Part shown: piece after piece, positions 1-64,000 of the stretch | How the letters are laid out: each line of letters starts with the position of its first letter | How positions within the stretch are numbered: position 1 is the stretch's first letter | Assembly (NCBI GenBank): GCA_025056215.1 | Contig: JANWWC010000001.1 | Span: 806,001-870,000 of the forward strand | Source of the DNA: Cytophagales bacterium | GTDB lineage: Bacteria > Bacteroidota > Bacteroidia > Cytophagales > Flammeovirgaceae | Length of the DNA: 64,000 nucleotides | Direction of reading: 5' to 3' | Notes under the pieces: model-generated | The model's database searches: none | What the model was told of the DNA's origin: nothing | Seen by the model: the letters and a program-made list of their open reading frames with translations, nothing else | Position numbers and translations under genes: made by a program

Positions 1-1
1 A

Positions 2-1633
2 ATCAAAGAAGCAAATGAGTTTTACAGCGTTCTCCAAAAGAATATTCAAGACGAAGAACTCAAAAACATACAGCGTCAAGCCTATGCAGGCATGATTTGG
101 AGCAAACAACGATACTACTACAACGTAAACGAATGGATGAACGGAGACCCTGCTCTCCCTAAACCTCCAGAACATCGGAAATACATTCGCAACTACCATT
201 GGCAACATCTTTACAATGCTAACATTCTTTCGATGCCCGATAAATGGGAATATCCCTGGTACGCTGCATGGGATTTGGCTTTTCATTGTATTCCTTTAGC
301 AAGATTAGACCCAGAATTTGCAAAAAGACAACTCGTATTAATGCTGCGCGAATACTACATGCATCCTAATGGGCAAATACCCGCATATGAATGGAATTTT
401 GGCGATACTAATCCACCAGTACACGCATGGGGTGCTTGGAAAGTGTATTGTATCGATAAAGAAATGAATGGGAAAGGCGATACAGACTTTTTAAGTAAAG
501 TATTCCATAAATTGCTGATGAATTTCACGTGGTGGGTCAATCAAAAAGATGCTGAAGGAAACAACATTTTTGAAGGCGGTTTCCTAGGATTAGACAACAT
601 AGGCGTATTTGATAGAAGTAAGCCTTTGCCTACAGGGGGAACTATCGAACAAGCAGACGGCACAAGTTGGATGGCAATGTATTCCCTTAATATGCTGCGC
701 ATTGCTATTGAATTAGCCAAAGAAAAACCTTATTATCAAGAAACTGCTTCTAAATTTTTTGATCATTTCTTGAGAATAGCGGGTTCTTTAGCCAACCTAG
801 GAGGCTCTGGATTAGACCTCTGGGACGAAGAAGACGAATTCTATTACGATATTCTTCACCCTCCTCACGGAAAAAGCCATCGCCTAAAAGTGCGCTCTTT
901 AGTAGGATTAGTGCCGCTCTTTGCTGTAGAAACGCTTTCTCCATCCGAACTAGAAGGAATGCCTGACTTTCAACGGCGCTTAGAGTGGATGCTCAAACAC
1001 CGCCCTGACTTAGCCAAACTTATCTCAAGATGGCATGTTGTCGGGCATGGTGACTCGCATCTTTTAGCACTTTTGCGGTTGCATCGCCTTAAATGCATCC
1101 TTAGACACATGCTCGACGAAAATGAATTTTTATCGGAATATGGAATAAGAAGTTTGTCTCGTTATCATTTAGAACATCCTTATCGGTATTACATAGGCGA
1201 CCAGGTATGGGAAGTAAAATACGTGCCAGGAGACTCCGATTCAAGTATGTTCGGTGGAAATTCCAACTGGCGCGGTCCTATTTGGTTTCCTATGAATTTC
1301 CTGATTATTGAGTCTTTATTGCAGTACTACGAATACTATGGAGATTCCGTTCAAGTTCAATTCCCAACAGGCTCAGGAAATTTGTGTAATCTTAAAGAAG
1401 TAGCCATCGGAATTGCGAAACGCCTTATCAATATTTTTTTACCCAATGAGCAAGGTAAAAGACCTGTTCATGCAACAGATGAAGTGTATGCGACAGACCC
1501 GCATTTTAAACATTTAGTATTGTTCTACGAATACTTTCACGGCGATAATGGCAAAGGGCTAGGAGCCTCCCATCAAACAGGGTGGACAGGCTTAGTCGCT
1601 GAACTAATTCACTGGGTTTCTCAAAATAAGTAA
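2..1633 (+). CDS. GH63/MGH1-like glycosidase, 5' truncated by window edge
   Basis: The reading frame is open from base 2 to a TAA at 1631-1633, so this is the C-terminal 543 residues of a longer protein; the ATG at 92 is internal. The sequence has the pattern of the alpha/alpha-barrel catalytic domain of GH63-type enzymes (bacterial MGH1-like, relatives of mannosyl-oligosaccharide glucosidase). Marker stretches are WYAAWDLAFHCIPLA, IPAYEWNFGD, a GGNSNWRGPIWFP block and a C-terminal GLGASHQTGWTGLV block. Family knowledge: such enzymes hydrolyse alpha-linked glucosides or glucosylglycerate/mannosylglycerate-type substrates; the substrate here cannot be told. No signal peptide can be assessed because the N-terminus is missing. 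It precedes pyrD by 79 bp on the same strand with no functional link. Confidence 0.8.
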   Translation: MKEANEFYSVLQKNIQDEELKNIQRQAYAGMIWSKQRYYYNVNEWMNGDPALPKPPEHRKYIRNYHWQHLYNANILSMPDKWEYPWYAAWDLAFHCIPLARLDPEFAKRQLVLMLREYYMHPNGQIPAYEWNFGDTNPPVHAWGAWKVYCIDKEMNGKGDTDFLSKVFHKLLMNFTWWVNQKDAEGNNIFEGGFLGLDNIGVFDRSKPLPTGGTIEQADGTSWMAMYSLNMLRIAIELAKEKPYYQETASKFFDHFLRIAGSLANLGGSGLDLWDEEDEFYYDILHPPHGKSHRLKVRSLVGLVPLFAVETLSPSELEGMPDFQRRLEWMLKHRPDLAKLISRWHVVGHGDSHLLALLRLHRLKCILRHMLDENEFLSEYGIRSLSRYHLEHPYRYYIGDQVWEVKYVPGDSDSSMFGGNSNWRGPIWFPMNFLIIESLLQYYEYYGDSVQVQFPTGSGNLCNLKEVAIGIAKRLINIFLPNEQGKRPVHATDEVYATDPHFKHLVLFYEYFHGDNGKGLGASHQTGWTGLVAELIHWVSQNK

Positions 1634-1712
1634 GCATCAAAGAATAAATCTCGATTGCTTGTTGTTGCAAATTACTTCAATTATGTTAGCAAGTGAATTA
1701 ACTCTTTGAAAA

Positions 1713-2744
1713 ATGTGTTTATATTCTTCCGCATTGCGTTCTTTATTATTTTGTTTAGAACCTGAAACATCTCATTCGATAGCCTTACAATCTTTAAAAT
1801 GGAGCACATCAATTCCTTTCTTAAAGAAAGCAATACAAAAAAGATATACATTTTCTCACATCGGCTTAGAGCGAAAATTATGGGGAATTACATTTGTTAA
1901 CCCAATTGGATTAGCTGCAGGATTTGACAAAAATGCTTCTTACATAGACGAATTAGCATGTTTAGGATTTGGATTTATAGAAATCGGAACTGTAACACCT
2001 CGCCCTCAAGAAGGAAATCCTCCGCCGCGATTATTTCGACTTGCTGAAGATTACGCTCTTGTTAATCGCATGGGTTTTAACAATGACGGAGTAGACGCCG
2101 TTGCAAAAAGATTACAAAAAAGAAAATCATCCATTGTGATAGGAGGAAATATTGGCAAAAACAAATCTACTCCCAACGAATACGCCTCTCAAGATTATTT
2201 AACCTGTTTTGAAAAATTATTTGATCATGTAGATTATTTTGCGATAAATGTAAGTTCGCCAAATACACCGCAGTTGCGGCAACTCCAAGATAAAGAACCT
2301 CTTACCCGCTTGCTTTCTACTTTGCAAGAAGCTAATCAAAAGAAAACTCGCTCAAAACCTCTTTTGCTTAAAATCGCACCTGATATTACATCAGAACAAC
2401 TCGAAGAAATTGCAGAAATCGTGATTCAAACGCAATTCAACGGCGTGATTGCCACTAACACTACTATTAGCAGAGAAAATTTGAAAACTTCAAAATCTAG
2501 AATCGAATCCATCGGAAGCGGAGGACTGAGTGGAAAGCCTCTTACAGCAAAATCTACAGACGTCATTCGTTTATTAGAGCAAAAATCTTGCGGAAAATTT
2601 GATATTGTTGGCGTAGGAGGTATCTTTTCGCCAGAAGACGCCCGAGAAAAAATACGCGCTGGTGCTAAACTTATTCAACTCTATACAGGATTTGTCTACC
2701 AAGGGCCCTCTTTGCCTTCTTCAATTGCTCGCAATCTCATTTAA
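1713..2744 (+). CDS. pyrD: Dihydroorotate dehydrogenase (quinone), class 2
   Basis: 343 residues, the usual length for class 2 enzymes, which oxidise dihydroorotate to orotate at the inner membrane and pass electrons to quinone (fourth step of UMP synthesis). The N-terminal helix (about residues 1-40) is the membrane/quinone-binding segment that separates class 2 from class 1. Visible family blocks are NPIGLAAGFDKN, GFIEIGTVTPRPQ, NRMGFNNDG, the NVSSPNTPQLRQLQ active-site loop with catalytic Ser, TNTT, GGLSGKPL and the FMN-phosphate site GVGGIFSPEDA. The ATG at 1713 gives the full N-terminal helix. No operon partners: 79 bp behind a glycosidase and followed by a 329-bp gap. Confidence 0.95.
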   Translation: MCLYSSALRSLLFCLEPETSHSIALQSLKWSTSIPFLKKAIQKRYTFSHIGLERKLWGITFVNPIGLAAGFDKNASYIDELACLGFGFIEIGTVTPRPQEGNPPPRLFRLAEDYALVNRMGFNNDGVDAVAKRLQKRKSSIVIGGNIGKNKSTPNEYASQDYLTCFEKLFDHVDYFAINVSSPNTPQLRQLQDKEPLTRLLSTLQEANQKKTRSKPLLLKIAPDITSEQLEEIAEIVIQTQFNGVIATNTTISRENLKTSKSRIESIGSGGLSGKPLTAKSTDVIRLLEQKSCGKFDIVGVGGIFSPEDAREKIRAGAKLIQLYTGFVYQGPSLPSSIARNLI

Positions 2745-3073
2745 TGTAGTACAGTTATATATGGATTCAAATGATTTCAAAAACATACTTCACAACTTGC
2801 AAACTTTTTGATAAATAAGCGAGAAAATTCTGAGATCTTGCTTGTTAAGTAAAATAGCATGCGCAAGTTCGGCATATAAACCGTAATGACCATTATTCTA
2901 CAAAATAAGATTTACTCTCTAAGCAAGAACCCACTTAAGCAACTTGAAAAATACTTTGTTGATGACTAAAAAATAAGAAAATCTTCCATTTTCATATTTT
3001 TCTTGCTAATAGCATCTAAAACCTTTCGGATCAACAGAAAGTCTTTTTACAAAATTGGAAAAAACTAAGACTC
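2745..3073. other. Intergenic region, 329 bp, nothing recognised
   Basis: AT-rich spacer between pyrD and the cobalamin adenosyltransferase gene. No ORF with a plausible start and length, no tRNA cloverleaf and no convincing hairpin with a T-run were found. No exact TAnnTTTG promoter element is seen just before the downstream ATG, though promoters for that gene presumably lie here. Confidence 0.5.
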
Positions 3074-3628
3074 ATGAAAATTTATACAAAAACAGGCGAT
3101 GATGGAACAACCTCTCTTTATGGAGGAAGGCGCGTATCAAAATCCGATTTGCAAATCGAATCTTTCGGAACTATTGACGAACTCAATTGCTACATAGGAC
3201 TTATTGCCGATACAGACCATAACACGCAAAGAGTAGCTTTTTTAAGAAATATTCAATCTTCTTTGTTTGACATAGGAGCTATTTTAGCAGCTGACGCATC
3301 CAAACCGCACCTCAAACTTCCTCAACTCCAGCCTAATGAGATAGCTCTCTTAGAACAAAACATCGACCAAATGACAGAGGAATTGCCTGTTCAACGATAT
3401 TTTATCCTTCCTGGAGGACATCCCACAGTTTCTTATTGCCATTTAGCGCGCACCGTTTGCAGAAGAGCCGAAAGAACTATTGTAGCCTTAAGAGAACACG
3501 GAGGAAATGTCCCCGACATAATTTTACAATACATCAACCGACTATCCGATTACTTGTTTGTTTTAGCAAGATACAAAGGCAAAGAAGCTAATGTAGAAGA
3601 AATTTATTGGATCCCTAAAAAAGAATAA
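3074..3628 (+). CDS. Cob(I)yrinic acid a,c-diamide adenosyltransferase, PduO type
   Basis: 184 residues, typical of the PduO-type ATP:cob(I)alamin adenosyltransferases, which transfer the 5'-deoxyadenosyl group from ATP to cob(I)alamin. Diagnostic segments are the N-terminal ATP-binding stretch IYTKTGDDGTTSLYGG, the FGTIDELN block, the RRAER motif and the C-terminal NRLSDYLFVLAR signature. Start ATG 3074 places the conserved KIYTKTGD at the very N-terminus, as in characterised members. It is a trimeric soluble enzyme in the known cases. No other cobalamin genes are in the window, which fits a salvage or cofactor-activation role. It stands alone between pyrD and asnB. Confidence 0.93.
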   Translation: MKIYTKTGDDGTTSLYGGRRVSKSDLQIESFGTIDELNCYIGLIADTDHNTQRVAFLRNIQSSLFDIGAILAADASKPHLKLPQLQPNEIALLEQNIDQMTEELPVQRYFILPGGHPTVSYCHLARTVCRRAERTIVALREHGGNVPDIILQYINRLSDYLFVLARYKGKEANVEEIYWIPKKE

Positions 3629-3737
3629 TCCTTTTACTAAGAAATCGAACGAAAAGCTCTTTAGTTTTTGAAAAACGCTTTGGAAGCTATCAGTAAAAAC
3701 AAGAATTTTGAACAAATAGAATTATCACAAAAATTTT

Positions 3738-5603
3738 ATGTGCGGCATTGCTGGCTTTTTTGCAGCTTCTTTATCGAGTGAGCACTTAAAAAAAATGACT
3801 GACGCGATTGCGCATCGAGGTCCTGATGCAGAAGGCTTTTTTATAGATACCTCTGCGGGAGTAGCTCTCGGACATCGCAGGTTAAGCATTTTAGATTTAT
3901 CTAGTGCAGCAAACCAGCCTTTTTTTTCTCAATGCGGTCGATATGTATGTATTTTTAATGGAGAAGTCTATAACTATAGAGAAATCGCACGTGAACTAGA
4001 TATAAAATTGCGCACTACCTCCGATACAGAAGTAATCGTAGAGATGTTCGCAAAGTTTGGAGTTACTTGCGTAGAACGCTTCAATGGCATGTTTGCAATC
4101 GTAATTTACGACCAAAAGACTCAAACACTTTACTTCTTTAGAGATCGTTTGGGCATCAAGCCTATTTACTATATTCATCAAAGAGAAGAAATCATCTTTG
4201 CCTCTGAAATTAAAGCTATAACAGCCTTAAAACCATCGCTTACCTTAGACAAAACAGCTATTGCCAATTTCTTGTACTTAGGATATTTCCCCGAATTTCA
4301 AACCATATATCAAGAAATTCATAAATTTCCAGCAGGATACTATGGCATATTTTGCAAAGGACGCTTTGATATAAAACCTTATTGGCAAGCTGAAAAACGC
4401 ATTTATCAAAAACCGCTTTCAAATGAGGTAGAAGCTAAAAAGCAATTCAAACAACTTCTCGAAAGCTCTGTCGCTTATCGCATGATTAGCGACGTACCTT
4501 TTGGCGCTTTTTTAAGTGGCGGAACAGACTCCAGTTTAGTAACAGCAGTAGCACAACATATTTCAGAACAGCCTATCAAAACATTTTCTATTGGGTTTAA
4601 AGAAGCTAAATTTAACGAAAGAGAATATGCGCGCTCAGTTGCTAACTACCTACACACAGAACACTACGAATTTGAATTATCAGAGGAAGAAGCAGTCGGG
4701 CAAGCAGAGCAAATCTTGTATTACTACGATATTCCTTTTGCAGACTCATCAGCTTTTTCCACACTACTAGTTTCAAAAGTAACTAAAGAAAAGGTGACAG
4801 TAGCACTCTCAGGCGATGGAGGAGACGAACTTTTTTTAGGATACGGAATGTACACTTGGGCTAAACGCTTACATCATCCGTTGGTGCGCTTGATGCGTCC
4901 GTTGCTCATCAAAATTTTAAAGAATTTGAACGACAACCGCGCGCGTCGCGCAGCTCTTGTGCTCGATTATCCTTCTGAAAAGCGTCTGAAAAGCCACATT
5001 TTTTCACAAGAACAATATTACTTCTCTGAAAAAGAAATTGCACAACTTCTCATGCCCGATTTTTTAGCTAGTATAGTATTAGACGAAAATAGCTATATTC
5101 CTACCGATTGGAAGCCAGCCGAAAAACAATCTTTATTCGATATTAAAAACTATCTCAAAGACGATTTATTAGTAAAGGTAGACATTGCTTCCATGGCATA
5201 TGCATTAGAAGTCCGCGTGCCGCTGTTAGATTATAGAATTGTAGAATTTGCTCTTAATTTAGATGAATCTCTCAAAATTCGAAATGGCATTCAAAAATAC
5301 CTTCTCAAACAAACACTTTACGACTATTTACCTCAGCAATTCTTTGAACGACCTAAGTGGGGATTTGGCGTTCCTCTCATATCCTGGCTTAAGAATCAAT
5401 TAAAAGGAATTGTTATGCACTATTTATCAGAAGAAAACGTAATAGCTTGTGGAGCGGTACGATATCATATTGTCAAAAATCTTTTAGAAAGGTATTTCAA
5501 AGGAGAAGACTATCTTTATAATCGAATTTGGGTATTAGTGCTTCTTCATCAATTTTTGATTCGACACAAACAGACGCAAAAAACTAATAACGCTCTGTTT
5601 TGA
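3738..5603 (+). CDS. asnB: Asparagine synthase (glutamine-hydrolysing)
   Basis: 621 residues. The N-terminal class II glutamine amidotransferase domain (about 1-200) begins with the catalytic Cys2 in MCGIAGFF, followed by IAHRGPDAEG and GHRRLSILDL. The C-terminal synthetase domain (about 220-600) carries the PP-loop LSGGTDSSLV, ALSGDGGDELFLGY and RVPLLDY. It converts aspartate, glutamine and ATP to asparagine. The Cys2 requirement fixes the start at 3738. Its 3' end overlaps the convergent repeat-protein gene by 20 bp. Some paralogues of this family act in cell-surface polysaccharide clusters, but no such cluster is present here, so ordinary asparagine synthesis is the simplest reading. The window also carries asnS. 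Confidence 0.93.
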   Translation: MCGIAGFFAASLSSEHLKKMTDAIAHRGPDAEGFFIDTSAGVALGHRRLSILDLSSAANQPFFSQCGRYVCIFNGEVYNYREIARELDIKLRTTSDTEVIVEMFAKFGVTCVERFNGMFAIVIYDQKTQTLYFFRDRLGIKPIYYIHQREEIIFASEIKAITALKPSLTLDKTAIANFLYLGYFPEFQTIYQEIHKFPAGYYGIFCKGRFDIKPYWQAEKRIYQKPLSNEVEAKKQFKQLLESSVAYRMISDVPFGAFLSGGTDSSLVTAVAQHISEQPIKTFSIGFKEAKFNEREYARSVANYLHTEHYEFELSEEEAVGQAEQILYYYDIPFADSSAFSTLLVSKVTKEKVTVALSGDGGDELFLGYGMYTWAKRLHHPLVRLMRPLLIKILKNLNDNRARRAALVLDYPSEKRLKSHIFSQEQYYFSEKEIAQLLMPDFLASIVLDENSYIPTDWKPAEKQSLFDIKNYLKDDLLVKVDIASMAYALEVRVPLLDYRIVEFALNLDESLKIRNGIQKYLLKQTLYDYLPQQFFERPKWGFGVPLISWLKNQLKGIVMHYLSEENVIACGAVRYHIVKNLLERYFKGEDYLYNRIWVLVLLHQFLIRHKQTQKTNNALF

Positions 5604-7308
5604 ATTTGATTTCTTTTGATGTTCGATTCCCTAATTTGTCGACAGCACTTACCATAATGGTGTATTCTTTTCCCTTTTCAAACCCAAAAATAATACCATT
5701 ATAGATTTGTTCTTTTCCTCCATTAATAGAGTATCGAATGTTTTCGCACCCTACCATCCAATCTGTAGCAGCTAAATACAAATTAGTATATGCTGGAAAA
5801 ACATCTACTCCATTTTCTTGCCGATTAGGCTTGATACTAAAGTGGTGATAAATTTCGGGTCCATCATTATCTACAATAAACATAAACTTATCTATATTCC
5901 GATTATTAACATTGTCATAGCCAAAATAATCTATTTTATACAATCCCGATTGTGGAATACTAAAAGGCTCGGAGTAAAGTGTTTCTTCTTGCTGATCGTT
6001 GATGCTGTAAGTAATTTTTTGCAATCCAGACTCTGGGTCTTCAGCTATTAAGCGAATCTTAGTAAGGCTATTAATAAAAATTGTATCACCTTTCTGAAAT
6101 TTAGGTCCGTTGTAGAGATGACCCATGGTAGGACCTGTTAAATCTACATAAACTGTACTTACATTATGCCTGTACTCTTCGTAGCGGCTGTAACGGTTTC
6201 CGGCTCCTTCGTTGCTCATATTATCGAGTGCATAATAACGCACTACGTGCAAACCTGCCTTGTTGGGTAGATAAAAAGGTTCGGTATAGGTTTGATATTC
6301 TCCTCCGTCAATAGAATAGAGTACTTCTTTGATTCCTGATTTATTATCTACTGCAGTTAGCTTGAGCTTGGTACGCCCTGAGAAATATACGCGATCGTTT
6401 ACGATAAATTTATCGCCCAACACATCAGCCGACATAATAGGAGCTGTTTTGTCTAAATAAAACTTGTAAGATTGCATTTCTTCTTGGTTTTGAACATTGT
6501 CGATTGAATACCAATAAAGCGTATGTTCTCCGTCGGGTAAATAACTAAAATTGATGTTGCCTCCCGTGTAAAGTTTTTCTGGTTCATCGTTTAGCTTATA
6601 GTAGGTGCGAGCTACACCCGAAATCGAATCTGTGGGAGTAAGATAAATTTTCGTACTTGTACTGATAATATAGCCTTGTGCGATTCCTACAATATTATAA
6701 TAAGTTTTAGGCGCTGATAAATCCACAATAAACTTGCTGCTTTTGGGTTTTTCAGCATTTCCGACATTATCTACAGCATAAAACTGAATATTTTGCTCTC
6801 CTTCTGTTTGCATATCGAACTCGCCTTTGTAAGGAGCATATTCTTCTCCCGTAACAGAAACATATAATTGATTAACACCTGACATCTCATCTTTTGTTTG
6901 GAGCCTGATTCTAAGCCCTTTGCCAAAATACGTAGTGGTTCCTTTTACAAACACGGGAGCATTCAGATGCGAAATAGAGGAAACAGGCGCAATTCCATCA
7001 GCATACACTACATAGTTCTCGGTATTTTGATGCAGATCGTCAAAGTGTCGAATAAAGTGCTTGCCGTGCCCGTCTAAATAGATAGGTCTGAGTTCATTTT
7101 TTTTCAATGGACTGTCATCAGGTGAGACTTTAATAGGAGGTCCATCAGGTGTATGCGAAAAATACACGTATAGAGGCAGGTCTGCTTGTTGGTAATATCT
7201 GTTTAAAGAATCTACATAAGACCCTTTAGGATGCTCTTTGGGAGTTTGTGCTATTAGCAAGTTAAAAAGTAAAAGAAAAGTTAAAATAAGAAAGCATTTG
7301 GTTTGCAT
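5584..7308 (-). CDS. Secreted Ig-like/OmpL47-type repeat protein
   Basis: 574 residues with an N-terminal signal peptide ending near LLIAQ. From about residue 100 to the end it consists of about five related units of roughly 85-95 residues. Each has a pattern like SGIKEVLYSIDGGEYQTY, then a phrase ending YYALDNMSNE, then a D-x-T/S-A/G-P linker. This matches the OmpL47-type/Ig-like beta-sandwich repeats of bacterial surface proteins, which usually bind ligands or serve as spacers. No enzymatic domain or T9SS C-terminal domain is seen. The start ATG lies 5 bp after the stop of the upstream SpoIIE-type phosphatase gene, so the two are probably co-transcribed. Its 3' end overlaps asnB by 20 bp, tail to tail. 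Function unknown; surface exposure is inferred. Confidence 0.75.
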   Translation of the reverse strand: MQTKCFLILTFLLLFNLLIAQTPKEHPKGSYVDSLNRYYQQADLPLYVYFSHTPDGPPIKVSPDDSPLKKNELRPIYLDGHGKHFIRHFDDLHQNTENYVVYADGIAPVSSISHLNAPVFVKGTTTYFGKGLRIRLQTKDEMSGVNQLYVSVTGEEYAPYKGEFDMQTEGEQNIQFYAVDNVGNAEKPKSSKFIVDLSAPKTYYNIVGIAQGYIISTSTKIYLTPTDSISGVARTYYKLNDEPEKLYTGGNINFSYLPDGEHTLYWYSIDNVQNQEEMQSYKFYLDKTAPIMSADVLGDKFIVNDRVYFSGRTKLKLTAVDNKSGIKEVLYSIDGGEYQTYTEPFYLPNKAGLHVVRYYALDNMSNEGAGNRYSRYEEYRHNVSTVYVDLTGPTMGHLYNGPKFQKGDTIFINSLTKIRLIAEDPESGLQKITYSINDQQEETLYSEPFSIPQSGLYKIDYFGYDNVNNRNIDKFMFIVDNDGPEIYHHFSIKPNRQENGVDVFPAYTNLYLAATDWMVGCENIRYSINGGKEQIYNGIIFGFEKGKEYTIMVSAVDKLGNRTSKEIKFKTERY

Positions 7309-7313
7309 ATCAA

Positions 7314-9173
7314 CTATACTTTTATGCCCATTACTAAAATATCATCTACCTGATATCCATCTTTCATCCAATCCAAAAGAGTTCTTTCGAGTTGCTGAAG
7401 TTGTTCTTGAGAAGAAAGACAACTATTTTGAAGTAAAAGTTCTTTGAAACGGCGCCGCATAAATTTTTTGCCTTCAGGACCTCCAAACTGGTCTTCATAA
7501 CCATCGGAAAAAAGATAAATCCAAGAAATATTTTCTATCGGAACTGAGTGGAGTGTAAACTTAGCATTTTTGCGACTTTCTAGCTCTTCCCCGATAGAGT
7601 TTCTATCTCCTTTTATTTCTATCATTTCTCCATTTTTCACATACCACACTGGATTCTTAGCTCCTGCAAATTCTAAAAGCTTTCGTTTTCTATCAATGCG
7701 AATCAGGGCTACATCCATTCCATCGCGCACTCGCGTATTGTCTGTTTGTAGGTTATTGATAATTCCCTGATGAAGCTTTTCAAGAATTTTTTCAGGAGAC
7801 AAAATATTCTGAGACACAATTTGGTTGAGCAAATTACAGCCAATCATGCTCATGAGAGCGCCTGGGACCCCGTGCCCTGTACAATCTACAGCGGCAAAAA
7901 GCATGTCTTTTTTAGGAGTAATTTCATAAAACCAATAAAAATCACCGCTTACAATGTCGCGCGGTCGAAAAAAGATAAAAGACTCAGGAGCTAACTTTTT
8001 GATATTCTCTACATCTGTCAGCACAGCATTTTGAATGCGGCGCGCATAACTGATACTATCAGTAATATCCTCGTTTTTTTTCCGAATAATTTCAAAAGCG
8101 TGTTCTAGTTCTGCTTTTTGATGCAATATTTTTTCGCGTTGTTCTAAAATTTCAGCATTTTGTGCAGCTAATTGCGCATTGGTTCTTTGTTTTTCTTTGT
8201 AATTTCGATAAAGGATAAAACTAAAAATTCCCACCACTATAAAGCCTACTATAAAAATATTCCGAATCGTATTAGCGAACTTAATTTGCATTTGAGCTTC
8301 TTGTTGTTGGCGTTGTGTTTCCATACGAGCAATTTCTTTTTCGCGCTCCATAAGAGCAATAATAAGCTCTTGTTTTGTTTTACTTTCCAATAATTCTCTA
8401 TTAGCAGAATCAATTTCAGAAATTTTAACTTGCTGCTGCTGAATCATCTGATTTTTTACCAGCAATTCGAGTTCTTTGTTTTTCTTTTCAGCTTCAAGGA
8501 GTTCGGCGCGCAAGCGGGCTTCTTCGGCTGTTTCTCTTAACTTAGCTTCTTTAGTGCGCTGAACCATTTCATGAAAACTCCTATAAAGATTAAAATAATG
8601 GATAGAGCGCTCTACATTCCCAGCTTTTTCATAAGTTTCAGAAAGCATTCCATAACAAGATTTCATTTGGTCAGCATCGTTCATCTCTCGCGCCAAAGAA
8701 AGAGCATCTTCCAAATAAGTAGCAGCTTCATTGTATCTTTTCAGATTGTTTAATACTACAGCAATATTAATATTTGCCGAAATGATGCTTACTTTATCAG
8801 TTCCTTTTTTGCGATATTCCAACACTCTTTTGAAATATTCATACGATTTTTCGTACTCTCCCATATCGGCGTAAATCATGGCTAAATTAGAATTGATGCC
8901 CGTAGCGCCATGCAAATTATTAATGCTCATGTTAAGTTCTAAGGAGCGCTCGAAAATACTAATAGCTTTATCATATTCTTTTTGCTCCCAATATATCGTA
9001 GCGGCTTGGTTGAGGAAACGGCTCGCCTCTTTTTTATCGCCTAGTTTTTCTTTTTCTGCTGCAATTGCAAGGCACTCTTCTATGCCTAACTTTTTATTGT
9101 TGTAGTATAGTTCTTCTTGAGCAAATACTCTGCGAGTTGAACACAACAAAAAGAAAATCAATATATAATACAT
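7314..9173 (-). CDS. TPR and SpoIIE-type (PP2C-like) Ser/Thr phosphatase membrane protein
   Basis: 619 residues from the ATG at 9173; an upstream in-frame ATG at 9314 would run into hemW and hide the signal peptide, so it is rejected. Order: signal peptide (about 1-19, ending VFAQ), a set of tetratricopeptide repeats (about 30-210), coiled coil rich in E/K/Q/R, one transmembrane helix (about 303-322, IFIVGFIVVGIFSFILY), a second coiled coil, then a SpoIIE/PP2C-like phosphatase domain (about 400-619). The phosphatase domain shows SGDFYWF, AAVDCTGHGVPGALMSMIG, DGMDVALI and LFSDGYEDQFGG, including the metal-binding Asp residues. Known Bacteroidota proteins of this architecture are thought to sense periplasmic signals and act on partner-switching or other phosphoproteins; the partner here is unknown. 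Likely co-transcribed with the repeat protein 5 bp downstream. Confidence 0.85.
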   Translation of the reverse strand: MYYILIFFLLCSTRRVFAQEELYYNNKKLGIEECLAIAAEKEKLGDKKEASRFLNQAATIYWEQKEYDKAISIFERSLELNMSINNLHGATGINSNLAMIYADMGEYEKSYEYFKRVLEYRKKGTDKVSIISANINIAVVLNNLKRYNEAATYLEDALSLAREMNDADQMKSCYGMLSETYEKAGNVERSIHYFNLYRSFHEMVQRTKEAKLRETAEEARLRAELLEAEKKNKELELLVKNQMIQQQQVKISEIDSANRELLESKTKQELIIALMEREKEIARMETQRQQQEAQMQIKFANTIRNIFIVGFIVVGIFSFILYRNYKEKQRTNAQLAAQNAEILEQREKILHQKAELEHAFEIIRKKNEDITDSISYARRIQNAVLTDVENIKKLAPESFIFFRPRDIVSGDFYWFYEITPKKDMLFAAVDCTGHGVPGALMSMIGCNLLNQIVSQNILSPEKILEKLHQGIINNLQTDNTRVRDGMDVALIRIDRKRKLLEFAGAKNPVWYVKNGEMIEIKGDRNSIGEELESRKNAKFTLHSVPIENISWIYLFSDGYEDQFGGPEGKKFMRRRFKELLLQNSCLSSQEQLQQLERTLLDWMKDGYQVDDILVMGIKV

Positions 9174-9238
9174 AAAACTATTTCTATCTTCACAAAAATA
9201 AAGGAATTTGCTTTTTCGAAACAAAATTTGCTCAAAAA

Positions 9239-10372
9239 CTATAAATCGTCTAAAAAAAGCTCTGAGGCAATAGTATTCGCCAACAATTTTCCTTCTAAGG
9301 TTAGCACAATACAATGGTTTTCAATATTTAAATATTTTCCTAAGTATTTTTGGGTAATCAGTTTGCCTTTTTGAGCCAATAAATCATAATTAAAATGATG
9401 TTGAAGATACTTTAAATTACAGCCCCATTTTGTCCTTAAAGAAGTCATAATATACTCGTTGATGCGGTTGGCTGTAGAAAGCTTTTCAATATGAAAAGGC
9501 AAAATTTTTTGCCGGATGAGTTGCAAATAATTCGCATTATTCGAAACATTAGAATAACGGTGCATATTTCCATCGTAGGAGTGTGCACTTGGTCCAATTC
9601 CTAAATAAGGCTTACTTTGCCAATAAGAAGCGTTATGTCGAGAGTAATAGTTGGGCAAACAAAAATTAGAAACTTCATAGTGCTCAAAGCCGTTTTGTGT
9701 AAGAAATTGCGACACTTTTACAAAAAAATCAGCCGTTTCCTCATCGGATAGTGGCGTAAGTTTTCTTTTTTTAAAGAGATTGCCAAAAACTGTTTTTTCT
9801 TCTATTGTCAAACAATAAGCAGAAATGTGCTGTGGACGCAAAGCGACGAACTTCAATAAGTCATCGTAAAGTTCCTGAAGCGTTTGATGAGGAATCCCAT
9901 ATATCAAGTCGAGGTTGATGTTGTGAAAACCTTCGCTTTGAGCTAATTCGACAGCTTTTTGAGCTGTTGAAGTGTCGTGTACCCGATTCATGTAATGAAG
10001 ATACTTTTGTTGAAAAGTCTGAATTCCGATACTTAATCGATTGATTCCCAAAGATTTCCAACCAGATAGATTTTCTTTTGTAACATCGTCGGGATTAGCT
10101 TCAAGTGTAATTTCTGCTTGCCTTTCTACTTTGAAAAGCGCGTATACTTTTTCGAGAAGAGCAGCTATTTGTTTAATTTCTAACAGCGAAGGAGTTCCCC
10201 CTCCAAAATAAATAGTCTCAACAGGCTGCTGCAGAAAGTCGTTGCGCATTTCAAGTTCTGTAGTCATAGCGCGCACCATTTCGCGCTGTGTATTGCGATT
10301 AGTGCTAAAATGAAAATCACAATAATAACACGCTTGTTTGCAATACGGAATATGAAAATAGATTCCTGACAT
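9239..10372 (-). CDS. hemW: Radical SAM heme chaperone HemW
   Basis: 377 residues. The N-terminal radical-SAM cluster motif is C11-x3-C15-x2-C18 (YCKQACYYCDFHF), followed by the GGGTPSLL segment and a TIM-barrel core with EANPDD, RLSIGIQTF and a C-terminal HemN-like domain. The CxxxCxxC pattern with the aromatic residues before the third Cys fits HemW (a heme-trafficking protein formerly annotated as an oxygen-independent coproporphyrinogen oxidase), not genuine HemN, which has a longer N-terminus. Its ATG immediately follows the stop of the nucleotidyltransferase gene with no gap, so translation is probably coupled. The enzymatic annotation HemN is a common over-call for this group. Confidence 0.88.
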   Translation of the reverse strand: MSGIYFHIPYCKQACYYCDFHFSTNRNTQREMVRAMTTELEMRNDFLQQPVETIYFGGGTPSLLEIKQIAALLEKVYALFKVERQAEITLEANPDDVTKENLSGWKSLGINRLSIGIQTFQQKYLHYMNRVHDTSTAQKAVELAQSEGFHNINLDLIYGIPHQTLQELYDDLLKFVALRPQHISAYCLTIEEKTVFGNLFKKRKLTPLSDEETADFFVKVSQFLTQNGFEHYEVSNFCLPNYYSRHNASYWQSKPYLGIGPSAHSYDGNMHRYSNVSNNANYLQLIRQKILPFHIEKLSTANRINEYIMTSLRTKWGCNLKYLQHHFNYDLLAQKGKLITQKYLGKYLNIENHCIVLTLEGKLLANTIASELFLDDL

Positions 10373-11152
10373 TTATTTTCCGTAAGGATGAAAATCAGCC
10401 TGCCTGAAAAATTCTTCCCAGTAATGAAAAGTTTTGTAGTCGTTAGGGGTTCCCCAACAAATGTAGTAATCAATTTCGAAAACTTTGACGCGTTTTTTTG
10501 CTTCTACTACTTCGTTGATGGCTTCATCTACATAAAATTCGTTGTTGATACGCCTATTTTTAGCTATCATGCGCTCGGCAGCTTCTACAAAGTCTTTTCC
10601 ATGCCTAAACCAAAAGGCTCCTACAATGGCGTGGTCATTTATAGGTTTTTCGCTTATAGGTATTTTTACAGATACTCGTTTTACATTCAAATTCTCGTCG
10701 ACTATTATCCAGCCATATTGCTGTGGCTTAGAAACTACCGTTACATTATTCCTAAACGAAAAAGGCAAGCAGTCCGCTTGTTGAATGAGCTGATGAAATT
10801 TTTCTAGGTTCCAAATCATGCCATTGTCGCTTGCTCCAATCATAAGAGGTTCATCGTTATTGATGTATTCTTTAGCAAGCAAGCACGTAGAAGCTTGTCC
10901 TTCTGTTAAATAATCTACAGTAATAACAATACAATTGGGAAAATACTTTTTGAGTTCTTTATCAATTTGATACTCAGAAACATGAAAATCTCGACATACA
11001 AAAATATATCGATTTCCTTTTGGCAAAGACAATGCTGCTTGTACTACCATAGGTTTTCCAAGCACATCGAGTAAAGGCTTTGGTGTTGTATAACCTTCTT
11101 GCTGAAAACGGCTGCCCGCACCCGCCATCGGAATGAGAACGTTCATTGTCAA
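10373..11152 (-). CDS. Sugar-phosphate nucleotidyltransferase-like protein
   Basis: 259 residues with the N-terminal NTP-transferase fold: the nucleotide-binding loop MNVLIPMAGAGSRFQQEGY, then PKPLLDVLGKPM, a central Asp-containing ASDNG segment and FYVDEAINEVVE. This resembles glucose-1-phosphate thymidylyl/uridylyltransferase-type proteins, but it lacks the left-handed beta-helix of GlmU. Substrate not determinable. In Bacteroidota, proteins of this type often occur near glycosyltransferases, and here a GT39 enzyme lies 6 bp upstream in the same operon, which suggests a role in glycan or glycolipid synthesis. The start ATG is followed at once by the conserved MNVLIPMAG stretch. Its stop codon abuts the hemW start. 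Confidence 0.8.
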   Translation of the reverse strand: MTMNVLIPMAGAGSRFQQEGYTTPKPLLDVLGKPMVVQAALSLPKGNRYIFVCRDFHVSEYQIDKELKKYFPNCIVITVDYLTEGQASTCLLAKEYINNDEPLMIGASDNGMIWNLEKFHQLIQQADCLPFSFRNNVTVVSKPQQYGWIIVDENLNVKRVSVKIPISEKPINDHAIVGAFWFRHGKDFVEAAERMIAKNRRINNEFYVDEAINEVVEAKKRVKVFEIDYYICWGTPNDYKTFHYWEEFFRQADFHPYGK

Positions 11153-11158
11153 AATGTT

Positions 11159-12817
11159 TTATGGTTTTCTTCTAATAAAAAATACAAATCCGTTTTTTTC
11201 GCTAAATTTTTCTAGATGCGGAAATTTTTCACGCAATTCGTTTTCATCTACATTTTTACAAACAAAATACACATCTTTATCTATATCGCCTTGTAAAAGC
11301 CAATTTTCGTCGCTACTCTTAGGGTTTTGAGGTTTTGTTTTAGCAGTATAGAAGTAGGGCGCATAACTTTTAAAATAAATATTTTTAACGTATACATCTT
11401 TTCCTTGAAGGCTCTTATAAAAATCGATTGCTGCCCGCTGCGTAATTGCTTCAATCTGATTGATATTTAAATAAAGAAAAGCTTGTACGAACAACGCTGT
11501 TCCTAAAAAAAGAGCGCCAAAACCTTTTTCCCACTCTTTTTTTTGCAACCTATTCATTCCGTATATAAGTGCAACCATTAGCACAATTCCTGGAAGAGCG
11601 TGCCACATTGCCCATTCTACTTGCGCTTGCATGTTAGCCCTTGCAAATTCGTCTTTCGTAATTCTTTGTATCCAATAAATGTTTTTTCCTACTATAGGAA
11701 GTAGGATTGCTGCTATTGCCCATACACTTCCTATTGTCCAAATTCCAATTCTAGCAATGCTTGGGAACTTGATTTTTCCTTCTGAAATTCGCGACACTAC
11801 AAGCGTAGCTAAATAAGTAGTAGGAAAGTATACCAAAGAAGAATAATGAACAATTTTGGTCTGGACAATGCTAAACAATCCGAGTACTACTCCAAACAAA
11901 ATTATCATCCAAATTCGAAAATCTTTTTGATGAGCAATTTCTATTGGAAAGCGATAAAAAGCACGAATGGCTATCCACGAAGCTGGAAAAACTCCTACTA
12001 AAAGAACTACAAAATGGTATCCTAAAAAGCCTTTATGTCCTGCATCGGGTTGGCTGAACAACTCCCATTGACGAATAAAAAAAGCTTTTACGAACTCATT
12101 TCCATTCAACCACATCTCGGGGAAAAGCCACAAACCAAATACGAAAGCTGCAATTAGCACAAATCCTAAATATTCTAAAGGAGAAATAAAGAATCGGAAC
12201 TTCGCATAAATCCAATATATACCTAAAGTTAAGCTAATGATAATAAGCGCAGCATATCCTTTGGTAAGAATTGCACAACCGCAAAAAATCCCTGCGACTA
12301 CTCCATAAACATAAAAATGAAAAGGTAGGTGGATAGACTCAATTTTTGATTTTTTCCAGTGGAAAAGGATAAGAAAATAAATGCTTCCGAAAATAAAAAA
12401 GTTAAACCAAGGGTCAATAATACCCGATTTGAAATACAAATGCGGAAGAAGGGAGCCAAAATAAATCAAAGCCCACAAAGCCCCAAATGACCGGCTGTGA
12501 AGTTGCTCCCCTATTTTAAACAAAAAAAATAGCGTAAATAATCCACAAACGGCGTTCGGAAAACGCGCTGCATATTCGTTGATACCCCAAGCACGCATAG
12601 AAAGTGCTTGTAGCCAAATAAACAAAGGAGGTTTTTCATAAAAAGGTTGAAAATCGATGTGAATTCTTAAATAATCGTCGAGTAAAATCATTTCTCGTGC
12701 TGCTTCAGCAAAATTGATTTCGTCCCAATCAAACAAGTGAACTCCTCCTAAAAAAGGAAAAAATGCTAAACAAGCTACTAACAAGATATAAAGTTCAGTT
12801 TTTGTTTTTTCTAACAT
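11159..12817 (-). CDS. GT39/ArnT-like membrane glycosyltransferase
   Basis: 552 residues with about 11-12 hydrophobic membrane segments. The N-terminal periplasmic loop has the acidic GT-C motif in FDWDEINFAEAARE followed by EKPPLFIWLQ, as in the dolichyl-phosphate-mannose/ArnT (GT39, PMT_2) family. Such enzymes transfer a sugar from a polyprenyl-phosphate donor to a lipid or protein acceptor on the periplasmic side. The C-terminal soluble part (about 450-552) is short and family-specific. It sits 3 bp after tatC and 6 bp before the nucleotidyltransferase, so it belongs to the same operon. Acceptor and donor are unknown; lipid A or protein modification are both possible. Confidence 0.85.
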   Translation of the reverse strand: MLEKTKTELYILLVACLAFFPFLGGVHLFDWDEINFAEAAREMILLDDYLRIHIDFQPFYEKPPLFIWLQALSMRAWGINEYAARFPNAVCGLFTLFFLFKIGEQLHSRSFGALWALIYFGSLLPHLYFKSGIIDPWFNFFIFGSIYFLILFHWKKSKIESIHLPFHFYVYGVVAGIFCGCAILTKGYAALIIISLTLGIYWIYAKFRFFISPLEYLGFVLIAAFVFGLWLFPEMWLNGNEFVKAFFIRQWELFSQPDAGHKGFLGYHFVVLLVGVFPASWIAIRAFYRFPIEIAHQKDFRIWMIILFGVVLGLFSIVQTKIVHYSSLVYFPTTYLATLVVSRISEGKIKFPSIARIGIWTIGSVWAIAAILLPIVGKNIYWIQRITKDEFARANMQAQVEWAMWHALPGIVLMVALIYGMNRLQKKEWEKGFGALFLGTALFVQAFLYLNINQIEAITQRAAIDFYKSLQGKDVYVKNIYFKSYAPYFYTAKTKPQNPKSSDENWLLQGDIDKDVYFVCKNVDENELREKFPHLEKFSEKNGFVFFIRRKP

Positions 12818-12820
12818 AGC

Positions 12821-13717
12821 TTAAAATTGTCTGTTAACAGAATTAGCCGGTGGTTTGATTTGGAGAGTGTTCTTTTCAGAGAATGCCTTCGAAGCGTATC
12901 GTTTAGCAAGTTCAGCTTCTTCTTTCTCTAAGCCTTGCTGCACTTTTGCTGAAATTAAAATACTAAAAGCATACAGAATCGTTACGGGAAGAGCTACTAG
13001 AATTTGACTAAACACATCTGGAGGCGTAATCACTGCGCTAACTATCAGAATAATCACAACAGCATGGCGGAAATAATTTTTCATAAGAGCAGGCGTAACA
13101 ATTCCAATCTTAGAAAGAAAGTACACTACAATGGGAAGTTGAAACATCACGCCGCATGCTAATACAATCATGATAATAGTTTGGATATACGAAATAATAT
13201 CGATGTCATTGCGAATGCTTTCATCAATTTGATAATTTACCAAAAAGTTGATAGAAATAGGCGTAATGATAAAGTAACCAAAAAGAACACCACTCAAAAA
13301 TAAAAAAGAAACAAAAAAAGTAGCATATCGGCTTACGCGCTGTTCATGTGGATAAAGTCCGGGTTTAACAAATCTCCAAATTTCCCAAAATACGTAAGGG
13401 AAAGCGCAAATAAGTCCTACTACTACCGAGGAGGTGATGTGCATAGTAAATTGCCCCGTCATAGTGCGGCTCTGAAGTGTAAAAGGAAGTGAGTTAATGC
13501 AAAGAGCAGGCGTCTGAAAGTATTCACTTAGTTTGCACAAAACCCGATACGTAATAAAATCAGGACGTGAAGGTCCGAAAATGATAACGTGAAAAATATA
13601 ATACTTAGAAAAAAAAGCGGCTACAGTGAATATTAAAATTGCTATTATCGAACGTATTAAGTGCCATCGGAGTTCTTCCAAATGGTCCAAAAAAGACATT
13701 TCTTTATCCACATTCAT
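12821..13717 (-). CDS. tatC: Sec-independent protein translocase TatC
   Basis: 298 residues from the ATG at 13717; seven codons upstream an in-frame TTG at 13738 exists but the ATG is preferred. TatC is the multispanning receptor that binds twin-arginine signal peptides. Visible features are the cytoplasmic N-terminal motif MSFLDHLEELRWHLIRS with the conserved Glu pair, the FPYVFWEIWRFVKPGLYPHE block between helices 2 and 3, and six predicted transmembrane helices. There is a longer periplasmic first loop (about residues 45-90), as in Bacteroidota TatC proteins. No tatA/tatB gene is next to it. It is the first gene of a six-gene minus-strand run. Confidence 0.95.
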   Translation of the reverse strand: MNVDKEMSFLDHLEELRWHLIRSIIAILIFTVAAFFSKYYIFHVIIFGPSRPDFITYRVLCKLSEYFQTPALCINSLPFTLQSRTMTGQFTMHITSSVVVGLICAFPYVFWEIWRFVKPGLYPHEQRVSRYATFFVSFLFLSGVLFGYFIITPISINFLVNYQIDESIRNDIDIISYIQTIIMIVLACGVMFQLPIVVYFLSKIGIVTPALMKNYFRHAVVIILIVSAVITPPDVFSQILVALPVTILYAFSILISAKVQQGLEKEEAELAKRYASKAFSEKNTLQIKPPANSVNRQF

Positions 13718-13951
13718 TCCAAAATGATTTAAAAGCAAAATTCAAATATTATTCGGAAAAACTCTACTATCAAAACATGAAGTTTTATCGGCTCAAAAAT
13801 TTTTAAAATTGATCAAATTTTCTTTTAAATTCTATTGTAATCCTTGAAAGATAAAATTCGTTTAAAAGGCTTTTAACCTTTATATTAGCAAAAATAATTC
13901 AGCAAACTCAAACAAACTATCCTATTTTAATCTTTCAAATCAAACCTAAAA

Positions 13952-16867
13952 ATGGAAAAAAATTTAAACGAGTTTTACATTGTAGGAGTAGGGGCATCAG
14001 CAGGAGGTTTGGAAGCGCTTCAAGAATTTATCTCTCATCTGCCTAAAGAACTTCCTAACGCTGCTATTATTGTAGCACAACACTTAAGCCCTACTTATAA
14101 AAGTATGCTTGTGCAATTGTTAGGAAGACAAACGAGTTTGGAGGTGATTGAGGCCCGAAATGGACTTAATATTGTGCCAGGAAAAATTTACATTACTCCC
14201 CCCGATAGCGAAATTGCAGTAAAACAAAACTTTATTCAACTTAAAAAAGCTGCTTCGGGCGTGCAACCTAAACCTTCGGTAGATGCTTTTTTTCAATCAT
14301 TAGCGGAGGAAAAACAAGAAAAATCTATCGGAATCATTCTTTCAGGAACAGGAACTGATGGAGCTAACGGAATCCGAGCAATTAAAAACGCAGGAGGCAT
14401 TACCATTGCCCAAGAACCTCAAACCGCCAAATACGATGGAATGCCAATCTCCGCCATCGAAACAGGACAAGTAGATTTAGTGCTTTCTCCCGATAAAATC
14501 GGAGAAGAACTTCAAGAAATTTTAAACACTCCTCCTACTCTTCTGCACATCAAAGAAAAACAACAACCTAACAACGCTCTAGACAAAATTTTGCACTTGC
14601 TCTCCAAAAGAAGCGGTACAGACTTTTCGAACTACAAGCCTTCTACTATTTGCCGAAGACTCGAAAAACGAATGGCAACTCTTAAAATAGAGAAGGGTCT
14701 AGAGCAATACGTAGAGTATGTAGAAAATCACCCAGAAGAACTCGATATCTTGTTTGATAATGTTTTAATTGGAGTTACTAGCTTTTTCAGAGACACTGAA
14801 GCCTTTAAAGTACTTGAAAAATACTTAGCTAAAATCGTTATCAACAACAGCGCGACTAAACAAATTCGAATCTGGACACCTGGCTGTGCCACAGGAGAAG
14901 AAACCTATTCTATTGCTATTCTGTTAGCTAAAATTCTTGGAAATAAACTCTCTGATTACAATATCCAAATTTTTGGAACAGATATCGACGAAAAAGCCAT
15001 CACTCACGCCCGAAAAGCACTTTACGACAAATCAGTAGTAGCTAACATCCCAGATTATATTTTAGATAGCTATTTTCTTAAAAAGGGAAATCAATATGAA
15101 GTTATCAAACCTATTCGTCAACTCGTTTTATTTTCTAAGCACGATGTTGCAAACAATCCGCCTTTCTTAAAGTTAGATTTAATAAGTTGCCGAAACTTGT
15201 TGATTTACTTCGGGCAAAATCTACAAAAGCATATCATTCCGATTTTTCATTATGCACTCAATCCAGACGGATATTTATTCTTAGGAAAATCTGAAACTGT
15301 CGGACAATTCACGGACTTGTTTCAAACTATCGACGGCAAATATAAAATCTTTCAACGCAAACGCGGAAGCCATTTGCACACAATTCGCTTTTCGGGTTTT
15401 AAACCTAACCTTCAACAAACGCGCTTGCGAACAATAGAACCTCGAACTTCTTCTCAACAGAAAACAATCCCTGAAATGGTGCGCGAAACACTCTATAATA
15501 CATTCGAACATCCGTATGTAATTATCAACGATACGATGGACATTCTCGAAATCAATGGAGATGTGAGAATGTTTTTAGGGTTTACTTCAGGAGAAATGAA
15601 CTCTAACATTATCAAACTAGCACATAAGGATTTACAAATCGAATTGCGTTCTGTTATCAATAAAGCAATTAAAGAAAACCAATCTGTGAAAAGCGAAAAG
15701 CGCAAAATTGATTTTTTTGATAAAAAATTTGCAGTTCAGATTTGTGTAAAACCTCTTCTATATGCTCCTATCGAAAGCCCTATGCTTATGGTGATTTTCG
15801 AATCACAAGAACTTAAAGAAGAAGACATCACACAGGTAGAAAAGAACGATAAAAATATAGCGCGCATCTTAGAACTTGAACACGAACTGGCTGCCACAAA
15901 AGAAAATCTACAAACTTTTATCGAAGAACTTGAAACCGCTAATGAAGAACTTCAGTCGCTCAACGAAGAACTTCAAAGCTCTAACGAAGAACTTGAAACT
16001 TCTAATGAAGAACTCCAAAGTACCAACGAAGAACTTCAGATTGCTTATACAGAACTCAAAGCTGCCAATGAAGAAATCGAACGACAAGCAGCACTCTTAC
16101 AAATCTCTGAACAAAATGCAAAAGCACTGCTCAACAATACACTTCAATCGTTTATTCTTATCAACTCCGATTACAAAGTAAGCGCATATAACGAATTAGC
16201 AGAAAAACTTTTTGTAGAATTATTTGACAAGCATCTCAAACCCAACCAAAACATTATCGATATTATTCCTGAAAACGACTTTGATTTTTTTCACAAAGAA
16301 CTCAAAAAATCACTCACTCCTAAAATCGTCGTAGGAGAACACTCTTTTAAAGACAAAAAACAACAAGAGCGATGGTTTAAATACAATTTTACTCCTGTCA
16401 TCAATAAATCTGGACAAGCGGAAGGCGTATCTTTGGCACTATTAGAAATTACAGAACAAAAGAAGACTGAAAAAGAACTTCTTGATAATGAAAAACTTAT
16501 CAATTCTATTTTTAATTGCGCTGATATTGGAATCTGTGTAACCAACAAGGAAGCTAAATTCGTAAAAGCCAATCAGGCCTACTGTGATTTGTATGGCTAC
16601 ACAATGGATGAAATCATTGGGAAGCCCTTCACGATTGTCGTTCCGCCTGAGCATCGAGAGTTTGCTTTAAAAATGCACAGAAATTACTTGGAAGGGTCGC
16701 CTGAAACCCCTGGAAAGTGGCGCGTTCAACGAAAAAACGGCGAAAATATGTGGGTATGGGTTACTGCTTCTCGCCTTATCGATGAAAATGGAAATGCTTT
16801 TAAAGTCACCACTGTTCGCCGTTTAGGCGAGCACGAAGCACAAGATGTTAAGCCTATCAACGAATAG
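13952..16867 (+). CDS. CheB-CheR-PAS fusion protein without a histidine kinase domain
   Basis: 971 residues. Order: CheB methylesterase (about 8-190) with catalytic Ser16 (GVGASAGG), His44 (AQHLSP) and Asp136 (GTGTDGANG); CheR methyltransferase (about 205-470) with the SAM loop TPGCATGEETYS and the LISCRNLLIYF block; a PAS-like region (about 515-620); and a coiled coil (about 640-715) containing a heptad tandem of the form NEELQSx between about 658 and 697. Two further PAS domains follow (about 735-845 and 855-960). Many relatives continue into a histidine kinase; this one stops after the last PAS domain. No receiver domain is visible before CheB. It probably modifies chemoreceptor-like proteins or acts as a signalling scaffold. 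Its 3' end overlaps the convergent glycosyltransferase gene by 11 bp. Confidence 0.9.
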   Translation: MEKNLNEFYIVGVGASAGGLEALQEFISHLPKELPNAAIIVAQHLSPTYKSMLVQLLGRQTSLEVIEARNGLNIVPGKIYITPPDSEIAVKQNFIQLKKAASGVQPKPSVDAFFQSLAEEKQEKSIGIILSGTGTDGANGIRAIKNAGGITIAQEPQTAKYDGMPISAIETGQVDLVLSPDKIGEELQEILNTPPTLLHIKEKQQPNNALDKILHLLSKRSGTDFSNYKPSTICRRLEKRMATLKIEKGLEQYVEYVENHPEELDILFDNVLIGVTSFFRDTEAFKVLEKYLAKIVINNSATKQIRIWTPGCATGEETYSIAILLAKILGNKLSDYNIQIFGTDIDEKAITHARKALYDKSVVANIPDYILDSYFLKKGNQYEVIKPIRQLVLFSKHDVANNPPFLKLDLISCRNLLIYFGQNLQKHIIPIFHYALNPDGYLFLGKSETVGQFTDLFQTIDGKYKIFQRKRGSHLHTIRFSGFKPNLQQTRLRTIEPRTSSQQKTIPEMVRETLYNTFEHPYVIINDTMDILEINGDVRMFLGFTSGEMNSNIIKLAHKDLQIELRSVINKAIKENQSVKSEKRKIDFFDKKFAVQICVKPLLYAPIESPMLMVIFESQELKEEDITQVEKNDKNIARILELEHELAATKENLQTFIEELETANEELQSLNEELQSSNEELETSNEELQSTNEELQIAYTELKAANEEIERQAALLQISEQNAKALLNNTLQSFILINSDYKVSAYNELAEKLFVELFDKHLKPNQNIIDIIPENDFDFFHKELKKSLTPKIVVGEHSFKDKKQQERWFKYNFTPVINKSGQAEGVSLALLEITEQKKTEKELLDNEKLINSIFNCADIGICVTNKEAKFVKANQAYCDLYGYTMDEIIGKPFTIVVPPEHREFALKMHRNYLEGSPETPGKWRVQRKNGENMWVWVTASRLIDENGNAFKVTTVRRLGEHEAQDVKPINE

Positions 16868-17978
16868 TTTTAGCATGCTCTACAATCTGAGCAGCAAGGC
16901 TCTCCCATGTGTAAACTTTTTTGAAATTAGAAATGTTCTCTTCATAAGAATAGGAAGAATGAAAAAAGCTTGTAATGGCTTCTACTAAATGCGGAACATC
17001 AGCATGTTGAATTGTAATTCCCGTGCGATATTTTTCTACTGTATCGTGAAGAGAGCCTACTTTAGTGACAATCACAGGCAGGTCAAAATGATAAGAAATC
17101 GTTAACACACCACTTTGAGTAGCGCTCTTATAAGGAAGTATATTAACGTCAGCAGCAGAAAAAAAGAGATTTACTTCATTATCAGGAATATATTTTTCAT
17201 AAATGAAAATGCGCTCTCGATTTTTGTTTTGAGCAACCAAAGCGCGATATTTTTGAGTATCTTCATAAGGTTCACCTGCAATAAGCAAATAATATTCTTC
17301 TGAAAGTCTATTGAAAGACTCAATGAGAACATCCAATCCTTTATAAGCGCGAATCAATCCAAAAAACAACAAAACTTTTGCATGATTAGGAATATTAAAG
17401 TATTCTCGTGCTTGAGATTTAGGAAGTTTCTGTCCGAAATGGTTGTAAGTAGGATGTGGATGAAAGACATAAGGCAACGACGGCGATAGATCTTTTAAAT
17501 CTTGTTCTACTGTTGGGCTCATCACCACTGCAAAATCCAATGAAGAAAGAAAATAGCGATTCAACAAATTATCTCCAATTCTTTTTTCATGTGGTTTTAC
17601 GTTGTCTAAGATAGCCGCAGTTTTGACGCCCTTTTTGCGAAGGAGTCTCGCTACTGTTCCTAAAGAAGGAGCAAAAAAAGGCATCCAGTATTTCATAACC
17701 AAAATATCAGGTTTAAACTTCTGAATTTGGTGCGCTGTAGAAAAATAAGTAATAGGATTGATAGTATCAAGCACACGAACGGCTGGAATATTATCTACTT
17801 TATCGGCAGACGATACGTACTGCGTAGAGCCAGGAAACAATATCTCTGGGTACTGTCTTGTAAAAGTAAATGCTTTTATAGTATTGGATTGTTGTTCAAA
17901 GGCTCTATAAAGAAGCGCATTGAAATGTGCAATGCCTCCTCGATAAGGATAAAAAGTAGAAAGATAAGCTATTTTCAC
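16857..17978 (-). CDS. Glycosyltransferase, GT4 family (GT-B fold)
   Basis: 373 residues starting with GTG at 17978 (KIAYLSTFYPYRGGIAHF), a typical N-terminal Rossmann strand with a glycine loop. The C-terminal half has the group-1 transferase core: VLLFFGLIRAYKGLDVLIE, then LLIAGEP, FIYEKYIPDNEVNLFFSAADV and the donor-binding PYKSATQSGVLTISYHFDLPV region, where the E-x7-E motif of many members is not conserved in exact form. Such enzymes use nucleotide-sugars to build exopolysaccharide, O-antigen or glycolipids on the cytoplasmic side. It begins 11 bp after uxuA but no functional link is apparent. The shared 3' end with the CheB-CheR gene is an 11-bp convergent overlap. Confidence 0.85.
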   Translation of the reverse strand: MKIAYLSTFYPYRGGIAHFNALLYRAFEQQSNTIKAFTFTRQYPEILFPGSTQYVSSADKVDNIPAVRVLDTINPITYFSTAHQIQKFKPDILVMKYWMPFFAPSLGTVARLLRKKGVKTAAILDNVKPHEKRIGDNLLNRYFLSSLDFAVVMSPTVEQDLKDLSPSLPYVFHPHPTYNHFGQKLPKSQAREYFNIPNHAKVLLFFGLIRAYKGLDVLIESFNRLSEEYYLLIAGEPYEDTQKYRALVAQNKNRERIFIYEKYIPDNEVNLFFSAADVNILPYKSATQSGVLTISYHFDLPVIVTKVGSLHDTVEKYRTGITIQHADVPHLVEAITSFFHSSYSYEENISNFKKVYTWESLAAQIVEHAKTIR

Positions 17979-17989
17979 TTTTTAGCAAG

Positions 17990-19198
17990 TTATAGTCCTA
18001 AACTCCTTCTGATGCCGAGTTCTAAGCCTCGAAGTTCTGCTAATCCGCGCAAACGTCCAATTGCTGAATAGCCTGGATTAGTTTTCTTCTTTAAATCGTC
18101 GAGCATTTGATGTCCGTGGTCAGGGCGCATTGGAATGCGCACATCTTTTCTTTTTTGTTGTTTTCGCTTTTCTTGCTCTAATGTAATCGCTTTGACAACA
18201 GCGTACATATCTACATCGCCTTCTAAGTGATTAGCTTCGTAAAAACTTTCAGGATTTTCGACATCTCTCTTAGTAGCTCTCAAATGAATAAAATGCATTC
18301 GACTTCCGTGTCTTTCTATCATTCCAGGCAAATCGTTATCAGGGCGGACTCCATAAGAACCTGTGCACATTGTAAAACCATTCGCAGAAGAAGGCACAGC
18401 TTCAAGCAACTGTTGTAAGTCTGCTTCAGTACTAACTACGCGAGGCAAACCTAAAATAGGACGGGGAGGATCATCAGGATGAATTGCTAAACGAACTCCC
18501 ACGCTCTCAGCCACAGGTACAATTTCTCGCAAAAACTCGTATAAATGTTGTCTCAAATCTTTGTCACTAATATGTTTGTACTCGTCGAGAGCCTTTTGAA
18601 ACTGCTGAAGTGTATAATGTTCTTCCGCACCTGGCAATCCTGCAATGATGTTTTTAATGAGTTGTTCTTTTTGCTCGGTTGTCATTTGCTGAAAAACCTT
18701 TTTGGCGCGCTCTTTTTGGTGATCGGAATACATTTTTTCGGCGCCTGGTCGCTCCAATAAAAAAAGCTCGAAAGCAGCAAATTCGTCTGCATCAAATCGA
18801 AGCGCTAAGGAGCGATCTTCTACTCTGAAAGCTAAATCGGTGCGCGTCCAATCTAAAACAGGCATAAAATTATAACACACCGTATCAATTCCACATTCTG
18901 CCAAATGAAGAAGCGTTTGCTTGTAGTTTTGAATATATTGTTTGTAGTTGCCCGTTTGTTTTTTGATGTCTTCATGAACAGGAACGCTTTCTACAACAGC
19001 CCAACGCAAACCTGTTTTTTCTCCTTCATAATACTCAATTTCATTAATTCTCTTCAAGATTTCTTCTTTGCTCCATACCTGTCCATTAGGAATATGATGG
19101 CAGGCCGTGACAACTCCTGTTGCTCCGGCTTGCATGATGTCAGGAATTGAAACAGGGTCAGACGGTCCGAACCACCGCCAAGTTTGTTCCATACTCAT
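17990..19198 (-). CDS. uxuA: Mannonate dehydratase
   Basis: 402 residues, close to the usual 390-400. UxuA dehydrates D-mannonate to 2-keto-3-deoxygluconate in hexuronate breakdown. The N-terminal [20 protein letters not shown] and the following [59 protein letters not shown] and RPDHGHQM segments are strongly family-specific and include metal-ligand His, Asp and Cys-region residues. No other glucuronate genes (uxaC, uxuB, kdgK) are nearby, so the rest of the pathway must lie elsewhere. The window has a GH105-like gene that could release unsaturated uronates, but 38 kb away. The downstream glycosyltransferase starts 11 bp after the stop. Confidence 0.95.
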
Positions 19199-19292
19199 AA
19201 AATATTCTAAGAATTCAGTTAGCGCGAAGTTATAGACTTCCTTCGGCTTTCTTCTTGATAAAAGTATAAATTTTTTACTCGATTTTTTTCAT

Positions 19293-19727
19293 CTACTGCA
19301 AAGAAGGGGCATTCTCCTGATAGCAACGCGCAAATGTCTTAATTTGTTGAATCATAGAAGCTAATCCGTTCGCTCGGTTCATAGAAAGCATTCCTTTCAG
19401 ACCAATGCGGTCAATAAAAAATAACTCCGTTGATAAAATTTCTTGAGGAGTTCTTCCGTTAAAAATCCGAATCAGTAAACTTACAAGCCCTTTTACTAAT
19501 GTCGAATCGCTATCCGCATCAAAGTAAATGCGATTCTCTTTTAATATAGGAACTAACCAAACCTTTGATTGACAACCTTTTATCAAGTTTTCGTCTTTTC
19601 GATATTCTTCTGGGAAAGGAGGTAGATTTCTTCCTAAATCGATAATATATTGGTATTGGTCGTTTTTGTTTTCAAGAACCTCAAATTCACTAATAATTTC
19701 TTCCTGAATTTCTTGAGTAGTATACAT
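19293..19727 (-). CDS. sufE: SufE-like cysteine desulfuration protein
   Basis: 144 residues, standard SufE size. SufE accepts persulfide sulfur from the cysteine desulfurase SufS and hands it to the SufBCD scaffold. The acceptor Cys is Cys52 in LIKGCQSKVW, in the expected loop after the ENLIKGCQS pattern; the SxLVKGLVSLL and C-terminal SMNRANGLASMI segments also match. No suf operon genes are adjacent, so it is a detached copy. Start ATG 19727 lies 19 bp downstream of a TACTTTTG element on the same strand, consistent with its own promoter. Confidence 0.92.
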   Translation of the reverse strand: MYTTQEIQEEIISEFEVLENKNDQYQYIIDLGRNLPPFPEEYRKDENLIKGCQSKVWLVPILKENRIYFDADSDSTLVKGLVSLLIRIFNGRTPQEILSTELFFIDRIGLKGMLSMNRANGLASMIQQIKTFARCYQENAPSLQ

Positions 19728-19746
19728 AACTTTTACGAAATCTTGA

Positions 19747-19754
19747 CAAAAGTA
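19747..19754 (-). promoter_or_regulatory. Candidate promoter -7 element (TACTTTTG) for sufE
   Basis: On the minus strand this reads TACTTTTG, matching the Bacteroidota -7 consensus TAnnTTTG, and it ends about 19 bases before the sufE ATG. No matching TTTG is present about 19 bases further upstream, so the call rests on the -7 box alone. Confidence 0.35.
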
Positions 19755-19784
19755 ATAAGATAACCCATTTTTACATAGAAAGTT

Positions 19785-20561
19785 TCAAAATTCCTTAGAA
19801 AGGCTAGCACTATCTGTTGAAGGTTGTACATCAAAACTTACTTGAACTCTTTCAATCATTGGAACTACTGTAGGAAATTCTGGTAACGTTACAGATAAAA
19901 AATCTAAGTAGGGACGCTGAATATCTTTCTCCTCCAATTCTAAATACAGAATATTCGGAACTTCTGCTAAAATACTTTTTGCACCCTCTATCACTACCGT
20001 ATCGGGCACGATTCGCACTTCTGATGCTAAATAATACCCTTCTGCTATATCAATTTTTTGAGTATCTACCTGAAGACGAATCGTTTTTCGAACTAATGAA
20101 TCGTAGGCAATCCGAATTGTATCTGTAACTAAAAAATGAACTTTGAACTCTGGCAACGATTCTACAAAAATAGGCATTAAATCATCTTTTGTGAGATAGC
20201 GCACCTGTAAAGGATTCTCAATTTTGATTTCCAGAATTCTCTGATGCAAAGACCACAAATAACGCATCAAAATCCAACCTGTAGCACTTACATTTGCTTT
20301 GATATAAGCAGGAAAAACAGAGAGTTGCGTATAATTGCCAGAAGTACTAAAATGAACAGGAACTTTTATCGTAGTTTGATGAATTTTGTTCAAAGAACGA
20401 AATAACCAGAAAATGCATGCAGTCAGAAAACAAATACTAATCACGCGCCATTCGCTATTCCAAAAACGATAAAATAAAAATCTAATAAATCTCCAAACTT
20501 TAATAGACCCAACATATGCATATCTTAATTTTGCTGATATTCTTATTTGCCGTTCCTTCAT
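19785..20561 (-). CDS. YbbR-like domain protein, membrane-anchored
   Basis: 258 residues. A basic N-terminus is followed by one transmembrane helix (about 38-54, VISICFLTACIFWLF). Then come extracytoplasmic beta-rich repeats of the YbbR type: a KVPVHFSTSG strand, VSATGWILMRY, and further repeats at about 145-245 ending PTVVPMIERVQVSFDV. YbbR/CdaR proteins regulate c-di-AMP cyclase in Firmicutes, but in Bacteroidota the role is not established. The only ATG (20561) makes this gene overlap the start of the divergent gene at 20516 by 46 bp; no alternative ATG, GTG or TTG is present between 20561 and the membrane helix. It lies 57 bp upstream of sufE on the same strand. Confidence 0.75.
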   Translation of the reverse strand: MKERQIRISAKLRYAYVGSIKVWRFIRFLFYRFWNSEWRVISICFLTACIFWLFRSLNKIHQTTIKVPVHFSTSGNYTQLSVFPAYIKANVSATGWILMRYLWSLHQRILEIKIENPLQVRYLTKDDLMPIFVESLPEFKVHFLVTDTIRIAYDSLVRKTIRLQVDTQKIDIAEGYYLASEVRIVPDTVVIEGAKSILAEVPNILYLELEEKDIQRPYLDFLSVTLPEFPTVVPMIERVQVSFDVQPSTDSASLSKEF

Positions 20562-21634
20562 GGGCTCAACTCGACAACCGTTTTTTTGACGATACTATCC
20601 CTACTCACAAAACTACACAAGAGCAACTACATCTTACGATAGATCTGCTCCCTTTTCATAAAAATAATGAATACTTTAATCCGATTGTAGAAGGAAGAAC
20701 ATTTTTCGGTTATCAAGCTTTCCCTAAGCTAATTTGGTATACTTCCCAAAACGTCATCTTAGAGGTAGGAGGATTCTTACAAAAAGACTTCGGAAATCCA
20801 CAATGGAGAACTATCGAGCCTTTCATGCGGTTTTCTTACCGAAAAAACAACTTTCAATTTATCTTCGGAAATTTAGAAGGCGCTTTAACTCATAGACTCA
20901 TAGAACCTCTTTTCAACTTCGAAAGATTGTTCTCTCACCGAACAGAACAAGGTTTGCAATTAAAATGGAACTCTTCTCGTCTTTTTTTAGATACTTGGAT
21001 TGACTGGGAAAAAATGATTTATCCTAACGTTACATTTCAAGAGGAATTCGTCAGTGGCGTAAATGCAGCGCTTGCATTGCTAAACACACCCACTTTAAAA
21101 ATCTCTTCAATTTTACAAGCTATTAACTTTCATCAGGGAGGACAAATCAATCTTCCTGCTCCTCCCGATACTACTACTCCCCCTGCTCGCAATGCTCTCA
21201 ACGCATCTTTAGGCATAGAAAGCTCTTTCATAGATTCTACTGCTTTGTTCTCTCATATTAGATGGAGTCTTTTTAAAGTGCTTTCCGCTCATACTCAAAA
21301 AACTCGCGGCAAGGGTTGGTACGCTACACTCTTACTTTCTACGCGCTTTGGAACTTGGGGTGCAAGCTATTGGAAAGGAATGCACTACGCTACAACCTTG
21401 GGTGGCGAACTTTTTTCTTCTTATTCTTTTGTTCCTGAAAATTTTCTCTATTACGCACCTATCCGAGAAATTGTAATCGTTCGATACATCTTGCCTTTCA
21501 AATTCAATGAAAATGCTTGCTTGCAAGTGCGCACCGAACCTTATTACGACATTTTACAAAAAAAAGCAGAAATTAGCTGGGGAATCTATGTAAGGTTTTT
21601 TATCAACCAGAAACTTTATCAAAAAGTCTTATAA
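20516..21634 (+). CDS. Exported protein of unknown function, possible outer-membrane barrel
   Basis: 372 residues with a clear signal peptide (MHILILLIFLFAVPSWAQ), which fixes the start at 20516 even though this lies inside the 5' end of the divergent YbbR gene. The mature protein is rich in aromatic residues and alternating strands (for example FMRFSYRKNNFQFIFGNLEG and RLFLDTWIDWEKMI) and ends with a strand-like segment near WGIYVRFFINQKLY, as in outer-membrane beta-barrels. No family is recognised. Its 3' end overlaps the convergent EVE-domain gene by 6 bp. Localisation is inferred from composition, not from a known domain. Confidence 0.65.
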   Translation: MHILILLIFLFAVPSWAQLDNRFFDDTIPTHKTTQEQLHLTIDLLPFHKNNEYFNPIVEGRTFFGYQAFPKLIWYTSQNVILEVGGFLQKDFGNPQWRTIEPFMRFSYRKNNFQFIFGNLEGALTHRLIEPLFNFERLFSHRTEQGLQLKWNSSRLFLDTWIDWEKMIYPNVTFQEEFVSGVNAALALLNTPTLKISSILQAINFHQGGQINLPAPPDTTTPPARNALNASLGIESSFIDSTALFSHIRWSLFKVLSAHTQKTRGKGWYATLLLSTRFGTWGASYWKGMHYATTLGGELFSSYSFVPENFLYYAPIREIVIVRYILPFKFNENACLQVRTEPYYDILQKKAEISWGIYVRFFINQKLYQKVL

Positions 21635-22063
21635 AGTAGTTTCAGCCATCTCTAAAATAGTATAAAACTGCTCTTTCGTAAGCGGCATCACCGAAAGGCG
21701 CGGTTGACGAATTAACAGCATATCTTTTAAACGAGGGTCAGATTTCATCTGTGCTAAACTGACAGCACGATGCAAAGATTTATAAGGCTGAAAATCTACT
21801 ACGAACCAATTCCCTTCTCGAGCTGTAGGATCCCGATAAGCCTCGCGAACTACTTGCGCAATTCCTACTATAGCGCGCATTCGATTACTATGGTAAAAAA
21901 AGGCTAAATCGCCTATTTTCATCTTAAGCAGATAGTTGCGCGCCTGAAAATTGCGAACTCCCTCCCACATATCTCGGCCCAAACTGCAAAACTTTTCCCA
22001 CGAATATACATCGGGTTCAGACTTAATGAGCCAGAAGTTTACCTCATTAAAAATTTTTTTCAT
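21629..22063 (-). CDS. EVE-domain protein (thymocyte nuclear protein 1-like)
   Basis: 144 residues from the ATG at 22063; the open frame continues upstream to 22216 but that extension is not conserved-looking and enters degraded DNA. The EVE domain is recognisable from NFWLIKSEPDVYSWEKF at the N-terminus, WEGVRNFQARNYL, GDLAFFYHSN, IVGIAQV and the C-terminal RLSVMPLTKEQF. EVE domains are PUA-like folds predicted to bind modified bases in nucleic acids and are linked to base-modification-dependent restriction or RNA modification. It is a stand-alone EVE, as in many bacteria, so a defence role is only a possibility. It lies next to the gene-poor region with the cas6-like remnant. Confidence 0.9.
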   Translation of the reverse strand: MKKIFNEVNFWLIKSEPDVYSWEKFCSLGRDMWEGVRNFQARNYLLKMKIGDLAFFYHSNRMRAIVGIAQVVREAYRDPTAREGNWFVVDFQPYKSLHRAVSLAQMKSDPRLKDMLLIRQPRLSVMPLTKEQFYTILEMAETTL

Positions 22064-22864
22064 AAACACATACCTTCTAAAATCAGATGAATTATCTAAA
22101 CACTCAGAAATATTTTCACATTTAAGCTTCGAAAATATAAATCCACATGCTAATTTTATTAAGTTGTTCAGAACTTTAAATTTCAAAACGGTGAAACAGA
22201 AAGAAAGCGGCAACATTCAAGGATAAAACAAGCCGAAATCTCATCGCGTATTTTATTTGCAACGCTCAACACAAACGCAATCAGCTATTTTAAACTGAAT
22301 CTCAAGGAATCTCCTACAAAGCTGAAAGATAGACTAGCAATTGAAATTAAAGGATTTAGTCCGAAAGTCACAGAGAAAAGCAGGCTATGAGAAATTTACT
22401 TTAAGAAAAATGATTTCAGTTTTTGCAAACACATTTAAAGTGAAGGCAACGCTAACAGATTGACGCAATAAAAAATATTTAAACTAATGCATACAATATA
22501 CTCCAAACTCTGTTCTGAACAACCATCTTTATAATTCCTAATTTTTCGAACATAATCGAACTTCAATTTTACGAAATATTTTCTACTTGCTCTTACCTTT
22601 ACCAGTTCGAAAAATTACCATCCGATGGAAAAAATTATGCGCCTAAAATATCTTTGCGCACAATTCGATACAGAGATTCTCAACATCATGAGATTGCTGT
22701 TTTTTGAGGTTCAGTACCTGAGAAAATAAGTAAAAACAATCTGCGATATGTTTATTTTTACTTCTTCAGTATAAAAGGATTCAAAAAAATCTACTCCTCT
22801 TTGCTTGAGAGAAGATGTAGAATTTTTTGAAAATCGAGATTAGAACATTCATATTAGCAGTTGA
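22064..22864. other. Gene-poor, apparently decayed region of about 800 bp
   Basis: No intact gene. In the plus frame near 22163-22393 there is a 75-codon open stretch with no ATG and no recognised family, and stops are frequent in all frames elsewhere. No direct repeats with regular spacing (CRISPR), no tRNA and no terminal inverted repeats of an insertion sequence were seen. Given the cas6-like remnant immediately downstream, the region may be eroded accessory DNA. Confidence 0.5.
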
Positions 22865-23158
22865 ATGATTGAAATAAAAATCGCAACACTTGAAATGAGG
22901 CAATATATATTCAACAGTTGGGATAAAAATAAAGCTAGCAACTGGATTGCTCTCAATCAAGATAATAAAGAGTACCAAAAGCTCGGAAGATCAGCCGAAC
23001 AAATTCAGTTCCTCGAAAAGAAACTCATAGAAAATATCCTAAATTTTGCAAAAGGTTTAAACTGGAATGTAGAAAAAAACATCAATTGTATTATTGCAAA
23101 AACAAAGAACGTTAGCCTAGGACATGGCTTAGTAAAATACTACAAAAAACTCTCATAG
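22865..23158 (+). pseudogene. Possible remnant of a Cas6b-type CRISPR RNA endonuclease (C-terminal part)
   Basis: A 97-codon ORF. Its middle (WIALNQDNKEYQKLG, then QFLEKKLIENILNFAKGLNW) resembles, from memory, the C-terminal domain of Bacteroidota Cas6b proteins. There, a W-I-A-L-N-Q-E/D-N phrase is followed by a LEK-L-I-G-N-I-L-S-F-A-K-G phrase. The last residues, NVSLGHGLVKYYKK, resemble the terminal glycine-rich VSLGFG loop of that family. About 50-60 residues that normally lie between these blocks appear to be missing at the TKN junction, and a TGA stands just before the ATG, so the catalytic N-terminal half is absent. No cas genes or arrays are nearby. A small unrelated protein is the alternative. 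Confidence 0.45.
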
Positions 23159-23179
23159 TAAAATTATTTTTATTGTAAT

Positions 23180-26100
23180 ATGAGATTTGTCTGCTTATTG
23201 TATTTGTTTGCGTGGAGTTATCAGTCGATTGCACAAAGTTACAATCCGAATTCGCCTCCTAATACTTATCGAAGCAAGCATAATCCTTATTACTGGAAAA
23301 ATCGACCTGAAGCGCGCGGTACGTGGCAGCAAGATGTTTATTACCAGATTCATGCCACCATTGACGACAGCGCTAATATTATCGAAGGTACTTTTTACCA
23401 ACTCACGTATTGGAATAATTCTCCTTTCAACCTTTATGAACTTTATTTTCATTTGTACGAAAATGCTTTTCAGCCGGGGTCTCATTACCATGCCCTTTGG
23501 GAAGGAAACCGCCGTACTCCTATTTTTGGCAAACAATACGAAAGCAAAGGACTTGGTATCGTCGTACAAAATGTTCGCGTCAACGGGTTAGAAGTAGATA
23601 CAGCCATTGATAATACTATCATGCAAGTAAAACTTAAAGAACCCTTAAAATCGGGAGATTCTTGCGTGATCACAATGCAATTCCGCACTTATTACGATGC
23701 AGGAAGCATGAGAAGGCGTAACAAAATGTTTGAAAGCTATGGATACAAGCATTTTAATGGCTGTCATTGGTATCCTATTATTGCTGTTTATGATGCCAAG
23801 CTCTCTTGGAATACCGACCAGCACTTAGACAAAGAATTTTACGCTAACTTCGGCACGTTCGATGTAACTCTTACCTTTCCACAAGAGTACATCGTAGAAG
23901 CTACAGGTACGTTGCTCAACAAGGAGGAAGTACTGCCAGATACGCTATTAGAAAAGTTAAACATCGAAAACTTTAAGGAAAAACCATGGGGATCTCCTCC
24001 TTCTGTTATTATTCCCAAAGAAAAAGGCAAGATGAAATCATGGCGTTTTTACGCAGAAAATGTTCATAACTTTGCTTTCACTGCCTCGCCTATTTATCGA
24101 ATTGGACGCACCACGTGGCGAAACATAGAAGTTATTTGTGTAGTACAAGAACCTCATGCAAGCCGATGGCAACAGACTCCTTACTATACTGCTGCCCTTA
24201 TCAAGCTATATTCAGAAGATTTTGGTATGTATGCATATCCTAAAATAGTAGTAGCCGATGCGCAAGACGGCATGGAATATCCTATGTTAGTGCTTTGTGG
24301 CGGTCAGTTCCCTTCTCACGCTCCTTTAATTGCCCATGAAGTAGGACATAACTGGTTTTATGGAATGGTAGCGAACAACGAACAATATCGCGCTGCACTC
24401 GATGAGGGACTTACGCAATTCATGACCGTCTGGGCATTAGAACGATTTTTTGGAGAAATTCAATACCCTCAGACCAACAGCAAGTACATCAACCGCTTTA
24501 GAAACCCTTATCGTCATCGCTACTTTCGGCTCTATTACGGATATATCGGAGCAGTCTACGACGGATTTGACTATCCTCTCAATACGCATTCCGCTGACTT
24601 TCGAGGAGCTATTCGGCAAGATGGAGGGTATGGACTTGTTTATTTCAAGTTTGGAACAATGCTTTATAACTTACAATACGTTTTAGGAGAAGAGCTTTTC
24701 TTGCGCGCCATTCGCTATTATTTCGAAAAATGGAAATTCAGACATCCCTATTTTGAAGACTTTCGCCAATCTATTATCGAATACACACAAACAGACCTTA
24801 ATTGGTTTTTTGACCAATGGCTCGAAACCACTAAAATCTGCGATTATTCAATTGAACGCGTAAGAAAACTTAAAAATGATAGTATTCCTTTTCAATACGC
24901 TATTACTTTTAAAAGAAAAGGAGAAATGCAAATGCCTTTGGATGTCAGAATAACAACACGAAGCGGCCTGAAATACAATTACTACATTCCCAACACTTCG
25001 TGGTTCAACAAACAAACGACCGCTTTAAGACTCCCCCCTTGGATTGGTTGGGGAAAAATTCGACCTAAGTATACTGCAGTCGTTTCTTTACCAGAACCGA
25101 TTCAAAACGTTCAAATCGATACCAGCTATCGCTTAGCAGATATAGACCTTACGAATAATAAATGGAAAGGAAACTATCGATTTAAATTTGACAGTCGCGT
25201 TCCTAACGCTCCTGATTGGTATGAATACTCTAACAAGATAAGACCTGATATTTGGTATAATCAATTCGACGGATTCCAAATTGGTCTTCACGCTGAAGGC
25301 GATTATATGAAACAGGATAAAATCTATCGAGCAGATTTGTGGTACAATACGGGCTGGCCACAACAAAATATCCCTGATGAACAAAAGCGACACTTTCATC
25401 CTATAAGTGTTTATTTTAATTATAAAAAACGCATTCTAAGGCGATACCCTACAATGTTTTTTAATAGGCAAACGATGTGGAATGCAGGACTTATCAAGGT
25501 GAGAACGGGCATTGAAAAATTGTTTCAACAACAAGATGCTAAAAATCCGAATACTACTACTGTCAGTTGGCATGCGCAATATATGCGAAGAAATACAGAA
25601 ACGGATAAGAATTACCTATTATATCCTTCTTTGTGGACTATCAGCAGCAATCATTTCTTTCAAGAATGGAGCATAAAGCAAACATACGCTTTCCAAGAAT
25701 GGGAAGGAAAAACGATTTTAAAGTTTCGCACCCCTTTTATTATGTCGAGCTTCAACTATTCATTTATAGAGCTTGAAAGCCAAAACAATAAAGAAATCGG
25801 GAAGTTTCGTTTGCGAACTCGCTTTGTTGGAAGAAGCGGTTTTGGAGATACTCCTATCGAATCCGCTTGGTATATGGGAGGCGCAAACCCAGAACAACTC
25901 ATCGAGAACCGCTTTACACGTGCGGGAGGTTTTATTCCGACTCAATGGCTCAATCCGATCACCTCTTCTAAAAATCCTATTGCCTTTCAGATGGGTGGAG
26001 GTTCTAACGTACGTGGTATGGCTTTGTACCCATTCGCTGCTAATCCTGAAGGCTCTTTTAAAAATTATATCAGCAACTCTGGCATAGGACTATCAGCAGA

Positions 26101-26431
26101 GTTAGATTTCGATAAATACTTTGAATGGAAACCCAAGCTATTTTCTAAGTTTTTGCGAATTCAGCCATATGTATTCGCCGATGCTGGTATTATGCCTCTG
26201 GAGCAAAAGTCATTTTCGCTTACTACCATTTCTCGTTTATTTTCAGGACAATGGCACAAGGCTGCTGATGCAGGAATAGGCAGTATTCTTTACTTCAAAT
26301 TTGGCGATACACTCGAAATCGAACCTCTTCAAATCCGCATTGATATGCCTTTGTGGCTCTACCCTTCTGTAGGTCGGATGTTAGCTCCTCGATGGATCAT
26401 TGGAATAGGAAAAAGTTTTGAAATTCGTTAA
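23180..26431 (+). CDS. M1-family metallopeptidase with C-terminal Omp85-like barrel region
   Basis: 1083 residues with a signal peptide (1-19, ending SIAQ). An M1 aminopeptidase-type N-terminal beta domain and a thermolysin-like catalytic domain span about 40-560. The zinc motif is H386-E-V-G-H390 with third ligand Glu409, exactly 18 residues after the second His; the upstream substrate loop is DGMEYPMLVLCGG. After a linker (about 560-680), residues about 690-1083 look like an outer-membrane barrel. They contain WYNQFDGFQIGLHAEG, alternating aromatic strands, GGGSNVRGMALYPF at about 940-953 (compare the VRGY/F motif of the Omp85/FhaC L6 loop) and a final strand ending GIGKSFEIR. The peptidase assignment is firm; the barrel is inferred. 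It would place the peptidase on the outer membrane. Confidence 0.88.
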   Translation: MRFVCLLYLFAWSYQSIAQSYNPNSPPNTYRSKHNPYYWKNRPEARGTWQQDVYYQIHATIDDSANIIEGTFYQLTYWNNSPFNLYELYFHLYENAFQPGSHYHALWEGNRRTPIFGKQYESKGLGIVVQNVRVNGLEVDTAIDNTIMQVKLKEPLKSGDSCVITMQFRTYYDAGSMRRRNKMFESYGYKHFNGCHWYPIIAVYDAKLSWNTDQHLDKEFYANFGTFDVTLTFPQEYIVEATGTLLNKEEVLPDTLLEKLNIENFKEKPWGSPPSVIIPKEKGKMKSWRFYAENVHNFAFTASPIYRIGRTTWRNIEVICVVQEPHASRWQQTPYYTAALIKLYSEDFGMYAYPKIVVADAQDGMEYPMLVLCGGQFPSHAPLIAHEVGHNWFYGMVANNEQYRAALDEGLTQFMTVWALERFFGEIQYPQTNSKYINRFRNPYRHRYFRLYYGYIGAVYDGFDYPLNTHSADFRGAIRQDGGYGLVYFKFGTMLYNLQYVLGEELFLRAIRYYFEKWKFRHPYFEDFRQSIIEYTQTDLNWFFDQWLETTKICDYSIERVRKLKNDSIPFQYAITFKRKGEMQMPLDVRITTRSGLKYNYYIPNTSWFNKQTTALRLPPWIGWGKIRPKYTAVVSLPEPIQNVQIDTSYRLADIDLTNNKWKGNYRFKFDSRVPNAPDWYEYSNKIRPDIWYNQFDGFQIGLHAEGDYMKQDKIYRADLWYNTGWPQQNIPDEQKRHFHPISVYFNYKKRILRRYPTMFFNRQTMWNAGLIKVRTGIEKLFQQQDAKNPNTTTVSWHAQYMRRNTETDKNYLLYPSLWTISSNHFFQEWSIKQTYAFQEWEGKTILKFRTPFIMSSFNYSFIELESQNNKEIGKFRLRTRFVGRSGFGDTPIESAWYMGGANPEQLIENRFTRAGGFIPTQWLNPITSSKNPIAFQMGGGSNVRGMALYPFAANPEGSFKNYISNSGIGLSAELDFDKYFEWKPKLFSKFLRIQPYVFADAGIMPLEQKSFSLTTISRLFSGQWHKAADAGIGSILYFKFGDTLEIEPLQIRIDMPLWLYPSVGRMLAPRWIIGIGKSFEIR

Positions 26432-26530
26432 AAATTTGTAAGTACATATTACGTTTGTGTTCTTAATCTCAAAAGAAGATTTGCCAATTTGAAATAATTT
26501 CATTTTATTTGTTAAAAAAGAGAAATAAAC

Positions 26531-27280
26531 TTGAAAAAGATATTTTCTTTTTTTAAGCAACTATGGAAGTTGCCTTCTGAAGCAGATTTGAAACTGATTC
26601 AGGCTGTTGAGCGAATCACAGGAAAAAAACCTAAGAATTTACAACTGTATCGCTTAGCCATGATTCACAGCTCAAAGGCCGTCGAAATACGGCAAGGCTT
26701 CAAAGAGTCGAACGAACGTTTAGAATACTTAGGCGATGCGGTGCTGAGTCTGATTGTAGCAGAGTATCTTTTCAAACAATATCCTTTCCACAACGAAGGA
26801 TTTCTTACAGAGATACGCTCTCGCATTGTGAATAGGGAAACTCTCAACCATGTCGCCATCAAGATAGGCTTGCGAGATTTAGTAGACTTCGATGGCAAAC
26901 GCAATCATTCTCACCCTGCTCATAAATCTATCTATGGAGATGCTTTTGAAGCGCTCATCGGAGCAATCTATTTAGATAGAGGATTTCATTTTACACAGCG
27001 TTTTATTATAGAAAAATTACTCCACATTCATTATAATTTAGAAGAAATTATCGAAAACTCTTACAACTACAAGAGCAAAATTATAGAGTGGGCACAAAAA
27101 AACGGCTGTCAGTTACAGTTTCTCATCGACGAATATTTACCAGATGCCAATAGCAAAAATAAGCAATTCAAAGCACAACTCATTTTAGACGGCACTGCTA
27201 TTTCAGAAGGATTCGGGTATAGCAAAAAGAAAGCTTCTCAAGATGCAGCGCGCCGCGCTTGCTATATTCTCATGAATTAA
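26531..27280 (+). CDS. rnc: Ribonuclease III
   Basis: 249 residues. The N-terminal endonuclease domain carries the signature ERLEYLGDAVLSLIVAEYL with its metal-binding acidic residues, then RSRIVNRETL and GDAFEALIGAIYLDRG; the C-terminal double-stranded RNA-binding domain (about 175-248) ends with GYSKKKASQDAARRA. RNase III processes rRNA precursors and other double-stranded RNAs. The only credible start is TTG at 26531, since an in-frame stop lies at 26513 and the next ATG would remove the first helix. The stop codon directly precedes the inverted repeat that serves the convergent fabI gene. Confidence 0.95.
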   Translation: MKKIFSFFKQLWKLPSEADLKLIQAVERITGKKPKNLQLYRLAMIHSSKAVEIRQGFKESNERLEYLGDAVLSLIVAEYLFKQYPFHNEGFLTEIRSRIVNRETLNHVAIKIGLRDLVDFDGKRNHSHPAHKSIYGDAFEALIGAIYLDRGFHFTQRFIIEKLLHIHYNLEEIIENSYNYKSKIIEWAQKNGCQLQFLIDEYLPDANSKNKQFKAQLILDGTAISEGFGYSKKKASQDAARRACYILMN

Positions 27281-27287
27281 AAAAAAA

Positions 27288-27322
27288 CAATCACAATAAA
27301 TTTTGAGCGTTTATTGTGATTG
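27288..27322 (-). terminator. Rho-independent terminator of fabI
   Basis: A perfect 13-bp inverted repeat (arms 27288-27300 and 27310-27322, 9-base loop) lies between the convergent rnc and fabI stops. On the minus strand it is followed by a run of nine T, so it is a textbook terminator for fabI. On the plus strand the trailing bases are not T-rich, so it should act poorly for rnc. Confidence 0.85.
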
Positions 27323-27332
27323 CAAAAAGTTG

Positions 27333-28145
27333 TTACTTGCTCAAACTATCTACAATTTCTTGTGCAATACCAGTAGAAGAAAAACCGCCGTCATGATAAA
27401 GATTTTGCATGGTTACTTTGCGGGTCAAGTCGCTAAAAAGCGTAATACAGTAGTCAGCACACTCATCAGCCGTAGCGTTGCCAAGAGGCGACATAGTTTC
27501 GGCATACTTCATAAAAGCTTCAAAGCCTGAAATGCCTTTTCCAGCAGTTGTAACGGTAGGAGATTGTGAGACTGTATTTACACGAACTTTGCGAAACTTT
27601 CCATAATGGTATCCAAAACTCCTTGCAATTGATTCGAGCATTGCTTTTGCTTCTGCCATATCTGTATAATCTGGAAAAACGCGCTGCGCTGCAATATAAG
27701 AAAGCGCCACAACCGAACCATATTCGTTGATCGCATCCATCTTGTAGGCTGTTTGCAACATTTTATGAAAAGAAAGCGCCGAAACATCTAATGTTTTTAC
27801 AAACCAATCGTAATTCAGGTCGTAGTAAGGTTTCTCTTTTCGAATGTTGGGACTCATGCCAATGGAATGCAATAAAAAATCGAACTTACCTCCAAATCGC
27901 TCCATTGTAGTTCGATAGAGCTTTTCAATATCTTCTACTACTGTAGCATCTGCTGGTACGACGATAGTATTACAAATTGTTGCTAATTCATTAATTTTTC
28001 CCATGCGCATGGCAATGGGTGCGTTAGTCAACACAATCTCTGCACCTTCTTCATAAGCGCGCATCGCTACTTTCCAAGCAATAGAATTTTCGTCGAGAGC
28101 ACCTGTAATGATTCCTTTTTTTCCTTTTAATAATCCGTAAGGCAT
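27333..28145 (-). CDS. fabI: Enoyl-[acyl-carrier-protein] reductase (NADH), FabI type
   Basis: 270 residues from the ATG at 28145; the frame is open upstream to 28223 but those 26 codons are not part of the family. FabI catalyses the last reduction in each round of fatty-acid elongation. It is a short-chain dehydrogenase variant: GKKGIITGALDENSIAW is the nucleotide loop, HSIGMSP follows the cofactor strand, and the catalytic Tyr and Lys are seen in the FabI-type spacing Y-x6-K within DYTDMAEAKAML. The C-terminal VTMQNLYHDGGFSSTG is also typical. It is divergent from the DUF2520 gene across a 98-bp gap that must hold both promoters. Confidence 0.95.
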   Translation of the reverse strand: MPYGLLKGKKGIITGALDENSIAWKVAMRAYEEGAEIVLTNAPIAMRMGKINELATICNTIVVPADATVVEDIEKLYRTTMERFGGKFDFLLHSIGMSPNIRKEKPYYDLNYDWFVKTLDVSALSFHKMLQTAYKMDAINEYGSVVALSYIAAQRVFPDYTDMAEAKAMLESIARSFGYHYGKFRKVRVNTVSQSPTVTTAGKGISGFEAFMKYAETMSPLGNATADECADYCITLFSDLTRKVTMQNLYHDGGFSSTGIAQEIVDSLSK

Positions 28146-28243
28146 AGTTGTAAGTGTTTTTAAAATGAAAAACCTATAAAAAAATTCTTTCCTCCAAATA
28201 TCATGTAATATTTGCATATTCAAATCATTTGAACAGAAACTTT

Positions 28244-29056
28244 ATGGAGTATCTGAAAAATAAAGCTGTGATTATAGGAGCAGGCAACTTAGCTTGGCAC
28301 CTTTTAGAGGGACTAGAATCTATCGGGGTTCCTGTAACAACTGTATTCAGCCGTTCTTTTGAAAAAGCAGAACAACTTGCTAAACGCTCATTTCAGGCAG
28401 TTCCTACTAATAACATGGACTTTACTCACCTTTCCGCAAATCTGTTTTTTCTTTGCATTCCCGACGATGCTCTGATTTCGGTAGTGTCTCAAATTCGCTT
28501 GCCTTCTAAGGCGATTTTAATTCATAGTTCTGGCTCTATGCCTATATCAGCATTGCAAAATAATTTCACTCATCAGGTAGGTGTACTATATCCTTTGCAA
28601 ACGTTTAGCAAATCTCATAAAGTAGAGTGGAGAAAAATACCAATTTTCGTAGAAGCCTCTGATGAAACTACTCTTGAGAAGCTATTTCACGTAGCCGAAC
28701 AACTCTCTGAGGAAGTATTTGAAATCAACTCAGAAGAACGCTTGCGGTTGCACATTAGCGCCGTTATGGCAAGTAATTTTGTGAATCATTTCTTATATAT
28801 TGCTTCTAAATATCTTCAAGAACTTCAACTTCCCTTTTCAATAATCAAACCTTTGGTAGAAGAGACTATTCAGAAAGCATTTCGCATTGGAGCTTATGAA
28901 GCTCAAACAGGCCCTGCACGACAAAACGACAAAGAAACTCTTGCCTATCACATCGAAACACTTCTACAATTAGGACAAACTCAAGAAGCTCATCTTTATG
29001 AAATGGTCTCAAAAAGTATCATTCGCACATATTTTCCACACTATGACCTTTTTTAA
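28244..29056 (+). CDS. Rossmann-fold and DUF2520 domain protein
   Basis: 270 residues from the ATG at 28244; a TTG five codons upstream is less likely. An N-terminal NAD(P)-binding Rossmann domain (VIIGAGNLAWHLLEGL, then SRSFEKAEQLA and LFFLCIPDDAL) is followed by an all-helical DUF2520 domain (about 135-265) with GVLYPLQTFSK and GPARQNDKETLAYH. The layout is that of ketopantoate-reductase and 6-phosphogluconate-dehydrogenase-like oxidoreductases. Substrate unknown; the family is widespread in Bacteroidota as a single-copy gene. Its 3' end overlaps the convergent alpha-E gene by 4 bp. Confidence 0.85.
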   Translation: MEYLKNKAVIIGAGNLAWHLLEGLESIGVPVTTVFSRSFEKAEQLAKRSFQAVPTNNMDFTHLSANLFFLCIPDDALISVVSQIRLPSKAILIHSSGSMPISALQNNFTHQVGVLYPLQTFSKSHKVEWRKIPIFVEASDETTLEKLFHVAEQLSEEVFEINSEERLRLHISAVMASNFVNHFLYIASKYLQELQLPFSIIKPLVEETIQKAFRIGAYEAQTGPARQNDKETLAYHIETLLQLGQTQEAHLYEMVSKSIIRTYFPHYDLF

Positions 29057-30003
29057 TACATCAAATATTTTTGTTCGATCATATTTCCAATAGCATAAAG
29101 CTTAAGAATCAATTCATTAATAAAATGCTCTTCTTTACCGTTAATTTCATCTATAGTGAGGTATTTGATTGTATTAGAAAGCTTACTTACAAAAAATTCT
29201 AACGAATTTTTATCTTCTATTTTCTTTTGATTCACAGCATCGAGTAAATAGCTTATCATTTCTAAGTTTAACAGTACAGCATTTGGAAACTTGTTGTTCA
29301 ATACTAAAAACTCGATAGCATGCTTTTTGTTGGGTACTAATTTATATACTTGCCTACTCATATCATACCCACAAGCGCTTTTTAGCAGATTTGACCAATG
29401 ATAACTATCAATAGAACCTTCTCCTTCAGAGCTATCAATTCGGCTGATGTCCTTCATTTTGATGCTAATAGAACGGCTAATCTGAATACATCTTTCTAAA
29501 TGCAATCCTAAACTTACAAATTGCCACACCTCGTTGCGAAGTAATGTATTATCAAAAATTCCTTTAATGATGTACGTATAATTAATTACATGCTGATAAA
29601 GTTGGGGAATTTGTTCCTTGCCTGGGTTTTTTCTGATAGCAATATCGTTCAAAGAATGATAAAAAAGATTGATAGCTTCCCAAGATTCTGTAGAAAGTTT
29701 ATCGCGAACAGCACGAGCGTTTTCACGCATCAAGCTTACGACATTCATAAGAGATAAATTGTTTTTCTTATCCAAAGTACAAAAATCTAGTACTTGGTTT
29801 TCATTAATAGTTTCATATTGCTGAAAATACAACTCATAGGCACCTACCATGTTCAAAATAGACTCAAGCGCAATTTCTCTTTCTTGTTCCTTTGGTGCAT
29901 CGAGAGAAGCCATATAATGCACTTCAATGAAGCGCATCATGTGTTCGGAGCGCTCTAAATAGCGTCCCATCCAAAATAAATGATTAGCAATCCGCGATAA
30001 CAT
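29053..30003 (-). CDS. Alpha-E domain protein (COG2307/DUF403)
   Basis: 316 residues, almost entirely helical. The N-terminus MLSRIANHLFWMGRYLERSEHMMR is the hallmark of alpha-E proteins; further blocks are FVSLGLHLERCIQISR and a C-terminal helix. It lies 12 bp downstream of the circularly permuted ATP-grasp gene. This two-gene order is conserved across many bacteria, and comparative genomics in the literature has predicted a role in making or attaching a small peptide, frequently with a transglutaminase-like or NTN-hydrolase partner. No such partner is in this window. Biochemical function is unproven. Confidence 0.9.
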   Translation of the reverse strand: MLSRIANHLFWMGRYLERSEHMMRFIEVHYMASLDAPKEQEREIALESILNMVGAYELYFQQYETINENQVLDFCTLDKKNNLSLMNVVSLMRENARAVRDKLSTESWEAINLFYHSLNDIAIRKNPGKEQIPQLYQHVINYTYIIKGIFDNTLLRNEVWQFVSLGLHLERCIQISRSISIKMKDISRIDSSEGEGSIDSYHWSNLLKSACGYDMSRQVYKLVPNKKHAIEFLVLNNKFPNAVLLNLEMISYLLDAVNQKKIEDKNSLEFFVSKLSNTIKYLTIDEINGKEEHFINELILKLYAIGNMIEQKYLMY

Positions 30004-30015
30004 AAATAATCAGCT

Positions 30016-31506
30016 TTAAAATTCCATTGCCCATGTATCTTTTGAACCTCCACCTTGCGAAGAATTAACAATCAAACTACCTCGCTTGAGTGCTACGCGG
30101 GTAAGCCCTCCTTTGCTAACATAAGTCATATCTTTGCCCATCAAACAAAAGACTCTTAGATCTATGTGGCGTTGTTCGAATTGTTTTGTATCCTCTGCAT
30201 AAGTGGCGAGTACAGATAAGTCCATAATAGGTTGTGCAATATATTTGCGCGGATTAGCTTTAATTTTTTCTTTATAATCTTCAATTTCTTTTTGAGAAGC
30301 GCGATTTCCAATTAAAACGCCATACCCTCCCGATTCGTCTACTGGCTTGACTACCATTTTTTCCATGTTGTCTAACACATACTTCATTTCCTTTTCATTT
30401 ACGCAGCGATAAGTAGGTACGTTTTTCAAAATAGGTTCTTCATTTAAATAATACTTAATAATTTCAGGAACGTAAGAATATACGGCTTTATCATCTGCAA
30501 CGCCATTGCCAGGACAATTAATGATGGAAACATTTCCGGCGCGAAAAACAGCAAAAATTCCTGGAATCCCCAACAAGGAATCTTTTCGGAATACCAATGG
30601 ATCGAGAAAATCTTCGTCTACTCTGGTATAAATTACATCTACGCGTTCAGGCCCGTAGATTGTTTTTATATAAACAAAGTTTTTATCTACGAACAAATCT
30701 CTTCCTTCTACAAGTTGGATTCCCATCTGATGCGCCAAAAATGTATGCTCATAATATGCCGAATTGTACATACCTGGTGTAAGCAATACACAAGTAGGAT
30801 TAGAAACATTAGGAGGGGCTATGCTATGCATCATGCGCAAAAGTTGCATTGGATAATCGTTCACGGGGAAAATATTGTATCTGAAAAATAAATGCGGAAA
30901 GGTTTTTTTCATAGCGATTCGATTTGCCAAAACATAGCTCACTCCTGAAGGACATCTCAAATTGTCTTCTAATACGTAATACTCTCCATCAGAATGTTTG
31001 ATAATGTCAGTTCCTGCAATATGCACGTGCACGTTGCCAAAAGGGCGAAAATCTGACATATATTTGTTGTAGTACTTCGAAGAAAAAACTAACTCATGGG
31101 GTATAATGCCATCTTTTAAGATTTTTTTTTCATTATACAAGTCGCTAATAAACAAGTTGAGCGCTTTATTTCTCTGAATAACTCCTTGCTCGATTTTTAT
31201 CCATTCTTTGTTAGGAATGATGCGCGGGAATAAGTCGAATGGAAAAATTCTTTCAGTTCCTCCTTCTTCAGAATATACATTGAAAGTAATTCCTTGGTTA
31301 AAAAAAGAAACTTTTGCGTATTCATTCAAATTCTCAAAATCTTGAATTTGAAAATCTTGCAAGTAATTACTCAACTTAATGTAATGTTTGCGGATGGTAC
31401 CATCTTTCTCAAACATTTCATCAAAAAAAGCATCATTCCGAGAATAATTTTGGAACAAAGCACCAACATTTTCTTGTCTCGCATTGTTTTCTGCTTTTGC
31501 AGGCAT
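30016..31506 (-). CDS. Circularly permuted type 2 ATP-grasp protein (COG2308)
   Basis: 496 residues. Family blocks include NLFISDLYNEKKILKDG, HIAGTDIIKHSDGEYYVLEDNLRCPSG (the segment with acidic metal ligands), LLTPGMYNSAYYEH, a GVADDKAVYSYVPEIIKYYL stretch and VVKPVDESGGYGVLIG (the ATP-binding glycine-rich loop, moved to the C-terminal half by permutation). It ends with RVALKRGSLIVNSSQGGGSKDTW. ATP-grasp enzymes form amide or ester bonds through acyl-phosphates; this subfamily is expected to act as a peptide or amino-acid ligase, substrate unknown. It pairs with the alpha-E gene in the same transcript and is the upstream member. Confidence 0.9.
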   Translation of the reverse strand: MPAKAENNARQENVGALFQNYSRNDAFFDEMFEKDGTIRKHYIKLSNYLQDFQIQDFENLNEYAKVSFFNQGITFNVYSEEGGTERIFPFDLFPRIIPNKEWIKIEQGVIQRNKALNLFISDLYNEKKILKDGIIPHELVFSSKYYNKYMSDFRPFGNVHVHIAGTDIIKHSDGEYYVLEDNLRCPSGVSYVLANRIAMKKTFPHLFFRYNIFPVNDYPMQLLRMMHSIAPPNVSNPTCVLLTPGMYNSAYYEHTFLAHQMGIQLVEGRDLFVDKNFVYIKTIYGPERVDVIYTRVDEDFLDPLVFRKDSLLGIPGIFAVFRAGNVSIINCPGNGVADDKAVYSYVPEIIKYYLNEEPILKNVPTYRCVNEKEMKYVLDNMEKMVVKPVDESGGYGVLIGNRASQKEIEDYKEKIKANPRKYIAQPIMDLSVLATYAEDTKQFEQRHIDLRVFCLMGKDMTYVSKGGLTRVALKRGSLIVNSSQGGGSKDTWAMEF

Positions 31507-31634
31507 AATAATAGTTGATTATGTTTTGACAATATTAACAGGTTTTACAAAAACATTACCACAGTTTTGAAAATAAAAATTTTTCAAAACATCCCAAAAC
31601 TCAATGAAAATAATTCATATAGCCATTTGCAAAA

Positions 31635-32501
31635 ATGTTTTCTGAGATGAAACTATACACAAAAAAATTAAAAAAATACCTTTGGAGTTGCTTAATCATC
31701 TGTGTAGAAATGAGTTGTAATTTAGAAAAAAAAGTAAATATTGTTTTGCCTTCTTATCAAGAACAACTTGTTGTTGAGTGTTATCTGATTCCAGGAGAGC
31801 CCTATCAACTATTTTTGTCGCGCAGTGTCGCCTATTTCTCAGATTTTAGCTTGCCCGACGTTCCCAATGCAACAGTAGTTATTACTCATAACGGAAAAAG
31901 AGACACTTTGCGTTACGAACCTTTTTTCTTTTTGCCTGCACGAAAAATCTATAACTATCGCTCTACAACTAAAGTAGTAGTAGACTACGAAAATCCATTT
32001 TACCTCTATATACACGACCGAGAAAGCGGCAAGGAACTATTTGCAGAAGACATATTTTTACGTCCCATTTCTATCGACTCAGTAGGAGCAATCCTGAATG
32101 GGAAGCCTGATAGCCTTTCTTCAATTATTGCATTTTTTAACGATCCCCAAGAAAGCACGAATTACTATCGATTTGTAGTAAGCCACGGAAATATTTTTAA
32201 TCCAGAGAATCAGCGCGCCGATATACTTTTAGATGATAGGTTGTTCACAGGAAGGGCTACTTTAGGCACGAGCTATCGTTTTGCTTTATCTGACACAGCA
32301 ATCGTTACATTATATCATTTAAGCCAACCATTATTTCAATACTTTCGCACTGTTCGCGATGCAGCAGACTTCGTTACTAACCCTCTTCGGCAACCTGTAG
32401 GCATCGCTAGTAATATCAAAGGAGGCGTAGGCATTTTTGCTACTCTTAGTTACGATAGAGATACTTTAATTCTTAGAAAATTTTATCAAAATGTACCTTA
32501 A
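31635..32501 (+). CDS. DUF4249-like lipoprotein
   Basis: 288 residues. The N-terminus (a Lys-rich stretch, a hydrophobic segment WSCLIICVEM, then SC) is a probable lipoprotein signal with a relaxed lipobox. The first mature domain reads EQLVVECYLIPGEPYQLFLSRSVAYF, then VPNATVVITHNGKRDTL, which is the start of the DUF4249 fold found in Bacteroidota next to TonB-dependent receptors. The conserved DPLxxxNPSNLPSNIKGGVGIF-like end is present in the form of a V-G-I-A-S-N-I-K-G-G-V-G-I-F stretch. No TonB receptor gene is adjacent, so the usual partner is missing here. Either ATG 31635 or the ATG at 31647 could start it. Confidence 0.7.
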   Translation: MFSEMKLYTKKLKKYLWSCLIICVEMSCNLEKKVNIVLPSYQEQLVVECYLIPGEPYQLFLSRSVAYFSDFSLPDVPNATVVITHNGKRDTLRYEPFFFLPARKIYNYRSTTKVVVDYENPFYLYIHDRESGKELFAEDIFLRPISIDSVGAILNGKPDSLSSIIAFFNDPQESTNYYRFVVSHGNIFNPENQRADILLDDRLFTGRATLGTSYRFALSDTAIVTLYHLSQPLFQYFRTVRDAADFVTNPLRQPVGIASNIKGGVGIFATLSYDRDTLILRKFYQNVP

Positions 32502-32508
32502 AAATAAA

Positions 32509-32538
32509 AAACCTAACAGAAAAAAGTCTGCTAGGTTT
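32509..32538 (-). terminator. Terminator of the peroxiredoxin gene
   Basis: Inverted repeat with 11-base arms (32509-32519 and 32528-32538, one mismatch) around an 8-base loop. On the minus strand it is followed by a T-rich run, so it should end the peroxiredoxin transcript; on the plus strand there is no T-run. Confidence 0.75.
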
Positions 32539-32558
32539 AGTATTAAACAACTCAAATA

Positions 32559-33188
32559 TTAGTGAGTAGATAAGTACTTCTTTACTCCTTCGCGAGTGGC
32601 TTTCATAGCTTCTTCTCCTTCTTTCCAATTAGCAGGACATACTTCACCGTGTGTCTCGGTGTAAATAAGAGCGTTTAAAGTGCGTAGCTCTTCATCAATG
32701 CTTCTACCTATAGGAAAGTGGTTGACAACTTCATGACGTACAATTCCTTGTTTATCAATCAAGAAAGTGCCTCGAAGTGCAATGGGAGCGCCGTTAAATA
32801 TCATTTCGCCTTGCTCATTAAAGTCATATTCACCCCCTAAAACACCATAATTATAAGCGATCGTTTTAGAAACGTCTGCCACAAGCGGATAAGTAACTCC
32901 TCGAATACCGCCTTGTTCTTTAGGAGTACTTAGCCACGCCAAGTGAGTTTCTTCTGTATCGGTAGAACAGCCGACCACCACTGCACCTCTGGCTTCAAAT
33001 TCTTTCAATCTCTCCTGAAACGCTAAAATTTCGGTAGGACATACAAACGTAAAATCTTTCGGATAAAAAAAGAAAATCACGTATTTTTTGCCGATGTACT
33101 GTTCGAGTGAGAAATTCTGCACAATTTCTTCACCATTAATCACCGCAGGAGCAGAAAACTTAGGAGCAGGTTTGTTTACTAACGACAT
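32559..33188 (-). CDS. 2-Cys peroxiredoxin (AhpC/Prx1 type)
   Basis: 209 residues. The peroxidatic Cys50 lies in FYPKDFTFVCPTEI, and the resolving Cys in the C-terminal HGEVCPANW, so this is a typical 2-Cys enzyme that reduces hydrogen peroxide, alkyl hydroperoxides or peroxynitrite. The GCSTDTEETHLAW and RGTFLIDKQGIVRH segments are characteristic. No AhpF-type reductase gene is adjacent; thioredoxin is the likely donor. Transcription probably ends at the hairpin just downstream. The C-terminus (GEEAMKATREGVKKYL) is of the long type with a YF-like tail region that is not exactly conserved. Confidence 0.93.
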   Translation of the reverse strand: MSLVNKPAPKFSAPAVINGEEIVQNFSLEQYIGKKYVIFFFYPKDFTFVCPTEILAFQERLKEFEARGAVVVGCSTDTEETHLAWLSTPKEQGGIRGVTYPLVADVSKTIAYNYGVLGGEYDFNEQGEMIFNGAPIALRGTFLIDKQGIVRHEVVNHFPIGRSIDEELRTLNALIYTETHGEVCPANWKEGEEAMKATREGVKKYLSTH

Positions 33189-33346
33189 AATTTTAAAAAT
33201 GTTTAAAGTGAAACCATCATTTCGTTACAAATATGAATAAAGGATTATCAGTTTTTCTTTCACAAAATAAATGTTGCTTAGCAAAAAAATAAAAAATCCT
33301 TTCAAAAGCTCTTAAAAGAATTTTCCATAAAAAATCTGAGATGATT

Positions 33347-34475
33347 TTATTCTTTCAATACTCTGAATACTTTGCGTAAATTATTCGCGCGTACTTCCAC
33401 GAAATAAGTGCCAGAAGGTAAATCTCCTATCCATATAGGAGTTGATTCGCTTTCTTTCAACAATTTGCCTTGATAATCTATTATTAGAACCTTTTCAATA
33501 AGCTCAGGAATATCTATGTACAAATCATCTGCTACAAGGTTTGGGTAAAGATGCCAACGTTGCAAGTTCTCTGATAGAGCAAGCAACGTTTTCAAATCTA
33601 CTTTGAACTTTGGTATTTCTGATACATAATTCAAAGAAGTTGCCCCCGAAAGAATAAAACCTGTAATCCAAACAATGATCTCACTTCCATTTCCAGAAAA
33701 TACGTATTGCGCCACAGGCTTTCCTGTTAGTACTACATCGTCTGGACCTACCAAACCCGAAAATTGAGAAGTTTCGACAATAAGACTCAATGCATTAAGT
33801 AAATTAAATGCCAAAGAAATTCCTGGAAACCTTAACTTTAGCCGCTGTAATACTAGCAGTAATGTAGTTAGGCTGCACGAGTATGTAATTAATCGCATCG
33901 TTGCCTATTAACAAAGTTAGCAATTACTTCCTTATTATCTCCAACAGAAGAGTTTTCAAAACTGCCTGAACGAACAAAAAATACATCATCACCTGGCATT
34001 ACTCCTACAAGAACCCCTCCACAATACAACATGAGTGGTTCCGTCGTATTGTTTATGTTTTTTGTGCTGAGACTCCGCTCATTGTCAAAGTTTTAGGAAT
34101 AACATCGGCAGTAATTCCATAAGGCTGGATGAATTGATAGTTTGCTGCATGTATTCCTCTCAATATCATGTTAGGAATTACAGCTTTGTTATTTCCTACA
34201 TTTTTGTCAATAAAAGTAGGAGATACAACAAGGGTAACGATGTCGCTGCCTACTACGCCCACAAGAGTAGCACCCGTAATCGCTGCCAACGTCGTACCAT
34301 CGTATACTTTGTTTTGAGCTACAGCTCCACTCACCGTCAATGTTTTATCTTGGGAGTAATGTTCACAGTAAGGTTATGCCCAATATTGAGAACAAACAGA
34401 TGTGCTTACTAAAACTATCAACACAAAAGAGAAAAATACATTTCTCTTAGACTTCTCATAATTTGTCATTTTCAT
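33347..34475 (-). pseudogene. Decayed secreted YDG-repeat protein with T9SS sorting domain
   Basis: Reading the minus strand from 34475, an ATG opens a 33-codon stretch with a good signal peptide (VFFSFVLIVLVSTSVCSQ) that hits a TAA at 34374-34376. A second frame then gives a YDG/MBG-type repeat (VAQNKVYDGTTLAAITGATL, later YQFIQPYGITADVIPKTL). A third carries a repeat fragment around 33900-34040 (GVLVGVMPGDDVFFV), and a fourth piece continues to 33347. The last part (about 33347-33560) is a type A T9SS C-terminal sorting domain (WHLYPNLVADDLYIDIP, then LPSGTYFVEVRANN). The pieces join only through frameshifts and stops, so the gene is broken in at least three places. It was once an exported repeat protein sent out by type IX secretion. 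Confidence 0.75.
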
Positions 34476-34572
34476 ATTTACAAGTGATAGGGTGGATATT
34501 TACAATAATATGCTTTTTAGATAATATCGCCAAATTTTTTCTTATTAGAAACTTACCTTTCTTTTGGTAGTT

Positions 34573-34746
34573 ATGCAAATTAGAGCCACCATAACAGGAC
34601 TGCAATACCAAATTTTTCTTGCCGACAAATTGAAAATAATTAAAAGCAAAGATTTTGATATTGATACCTGCCCAACTTCCTGTATTTATTCTGATGAAAG
34701 ACTAAATTTTGCTATTTCAAAATGGGTTTCTAGGATAGCGCGATGA
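34573..34746 (+). pseudogene. Truncated possible restriction-endonuclease N-terminus
   Basis: 57 codons from the ATG at 34573. The stop TGA overlaps the ATG of the methylase gene (ATGA), which suggests translational coupling. The sequence ATITGLQYQIFLADKLK, then FDIDTCPTSCI and NFAISKWVS recalls, from memory, the N-terminus of larger proteins encoded beside Dam-family methylases. Those look like cognate restriction enzymes and continue past the KWVS motif for some 200 residues. Here the frame ends five residues later. If the resemblance is right, the nuclease has been cut away and the methylase kept. It could instead be an unrelated small upstream ORF. Confidence 0.45.
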
Positions 34747-35573
34747 TAAAAAGCCCATTAAGATACCCTCCTGGTGGAAAAAGCAAGGCATTAGAGCAAA
34801 TTTTGCCTTTAATTCCTTATTTTGAAGAATTTAGAGAGCCTTTTGTGGGTGGCGGTTCAGTATTTTTGGCATTGAAACAACTTTATCCCGATAGAAAATA
34901 TTGGATTAACGATTTGTATTTTGAGTTATACAAGTTTTGGGAATACACACAAAAAGACTTGCAAGGCGTTATAAATCAAGTAAATGCTTGGAAAAAAGAA
35001 TTTGGAAATGGTAAAGAATTGCATAAATTTTTAAGTGAAAATATTAGCAGTTTTGATGATTTAAAAAAAGCAAGTGCCTTTTTTGTATTCAACAGAATTA
35101 CATTCTCAGGCACAACTGAAGCAGGTGGATTTTCAGAACAAGCCTTTCAAAAACGATTTACAGAAAGCAGTATTCAACGATTAGGACTTCTAAAAAATAT
35201 TGTCAAAGACATTAAAATAACGAATTTAGATTATGAAGAAGTTGTAAAAGCGGAAGGCGAAAATGTCTTTATTTTCCTTGACCAGCCTTATTTGTCTGCA
35301 ACAAAATCAGCGCTTTATGGCAAAAATGGAAAGTTACACAAGGTTTTTGACCACGAAAGATTTGCAGAAATAATGAAAAACTGTAAACATAAATGGCTGA
35401 TAACCTACGATAATTGCGACTATATCAAAGATTTATTTTCATTTGCCAACATAGCAGAATGGAATTTAATGTACGGTATGCGTAATCAAACCGAAACTTC
35501 CAACCAATTGGGAGATGAGATCTTTATAGCAAACTTTGAACTTGGCGAAAAAGAAAGAAAAAAATCGTTTTAG
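34743..35573 (+). CDS. DNA adenine methylase, Dam/D12 class
   Basis: 276 residues. D12-class N6-adenine methyltransferases transfer a methyl group from SAM to adenine in DNA. The SAM-binding motif near the N-terminus is LRYPPGGKSKALEQ followed by FREPFVGGGSVFLALK (F-x-G-x-G); the middle has FFVFNRITFSG. The catalytic motif IV, normally DPPY, reads D180-Q-P-Y183 here (FIFLDQPYLSATKS). The residue change would need one base substitution (CCG to CAG). The C-terminal WLITYDNCDYIKDLF is also typical. The gene sits between a pseudogene and a truncated ORF, and its partner nuclease is not intact, so it is an orphan methylase whose activity is open to question. Confidence 0.88.
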   Translation: MIKSPLRYPPGGKSKALEQILPLIPYFEEFREPFVGGGSVFLALKQLYPDRKYWINDLYFELYKFWEYTQKDLQGVINQVNAWKKEFGNGKELHKFLSENISSFDDLKKASAFFVFNRITFSGTTEAGGFSEQAFQKRFTESSIQRLGLLKNIVKDIKITNLDYEEVVKAEGENVFIFLDQPYLSATKSALYGKNGKLHKVFDHERFAEIMKNCKHKWLITYDNCDYIKDLFSFANIAEWNLMYGMRNQTETSNQLGDEIFIANFELGEKERKKSF

Positions 35574-35821
35574 AATCACAAAATAAAAACAAATTAAAAT
35601 TTTGTAAGAGTGTAGCGTTCATGCTGCCAAATGAAAATATTTTGCATAACTTGAAAATTTGTTCATCACTTTCAACAGTAAATCTTTGATTTTAACAATC
35701 TCCAAAATAAGAAATTAAGTAAATCCACTTGATTGTTTACGAATCTGAAAAATTTGATTAAATTTATCTGTATAATTTTTTCAAACCCTGTGAAGGAGTG
35801 TACAATAAAGTCTATTATGGT

Positions 35822-36640
35822 ATGAAATTTTTTTGTTATTACTTGGTTTTTGCAATTTGCCTTGATTTATCGGCTCAAAACAAAACATTGAACGCGCAGG
35901 CTTCTCTTTTCAAAACGTTAAAAATAAAGGAGTATGCTGTTTATGAAACTATCATGTTGGGCGACTCCGTAGTTCAAAAAAAATATCTTTCAGAACTTGT
36001 GAAACTGAACCCTGATGGCACCGTTGCAGAAGAATACGACTATAATCCAGAAGGAAATTTGGAAGGATTTATTTCTCAATATGAATACAAAAATGGCAAT
36101 TTAGTGCGCCAAACCATGCAATGGATAGAACAACAAGAACGCGATATTATAGAATATGAATATCAAAACGGATTGTTAGTCAAACAAAAAGAATATGAAG
36201 CTGGTATTTTAGTAGGCTGGCATCAATATCAGTACGATAAGAAAAAAAACATTATACGCCAACAATATTTTGCATCAGATGGGAAACCAGATACCTCTGT
36301 GCGTTACCATTATCAAAATGGGTTGCTCGTTCAGCAAATTCGCTTGAATGAAATGGGAGAAATCATTTTTTCTTCCGTTAAAGAATATTCTAAACAAGGC
36401 TGGCTTTTAAAAGAAATTATTCAAGAAGGAAAGAAAGGAGAACAAACCCAAATCGTACAAACTTACACCTACGATAAGCAAGGAAAACTACTCAAAAACG
36501 TACAACAAAACTTAGCAGGTAATCCAATTTTTGAAGTTGATTTTCAATATGACTCCAAAGGATTACTTCAAAAAGTAACTTTCTACGACCATATGACAAC
36601 TCTGTTTACCATCGAAGAATATGAATATCACTATTTATAA
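35822..36640 (+). CDS. Secreted YD-repeat-like protein of unknown function
   Basis: 272 residues from the ATG at 35822, which opens a signal peptide ending LSAQ; the GTG eight codons upstream is less likely. The mature part consists of repeated short units of the form Y-E-Y-x-N-G-x-L-V-x-Q (for example IEYEYQNGLLVKQKEY, VRYHYQNGLLVQQI, YTYDKQGKLLKN, FQYDSKGLLQKV), like the YD/RHS type of strand repeat. Such repeats form extended beta-structures that bind carbohydrate or package toxins, but the protein is too short to be an RHS toxin shell. No partner genes point to a function. Confidence 0.65.
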   Translation: MKFFCYYLVFAICLDLSAQNKTLNAQASLFKTLKIKEYAVYETIMLGDSVVQKKYLSELVKLNPDGTVAEEYDYNPEGNLEGFISQYEYKNGNLVRQTMQWIEQQERDIIEYEYQNGLLVKQKEYEAGILVGWHQYQYDKKKNIIRQQYFASDGKPDTSVRYHYQNGLLVQQIRLNEMGEIIFSSVKEYSKQGWLLKEIIQEGKKGEQTQIVQTYTYDKQGKLLKNVQQNLAGNPIFEVDFQYDSKGLLQKVTFYDHMTTLFTIEEYEYHYL

Positions 36641-36662
36641 GCGCAAGTTATTGAAAACAGTA

Positions 36663-36670
36663 TAAGTTTG
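36663..36670 (+). promoter_or_regulatory. Candidate promoter -7 element (TAAGTTTG) for nuoI-like gene
   Basis: TAAGTTTG fits the TAnnTTTG consensus and lies 14 bases before the ATG at 36685. No good -33 TTTG is seen at the usual distance. Confidence 0.35.
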
Positions 36671-36684
36671 TAAAAAAAATAAAA

Positions 36685-37581
36685 ATGAAACAAAAAGGAG
36701 CTAACAGCACATATTGGCACGCTATCAAAGAAGCATGGACTTCTTGCTTAATAGGTCTTATGCTTACATGGAAACATTTTCGGCGCATCTTTACCCAAAA
36801 ACGAAGATTGCCTCTCAATGTACAATCGAATCAATATTTTTCTCAGAATAACGGATTAGAAACTCTCCTCTATCCATACGAAAAACTTCCTATTCCTGAT
36901 AACGGAAGATACAAACTGCACAACGAAATTGACGATTGTATTGTATGCGACAAATGCGCTAAAATATGCCCCGTAGACTGCATTGAAATAGAACCCATCA
37001 AAGCTCCAGAAATATGGGGCTATACATCTGATGGTACCCCTAAGCGAATTTATGCCGCTAAGTTCAATATCGACATGGCTAAATGTTGTTTTTGCGGATT
37101 GTGCACTACTGTTTGCCCAACAGAGTGTCTTACAATGACGAAAGAATACGAATTCTCGGAGTTCGATGTCCGAAATATGAACATTGCCTTCGCTACGATG
37201 ACTGAAGCCGAAATCTCAGAGAAAAAACGGATTTATGAACTTTCTCAACAAGCTAAAGAAAAAAGAATTCCTCATCCCGACAAAACTGATGAAGCATCTA
37301 CTGCTCAACTCCAAGATGATTCATTCTCAACTTCAGCGCAAGCTGTAAGTCATGAAAGCTCTGTTTCTAAACCGTTCAAACCTAAAATTAAACCTTTGCA
37401 TAAAGACCAAGAAAATACGAACTCAATTTTACAACAACAAAACGACGTTTCTTCGGCACAAGCAGAAGAGAAAAATTCTTCTCTTCAGTCAGAAAAGGAA
37501 AAGGCACCTTCTCAAAAACCTATGTTCAAACCTAAAATCAAACCTTTGCCTAAAACCGATGATAATTCTACTCTCTCTTAG
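36685..37581 (+). CDS. nuoI: NuoI-like 4Fe-4S ferredoxin subunit with a long repeat tail
   Basis: 298 residues. Residues 1-170 match NuoI of complex I: an amphipathic N-terminal helix (KHFRRIFTQKRRLPL), then two 4Fe-4S cluster motifs, C85-x2-C88-x2-C91-x3-C95 and C134-x2-C137-x2-C140-x3-C144. NuoI passes electrons along the peripheral arm to quinone. Usual NuoI length is about 160-190, so about 110 residues are extra. The tail is rich in K, S, Q and P and contains two similar units, KPFKPKIKPLHK and KPMFKPKIKPLPK. No other nuo gene is in the window. The next gene starts 58 bp downstream and is unrelated. Confidence 0.85.
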   Translation: MKQKGANSTYWHAIKEAWTSCLIGLMLTWKHFRRIFTQKRRLPLNVQSNQYFSQNNGLETLLYPYEKLPIPDNGRYKLHNEIDDCIVCDKCAKICPVDCIEIEPIKAPEIWGYTSDGTPKRIYAAKFNIDMAKCCFCGLCTTVCPTECLTMTKEYEFSEFDVRNMNIAFATMTEAEISEKKRIYELSQQAKEKRIPHPDKTDEASTAQLQDDSFSTSAQAVSHESSVSKPFKPKIKPLHKDQENTNSILQQQNDVSSAQAEEKNSSLQSEKEKAPSQKPMFKPKIKPLPKTDDNSTLS

Positions 37582-37590
37582 CGATATTGT

Positions 37591-37621
37591 TTTGACAAAA
37601 AAAAACAGTTACTTAGTTTTG
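37591..37621 (+). promoter_or_regulatory. Bacteroidota-type promoter (TTTG-N19-TAGTTTTG)
   Basis: TTTG at 37591-37594 and TAGTTTTG at 37614-37621, separated by exactly 19 bases, match the Bacteroidota sigma consensus TTTG-N19-TAnnTTTG. They lie 18 bases before the ATG of the beta-CASP nuclease gene. This is the best promoter match in the window. Confidence 0.65.
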
Positions 37622-37639
37622 TTCATGATTTGAGGAAGG

Positions 37640-39067
37640 ATGAAGCTAACGTTTTGGGGAGCAGCGCAGCAGGTGACGGGCAGCATGTATCTTCTAGAAA
37701 TAGAAGACTATCAAATTTTAGTAGATTGTGGCTATGATTTGGAAAACCCGTCCGAAACGAATCCAGTTTACCAGGGTTCTGCTTTTCCTTTTGATGTCTC
37801 GCTTGTAGATGTGGTAGTTCTAACTCACGCCCATTTAGACCACTCAGGAAGAATTCCAAATTTGTTTCGAGAAGGCTTCGAAGGTCAAATTTTATGTACT
37901 ACTCCTACCATGCAACTTACAGAGCTTTTGCTCATGGACGCTGCTTCTATCAATCAGCATAAACTTAAAGCAATCCATAAACGAAAATCACAAGGACATC
38001 GCCGCAAACAACACCAAAACGACCAGCATCAACTTAGCACGTTGTATTTAGAAAAACACGTTTCTGAGGCGCTCTCTCAATTTGTTCCGATTGCTTTTAA
38101 TAAACCTTTTGCGATTCACAAAAATATTTCTATTACGTTCATTCCGACAGGTCATCTGCTCGGAGCCGCAAATGTATTTATTGAATGGAAAACGCAAGGA
38201 AGTAAGAAATCTATTTTATTTTCAGGAGATGTGGGACGAAAAAATTATCCGCTTCTTCCCGACCCTCAAATTCCTCCGCAAGCAGATTACGTAGTATGCG
38301 AAACTACTTACGGAAATCGGATGCACCTTTCACGCGAACAAGCTACTGATGAGTTGGCTCAAATTATCGAAGATTGTTGTGTAAATACGCCGGGAAAGCT
38401 TATTATTCCATCTTTCAGTTTGGGAAGAACTCAATCCTTGATTTATACGCTTCATCAACTCGCTGAAAACAAGCGCCTGCCCCGCATCAAAATATTTGCA
38501 GATAGCCCTTTAGCATTCGAAGGAAACAAAATATATAAGAAAAACTTATCTTACTTGAGTAAAGAAGCACAGGAATTTACAAAAAAGCATGGCGATTTGC
38601 TCGATTTCGAAAATTTGCATTATGTAACTTCTTCAAAAGAGAGCAAAGAAGTTTCAAGCTATCAAGAACCTTGCATCATTATTTCATCGTCTGGTATGCT
38701 AGAAGGAGGAAGAATTCAAGAGCATATTGCCCGAAACATCAGTCATCCTTATTGTACAATTCTTATGGTGGGATATTGCGCTGAAGGCACTTTAGGGTGG
38801 AAATTGCTCCATGCTCGCGACTCCATTATTTGGAACGACAAAAATTTACCAATCCGAGCAAAAATTATGCAAACCGACGTGCTTAGTGGTCATGGAGACC
38901 AAAACGACCTTATAGAATTTATTCATCATCAAAATTCTTCCCGCTTGCAAAAAATTTTTCTCTCACACGGAGAAAAACAATCAATGTACGATTTTAAACA
39001 AACCTTACATACTATAGGGTACACCAATGTAGAAATTCCCACTAAAGGAGAATCGTACTTGTTATGA
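37640..39067 (+). CDS. Beta-CASP metallo-beta-lactamase-fold RNA nuclease
   Basis: 475 residues. The metallo-beta-lactamase core has the motif 2 HAHLDHSGRIP, motif 3 near PTGHLLGAANVFI and motif 4 in FSGDVGRKNYPLL. The beta-CASP insertion (about 220-370) includes IPSFSLGRTQSLIYTLHQL and SSSGMLEGGRIQEHI. The C-terminal RMMBL motif is DVLSGHGDQNDLIEFI. This is the CPSF73-like/YSH1 branch of beta-CASP proteins, which are zinc-dependent endo- or exonucleases on RNA. Bacterial members of this branch are commonly annotated as RNA-processing exonucleases; the target here is unknown. A strong promoter match sits just upstream. Confidence 0.9.
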   Translation: MKLTFWGAAQQVTGSMYLLEIEDYQILVDCGYDLENPSETNPVYQGSAFPFDVSLVDVVVLTHAHLDHSGRIPNLFREGFEGQILCTTPTMQLTELLLMDAASINQHKLKAIHKRKSQGHRRKQHQNDQHQLSTLYLEKHVSEALSQFVPIAFNKPFAIHKNISITFIPTGHLLGAANVFIEWKTQGSKKSILFSGDVGRKNYPLLPDPQIPPQADYVVCETTYGNRMHLSREQATDELAQIIEDCCVNTPGKLIIPSFSLGRTQSLIYTLHQLAENKRLPRIKIFADSPLAFEGNKIYKKNLSYLSKEAQEFTKKHGDLLDFENLHYVTSSKESKEVSSYQEPCIIISSSGMLEGGRIQEHIARNISHPYCTILMVGYCAEGTLGWKLLHARDSIIWNDKNLPIRAKIMQTDVLSGHGDQNDLIEFIHHQNSSRLQKIFLSHGEKQSMYDFKQTLHTIGYTNVEIPTKGESYLL

Positions 39068-39135
39068 AATTTTGAGAATAGTCTTTTTTTTTCTTATACA
39101 CTTCTGTAAGTTAGCGCAACATTTTTCAACATTGG

Positions 39136-39462
39136 ATGGACGTGGACAAAGGAAGGAAAAAAGAAGAGGTTTATTCTAAAAAAGTACGCGCTGGCAAAAG
39201 AACTTATTTTTTTGACGTGAAAGCCACGCAAGGGAATGATTATTACATTACCATTACTGAAAGCCGAAAAAAAGCTCGTGAAAATGGAGAAGGATATTAC
39301 CGTAAAAAATATAAAATTTTCTTGTATAAAGAAGATTTTATCAAGTTTATGAATGCTTTAGATGATTGCGTGAGCTATGTTACAGAAGAACTCATGCCTC
39401 ATGTAGATTTCGAACAATATGCTTTTGAAGATGATCTTGATGAAGAAGAGGAAGATGAATAA
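39136..39462 (+). CDS. PUR-type DNA/RNA-binding protein (DUF3276)
   Basis: 108 residues. The family core is EEVYSKKVRAGKRTYFFDVKA, then DYYITITESRKK, and the acidic C-terminal tail (DDLDEEEEDE) is typical. Proteins of this group adopt a PUR (Whirly-like) fold that binds single-stranded nucleic acid and in Bacteroidota are conserved single-copy genes. It lies 68 bp after the beta-CASP nuclease gene and 31 bp before asnS on the same strand, which could place these RNA-related genes in one transcript. Confidence 0.9.
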   Translation: MDVDKGRKKEEVYSKKVRAGKRTYFFDVKATQGNDYYITITESRKKARENGEGYYRKKYKIFLYKEDFIKFMNALDDCVSYVTEELMPHVDFEQYAFEDDLDEEEEDE

Positions 39463-39493
39463 CTGATTTCAACTCTCCAAACATCTCGTAGCT

Positions 39494-40939
39494 ATGCTAA
39501 GAACAAAAATCAAAGAGATTTTAAAAAATGGACAAGCAGAAATAGGAAGTTCTCTTTGTGTAAAAGGCTGGGTAAGAACTAAACGAGGAAATAAGAACGT
39601 TTCTTTTATTCATCTTAATGATGGTTCCACAATTCACAATCTTCAAATCGTAGTAGATCACGCAATTCTGAGCGAAGAAACTCTTAAAGAAGCAACCACC
39701 GGCGCGTGCATCGGCGTAAAAGGCAAATTGGTAGCCTCTCAAGGCAGTGAACAGGCCGTAGAACTTATGGCTGAATCTATAGAAATCATTGGGCCAGCAG
39801 ACCCTGAAAAATATCCACTACAACCCAAAAAACATTCCCTCGAATTTTTAAGAGAAATCGCTCATCTTCGCCCACGCACTAGTACTATTTCTGCCGTATT
39901 GCGTATTCGCCACGCTATGGCTTTTGCAATTCATCAATTTTTCCACCAAAAAGGATTTATTTACTTGCACACTCCTATTATCACAGGTTCAGATGCTGAA
40001 GGGGCGGGTGCTATGTTTCGAGTAACTACTTTAGACTTAGCTAATGTCCCTAAAAACCCAGATGGAAGTGTAGATTATTCACAAGATTTTTTTGGTAGAT
40101 CTACTAATCTCACCGTATCAGGGCAGTTAGAAGGAGAAACAGGCGCTTTGGCATTAGGCGAAATCTACACTTTCGGTCCCACCTTCCGCGCCGAAAATTC
40201 TAACACAGCACGCCATTTGGCAGAGTTCTGGATGGTAGAACCTGAAATGGCTTTCTACGAACTAGAAGATAATATGAACTTAGCAGAAGAATTTCTTCAG
40301 TATCTCATTCGGTATGCGCTTGAAAACTGCAGCGACGACTTAGAATTTTTAGCTAAGCGAGAAAGTGAAGAAGAAAAACAAAAACCCGCTCATGAACGTC
40401 ATGAACTTAGCTTGCTAGAACGCTTAAAATTTTGCACAGAAAACAAATTCCAGCGCCTTACTTACACAGAAGCTATTGAAATCTTAGAGAATTCTAAACC
40501 TGCTAAACAAGGAAAATTCAAATTTCCTGTAAAATGGGGAATCGATTTACAATCTGAACACGAAAGGTATTTGGTAGAAAAAGAATTTAAGAAGCCCGTG
40601 ATTCTCACTCATTATCCCAAAGAAATTAAAGCTTTCTACATGAAATTGAATGAGGACGAAAAAACTGTCCGCGCTATGGATGTCCTTTTTCCAGGCATAG
40701 GAGAAATTATTGGAGGCTCACAACGCGAAGACAGCTACGATAAACTTTTAGCGCGCATTCGCGAACTAAAACTACCCGAAGCAGAATTATGGTGGTACTT
40801 AGAACTGCGAAAGTTCGGTTCCGCCCCTCATAGCGGATTCGGACTAGGCTTTGAAAGACTTATCCAGTTTGTAACAGGCATGAGCAATATTCGAGATGTG
40901 ATCCCCTTTCCTAGAACTCCTAAAAACGCAGAATTTTAA
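39494..40939 (+). CDS. asnS: Asparagine-tRNA ligase
   Basis: 481 residues, class II synthetase. An N-terminal OB-fold anticodon-binding domain (about 1-115) begins [21 protein letters not shown]. The catalytic domain holds motif 1 near [21 protein letters not shown], motif 2 in [21 protein letters not shown] and motif 3 in [16 protein letters not shown]. The asparaginyl enzyme is distinguished from the aspartyl one by SEQVxELMAE-like anticodon residues and the GSDAEGAG pocket. It lies 31 bp after the PUR gene. A complete AsnRS means Asn-tRNA need not be made by transamidation. Confidence 0.95.
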
Positions 40940-41012
40940 ACAATATATTTCTTTAAGCATTTTAATTTGTGTAATACTCAAAATTACAGGTGAGAATGTT
41001 GCCTTTTTTTAC

Positions 41013-41020
41013 TACTTTTG
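41013..41020 (+). promoter_or_regulatory. Candidate promoter -7 element (TACTTTTG) for the M61 peptidase gene
   Basis: TACTTTTG lies 16 bases before the ATG at 41037 and matches TAnnTTTG. There is no clear -33 TTTG at the usual distance. Confidence 0.4.
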
Positions 41021-41036
41021 CCTAAACTTTTTTAAA

Positions 41037-42881
41037 ATGAAACAAATATCTCTTCTTGCTTTTTTATTGATGACTTTCACAGTCGTAGCACAGCAATACT
41101 TTTTTAGATTAGACCTTCGAAAAGTACAAAACGATAAACTTACAGTAAATTGCTTAGTTCCCTCTATTAACAGCGATGAAATTTTATACCATATTCCTAA
41201 AGTAGTTCCAGGAACCTATAGTATCTCCGACTTTGGACGATTTATTACAGATTTTACAGCTTTCGACAAAAACGGAAACCTTTTAGAAACTCAAAAAATT
41301 TCTACGAACAGTTGGAAAATCCAAAACGCTCAAAACCTTTATGAAATTAGTTACAAAGTAGATGATACTTGGGATGCCAATCCTAAAGACAACTTTATTT
41401 TTGAACCTGCTGGAACTAATATTCAAGTAGATACGAATTATGTCATCAATCCCTTTGGATTTTTCGGATACTTTGAAGGAATGAAATCAATTCCTTATCA
41501 AGTTACGATTTTTAAACGACCTAATTTTTATGGCTCTACTTCTTTAATTCCTATTCATACTACCGATACTTCTGATACCTACCAAACAGAAAGTTATATG
41601 GAATTAGCAGATGCCCCTATGATGTATTGTATTCCTGACACGACATTTTTAGACGTAGGGGGCGCTTCAATTTTAGTCTCTATCTATTCTCCTAATCATG
41701 TCCTTTCCTCCAAGTTTATGGCCAGTCAGATTGCTTCTGTTCTGGAAGCTCAACGCAAATATTTGGGTGGAAAGTTACCTATTCAAAAGTACGCTTTTAT
41801 CATCTATCTTACTTCAAGTCTCGGAGGGTCTGGACTCATGGGCGCTTTAGAGCACTCCCATTCATCTTTTTATTATTTGCCAGAGGTATCAGGAGAGCAT
41901 CTCACTCAAACTATTCGAGATATTGCTTCGCACGAATTTTTTCATATTCTCACTCCCTTAAGCATCCATTCGGAAGAGATTCATGATTTTGACTATATTA
42001 ATCCTAAAATGTCAAAACACCTATGGCTATACGAAGGATGCACAGAGTACTTTGCCTCTCATGTACAGGTTCGCTACGGCTTGATGGAACTCGACGATTA
42101 TTTAGAAAATATTCGAAGAAAAATAGAAACCAGTCGCACTCGCTACAACGATACCCTACCCTTTACTGAAATGAGTGCTAACTGTTTAGAAACTTACCAA
42201 CAAGAATATGGAAACGTTTATGAGAAAGGAGCTCTTATCGCCTTATGTTTAGACATCACTTTGCGAAAACTCTCAGATGGAAAGTACGGACTAATGGATA
42301 TGATGCTAGATCTTTCCAAATACTATGGCAAAACGAAACCCTTTAAAGATCACGAATTGTTCGACAAGATCGTAGAAATTACCCAACAACCCGCACTAAA
42401 AAACTTTTTTGAAAAATATGTAGCAGGCAAAGAACGCCTTCCCTTGCAAGAAGTGTTGAATTGGGTAGGTATTGAATATATCCAGGAACGAAAAATAAAA
42501 GATATTTCTTTGGGAAACATCGGATTAGGCATTAACGAAAACGAAGATATTATCATCAGCGATGTAAGCGAAATGGATGACTTTGGAAAAAAAATGGGCT
42601 ATCGAAAAGGAGATATTATCCATAGCATTAACGGAAGAAATGTGACACTCCAAAACGCGATGGAAATCTTCAAAAAATTGATCTCTCAATCAAAAGATGG
42701 AGATAAACTTGTAATAGAAGTTATTAGAAAAAATAAAAAAGGAAAAGACTACATCGTAACCCTGAAAGGCAAACTCAAAGCGCGCGAACGCATTCAAAAA
42801 AATGTCTTGTTACCTATTGAAAATATGTCTTCTACTCAAAATAAACTATTAAGAGCATGGTTATTAGGCAACGAACAATAA
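41037..42881 (+). CDS. M61-family (glycyl) aminopeptidase with PDZ domain
   Basis: 614 residues with a signal peptide (about 1-19, ending VAQQ). The N-terminal beta-sandwich (about 20-160, starting RLDLRKVQNDKLTVNCLVP) is typical of M61 peptidases. The catalytic domain (about 170-490) has the zinc motif H299-E-F-F-H303 with the third ligand Glu in LWLYEGCTEYFA. A C-terminal PDZ domain (about 500-585) begins near GLGINENEDIIISDVSEMDD and helps bind substrate. M61 enzymes remove N-terminal residues such as Gly or acidic residues; a periplasmic or surface role is inferred from the signal peptide. Its end overlaps the ompH start by 25 bp, so the two are probably co-transcribed. Confidence 0.9.
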   Translation: MKQISLLAFLLMTFTVVAQQYFFRLDLRKVQNDKLTVNCLVPSINSDEILYHIPKVVPGTYSISDFGRFITDFTAFDKNGNLLETQKISTNSWKIQNAQNLYEISYKVDDTWDANPKDNFIFEPAGTNIQVDTNYVINPFGFFGYFEGMKSIPYQVTIFKRPNFYGSTSLIPIHTTDTSDTYQTESYMELADAPMMYCIPDTTFLDVGGASILVSIYSPNHVLSSKFMASQIASVLEAQRKYLGGKLPIQKYAFIIYLTSSLGGSGLMGALEHSHSSFYYLPEVSGEHLTQTIRDIASHEFFHILTPLSIHSEEIHDFDYINPKMSKHLWLYEGCTEYFASHVQVRYGLMELDDYLENIRRKIETSRTRYNDTLPFTEMSANCLETYQQEYGNVYEKGALIALCLDITLRKLSDGKYGLMDMMLDLSKYYGKTKPFKDHELFDKIVEITQQPALKNFFEKYVAGKERLPLQEVLNWVGIEYIQERKIKDISLGNIGLGINENEDIIISDVSEMDDFGKKMGYRKGDIIHSINGRNVTLQNAMEIFKKLISQSKDGDKLVIEVIRKNKKGKDYIVTLKGKLKARERIQKNVLLPIENMSSTQNKLLRAWLLGNEQ

Positions 42882-43462
42882 TTTATCGGTATATTTGCCC
42901 AATACTCCTTAGTTCGTTATTGGCAGTAGAGACGTTACACGGGCAGCGCTTTGGTTATATCGACTCTCAAGCCATTTTAGATAAAATGAAAGAATACCAA
43001 GAAGCTAACAAAGAAATAGACAAAGCAGCCGAGATATGGCAAAAAGAAATCGAACAAAAGAAAAAAGAACTTCAAGCGCTACGAGAACAATTTTTAGCCG
43101 AAGAACTTCTTTACACTGCCGAAATGAAAAAAGCGCACTTAGATTCTATTAAAGCCAAAGAAGACGAACTGCGCGACTTTCAAAACAAACGATTCGGCTA
43201 TGAAGGAATGTTGTTCATCAAAAGGCAGGAACTTATCGAACCTATACTAGAAAAAGTACAAAAAGCCGTCGTAAAAGTTGCAAAAAAGAAAAAACTTGAT
43301 TTCATCTTCGACAAAGCTAGTGATTTAAATATGATTTACACCAATCCTGTATATAATTACACAGATTTTGTGTTAGAAGAACTAGGGCTTGGCGACCCTC
43401 GAGATACTCCTAACGCCTCTAAAAAACAAGAGGAAAATGAAACAGCGCCTTCTCGTCCATAA
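42857..43462 (+). CDS. OmpH/Skp-family outer-membrane protein chaperone
   Basis: 201 residues. A signal-peptide-like N-terminus (hydrophobic ICPILLSSLLAVETLHG, cut before QRFGYID) is followed by FGYIDSQAILDKM, the conserved first strand of the family. A long charged coiled coil follows (about 40-115, EEALLYTAEM-like), then KVAKKKKLDFIFDKASDLNMIYTNPVYNYTDFVL. Skp-type proteins form trimers that hold unfolded outer-membrane proteins in the periplasm. The start ATG at 42857 lies inside the last codons of the M61 peptidase gene (25-bp overlap), and no other start is available before the signal peptide. Confidence 0.88.
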   Translation: MVIRQRTIIYRYICPILLSSLLAVETLHGQRFGYIDSQAILDKMKEYQEANKEIDKAAEIWQKEIEQKKKELQALREQFLAEELLYTAEMKKAHLDSIKAKEDELRDFQNKRFGYEGMLFIKRQELIEPILEKVQKAVVKVAKKKKLDFIFDKASDLNMIYTNPVYNYTDFVLEELGLGDPRDTPNASKKQEENETAPSRP

Positions 43463-44332
43463 TTACAAGGGATCAAACCCTGAATTCTTAACGAAACGAT
43501 AGACTATTCCTACTGAAAAATCTATCATCCACATGCTCATGGTGCGCTGAGGAATTACGAATTTTTCTGTTTGTAAAACTAATCGGTTCGATTGAGTAGT
43601 TTCAGTTTGTACAGTAGCTTCCCAACGCCCAAAAGAAGCAAGCGAATAAAAAATGTTGCACGTTCCGTTTAAAGCAAACCGTTTGCTAAAAAAATAAAGA
43701 AAAGAACTTCCAACATTAAGAGTCCAAGCAGATTCACTTATCTGAGAACGTTGAACATACGAAATATGAGTATTCTGACGAGCCGCAGAAAAAGCAATTT
43801 CTGGAGAATCCCATACAGAAGCTCCCCAAAAAACTTTAGGAACCATGACTATCTTTTTTTCTAAGGGAATGTAACCCGTCAAACCCGCTATCAGGTGAAC
43901 AGAACCCCACATCTGGTTAGGCTGATCAATCCGAATTCGCCAATCTTCTGGATTGTGTCCCTTCAATTGCAAAAAGGACTTTGCATAAGCCGTTGAGTTA
44001 TGCGAAAACACGAAATTTCCATAGCTTCCTCCTACGCCCCAATATTCTTGCAAACGGAAATTCAGTTGTACAAGCGTAAAAGAAGAGCCTGCTGGTATAG
44101 CAAATCCTGCTTTAGGATTATATAAGTTTGTATCTGTTAATGAACCCAAAACCAGACTGTTTCCCAAAAGTATTCCAGCAAAATGTTTAAAGTCTAACTC
44201 GTTTTGAGAGTATCGTTGCTTCAACGTACGAGAAGAAGGTACATAGGTAGTATCATCTTCTCGTACATACTGACTTTTTACTATGCCCCATTCGAGCAAA
44301 CATATGCCTACTATCGCGAGTTTTTTTATCAT
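43463..44332 (-). CDS. Exported protein of unknown function, probable outer-membrane barrel
   Basis: 289 residues with a signal peptide (about 1-20, ending GIVKSQ). The rest has many aromatic strands (for example YWGVGGSYGNFVFSHN, MWSVHL-like stretches, FSVGIVYRFVKN at the end), which suggests a small outer-membrane barrel. No family is recognised. It is convergent with ompH: the two stop codons are directly adjacent with no spacer. No terminator hairpin is seen between them, so transcripts may overlap. Confidence 0.65.
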   Translation of the reverse strand: MIKKLAIVGICLLEWGIVKSQYVREDDTTYVPSSRTLKQRYSQNELDFKHFAGILLGNSLVLGSLTDTNLYNPKAGFAIPAGSSFTLVQLNFRLQEYWGVGGSYGNFVFSHNSTAYAKSFLQLKGHNPEDWRIRIDQPNQMWGSVHLIAGLTGYIPLEKKIVMVPKVFWGASVWDSPEIAFSAARQNTHISYVQRSQISESAWTLNVGSSFLYFFSKRFALNGTCNIFYSLASFGRWEATVQTETTQSNRLVLQTEKFVIPQRTMSMWMIDFSVGIVYRFVKNSGFDPL

Positions 44333-44670
44333 AAATCCACTATTTCATTCAAATTTAGTAAAAATCTTGTTTTAACTTCTCGGACATGTATCTTTTACAT
44401 AGCATACTCGTAAATAATGCGTATCTTTAAACTAAACATTAATATCAAACATGGTGAAACTCATACATTGTGTAGCCATGCCCTTCATAGCATCCTTACC
44501 TGTGAAGAAATTGAAAAATGCTATTGCTGATACTACTCGAGTCTCGAGCTCTATTTTAATATTACGAGACGCTTCATTTTTATTGTTGCAGAAAAATTAG
44601 CTAAGTCTATTGGTCTTACTCGAGGGTACAAAAAGGCATCCGTGCAATATGGTACACACTAAGAATAAAG
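44333..44670. other. Intergenic region, 338 bp, no intact gene
   Basis: Contains one short ORF (44451-44600, 49 codons) that I do not recognise, and otherwise stop-rich DNA. It precedes the kinase pseudogene and may be the decayed 5' part of that gene or its promoter region. No tRNA or hairpin terminator was found. Confidence 0.5.
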
Positions 44671-45358
44671 AAACTTCACAAGATTAACCAACGCTTCTAA
44701 AAGCTCAACGAAAACAATACTTATTACTTTATTGATATGGTGGCGCGCGATATTCGTAGCCTTTATTTTAGGTCTGTTGCAAATTTTAAAAATCTTAACC
44801 TTAGAGAGTTAGAGCTTGAAAATCAAAAAATTTTTGAAAAAATATGGGATAATGTAGAAGATTCGCGTGCTATGACTTCTTGTCTTTTACGCACCGATTC
44901 ATTAAAACTTAGAAGTATAAACCTTCACCTCGAAAAAAATATTTCCTTCGTCTCCTATTCATTATCTACAAGAAAACTAGGATAAAAAACGTCAGAAAAA
45001 GGAATTAAAATCATCTACCACGACACTATTCCCAAAGGATTTTTTTAAAAGGACTTATTAGGCATGCATAAACAATTTATTGTCAAATGCTATTAAATAT
45101 TCTCCCAAAAATAGCACTGTAGAAGTGCAATATTTCTAAAGATGATTCATTTATCTGCATTGCTTGTAAAGATCAAGGACCAAGAATTTCTAACGAGGAA
45201 CTTACTTATTACTTATACCGAAGACTTAGCGCACACCCTACAAGGGGGGAATTCTATAGGGTTAGGACTTCTCTATCATCAAACAAATTACTGAAATTTT
45301 AAAAGATGTAAAGTGCGAAAACAAAGTAGGAATAGGCTCTACATTTTTATCCTATTAA
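44671..45358 (+). pseudogene. Decayed sensor histidine kinase
   Basis: Fragments of a kinase appear in different frames. Around 44671-44985 is a HisKA-like dimerisation segment (YYFIDMVARDIRSLYF) in which R replaces the expected phospho-acceptor His of the usual M-x-H-D-I-R motif. Around 45070-45340 are the ATP-binding blocks: NNLLSNAIKYSPKNSTVEV (N box), ACKDQGPRIS (G1-like) and a SIGLGLS-then-IIKQITEIL stretch (G2, split by a frameshift), ending GIGSTFLSY and a TAA at 45356-45358. Stops and frameshifts separate the blocks. Input domains are missing. It is a dead gene on the plus strand, followed by ddl. Confidence 0.75.
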
Positions 45359-45459
45359 AATAAAGGACTTAATAGAAGTTTAGCAACAACTTTTAAACTA
45401 CATAGTTTTTCTAACAAAGTTCTTTGCTATATTTTTCAGAAGTTACGACAACATCGTGC

Positions 45460-45467
45460 TATTTTTG
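45460..45467 (+). promoter_or_regulatory. Candidate promoter -7 element (TATTTTTG) for the ddl fusion
   Basis: TATTTTTG lies 16 bases before the ATG at 45484 and matches TAnnTTTG. It is just past the kinase pseudogene; no clear -33 TTTG is found. Confidence 0.4.
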
Positions 45468-45483
45468 CCCAAATTTTCAAAAT

Positions 45484-48207
45484 ATGCTGAGAATCGGTAT
45501 CTTATTTGGCGGACAAAGTAGAGAAAGAGAAATTTCATTCGCAGGCGGAAGAACAGTTTACGACAATTTAAACAAATCTTTGTTTACTCCCGTTCCGATT
45601 TTTGTAGATAGCATTGGAAACTTCATCTTGTTAGAATGGCAATATATCTATAAAGGAACCATACGCGACTTTTATCCGCCTATTGATTATTTACCTTCTT
45701 CAGAATACCCTTTTCAAATTTATATCGAATCGTTAGGAGTTCTCTCTGAAAAAGAATATGACGAAATCGCCTCCAAAATTGGCAAACGAATCTTTCCAGA
45801 CCAATTTAAAGATTATTTCGATGTAGCCTTTTTAGCGCTTCATGGTAATTATGGAGAAGACGGAAATATTCAAGGTATTTTAGAGTGGTATAACATTCCT
45901 TACACAGGAGCTGGGATCTTTTCTTCTTCTTTCGGGATAGATAAATCTTTGCAAGCGAAATTATTACATCAATTAGGTTTTGAACGTCCGCGCTTCACTT
46001 CTATATCTCGAAAAAAATGGCTTTCTTCTTCTTTAGAAGAAAAGATTTCAATATTCGAAAACATCTGTTACGATATAGGAGTTCCGTTTGTAGTAAAACC
46101 AGCACATCAAGGTTCTTCGGTGGGAGTAAGTATTATCAAAAGCAAAGAAGATTACGCCGATTTTGCTGTTGCTATGGACAAAGCTCTTTTTGTATTTGAA
46201 GAGCTAGCTGCTTTTACGTGGTTGATGTTACCCCTTTCAGAAAAAATAAGACTCATTCAAGAAATGACAGATATCCGCCACGGTATCGGCTTTCCAATTA
46301 TTGCCTCTATTAAAAATAAGCCTGAAAAAAAACTGATTTATCACCCTCAAGAGTTGTTAGAGTGGTTAGAAAATCATTTCGCTAATAGCGAAGAAAGCGT
46401 TCGCTTAGAGGGACTCGACGATGAACAAACTGTTCTCTTTGAGTCTTTTATAGACGGAAAAGAATTTTCTTGTATTGTGATTCAAGATGAGAATGGCAAT
46501 CCTATTGCGCTCCCTCCTACTGAAATTATCAAAGGAAATGATGTTTTTGATTATCGAAGCAAATACTTGCCAGGAATGGCGCGAAAAATTACTCCGATTG
46601 ATCTTCCTACAAGTTATATTCATAAAATCCAAGATGAATGTTGCAAATTGTTTAAAAAGCTTCATTTCGACGTATACGCACGCATAGATGGATTTTGTAC
46701 TGCTAACGGAACAGTATATTTAAATGACCCAAATACTACTTCTGGCATGCTGCCATCGTCTTTTTTTTTCCATCAAGCAGCTGAAATTGGGCTTAACCCT
46801 TCTCAATTTCTAACTTATATTATTCAAACTTCATTGCGCCAAAGAATTCAGAATGGCAAAAATTCTTTTATTACTCAGAAATTATTCAACCATTTAGAAA
46901 ATGCTATTCAAAGTGTTCGAGCTCAAGAGCACAACAAGATTCGCGTAGCAGTTATCATGGGAGGGTACTCTTCTGAAAGGCACATTTCGATGGAGAGTGG
47001 TCGAAATGTTTATGAAAAATTAGCTTCTTCTTCTAAATACTTACCTATTCCAATTTTTTTAACGGGAAGCGATGGCGCTCACCAACTCTATCAAATTCCT
47101 ATTAATATCATGCTAAAAGACAACGCCGATGATATTAAAGAAAAGATTGAATATGCACTCACTCATTCTGCGCATGAAATTGTTCAGGAAGTAATTGCTT
47201 CAGCACAAAATATCACATCCCAGTATGCTGCATCTGCAATTTTTAAACCTATTCCGCTCACCTACGAACTACTCGCCCAATTAGTAGACGTTGTATTCAT
47301 CGCTTTGCATGGAAGACCTGGAGAAGATGGACAAGTGCAACGAGAATTAGAACGCGTCGGACTCCCTTATAACGGTTCTAATGCAGAAAGTTCTGCTATT
47401 ACAATCGATAAATATCAAACAAACGAGATCTTAAAAGAACACGGCATTCCTGTAGCCAAACATTTATTAGTACACAAAAGCGATTGGAAACGCGACCGCG
47501 TCGCCTTTTTTAGAACTATTGAGGCCATTTTTGATTACCCATTTATTTGCAAACCAGTCGACGACGGTTGTAGCTCAGCAGTAAAAAAAATTAAAAACAG
47601 ACAAGAATTAGAAGCCTATACAACGCTTATTTTTCGAGATACTCATCAACTTCTTTCCGAGCCTTCTCTCGTTTTACAATTGCAACCTAATGAAGAATTC
47701 CCTATGAAGCGATGTTTCCTAGTTGAGTCGCTCATAACATCTGAAGGAGCTGATCGCTTTTTAGAAATCACAGGAGGCTTGTTGACCCATTATCAACAAG
47801 GAAAACGCATTTACGAAATGTTTGAACCCTCCGAAACATTAGCCATAGGAGAAGTACTTTCTTTGGAAGAAAAATTTCTAGCTGGAGAAGGACAAAATAT
47901 TACGCCTGCACGCTTTTCTTCTAATCCCGAAGAACAAGCCAGAATTTCTGCAAAGGTGCGGTCAGACCTCGAAAAAGTAGCAATCTTACTAAACGTAGAA
48001 GGCTATGCAAGAATTGATGCCTTCGTAAGAATCAAAGGAAAAAATGTTGAAACTATTATCGTAGAAGTAAACTCTCTTCCAGGAATGACACCCGCTACTT
48101 GTATCTTCCACCAAGCAGCACTCAACGGATATACTCCTTACGAATTTATTGATAAAATCTTAGAGTATGCTATTCTGCGCTATGCGCGCATGCAATCTTT
48201 AAATTAA
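45484..48207 (+). CDS. ddl: Tandem D-alanine-D-alanine ligase fusion (two Ddl units)
   Basis: 907 residues from the ATG at 45484 (a TTG at 45424 is rejected). It contains two complete Ddl-like ATP-grasp units, residues about 1-470 and about 485-905. Each has the N-terminal loop (LFGGQSREREIS and IMGGYSSERHIS), an H-G-x-x-G-E-D-G motif (ALHGNYGEDGNIQG and ALHGRPGEDGQVQ) and an ATP-binding lid (KPAHQGSSVGVS and KPVDDGCSSAVK). They also share a C-terminal FHQAA. The metal-binding site is E861-V-N863 (VEVNSLPGMTP) in the second unit but D415-P-N417 in the first (LNDPNTTSGMLP). The first unit also has an extra segment of about 80 residues near 230-320. Ddl makes D-Ala-D-Ala for peptidoglycan. Which unit carries the main activity is unclear; one may be specialised or regulatory. 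Confidence 0.88.
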   Translation: MLRIGILFGGQSREREISFAGGRTVYDNLNKSLFTPVPIFVDSIGNFILLEWQYIYKGTIRDFYPPIDYLPSSEYPFQIYIESLGVLSEKEYDEIASKIGKRIFPDQFKDYFDVAFLALHGNYGEDGNIQGILEWYNIPYTGAGIFSSSFGIDKSLQAKLLHQLGFERPRFTSISRKKWLSSSLEEKISIFENICYDIGVPFVVKPAHQGSSVGVSIIKSKEDYADFAVAMDKALFVFEELAAFTWLMLPLSEKIRLIQEMTDIRHGIGFPIIASIKNKPEKKLIYHPQELLEWLENHFANSEESVRLEGLDDEQTVLFESFIDGKEFSCIVIQDENGNPIALPPTEIIKGNDVFDYRSKYLPGMARKITPIDLPTSYIHKIQDECCKLFKKLHFDVYARIDGFCTANGTVYLNDPNTTSGMLPSSFFFHQAAEIGLNPSQFLTYIIQTSLRQRIQNGKNSFITQKLFNHLENAIQSVRAQEHNKIRVAVIMGGYSSERHISMESGRNVYEKLASSSKYLPIPIFLTGSDGAHQLYQIPINIMLKDNADDIKEKIEYALTHSAHEIVQEVIASAQNITSQYAASAIFKPIPLTYELLAQLVDVVFIALHGRPGEDGQVQRELERVGLPYNGSNAESSAITIDKYQTNEILKEHGIPVAKHLLVHKSDWKRDRVAFFRTIEAIFDYPFICKPVDDGCSSAVKKIKNRQELEAYTTLIFRDTHQLLSEPSLVLQLQPNEEFPMKRCFLVESLITSEGADRFLEITGGLLTHYQQGKRIYEMFEPSETLAIGEVLSLEEKFLAGEGQNITPARFSSNPEEQARISAKVRSDLEKVAILLNVEGYARIDAFVRIKGKNVETIIVEVNSLPGMTPATCIFHQAALNGYTPYEFIDKILEYAILRYARMQSLN

Positions 48208-48236
48208 AATTGCAGGGTTTTTCTAAATGGAAATAG

Positions 48237-48244
48237 TAGCTTTG
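48237..48244 (+). promoter_or_regulatory. Candidate promoter -7 element (TAGCTTTG) for glyS
   Basis: TAGCTTTG matches TAnnTTTG, 24 bases before the glyS ATG. A TTG at 48210-48212 lies 24 bases further upstream, a slightly long spacer. Confidence 0.4.
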
Positions 48245-48268
48245 TGACCTCATTTAAATTTTAACATC

Positions 48269-49747
48269 ATGTCAGCGGATAAAAACCACGAAAATCTTTT
48301 TCAAACAATTGTTGCACATGCCAAAGAATACGGCTTTGTATTTCCTTCTAGCGAAATCTACGACGGACTTGCTGCTGTTTACGATTATGGTTCTAATGGT
48401 GTAGAGCTTAAAAATAACCTTAAACAATTTTGGTGGAGTTCTATGACCCAACTCCACGATAATATTGTAGGAATAGATGCAGCCATTTTTATGCATCCAA
48501 CCGTTTGGAAAGCATCAGGTCATGTAGACGGATTCAATGACCCCATGATTGACAACAAAGATTCTAAAAAAAGATATCGAGTAGATCATCTCATTGAAGA
48601 AAAAGCATCACAGTATCAAAAAGAAAACAAACCACAAGAAGCTCAACGCCTGTTAGATACATTTAACGAACTCCTTAAAAAAGAAGATTTAGAAAGTATC
48701 CGAAACCTGATTTTAGAAGAAAAAATCGTGTGTCCTGTCTCGGGAACAGCCAACTGGACAGAAGTTAGACAATTCAACTTAATGTTTTCTACTCAAATTG
48801 GCTCTGTAGCAGAAGAAGCTAACACAATTTATTTGCGCCCAGAAACAGCACAAGGAATTTTTGTTAATTTCTTAAATGTACAAAAGTCAGCGCGCATGAA
48901 AATTCCTTTCGGTATTGCACAAATCGGAAAAGCATTTCGCAATGAAATTGTAGCGCGCCAATTTACATTCCGTATGCGTGAGTTTGAACAAATGGAAATG
49001 CAGTTTTTTATTCGACCCGGAACAGAATTAGAATGGTATGAAAAATGGAAAGAAATTCGACTTAGATGGCACCGAGCCTTGGGGATTCCTGCAGAAAAAC
49101 TCAAGTTTCATGTTCATGAAAAACTTGCTCACTATGCCAACGCTGCCTGCGACATAGAATACGCTTTTCCATTCGGCTCTAAAGAAGTAGAAGGCATTCA
49201 CTCGCGCACCGACTACGACTTAAGCCGACATGAGCAATATTCTAAGAAAAAAATCAAATACTTTGATGAAGAAATCAAACAAAGCTATACTCCTTATGTG
49301 ATTGAAACTTCCATAGGAGCAGACCGATGTTTTCTGATGCTATTATGCGAGGCCTACACAACCGATAAAGGCATTGATGCCGAAGGCAATGAAAAAGAAC
49401 GTATCTATCTCAAACTTATACCTGCTTTAGCACCTATTAAAGTGGCAGTTTTTCCGCTCGTCAAAAAAGACGGATTGCCCGATAAAGCTATAAAATTATA
49501 CAACGACTTAAAATTTGAGATGCGCGCCATTTACGAAGAAGGAGCAGCTATTGGCAAACGCTATACACGACAAGATTTGATAGGAACTCCTTATTGTGTT
49601 ACAATAGACCATCAAACTTTAGAAGACGATACTGTAACAATTCGCTTACGAGATGATGCATCTCAATTTCGTTTGCCTATCGACAAAGTTAAGGATTGGC
49701 TTTTAGAACGCGTTTCTCTGCAAGCACTCTTAAAAAAATTAGCCTAA
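48269..49747 (+). CDS. glyS: Glycine-tRNA ligase, homodimeric (alpha2) type
   Basis: 492 residues. This is the single-chain GlyRS used by Bacteroidota, not the alpha2beta2 type. Class II motifs are present: KEYGFVFPSSEIYDGLAAVYDYG at the N-terminus, the glycine-specific HPTVWKASGHVDGFNDP, motif 2 in FRNEIVARQFTFRMREFEQMEMQ, motif 3 in ETSIGADRCFLMLL, and a C-terminal anticodon-binding domain (about 380-480, starting LAPIKVAVFPLVKK). Charging of tRNA-Gly is essential. A strong hairpin terminator follows the stop. The start ATG at 48269 fits the family N-terminus. Confidence 0.95.
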   Translation: MSADKNHENLFQTIVAHAKEYGFVFPSSEIYDGLAAVYDYGSNGVELKNNLKQFWWSSMTQLHDNIVGIDAAIFMHPTVWKASGHVDGFNDPMIDNKDSKKRYRVDHLIEEKASQYQKENKPQEAQRLLDTFNELLKKEDLESIRNLILEEKIVCPVSGTANWTEVRQFNLMFSTQIGSVAEEANTIYLRPETAQGIFVNFLNVQKSARMKIPFGIAQIGKAFRNEIVARQFTFRMREFEQMEMQFFIRPGTELEWYEKWKEIRLRWHRALGIPAEKLKFHVHEKLAHYANAACDIEYAFPFGSKEVEGIHSRTDYDLSRHEQYSKKKIKYFDEEIKQSYTPYVIETSIGADRCFLMLLCEAYTTDKGIDAEGNEKERIYLKLIPALAPIKVAVFPLVKKDGLPDKAIKLYNDLKFEMRAIYEEGAAIGKRYTRQDLIGTPYCVTIDHQTLEDDTVTIRLRDDASQFRLPIDKVKDWLLERVSLQALLKKLA

Positions 49748-49778
49748 AACCTATAAGTACTTTCTTATAGGTTTTTTT
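49746..49778. terminator. Bidirectional terminator between glyS and lon
   Basis: Perfect 12-bp inverted repeat (arms 49746-49757 and 49764-49775, loop TACTTT) followed by T-rich bases on the plus strand; on the minus strand the 3' bases are less T-rich. The glyS stop (49745-49747) overlaps its edge and the lon stop begins at 49779, so the two convergent genes share it. Confidence 0.85.
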
Positions 49779-52268
49779 CTAAGATTCAGAGATAGCCTTT
49801 TTCTCTTCTAAGATAAATTGAATAGGATTCTTGACCTTCTCAGGCAATAGAGCAACATCTAATACTTCTGAAACTGTATCTACAAAATGAAATTTAATTC
49901 CTTTGGTGTATTTTTCATCGATTTCATTTACATCTTTTCGATTGCGCTCACATAAAATAATCTCTTTGATGCCAGCGCGCTTAGCAGCTAAAAGTTTCTC
50001 TTTGATACCTCCTACAGGCAATACTTTTCCTCTCAAAGTAATTTCTCCTGTCATAGCGAGTTTAGGTTTCACTTTGCGTTGCGTGAAAACAGATGCCATG
50101 GCTGTAAGCATCGTAATACCGGCGGAAGGTCCATCTTTAGGAACAGCACCTGCAGGAACATGGATATGTAAATCGTAATTCTCAAAGATTCGATAATCAA
50201 TTCCTAACTCCATATCATGAGCGCGCAAATAGGAGAGTGCTGCCGTTGCAGACTCTTTCATGACATCTCCTAACTGACCTGAAAGAATCAAACGACCTTT
50301 TCCTCGATGAAGGCTTGCTTCAATATAAAGAATATCTCCGCCGACTGGCGTCCACGCTAGCCCGACTACTACTCCTGCAATTTCATTATTTTCATAAATT
50401 TCTTTGTCAAAAGGTGGTGCTCCTAACATTTTTTCGACCATCTCTGCTGTAATTTTTTTCTCGTAAGGCTGCTCAGTAGCGATTTGAACTGCTACTTTGC
50501 GAACTACGGTTCCGATTTTGCGTTCCAAATTTCTTACACCCGACTCACGCGTATATCCTTCTATAATTCGTTGAATAGCAGCTTTTTCTAAAGTAAAATC
50601 TACTGCTTTTAACCCATTTTCTTCTCTTTGTTTAGGAATTAAATGTCGTCTTGCAATTTCAATTTTTTCTTCTAGGGTATAGCCTGTCACCTCAATAATT
50701 TCCATACGGTCGCGTAAGGCAGGTTGAATGGTATCCAATGAGTTGCAAGTAGCAATAAACAGCACCCTAGAAAGGTCGTATTCTATTTCTAAGTAGTTAT
50801 CTACAAAAGCATTGTTTTGTTCAGGGTCTAAGACTTCCAACAAAGCAGACGATGGATCTCCCCTAAAATCAGTTCCAATTTTATCGATTTCATCAAGTAC
50901 AAAAACAGGGTTAGAGGAACCTGCCTTCTTGATGTTGCTGATAATTTTTCCTGGCATAGCACCGATATAAGTTTTGCGATGCCCGCGAATTTCGGCCTCG
51001 TCGTGAAGCCCTCCTAACGACATACGTACATAATTTCTCCCTAGAGCTTTCGCAATAGATTTTCCTAAAGAAGTTTTTCCGACACCTGGCGGCCCATATA
51101 AACAAAGAATAGGTCCGCGCATATCTTGCTTAAGCTTCAAAACGGCTAAATATTCGATGATGCGATCTTTGATTTTTTCTAAGCCATAATGATCCTTATC
51201 AAGAATTTCTCGCGCATTTTTTAAATCGAAATTATCAGTAGTTACTTCATTCCAAGGCAAGTCTACCAACAACTCAGCATAATTAAGATGAATTCCATAA
51301 TCCGGAGAATTCTGGTTCATTCTCTGAATTTTGTCGAGCTCTTTTTCAAAATGCTGTTTGGCTTTTTCGGGCCATTTTTTTTGCTCTGCCTTGGCACGCA
51401 ACTTTTTAAGCTCTATCTCTACTCCCTCTATACCGAGTTCATTTTGAAGAATTTTCATTTGTTGGCGCAAAAAATAATCGCGCTGCTGCTGATCCACTTC
51501 ATGATGCACCTTAGTTTGAATTTCATGTTTGAGCTGAAGCATTTGGAGTTCTTTGAGCAAATGCCCCAAGAGTTTGGAGGCACGCTCCTTGTTATCTGCA
51601 ATTTCTAAGAGCGCTTGCTTTTCAGCGGTTTCTGCATTCAAATTAGAACATAAGAAATAAATTAAAAACTCAGGATTTTCGATATTATGAATAGCTATCT
51701 GAGCCTCTCTCGGGACATCAGGATTGAGATTTAAAATCTTAAGAGCTGTCTCTTTAATAGAAGCGAGAAGGGCCTTGGTTTCTCGCTTGCTATCAGATGG
51801 AAAAAAGTCTTTCAAAATTTTAGCGCGCGCCGTAAGATAAGGAGTATCGCTCACTAAAGACTGGACTTCAAATTTCTGAATGCCTTGAATAATAATAGTA
51901 GTATTTCCGTCAGGCAAAACGAGAAGTTTCAATATTTTAGCAATTGTGCCTACTTTGTATAAGTCATCCAAGGTAGGCTCATCATTTTGTGGATTGCTTT
52001 GTGCTACAACTCCAATAGGCTTGCCTATTCTATAAAATTTTTTGACCAAGCGGATCGAGCGCTGTCTACCTACTGTAATAGGTAACAAGACGCTCGGAAA
52101 TAAAACAGTGTTTCGAATTGGTAAAATTGGCAATTCTATTTCTTCGTTTTCAGATAAAATTTCATTAGAGGAAGGCTGTTCTACATCCATTCCCAAAGAG
52201 CTATCGCCCTCGTCATCAGGTAACATGCTCAAAATTTTGAATAACGATAAGAAATGTCTCTTTTTCAT
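49779..52268 (-). CDS. lon: ATP-dependent protease Lon
   Basis: 829 residues. An N-terminal substrate-binding LON domain (about 40-240, LPILPIRNTVLFPSVLLPI) is followed by coiled-coil helices, then the AAA+ domain. The latter has Walker A GPPGVGKTS, Walker B VFVLDEIDKIG and SSALLEVLDPEQNNAFVDNY. The C-terminal serine protease has the Ser-Lys dyad in KDGPSAGITMLTA and GGIKEKLLAAKRAGI. Lon degrades misfolded and regulatory proteins in the cytoplasm. The first 30 residues before the LON domain are acidic and non-conserved. It is the last gene of the minus-strand run that begins at 60.7 kb, with 94 bp before PBP1A's end. Confidence 0.97.
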   Translation of the reverse strand: MKKRHFLSLFKILSMLPDDEGDSSLGMDVEQPSSNEILSENEEIELPILPIRNTVLFPSVLLPITVGRQRSIRLVKKFYRIGKPIGVVAQSNPQNDEPTLDDLYKVGTIAKILKLLVLPDGNTTIIIQGIQKFEVQSLVSDTPYLTARAKILKDFFPSDSKRETKALLASIKETALKILNLNPDVPREAQIAIHNIENPEFLIYFLCSNLNAETAEKQALLEIADNKERASKLLGHLLKELQMLQLKHEIQTKVHHEVDQQQRDYFLRQQMKILQNELGIEGVEIELKKLRAKAEQKKWPEKAKQHFEKELDKIQRMNQNSPDYGIHLNYAELLVDLPWNEVTTDNFDLKNAREILDKDHYGLEKIKDRIIEYLAVLKLKQDMRGPILCLYGPPGVGKTSLGKSIAKALGRNYVRMSLGGLHDEAEIRGHRKTYIGAMPGKIISNIKKAGSSNPVFVLDEIDKIGTDFRGDPSSALLEVLDPEQNNAFVDNYLEIEYDLSRVLFIATCNSLDTIQPALRDRMEIIEVTGYTLEEKIEIARRHLIPKQREENGLKAVDFTLEKAAIQRIIEGYTRESGVRNLERKIGTVVRKVAVQIATEQPYEKKITAEMVEKMLGAPPFDKEIYENNEIAGVVVGLAWTPVGGDILYIEASLHRGKGRLILSGQLGDVMKESATAALSYLRAHDMELGIDYRIFENYDLHIHVPAGAVPKDGPSAGITMLTAMASVFTQRKVKPKLAMTGEITLRGKVLPVGGIKEKLLAAKRAGIKEIILCERNRKDVNEIDEKYTKGIKFHFVDTVSEVLDVALLPEKVKNPIQFILEEKKAISES

Positions 52269-52362
52269 TGCACAGTTTTACTTTCTGAAGTTGTAAAAAC
52301 TTCCTTGGATTGTTGGAAGTCAAAGACTATACCACTTCTAAAATACAAGACATTTTGACAGT

Positions 52363-54750
52363 TTAAAAGATATCATCGGGGATGGTTGGTTTATTCGGTG
52401 AATAAGGTTGTATGCTTTCTTCATAAGAGCCTGGATTCACACTTCGTTCGTATTCTGAGCAGTCGAGCTCAATACGATACGTTTTAGGGCGCGGAAAAGC
52501 ACCTTTTTGATAGCCTAAGGTAGAATCTTCATAGACTTTTTCCATAAAATAAGCAAAAGCAGGCATTGCTTGACGTGCTCCTTGTCCGTATTGAACAGAA
52601 CGAAAATGAATGCTTCGATCATCTCCTCCTGTCCAAACTCCTGTACATAAATCTTTGGTCATACCAATAAACCACGCATCTGAGTAGTTAGAAGTAGTTC
52701 CTGTTTTGCCGGCGACTTCATTTCCTTGCTTAAATTTATATTGCCACAAACTTTGAGCAGTTCCATTTTTTTCTTCAGTAGTTCCCCTAAGCATATACAC
52801 CATTGTATAAGCAATTTCTTCACTCATAGCTTCAATCGTTTTAGGAACGAATTGCTGCAGTATTTTTCCGTGTCTATCTTCTATTTTTGTAATAAAGATG
52901 GGCTCTGTCCATATTCCATGGTTAACAAATGCAGCGTAAGCACCTGTAAGTTCGTATACCGAGACATCACTCGAGCCTAAACAAATAGACGGAATAGGGT
53001 CTAATTTACTTTTGATACCAAGTTTGTTTTGCGCAAAATCAGCCACAATTTTAGCTCCTTTTGTTCCATCTGCCTGTCCTTCACTAAGTTCTTTGATAAG
53101 ATATGCTGCTACCGTATTAATAGACTGAGCTAAAGCGCTTCGAAGCGTAAGCACGCTGTTAGAATAGTTTTCACTATTTTTAGGAGTCCAAGTCGTACCA
53201 TCATGCATTGTAAACGTAATAGGTGCATCTACCACTTTAGAACAAGGGTGAAAGCCTTTTTCTGCAATAGCAGCGCAATATACAATAGGTTTGAAAGCAG
53301 AACCAGGTTGCCTTGCACCTTGTTTGACATGATCGTATTTAAAATACTTATAATTAATTCCTCCTACCCATGCTTTGATATGTCCTGTAAGAGGTTCCAT
53401 GCACATCATACCAATCTGCAAGAAATGTTTGTAATACCGAATAGAATCCCACGGGCTTAACAACGTATCTTTCTCGAAAGTAGGTGAATCCCATGTAAAA
53501 ACTTTATAAGGCTTAGAGGGTTTTTCTTTCATTTTTGATACGATTTTATCATGATGAGGACTTCCGTCAGCAGTTTGGTATTCTTTTAGCTGTGCTAATT
53601 TTTTGTAGTGCTCTGTTCTTCTCACAGCAATATCCATAAAATTGGGTAATTCTCGCATTTCTTCATCTATCCAAGGATTTCTTCCTTTCCAATGTTCAAA
53701 AAAGAGTTTCTGTTGATGACGCATATGCTTATCCACTGCTTCTTCCATATATTGTTGCATGCGCGAATGGATAGTAGTGTAAATTTTGAGTCCATCGGAA
53801 TACAAATCATAGCCATTTTCTTTGCACCATTCCAACAAATAATTTCCTACTACCGAACGAAAATAGGTAGCCAATCCTGTATTATGGCTCTCTACTTCAT
53901 ACGTTTGTTGTACTTGCAACGGCTCTTGAATCAATTGTTCATATTGTGTCTTCGTAATAAACTTGTATTTGTACATTTGATAAAGCACTGTATTTCGTCG
54001 GCGTATAGCATTTTCAGGATTTAAAACAGGGCTGTATAGCGTAGGAGCTTTTAAGACTCCTACCAAAGTAGCAGACTGGGAAATTGTAAGCTTGTCGGGA
54101 GTTGTCTTAAAAAAAGTTTGTGCTGCTACCTTAACACCAAAAGCATTGCTTCCAAAATCTACCGTATTCAAATACATGGTGATAATTTCTTTCTTGGTAT
54201 AAGATTTTTCGAGCTTGATAGCCAAAATCCATTCTTTTATTTTTGCACCAATAGTGCCAATAATAGGTACGTCAAGTAATTTTCCTTTAAAATCACAATC
54301 GTTGTCTTTTGAACGAATGCAACGCGTATCGAATAAATTTTTAGCTAACTGTTGGGTAATGGTACTAGAGCCCCTTTTTCGACCTACAATTAAATAAGGT
54401 ACAATTGCTAAAGTAGCAACAAAATCAATTCCGCTGTGTTCTTCAAAACGAATATCTTCTGTAGCTTTTAGGGCATTAATCAGGTGAGGCGATAAATTCT
54501 CATAGCGAACAGGAGTTCTATTTTCTCTAAAATATTTTCCTAATACAATTCCATCAGAGGAAATTAGTTCGGAGGCGACTCCTGTTTTAGGGTTTTCTAA
54601 CTGCTTAAAATCTGGCATTCCTCCCCACAAACCCCACCAATTGCCATGAATAGAAGCTATTAACAAAGAAATTCCTAAAATAGTTGAGAAAAAGAGTATC
54701 CAAACCCCTAAAACAATTTTACGATAGTTTATAGTTGCAGCACTTTTCAT
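52363..54750 (-). CDS. Penicillin-binding protein 1A, bifunctional
   Basis: 795 residues. A single N-terminal membrane anchor (about 11-33) is followed by a GT51 transglycosylase domain with the catalytic Glu in KATEDIRFEEHSGID and the STITQQLAKNLF motif. The transpeptidase domain has the SxxK motif in RQPGSAFKPIVY, SxN in SINTVAAYL and KTGT in GKTGTTSNYSDAWFIG. It polymerises and cross-links peptidoglycan in the periplasm. The C-terminus is a proline-rich tail without extra domains. It sits 24 bp after hemL on the same strand, without functional link. Confidence 0.95.
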   Translation of the reverse strand: MKSAATINYRKIVLGVWILFFSTILGISLLIASIHGNWWGLWGGMPDFKQLENPKTGVASELISSDGIVLGKYFRENRTPVRYENLSPHLINALKATEDIRFEEHSGIDFVATLAIVPYLIVGRKRGSSTITQQLAKNLFDTRCIRSKDNDCDFKGKLLDVPIIGTIGAKIKEWILAIKLEKSYTKKEIITMYLNTVDFGSNAFGVKVAAQTFFKTTPDKLTISQSATLVGVLKAPTLYSPVLNPENAIRRRNTVLYQMYKYKFITKTQYEQLIQEPLQVQQTYEVESHNTGLATYFRSVVGNYLLEWCKENGYDLYSDGLKIYTTIHSRMQQYMEEAVDKHMRHQQKLFFEHWKGRNPWIDEEMRELPNFMDIAVRRTEHYKKLAQLKEYQTADGSPHHDKIVSKMKEKPSKPYKVFTWDSPTFEKDTLLSPWDSIRYYKHFLQIGMMCMEPLTGHIKAWVGGINYKYFKYDHVKQGARQPGSAFKPIVYCAAIAEKGFHPCSKVVDAPITFTMHDGTTWTPKNSENYSNSVLTLRSALAQSINTVAAYLIKELSEGQADGTKGAKIVADFAQNKLGIKSKLDPIPSICLGSSDVSVYELTGAYAAFVNHGIWTEPIFITKIEDRHGKILQQFVPKTIEAMSEEIAYTMVYMLRGTTEEKNGTAQSLWQYKFKQGNEVAGKTGTTSNYSDAWFIGMTKDLCTGVWTGGDDRSIHFRSVQYGQGARQAMPAFAYFMEKVYEDSTLGYQKGAFPRPKTYRIELDCSEYERSVNPGSYEESIQPYSPNKPTIPDDIF

Positions 54751-54774
54751 TGTATATAAATTTAGAGTACCCTA

Positions 54775-56079
54775 TTAAAGAATCTCACTCAAAGCCTGTT
54801 CATGTGCAACCAAAATTTCTTGGATATCAGCCTCTTGCAATGCTGTTGAAAGAAATAAGCTTTCAAATTGAGATGGCGCTAAGTAAATACCGCGTCTGAG
54901 CATGCCTTGAAAATATCGCTTAAACTTTTCTAAGTCCGATTGTTTTGCATCTTCAAAATTTTCTACAGGTTTTTCTGTAAAAAAGAAAGTAATCATAGAG
55001 CCAATCTGATTAACAGTAAACTTTCGGTTAAACTTTTGAGAAATCTGCATCATTCCTTCTCGAAGGTCTCGCCCAATTTTTTCTAAATAAGAATATACTT
55101 CTGGATGTTCGTCTAAATAAGAAAGCATCGCATAACCGGCTGCCATTGCTAAAGGATTCCCCGAAAGCGTTCCCGCCTGATATACTTTCCCTTGAGGCGA
55201 AACGCAATCCATAATTTCTTTCTTTCCACCGTAGGCACCTACTGGCAACCCTCCTCCAATAATCTTTCCTAAAGTAGTCATATCAGGAATTACTCCTAAA
55301 AGCTCTTGAGCACCTCCTTTCGCCAAGCGAAACCCTGTCATCACTTCATCGAAAATCAACACAATTCCGTGTTGCGTACAAAGGTGGCGCAATCCTTCCA
55401 AAAAACCCTTCTTAGGAGGGACACAACCCATATTTCCTGCAACAGGCTCTACAATCACAGCAGCAACTTGATTAGGATTAGCTTCTATCAACTTTTCAAC
55501 AAACGACAAATCATTATAAGGAGCAATTAGCGTATCTTGTGCTACTCCTTGTGTAACACCAAGACTATCAGGAGTTCCCATCGTGGTAGCTCCACTTCCT
55601 GCAGCTATTAAAAAAGAATCGGCATGCCCATGATAACAGCCTTCAAATTTGATAATTTTGCTTCTTCCTGTGTAACCTCGCGCTACGCGAATAGCAGCCA
55701 TGCAGGCTTCCGTACCAGAATTGACCATGCGCACCTTTTCAATCGAGGGAACCATCTTTACAATAAGTTCTGCCATTTCCACTTCGAGCTTTGTAGGTGC
55801 TCCAAACGAAAAGGAGTTTCTCATTACCTGACTTACAGCTTGCTCAACGAGTGGATGTGCGTGCCCTAAAATCATAGGTCCCCACGAATTGATGAGCTCA
55901 ATATACCGATTGTTATCTTCGTCATACAAATAAGCTCCTTGAGCAGCGCGAATAAACACCGGATTTCCACCTACTGCACGAAAAGCGCGAACAGGAGAAT
56001 TTACTCCTCCCGGAATGGTTTTTTGGGCGCGTTCAAAAAGTTGTTCACTGGTCTTAAAGTTTTTAATTCGGTTTGTCAT
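54775..56079 (-). CDS. hemL: Glutamate-1-semialdehyde 2,1-aminomutase
   Basis: 434 residues. A class III aminotransferase-like PLP enzyme that makes 5-aminolevulinate from glutamate-1-semialdehyde (C5 pathway of haem synthesis). Diagnostic segments are the N-terminal [64 protein letters not shown] and the PLP-Lys in [17 protein letters not shown]. Length is normal. Presence of hemL with hemW in the same window fits haem synthesis by the C5 route. It sits between the ABC ATPase gene (69 bp upstream) and PBP1A; a TATTTTTG element lies before its ATG. Confidence 0.95.
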
Positions 56080-56102
56080 GCAACTTTTGTTTATAGCTCA
56101 GA

Positions 56103-56110
56103 CAAAAATA
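56103..56110 (-). promoter_or_regulatory. Candidate promoter -7 element (TATTTTTG) for hemL
   Basis: Minus-strand TATTTTTG ends about 23 bases before the hemL ATG and matches TAnnTTTG. No clear -33 TTTG is present at 19 bases. Confidence 0.4.
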
Positions 56111-56148
56111 AGGGAGTTTCTAAAATACTTAGTAGTATCTTAATAAAT

Positions 56149-56832
56149 TTAGTTTGACGAATCCGACTCAATAAGTCCATCGCGCAAGCGTACAATTCGC
56201 TTAGCATATTTTGCTATGTTTTCTTCATGAGTTACCAAAATAATTGTATTTCCTTTCTGATGTAATTCTCCAAAAAGTTGCATAATATTATAAGATGTCT
56301 TAGTATCTAGATTGCCGGTAGGTTCATCAGCCACAATCATGCTAGGATGATTGACCAAAGCGCGTGCAATAGCTACTCTTTGGCGTTGTCCTCCTGAAAG
56401 CTCATTTGGTTTGTGATTAGCTCTATCTGAAAGCCCTACACTAGCCAATACCTCTAAAGCTCTTCTTTTGCGTTCTGGGAGGCGTACTCCTGCGTAAACC
56501 AACGGAAGAGCGACATTTTCCCAAGCAGTAGTACGCGGAAGAAGATTAAATGTCTGAAAAACAAACCCTATTTCCTTGTTTCTCACTTCTGCCAATTCCG
56601 ATTCTGACATGCGGCTTACATTTTTTCCTGCTAAATAATAAGTACCACTTGTAGGAGTATCCAAACATCCAATAATATTCATAAGTGTAGACTTGCCAGA
56701 GCCTGAGGGTCCCATAAAAGCTACATACTCTCCCCGATAAATGCGAATAGAAATTGAACGCAACGCATAAATTTCTTCTTCGCCCATGCGGTATTTTTTA
56801 GAAATATTTTCTGCATAAATGAGCTCTTGCAT
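56149..56832 (-). CDS. ABC transporter ATP-binding protein, LolD/MacB type
   Basis: 227 residues. A single nucleotide-binding domain: Walker [16 protein letters not shown], the Q-loop in [17 protein letters not shown], signature [20 protein letters not shown], Walker [14 protein letters not shown] and the H-loop in [10 protein letters not shown]. The overall sequence fits the LolD/MacB/FtsE-like group, whose permeases extrude lipoproteins or macrolides. No permease gene is adjacent or elsewhere in the window, so its partner is distant. It lies 20 bp after the GH105-like gene and may share its transcript. Confidence 0.92.
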
Positions 56833-56852
56833 TACGAGCGAGAATAAAATTC

Positions 56853-58718
56853 TTATTTTTTAGTGAGTTTTTCCATTTCAATACCTGCAAATAAAAGTCC
56901 GATCATGCCGTGGGAATCGTCATTGGCGGTAGGACGCTGACGGTAGTAATTTATATCATCGCTGCTCATCGTTCCTATGCAAATATTCCTCACAACTCCT
57001 TCTTGACTAATATTGGTTTTAAGTCCTTCCCATCCTTTTAAGGCATACTTTTCATACTTATCGCGTTCTAGCCAGCCTTGATTGATACCACGCGCAATCG
57101 CCATCGTAAAAATAGCCGTACAAGAAGTTTCAAGATAACTTTCTACATCATCAATTACATTATGCCATAAACCAGAGTTATCTTGCCATTTTACAAGCGC
57201 GTCTACGTGCTGGCGATAACCTTCTAGTATCTGACTATAAAGCGGATGTTCTTTAGGGAGATGAAGTAGCACTTCGGTAGTTGCCCATATCCCCCATCCA
57301 TTGGCTCTTCCCCAGTGCGCAATATTGGCTTTTCGCTCAGAATATTGTGCGTGGCGAAACAAGTTGGCTTCAGGATCCCAAACCTGCTTTTTAAACCCAA
57401 TCACTTGCTTTGCTGCTTCATCGAGCCATTTTTGTCGTTCTGCTTGGCTAGAAGCGTGTAAAGCAGCTTGTACTAAAAACGGAATTCCCATAAACATATC
57501 ATCCACCCAGGTAGTGTATTTTTCAGGAGTTTCTCTTGTAAAAGTTCCGTCTGGAAGTCGCACTTGTTTGTTGAGTACGTAGTCTTTTATTTCAGCCACA
57601 AAAGCTTCTGCTTCTTTCTGGTATTTAAGAGGTTTTTTGTTGCGCACACGATAAATAAAAGGCATACAAGGAGCTGTCGTAAAATCGAGCAAAGGCGTGT
57701 GAAACATATGATGCTGAGCTCCCCTAAATGCAAACAACGTATTGACCTGGTAGCCTATGTAAGGCTTCTTTTCTAAGATAAAATCACAATATCGTTGAGC
57801 ATGGTCTTGAAATTCGGGAACATTAGCAAATTCTCCTAAATTATCCATCGCCCAAGCTACACCAGCAGCATGGTAATTATACGAATAAAAAGTTCCCCAA
57901 AGCGGATGAGGATTCACAAACCCTACATTCAGCTCAATTTTAGGAAGCGTCCAAGCTATTTCACGCCCGTTGTCTACATAAAGACTCCCTATAACAAACT
58001 CTTTTTCAGGTGCGTATTCAATATTCAAACCATTTCGCTTGCCATTTTGTAGAGGGTTAGAGAAAGGGCCAATCACTAAAAAATTAGAAATTTTAGCCAC
58101 TTCGCTCTCTACATAAGGTATATTTTGAATTCCAATTTCTACGTTTTGAATGGGACTATCCCATTCAAGAGAGTTAGTGGGCTGAAACATCACTATCCAC
58201 TGTTCACCTTTCGTTTCTGATTTTATTAACATTCGATTACTTCCTGCTTTGAGCGAGACAGTAAAACGGTCTTGCATCACAATATCGCGTTCTCGAGGAA
58301 ATATCTTAAAGGCTCTATCCCCTTGTTTTTCATATACGAGTTGATTGTTTATCCATATTTTGAGTCCATCGCTATGCGATACGTCCAAAGATAAAGAGGT
58401 ATCTTTTTGAACAATTAGTTCCGTAAGAGCATAAGCCACAGCAGGCTTCCCCAAATCGAAGGTTCGTCCAAAGTCAAGATACCGAATAAAATCAAATTTA
58501 GTAGGAGCTGGCTGTACTTTTAATGTAAACTGAAAAGGAGTACTTTTTACAATGTTCTCTCCTACTTTTTTTACTACTTCAATAGGAGAAAGAGACTTGT
58601 CGATGGGGCGAAAATCTTCTTGCGCATTTTGTTGTTCGCCTTTTGTGGGTTGCGAGTCAGGCTGGCAATTAACAATAACTCCTACCAATAAACAAAGCCA
58701 TATAGGTTTCACTTTCAT
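56853..58718 (-). CDS. Lipoprotein with GH88/GH105-like glycoside hydrolase domain
   Basis: 621 residues. A lipoprotein signal peptide (about 1-19, Cys19 in [11 protein letters not shown]) is followed by an N-terminal beta-sandwich region (about 50-270, with a [16 protein letters not shown] segment). The C-terminal alpha/alpha barrel (about 280-620) has [72 protein letters not shown] and the final ANDDSHGM. These are the hallmarks of GH105/GH88 unsaturated rhamnogalacturonyl or glucuronyl hydrolases, with the Asp in WVDDMF as candidate catalytic residue. It is two bases downstream of the lyase-like gene, so the two proteins probably act on the same uronic-acid polysaccharide. Confidence 0.83.
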
Positions 58719-58720
58719 GT

Positions 58721-60700
58721 TTATGGAAATTTAGGTTTTTCTCCTGAAAAATCTACGCGATATACCTCAGTAGAAGAGCGAATTTCTAAGATGCTGTTTT
58801 TAAGCGAAAGTTGAGGACCGTTATAGATTTCCCAAGGTTCTCCCGGATGCATAGGTTGCCCATTGACACTCCAGATAGCTTGTCTTCCATGCCCTTTCCC
58901 TTTTTGCCATTCTGGTTGCAAGAAAGGCGGAGATTCAATAAGAATTTGCCTTTCTGTTGTTCCATAGCCCCAATCTACAATAGGTTCCTCAAAAGTACCT
59001 TCCTCGCCAAACTGCACTTCAATAATATCGTCTCGCAGCGATTTGTAAGTAATTTTTCCTTCTTTTTGAGCTAAAAGCCCGTTATATCCTTTCTTGAGTT
59101 GAATTGCATTTTTAAAAGATTCGTAGCTTCCATATTCTCGCAATGTACCCACTTCCATTACAAAACCGCACATTTGGTCATAATTAGCAGAATCTATCAA
59201 AATAATCCGCTGATTTCGCACTTTAGGAAGGTGGGTTCTTGCTTTTTTCTGCCCAATGGAATGAATAGCCAAGAATACTTTCCCAAAAGATACAAAATGT
59301 GTTCCTCCTACGTATTCGATCAGAATATCTGGAGGAAACGTAATGTAACTTTTATTTTCGAAAATAGCCCCTGTGTTGACGCGAACAATATCTTTCTTGT
59401 AAGTTTCTGTAGGATAACGAGCAAAAAAATCACGTGCCCATAAACCGTTCCACACTAAACACTTTTCTGAAACTGCTTTATATACGTCTTTTGCATTAGA
59501 GGGGGTTTTGGTCATTTGCACCAATACATTTTTGTACTGTGCTAATTGGGTATAAGGATTTCGAATGCGTCCAGCCCATTCATCATAAAATCGTCCATTT
59601 CCTACAACATCATCTGGATAGAATTGGTCATCGCGCTTAACAACGAGCTTCCACGGAACCATTTGGTAAGAAGCGCCTGTCCAACCACCATAAGGGTCAA
59701 AACAACTTCCTAAAGTGTACTCAGGCTGAATATAAAAAGCTTGTTTGATAAAAGAAGGGCGTTGCATCAGATAATCTGGCTTAGAGTTTTGATAGAAAGC
59801 ATCAGTAATATTGCGTTTAAGAGCCAGTTCTAAAGTAGCTTTTGGAGGGCGATAAGTACTAAGGGCTGCATGTACTACTTGAATAATACTAGAATTAGGA
59901 ACTAAGGCGGGGTTCCCTTCTCCCCCAAACCAAAGCCAGCATAAATACACCGTAGCACTTTGCTCACTGCCAATTCCCGTCCCTCTCATTTGAGAGCCTC
60001 CCAGAAGTCCAAAGCTATAATGAAGTGCTAAAGAAGCAGCATAATAATCTAAAACTGCTTTGGCTGTTATCTTAACATCATAGTCTGTAGCAAAATCATA
60101 TACATTTAACCAACCTATTAAATTATAGACTTCATAAATATCTGAGTTCCATTCTCCATTTCCTGCACGATAAAGCTTTTTTGCCCACATTTTCATCCAG
60201 TTTGCCATTTGTTGCTGTCTTTTTTCAGCGTCAGCTAACATTCCTTTGGCTTGTAGAGCATACAAGTAGCCACTGGTTCGAGACATATTAATATGATTTT
60301 CTGTTCCCTCAGCAGTCCAGGCATTATAGCTATCATCTCGGTCAAAAACTTCTTGCAGGTAACGCTTTTTGGTTTCTAGCATCTTAGGAGTAAATCCGAA
60401 TTGGCACATGATACGCGCCATTCCTACCAACGTAAAATGAAAAGGAGAACGCGTTTTAAATAAATCAATATAATAATTAGCCATTGAATCGTTCGTGCCA
60501 TACCTTGAAAGACGAGCCAATACTTTAGGCCAATAATATTTTTCTGGGTCGCTAATATTGATGCTCGGAGGATAATACTCATCTGCTGTAATTTCAATAA
60601 TTTTGCGAGCGCGAGCGATGAACCCTTCTTCGTATCGATCTTGTGCAAACAACCCTACAGTTATCAACAAAAAACTCAATAATAAAAATTCTTTTTTCAT
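58721..60700 (-). CDS. Secreted lyase-like protein (alpha/alpha toroid plus beta region), family uncertain
   Basis: 659 residues from the ATG at 60700; a start seven codons upstream (60721) would hide the signal peptide (LLLSFLLITVGLFAQ). The first half (about 25-330) is helical with the segment TENHINMSRTSGYLYALQ and GEWNSDIYEVYNLIGWLNVYDFATDY. The second half (about 350-659) is beta-rich, including YVGGTHFVSFGKVFLAI and an all-beta end. This is the layout of heparinase II/III and alginate-lyase-like polysaccharide lyases, but I do not recognise the exact family and no catalytic residues can be assigned. It is immediately followed by the GH105-like lipoprotein, which supports a role in uronic-acid polysaccharide breakdown. 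Confidence 0.65.
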   Translation of the reverse strand: MKKEFLLLSFLLITVGLFAQDRYEEGFIARARKIIEITADEYYPPSINISDPEKYYWPKVLARLSRYGTNDSMANYYIDLFKTRSPFHFTLVGMARIMCQFGFTPKMLETKKRYLQEVFDRDDSYNAWTAEGTENHINMSRTSGYLYALQAKGMLADAEKRQQQMANWMKMWAKKLYRAGNGEWNSDIYEVYNLIGWLNVYDFATDYDVKITAKAVLDYYAASLALHYSFGLLGGSQMRGTGIGSEQSATVYLCWLWFGGEGNPALVPNSSIIQVVHAALSTYRPPKATLELALKRNITDAFYQNSKPDYLMQRPSFIKQAFYIQPEYTLGSCFDPYGGWTGASYQMVPWKLVVKRDDQFYPDDVVGNGRFYDEWAGRIRNPYTQLAQYKNVLVQMTKTPSNAKDVYKAVSEKCLVWNGLWARDFFARYPTETYKKDIVRVNTGAIFENKSYITFPPDILIEYVGGTHFVSFGKVFLAIHSIGQKKARTHLPKVRNQRIILIDSANYDQMCGFVMEVGTLREYGSYESFKNAIQLKKGYNGLLAQKEGKITYKSLRDDIIEVQFGEEGTFEEPIVDWGYGTTERQILIESPPFLQPEWQKGKGHGRQAIWSVNGQPMHPGEPWEIYNGPQLSLKNSILEIRSSTEVYRVDFSGEKPKFP

Positions 60701-60712
60701 CTTCGGCCGAAG
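60701..60712. promoter_or_regulatory. 12-bp perfect palindrome next to the lyase-like gene start
   Basis: CTTCGGCCGAAG, a perfect palindrome, abuts the ATG of the lyase-like gene. It could be an operator for a dimeric repressor or a coincidence. No second copy was noticed nearby. Confidence 0.25.
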
Positions 60713-60864
60713 TTTAAACACAAAGGGGTGCCTTTCCCATTTTCAAAAATTTCGATTTGCAAGTATAATTTTTTCAAGCGAATTTGTCGTGAAATATTTT
60801 ACAAAAAAAGAAAGGAATTTTTTTAATTTAGATGTATATTGCCAACAAGTGAGCCTGTAAAGAC

Positions 60865-61620
60865 ATGTCAATTCTACAAAAAACCCTTTTAGATATTGTT
60901 CAAAAAAACTATCGCAATGCTCAAGTATTGGATAGTTACGGAATTGAATTCTACAAATATCCTTTTTACAATCTTCAAGAAGTATGCGAGCTTTTTCGCT
61001 TAGATGCGCGCCGCATTGCGCACTATCTTCAAATGGTCCCAGATAAATCTGCACGACTAGAAGAAATTGGAAATCTTTATCACAAATCTGTTGCAGAATT
61101 AGTAGAGTATCTCAAATCTACGCATCGCGTTTTTATGCGTGTAAGGCTTCCTTTTTTACAAAAAATCATCACGCAAATTCCTACTCACTATTTTGATACT
61201 CCTGCTGTTATCGAGGATTTAAAGTTTATTTTTCCAATTTTTGCAGAAGATTTTGTCGCTCATATTTTGGAAGAAGAAGAAAACACTTTCGGATACATTC
61301 TTAACCTTGAAAACGCTTTATCTCGTCGATTTAATGCCTTGAAAATCTTCGAGGAACTCTCTAAACATTCAATTGCAGAAACAGCCCACGAACACTTCCA
61401 TGATATAGACGACATGGCTGGCATTCGAGAACTAACTAATCACTATCAAACCTCTCCTCAGAGCAGTCTATATACTCAATTACTTTATGAAGAGCTCAAA
61501 TCGTTTGAAACAGAAATCAAAATTCATTCTCAAATTGAAAACTGCATCTTATTTCCTAAAGCGCTCGCCTTAGAACGAAAAGTGAAAGAGTGGTTACAAA
61601 AATTTGCAGAACTTAATTAA
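60865..61620 (+). CDS. RIC/hemerythrin-like di-iron protein (ScdA/YtfE type)
   Basis: 251 residues. The N-terminal ScdA_N-like domain (about 10-65) has VLDSYGIEFYKYPFYNLQEVC, but the Cys-Cys that normally follows the IDFCC position is absent (YKYPF instead). The C-terminal hemerythrin-like bundle (about 95-245) supplies likely iron ligands: STHRVFMRVRLP, FVAHILEEEENTF, ETAHEHFHDIDD and KIHSQIENCILFPKAL. RIC proteins repair Fe-S clusters after nitric oxide or peroxide damage. It is divergent from the lyase-like gene with 164 bp between them and stands alone. The missing Cys pair makes the repair activity uncertain. Confidence 0.8.
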   Translation: MSILQKTLLDIVQKNYRNAQVLDSYGIEFYKYPFYNLQEVCELFRLDARRIAHYLQMVPDKSARLEEIGNLYHKSVAELVEYLKSTHRVFMRVRLPFLQKIITQIPTHYFDTPAVIEDLKFIFPIFAEDFVAHILEEEENTFGYILNLENALSRRFNALKIFEELSKHSIAETAHEHFHDIDDMAGIRELTNHYQTSPQSSLYTQLLYEELKSFETEIKIHSQIENCILFPKALALERKVKEWLQKFAELN

Positions 61621-61706
61621 AACCCTTCTAACATTTTGCTAAGAAACACAAATCTTAGCAAGAAATCTTATTTTTTCGCCCTCAGTTAATGTAATCTTTA
61701 AAACCG

Positions 61707-63446
61707 ATGTCTACAAGAAAATTTGTCCACCCAGAATTTCGCCTCGTTAATTGGGAAAGCATTAAGCCTTACTTTGATGAATTGCTCCAACGCCCTATTA
61801 ATAGTTTGCAAGACTTAGAAAAATTTTTAGAAGACAGCAGCGAACTCTCTGCAGTCATTGAGGAAGATTTAGCATGGCGCTACATTCAAATGACCTGCGA
61901 CACTGAAAACCAAGAAAAAGCAGAGCATTACAAATATTTTGTTACACAAATCCAACCTCATATTGCTCCCGTTTCTAATAAAATAGACAAAAAAATTTTA
62001 GCATCTCCTTTTTTGGAGGAACTCCGCCAAAATCCTGATTATGAAATGATGATTAAAGAACTCCAAAAAGAGGTAGAGCTCTTCAGAGAAGAAAATGTTC
62101 CGATTATAGCCGAAATACAAGCCCTTCAACAACAATATGCCCAAATTACTGGCTCTATGACGGTGCATATACAAGGTAAAGAAATGACGCTACAACAAGC
62201 AAATGCTTTGTTAGAAAGCCCTGACAGGGCACTTCGAGAAGAGGCTTGGATAAAAATCAACCAACGGCGCTACGTTGATAAAGAAAAATTAGACGAGTTG
62301 ATGACTGTACTGATTGGAAAACGCCATCAAGTAGCACTAAATGCCGGATTTGCAAACTACCGCGACTACGCTTTCAAACTCCGAAGCCGATATGATTATA
62401 CCCCGCAAGATTGCTTTCGCTTTCATGAGGCTGTCAAAGAAGAAGTAGTTCCGCTCTTAAATGAGCTAGCGCTTCAACGAAAGCAAATTATGAACCTTCC
62501 TACCCTGCGCCCATGGGATAAAAAAGCAGACAAAACTGGCAAACCTCCTATTAAAACATTTGACACTATCGAAAATTTTATCAAAAACTCTATTCGAGCT
62601 CTCCAACAAGTAGATGAAAGTTATGCAGATGTCATCCGTACTATGCATGAGCTCAAACGCTTAGATTTAGACTCTCGAAAAGGAAAAGCGCCTGGAGGGT
62701 ATAACTATCCACTTTATGAAAGTGGCTATCCGTTTATATTCATGAACGCATCAGGAACTGTACGCGACTTAGTCACGATGATGCACGAAGCAGGACATGC
62801 GGTGCACTCCGTTCTCACCAAAGACTTGAAACTCATTGCTTTTAAACAATTGCCAGCCGAAATTGCAGAGCTCGCCTCTATGTCTATGGAACTGCTTACA
62901 ATGCCTTATTGGCACTATTTTATCGGAAATGATGATCCTCAAATGGCTCAAAATGTCATTCGAGCACAACTCGACCACTTAGAAGATATTATCGGCACGC
63001 TCCCTTGGGTAGCTACTGTCGATAAATTTCAACATTGGCTCTACGAAAACCCTCATCACACAGTAGAAGAAAGACATCGCACTTGGATAGAAATTGCAGA
63101 TAGTTTTTCAGATAATATTACAGATATGTCTGGCTTAGAACACTTTAAAGCGATTAGTTGGCAACGACAACTCCACATCTTCGAAATTCCTTTTTACTAT
63201 ATCGAATACGGAATTGCTCAACTTGGCTCTATAGGAGTATGGAAAAATTTTATTGAAAATCCTCAAAAAGCGCGAGAACAATATAAAAAGGCTCTTAGCT
63301 TAGGCTATACTCGCTCTCTTCGGAAAGTATATGAAACGGCGGGCGTTAAATTTGATTTTTCAGCTGAATACATTCGAGAACTTATGTCGTTTGTTCGCCA
63401 AAAAATAGATGAACTTAATAACCAACTTTATGAAAATATTTCTTAG
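61707..63446 (+). CDS. M3-family oligoendopeptidase
   Basis: 579 residues. The zinc site is H360-E-A-G-H364 in MMHEAGHAVHSVL, with the third ligand Glu in PAEIAELASMSMELL. The long helical N-terminal part (about 1-200) and the C-terminal PFYYIEYGIAQLGSIGVWK complete the M3 fold, in which a deep channel admits only short peptides. No signal peptide, so it acts in the cytoplasm on peptides released by other proteases, for example Lon. Start ATG 61707. Followed after 3 bp by a membrane protein gene on the same strand. Confidence 0.93.
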   Translation: MSTRKFVHPEFRLVNWESIKPYFDELLQRPINSLQDLEKFLEDSSELSAVIEEDLAWRYIQMTCDTENQEKAEHYKYFVTQIQPHIAPVSNKIDKKILASPFLEELRQNPDYEMMIKELQKEVELFREENVPIIAEIQALQQQYAQITGSMTVHIQGKEMTLQQANALLESPDRALREEAWIKINQRRYVDKEKLDELMTVLIGKRHQVALNAGFANYRDYAFKLRSRYDYTPQDCFRFHEAVKEEVVPLLNELALQRKQIMNLPTLRPWDKKADKTGKPPIKTFDTIENFIKNSIRALQQVDESYADVIRTMHELKRLDLDSRKGKAPGGYNYPLYESGYPFIFMNASGTVRDLVTMMHEAGHAVHSVLTKDLKLIAFKQLPAEIAELASMSMELLTMPYWHYFIGNDDPQMAQNVIRAQLDHLEDIIGTLPWVATVDKFQHWLYENPHHTVEERHRTWIEIADSFSDNITDMSGLEHFKAISWQRQLHIFEIPFYYIEYGIAQLGSIGVWKNFIENPQKAREQYKKALSLGYTRSLRKVYETAGVKFDFSAEYIRELMSFVRQKIDELNNQLYENIS

Positions 63447-63449
63447 CCA

Positions 63450-64000
63450 ATGTTAAAGTTTTTTCGCATCAACGACCCTTTTCGCGTTATTTATATTGCT
63501 TTGCTATTGCTGGTTTTCCGCTTACCTTTCTGGCTTAGCGAAAACAGACTTACTGTTGCCGAACTCTCTTGGCTTACATTAGCAGAAAAACTTAATAGTG
63601 GCGCTGTAATGTACGCTGATATTTGGGATAAAACTCCTTTGTTAGCAGCGTGGTGTTATCAAATTTCAGAACTCTTATTCGGGAAGACCATTATTCCTCT
63701 GCACTTTATTGCTTTAATTCTCATTTTACATCAAGCTTATGTATTTAATAAGTTTTTAATCGACTTCAATATTTTAAACGAAAAAACTTATGTACCTGCC
63801 TATTTATACGTCGTGTTTATCAATTTTAGCTTCGATAATCTTATATTCTCTCCTGCTTTATGTTCTCTTAGTTTTCTTATCTTAGTGCTTCGCAACATCC
63901 TTCGCCCAGAACATAAAACTGTAGAGCAAGATATTTTTAAAAGTGGATTTTATTTGGGAATAGCAACTCTTTTCTATTTTCCTAGTATTTCGTTTGCCAT
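63450..64000 (+). CDS. Integral membrane protein, 3' end beyond the window
   Basis: The frame opens with the ATG at 63450, three bases after the M3 peptidase stop, and stays open to base 64000 (183 codons seen). The N-terminus is LKFFRINDPFRVIYIALLLLVFRLPFWL, followed by TVAELSWLTLAEKLNSGAVMYADIWDKTPLLAAWCYQI and several more hydrophobic helices. This is a multispanning membrane protein type seen in Bacteroidota genomes with no known role; the loop with DIWDKTPL recalls GT-C membrane glycosyltransferases, whose acidic first loop is similar, but the evidence is weak. Probably in one transcript with the peptidase. Confidence 0.7.
   Translation, partial: MLKFFRINDPFRVIYIALLLLVFRLPFWLSENRLTVAELSWLTLAEKLNSGAVMYADIWDKTPLLAAWCYQISELLFGKTIIPLHFIALILILHQAYVFNKFLIDFNILNEKTYVPAYLYVVFINFSFDNLIFSPALCSLSFLILVLRNILRPEHKTVEQDIFKSGFYLGIATLFYFPSISFA

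Follow-up and report, generated by a model that had tools for sequence, protein, structure and literature searches.

A predicted fusion of an M1 zinc peptidase with a 16-stranded Omp85-type barrel in Bacteroidota

An uninterrupted reading frame at 23180–26431 (+) of the window (the whole 64,000-nucleotide stretch of Cytophagales DNA that was analysed) runs from ATG to stop and encodes a 1083-residue protein in which a signal peptide, a three-domain M1 zinc peptidase (residues 48–646), a linker, and a 16-stranded barrel (residues 683–1080) follow one another. We hold this architecture of M1 peptidase plus Omp85-type barrel with high confidence, and it is well supported; the fusion, the M1 fold with its intact active site, the Omp85 type of the barrel, and wide conservation are supported by sequence and models. 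The coordinates and length that an earlier note had given for the frame were exact. The protein as a whole is best explained, with moderate confidence, as an outer-membrane-anchored zinc peptidase that faces the periplasm; its orientation, aminopeptidase activity, and substrate class are what we infer. The features are listed below; 57/57 refers to the alignment of 57 relatives from which all residue conservation was counted, and AF2 to AlphaFold2.

23180–26431 (+): whole gene, M1 peptidase–Omp85-type barrel fusion, 1083 residues (reading frame)
23180–23233 (+): predicted Sec signal peptide, residues 1–18 (sequence; helix 2–16 in the AF2 model)
23321–25117 (+): M1 peptidase module, domains I–III, residues 48–646 (Pfam PF01433; Foldseek to IRAP, ERAP, and PepN)
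24269–24280 (+): GMEY, residues 364–367, variant of the M1 exopeptidase motif GxMEN with Glu366 kept (G364, E366, and Y367 in 57/57)
24335–24349 (+): HEVGH zinc-binding motif, residues 386–390 (H386, E387, and H390 in 57/57)
24404–24406 (+): E409, third zinc ligand, at x18 spacing after HEVGH (57/57)
24641–24643 (+): Y488, probable transition-state tyrosine (57/57)
25118–25225 (+): linker, residues 647–682, 36 residues (AF2 secondary structure; no Pfam match)
25226–26419 (+): 16-stranded Omp85-type barrel, residues 683–1080 (AF2; Foldseek to BamA, TamA, and Sam50; hhalign)
25847–26080 (+): extracellular loop L6, residues 890–967, 78 residues, between strands 11 and 12 (mean conservation 0.62, against 0.55 for strands)
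25994–26020 (+): GGGSNVRGM, residues 939–947, L6 motif of the (V/I)RG(Y/F) type (G940, G941, R945, and G946 invariant)
26174–26188 (+): FADAG, residues 999–1003, strand 13 FxDxG lid-lock partner of the BamA/TamA type (F999 and D1001 invariant, G1003 at least 90%)
26393–26419 (+): last strand, with an end resembling a BAM-type β-signal; family consensus FRWVxGINRAF (sequence and consensus)

The signal peptide is probably cleaved between A18 and Q19, the latter being nearly invariant among the aligned relatives; no lipobox cysteine was seen in it on inspection of the sequence. The linker is, by AF2 secondary structure, too short for a POTRA domain or for M1 domain IV, and neither Pfam nor AF2 revealed a POTRA in the 36 residues between M1 and barrel or elsewhere in the protein. 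The full-length AF2 model has a pLDDT of 87.4 and a pTM of 0.85; the pTM of the full chain by itself suggests that the two modules may be held in a fixed arrangement.

The sole Pfam match of the protein is to PF01433 (Peptidase_M1), at residues 381–547 (E = 1.1e-12; 48.4 bits against a cut-off of 27.7), and a Foldseek search with the full-length model matched the M1 part to IRAP, ERAP, and PepN (best E = 7e-22). Nine residues, H386, E387, H390, E409, Y488, K490, G364, E366, and Y367, do not vary across the 57 aligned sequences, a pattern that implies selection for activity. The HExxH-x18-E signature and the catalytic tyrosine are thus both present, as had been claimed for HEVGH and the exact spacing of Glu409; we take Y488 to be the equivalent of PepN Tyr381. 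The module shares its fold, zinc signature, and catalytic tyrosine with the M1 aminopeptidases PepN, ERAP1, IRAP, and LTA4H, and departs from them at two points. First, the GxMEN exopeptidase motif reads GMEYP here, and GMEY was found in all Bacteroidota M1 relatives examined. Second, the domain III sandwich is the last part of the module, ending near residue 646, and in the AF2 model barrel strands follow domain III with no helical repeat between them, so that a membrane barrel stands where many, but not all, M1 enzymes carry the C-terminal helical domain IV. Membership in the M1 family rests on the zinc site and the fold, both of which are found. The altered GxMEN weakens only the claim of a typical aminopeptidase, whose specificity is not certain. 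The earlier description of a "standard M1 peptidase" therefore holds for M1 identity and fails for "standard", given the motif change and the missing domain IV, while its statement that the last ~400 residues are unlike an M1 C-terminal domain agrees with the lack of any such match.

AF2 predicted 16 strands in both the full-length and the barrel-only model: residues 683–694, 698–709, 713–723, 742–753, 756–768, 771–782, 792–803, and 825–838 (strands 1–8); 841–852, 860–873, 876–889, 968–976, 992–1006, 1025–1039, and 1050–1061 (strands 9–15); and, for strand 16, 1072–1076 in the model, extended to 1080 for calculations. The barrel-like alternation noticed in the sequence was borne out. The mean absolute even–odd difference in hydrophobicity over the 16 predicted strands was 2.90, against 1.18 (sd 0.22) in within-strand shuffles, none of 2000 reaching the observed value. 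The segment WYNQFDGFQIG, proposed as the first strand, turned out to run from the end of strand 1 through loop 1 into the beginning of strand 2. When the predicted barrel was compared with the PDB by Foldseek, the best 50 matches were all to Omp85 proteins (BamA, TamA, and Sam50, including F. johnsoniae BamA), with E down to 4.5e-9 at ~9–14% identity; the query-normalised TM-scores of 0.34–0.50 are modest, as befits a match to distant fold relatives.

An HMM match to PF01103, named in the earlier note as a sign of support, was found neither in the window protein nor among the 57 C-termini scanned. Pfam, NCBIfam, and the PDB sequences contained no match to residues 681–1083, and a profile of the C-terminal part built from 57 sequences likewise found none in the PDB. 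Scattered C-terminal matches in single relatives (Nanovirus_C8 and others) were judged to be due to chance. The more sensitive profile–profile comparison by hhalign, against an alignment of Bacteroidota Omp85 barrels collected from PF01103 hits, did make the link, with E = 2e-4 over the last strands and the RG and DAG motifs in register; the reversed profile gave E = 0.37, and ten column shuffles gave E = 0.19–0.74.

In Omp85 barrels, the tip of L6 carries a (V/I)RG(Y/F) motif that makes contact with (F/G)xDxG on strand 13, forming a lid lock; the strand 13 motif is FxDxG in TamA and BamA and GxDxG in FhaC, and strand 14 carries a conserved glycine (PMC4490367). All of these elements were found in the window protein. 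The GGGSNVRGM segment, previously read as an L6-type motif, does lie between predicted strands 11 and 12; the family consensus is GGGLNLRGY, and the window copy, VRGM, is one letter off the strict pattern. Strand 14 carries G1032 and G1034, both invariant, and the three lid-lock elements (RG, FxDxG, and the strand 14 glycine) are conserved across 57/57 relatives. Judged from sequence, the predicted lid lock is of the BamA/TamA type and not of the FhaC type. Alignments suggest that an insertion may separate the canonical end of strand 11 from the RG motif. The match of the lid lock in both position and residues is the strongest single argument for Omp85 homology. Together with the 16 strands and the Foldseek matches, these motifs uphold the Omp85 reading of the C-terminal part. 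A 16-stranded C-terminal barrel has been named as the defining feature of the Omp85 superfamily (PMC4104836) and is predicted here; the usual one or more POTRA domains are absent, and Omp85 subfamilies without POTRA have been published (PMC4104836).

A scan of GTDB genomes returned 272 candidate stretches encoding relatives; the best 80 of the 272 were mostly full length, 41–49% identical, and came from Cytophagales, Chitinophagales, Flavobacteriales, Sphingobacteriales, and Saprospirales. Taibaiella (relatives L087 and L088), which can be cultured, is among those with the fusion. For the window's order, profile searches located the barrel in 26 of 148 genomes, and for its class in 142 of 247 sampled genomes, nearly always in a single copy and mostly within an open frame of ~1050–1120 residues. 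Sampled relatives from the window's own family had unfused M1 relatives only and no barrel, so its presence is patchy. Elsewhere in the phylum there is another set of fusions, more divergent and mostly ~980–1080 residues long, whose barrel profile matched the window-family barrel at E = 9e-30 and Omp85 at E = 3e-5. The fusion is old and common in Bacteroidota. In an M1 tree, made by a quick method and containing long branches, the window's clade formed one group with a support of 100, and unfused enzymes of ~620 residues were nested among fused ones, a pattern that speaks for barrel loss rather than repeated gain. A plasmid search found unfused M1 relatives only, with no place covering 80% of the query. 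Two relatives labelled Azovibrio and Verrucomicrobia (L065 and L037, from MAGs) are most likely Bacteroidota contigs that were binned wrongly.

The barrel family also has standalone members (~400–440 residues, with LRGY and DAG), found in genomes whose unfused M1 relatives are located elsewhere. A short conserved gene, NUDIX hydrolase-like by eye, is adjacent to seven of seven standalone barrels (L155–L161), which often have acetate kinase-like and greA-like genes nearby; in one genome, two copies stand in tandem. The fused gene follows nadC and the gene for a BrkB-family membrane protein in 18 of the 66 loci with enough upstream flank, these being Flavobacteriales-type loci (including L040/L164, L041, L049, L081, L089, L102, and L112), an order that may represent an envelope-related operon. 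A barrel without M1 fills the nadC–BrkB slot in two genomes (L162:2017–3339 and L163:1872–3194, both on the minus strand), and a 606-residue protein encoded directly after nadC (L165:1103–2920, minus strand) joins the same barrel to an unrelated N-terminus of ~190 residues without a Pfam match. The standalone and barrel-only genes suggest that the barrel does something by itself, with M1 as an attached function.

The nadC–BrkB context is absent from the window, where, of 14 neighbouring genes, a single one had a match close to the relatives, and that at one locus. Directly upstream, a 97-residue frame (22865–23155, +) matches the Cas6b C-terminal domain (E = 1.7e-13) and looks like what is left of a CRISPR cas6 gene; a search at 22200–23200 turned up no direct repeats. 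A 372-residue protein at 20516–21634 (+), with a signal peptide, a beta-rich look, and no Pfam match, is possibly another outer-membrane barrel.

Strand 1 runs outward in Omp85 barrels, and in outer-membrane barrels the loops on the outer side are long and the turns on the inner side short. With strand 1 outward, the outer-side loops of the predicted barrel total 157 residues and the inner-side turns 43; both termini and the M1 domain should therefore be periplasmic. From these loop lengths, the lid lock, and the precedent of PlpD, an enzyme–Omp85 fusion whose enzyme domain was experimentally shown to stay in the periplasm (PMC11116518), the M1 domain likely lies on the periplasmic side and is probably not surface-exposed. 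The protein would first be exported by Sec and then inserted by BAM via its C-terminal barrel; the L6 lid lock would shut the barrel from outside, and the M1 module would rest on its periplasmic face, where BamA and TamA carry POTRA domains. The barrel would occupy the chain position that helical domain IV takes in many soluble M1 enzymes. At the inner face (inner leaflet) of the outer membrane, M1 would most likely trim or degrade peptides and the N-termini of proteins, a specific processing role that we propose only tentatively. The "unusual topology" suggested earlier thus stands as regards the tie to the outer membrane, and would be better described as an anchored peptidase facing the periplasm. 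Against this explanation, some lineages keep the barrel without M1, which points to a barrel role that needs no peptidase on the same chain.

That point feeds the main alternative, in which the barrel works actively as an insertase or chaperone-like Omp85, with the peptidase as a built-in quality-control or maturation enzyme for the OMPs or lipoproteins that the barrel handles. The FxDxG lid lock is of the insertase type (not the GxDxG of FhaC), the barrel occurs by itself and in some genomes even stands in the slot of the fusion, and the fused gene recurs after nadC and BrkB. However, there is no POTRA to receive substrates, the patchy occurrence within the order argues against an essential role, and other Omp85 proteins score over the Pfam cut-off in the window genome, as in all sampled genomes. 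We consider this alternative unlikely, and equally so its extension, a further Omp85 subfamily in which an insertase-type lid-lock barrel with its own zinc peptidase would form a one-protein outer-membrane maturation or quality-control machine of Bacteroidota.

A folded domain of ~600 residues would not pass a 16-strand barrel, which counts against type Vd-like secretion, that is, export of the M1 domain through the barrel to the cell surface. Such export was the original model for PlpD (PMC4104836), and a surface peptidase would suit protein-degrading Bacteroidota; yet the PlpD enzyme domain was later shown to be periplasmic (PMC11116518), the pore-closing lid-lock elements are kept, and the loop lengths put the N-terminus inside. 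Secretion is accordingly disfavoured as improbable. Convergence, with a 16-strand outer-membrane barrel unrelated to Omp85, draws on the missing PF01103 HMM match and the ~9–14% identity to structural matches; it is very improbable, as the lid-lock residues sit on the same strands and loop and are conserved in all aligned relatives, the in-register profile alignment rises above its controls, and the best 50 Foldseek matches are solely Omp85. An assembly or annotation artefact joining two genes, for which no supporting point was found, can in practice be dismissed, since the single-frame architecture recurs in most of the 142 positive class genomes and in many independent assemblies, a complete genome (L058) included.

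The periplasm-facing, anchored peptidase resembles several known systems in part. Like the patatin–Omp85 proteins PlpD and FplA (type Vd), it combines an N-terminal hydrolase and a C-terminal 16-strand Omp85 barrel in one polypeptide; unlike them, it has an M1 zinc peptidase instead of a patatin lipase, lacks a POTRA before the barrel, and belongs to Bacteroidota, so that the patatin-plus-POTRA arrangement of type Vd is absent. With the Omp85 "Metallo" subfamily (PMC4104836) it shares a metalloenzyme domain joined to an Omp85 barrel in a non-POTRA architecture, whereas the domain of that subfamily is PF00149 and not M1. PF00149 is Metallophos (name confirmed), a phosphoesterase family, though the subfamily it defines was called metalloprotease (PMC4104836), a label repeated later (PMC11116518). 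The "noNterm" subfamily (PMC4104836) has the architecture of the standalone relatives of the window barrel, while the window protein carries a 600-residue enzyme. BamA and TamA share the 16 strands, the L6 RG motif, FxDxG on strand 13, the strand 14 glycine, and, as predicted from the loop lengths, a periplasmic barrel N-terminus; in the window protein, a peptidase takes the place of their POTRA domains, and the barrels are ~9–14% identical. An M1 domain does not feature in the description of any of the ten Omp85 subfamilies listed by Heinz and Lithgow 2014 (PMC4104836), no description of an M1–Omp85 fusion was found in the open-access literature searched, and the word peptidase was absent from the Bacteroidota BAM paper checked for a peptidase subunit. 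The most fitting description of the window protein is a new Omp85-superfamily architecture.

Enzyme–Omp85 fusions are few, and those that we found to have been studied by experiment belong to the PlpD type. The wide spread of a fusion that is usually single-copy and has a fully conserved peptidase site suggests that Omp85 also came to serve as a scaffold for keeping a protease at the outer membrane. The fusion is missing from the published classification that we found, and its barrel is invisible to Pfam. It points to an unstudied outer-membrane enzyme and not to a one-off curiosity, and offers a testable entry to outer-membrane proteolysis in Bacteroidota, in which envelope biogenesis is being rewritten (PMC12611786).
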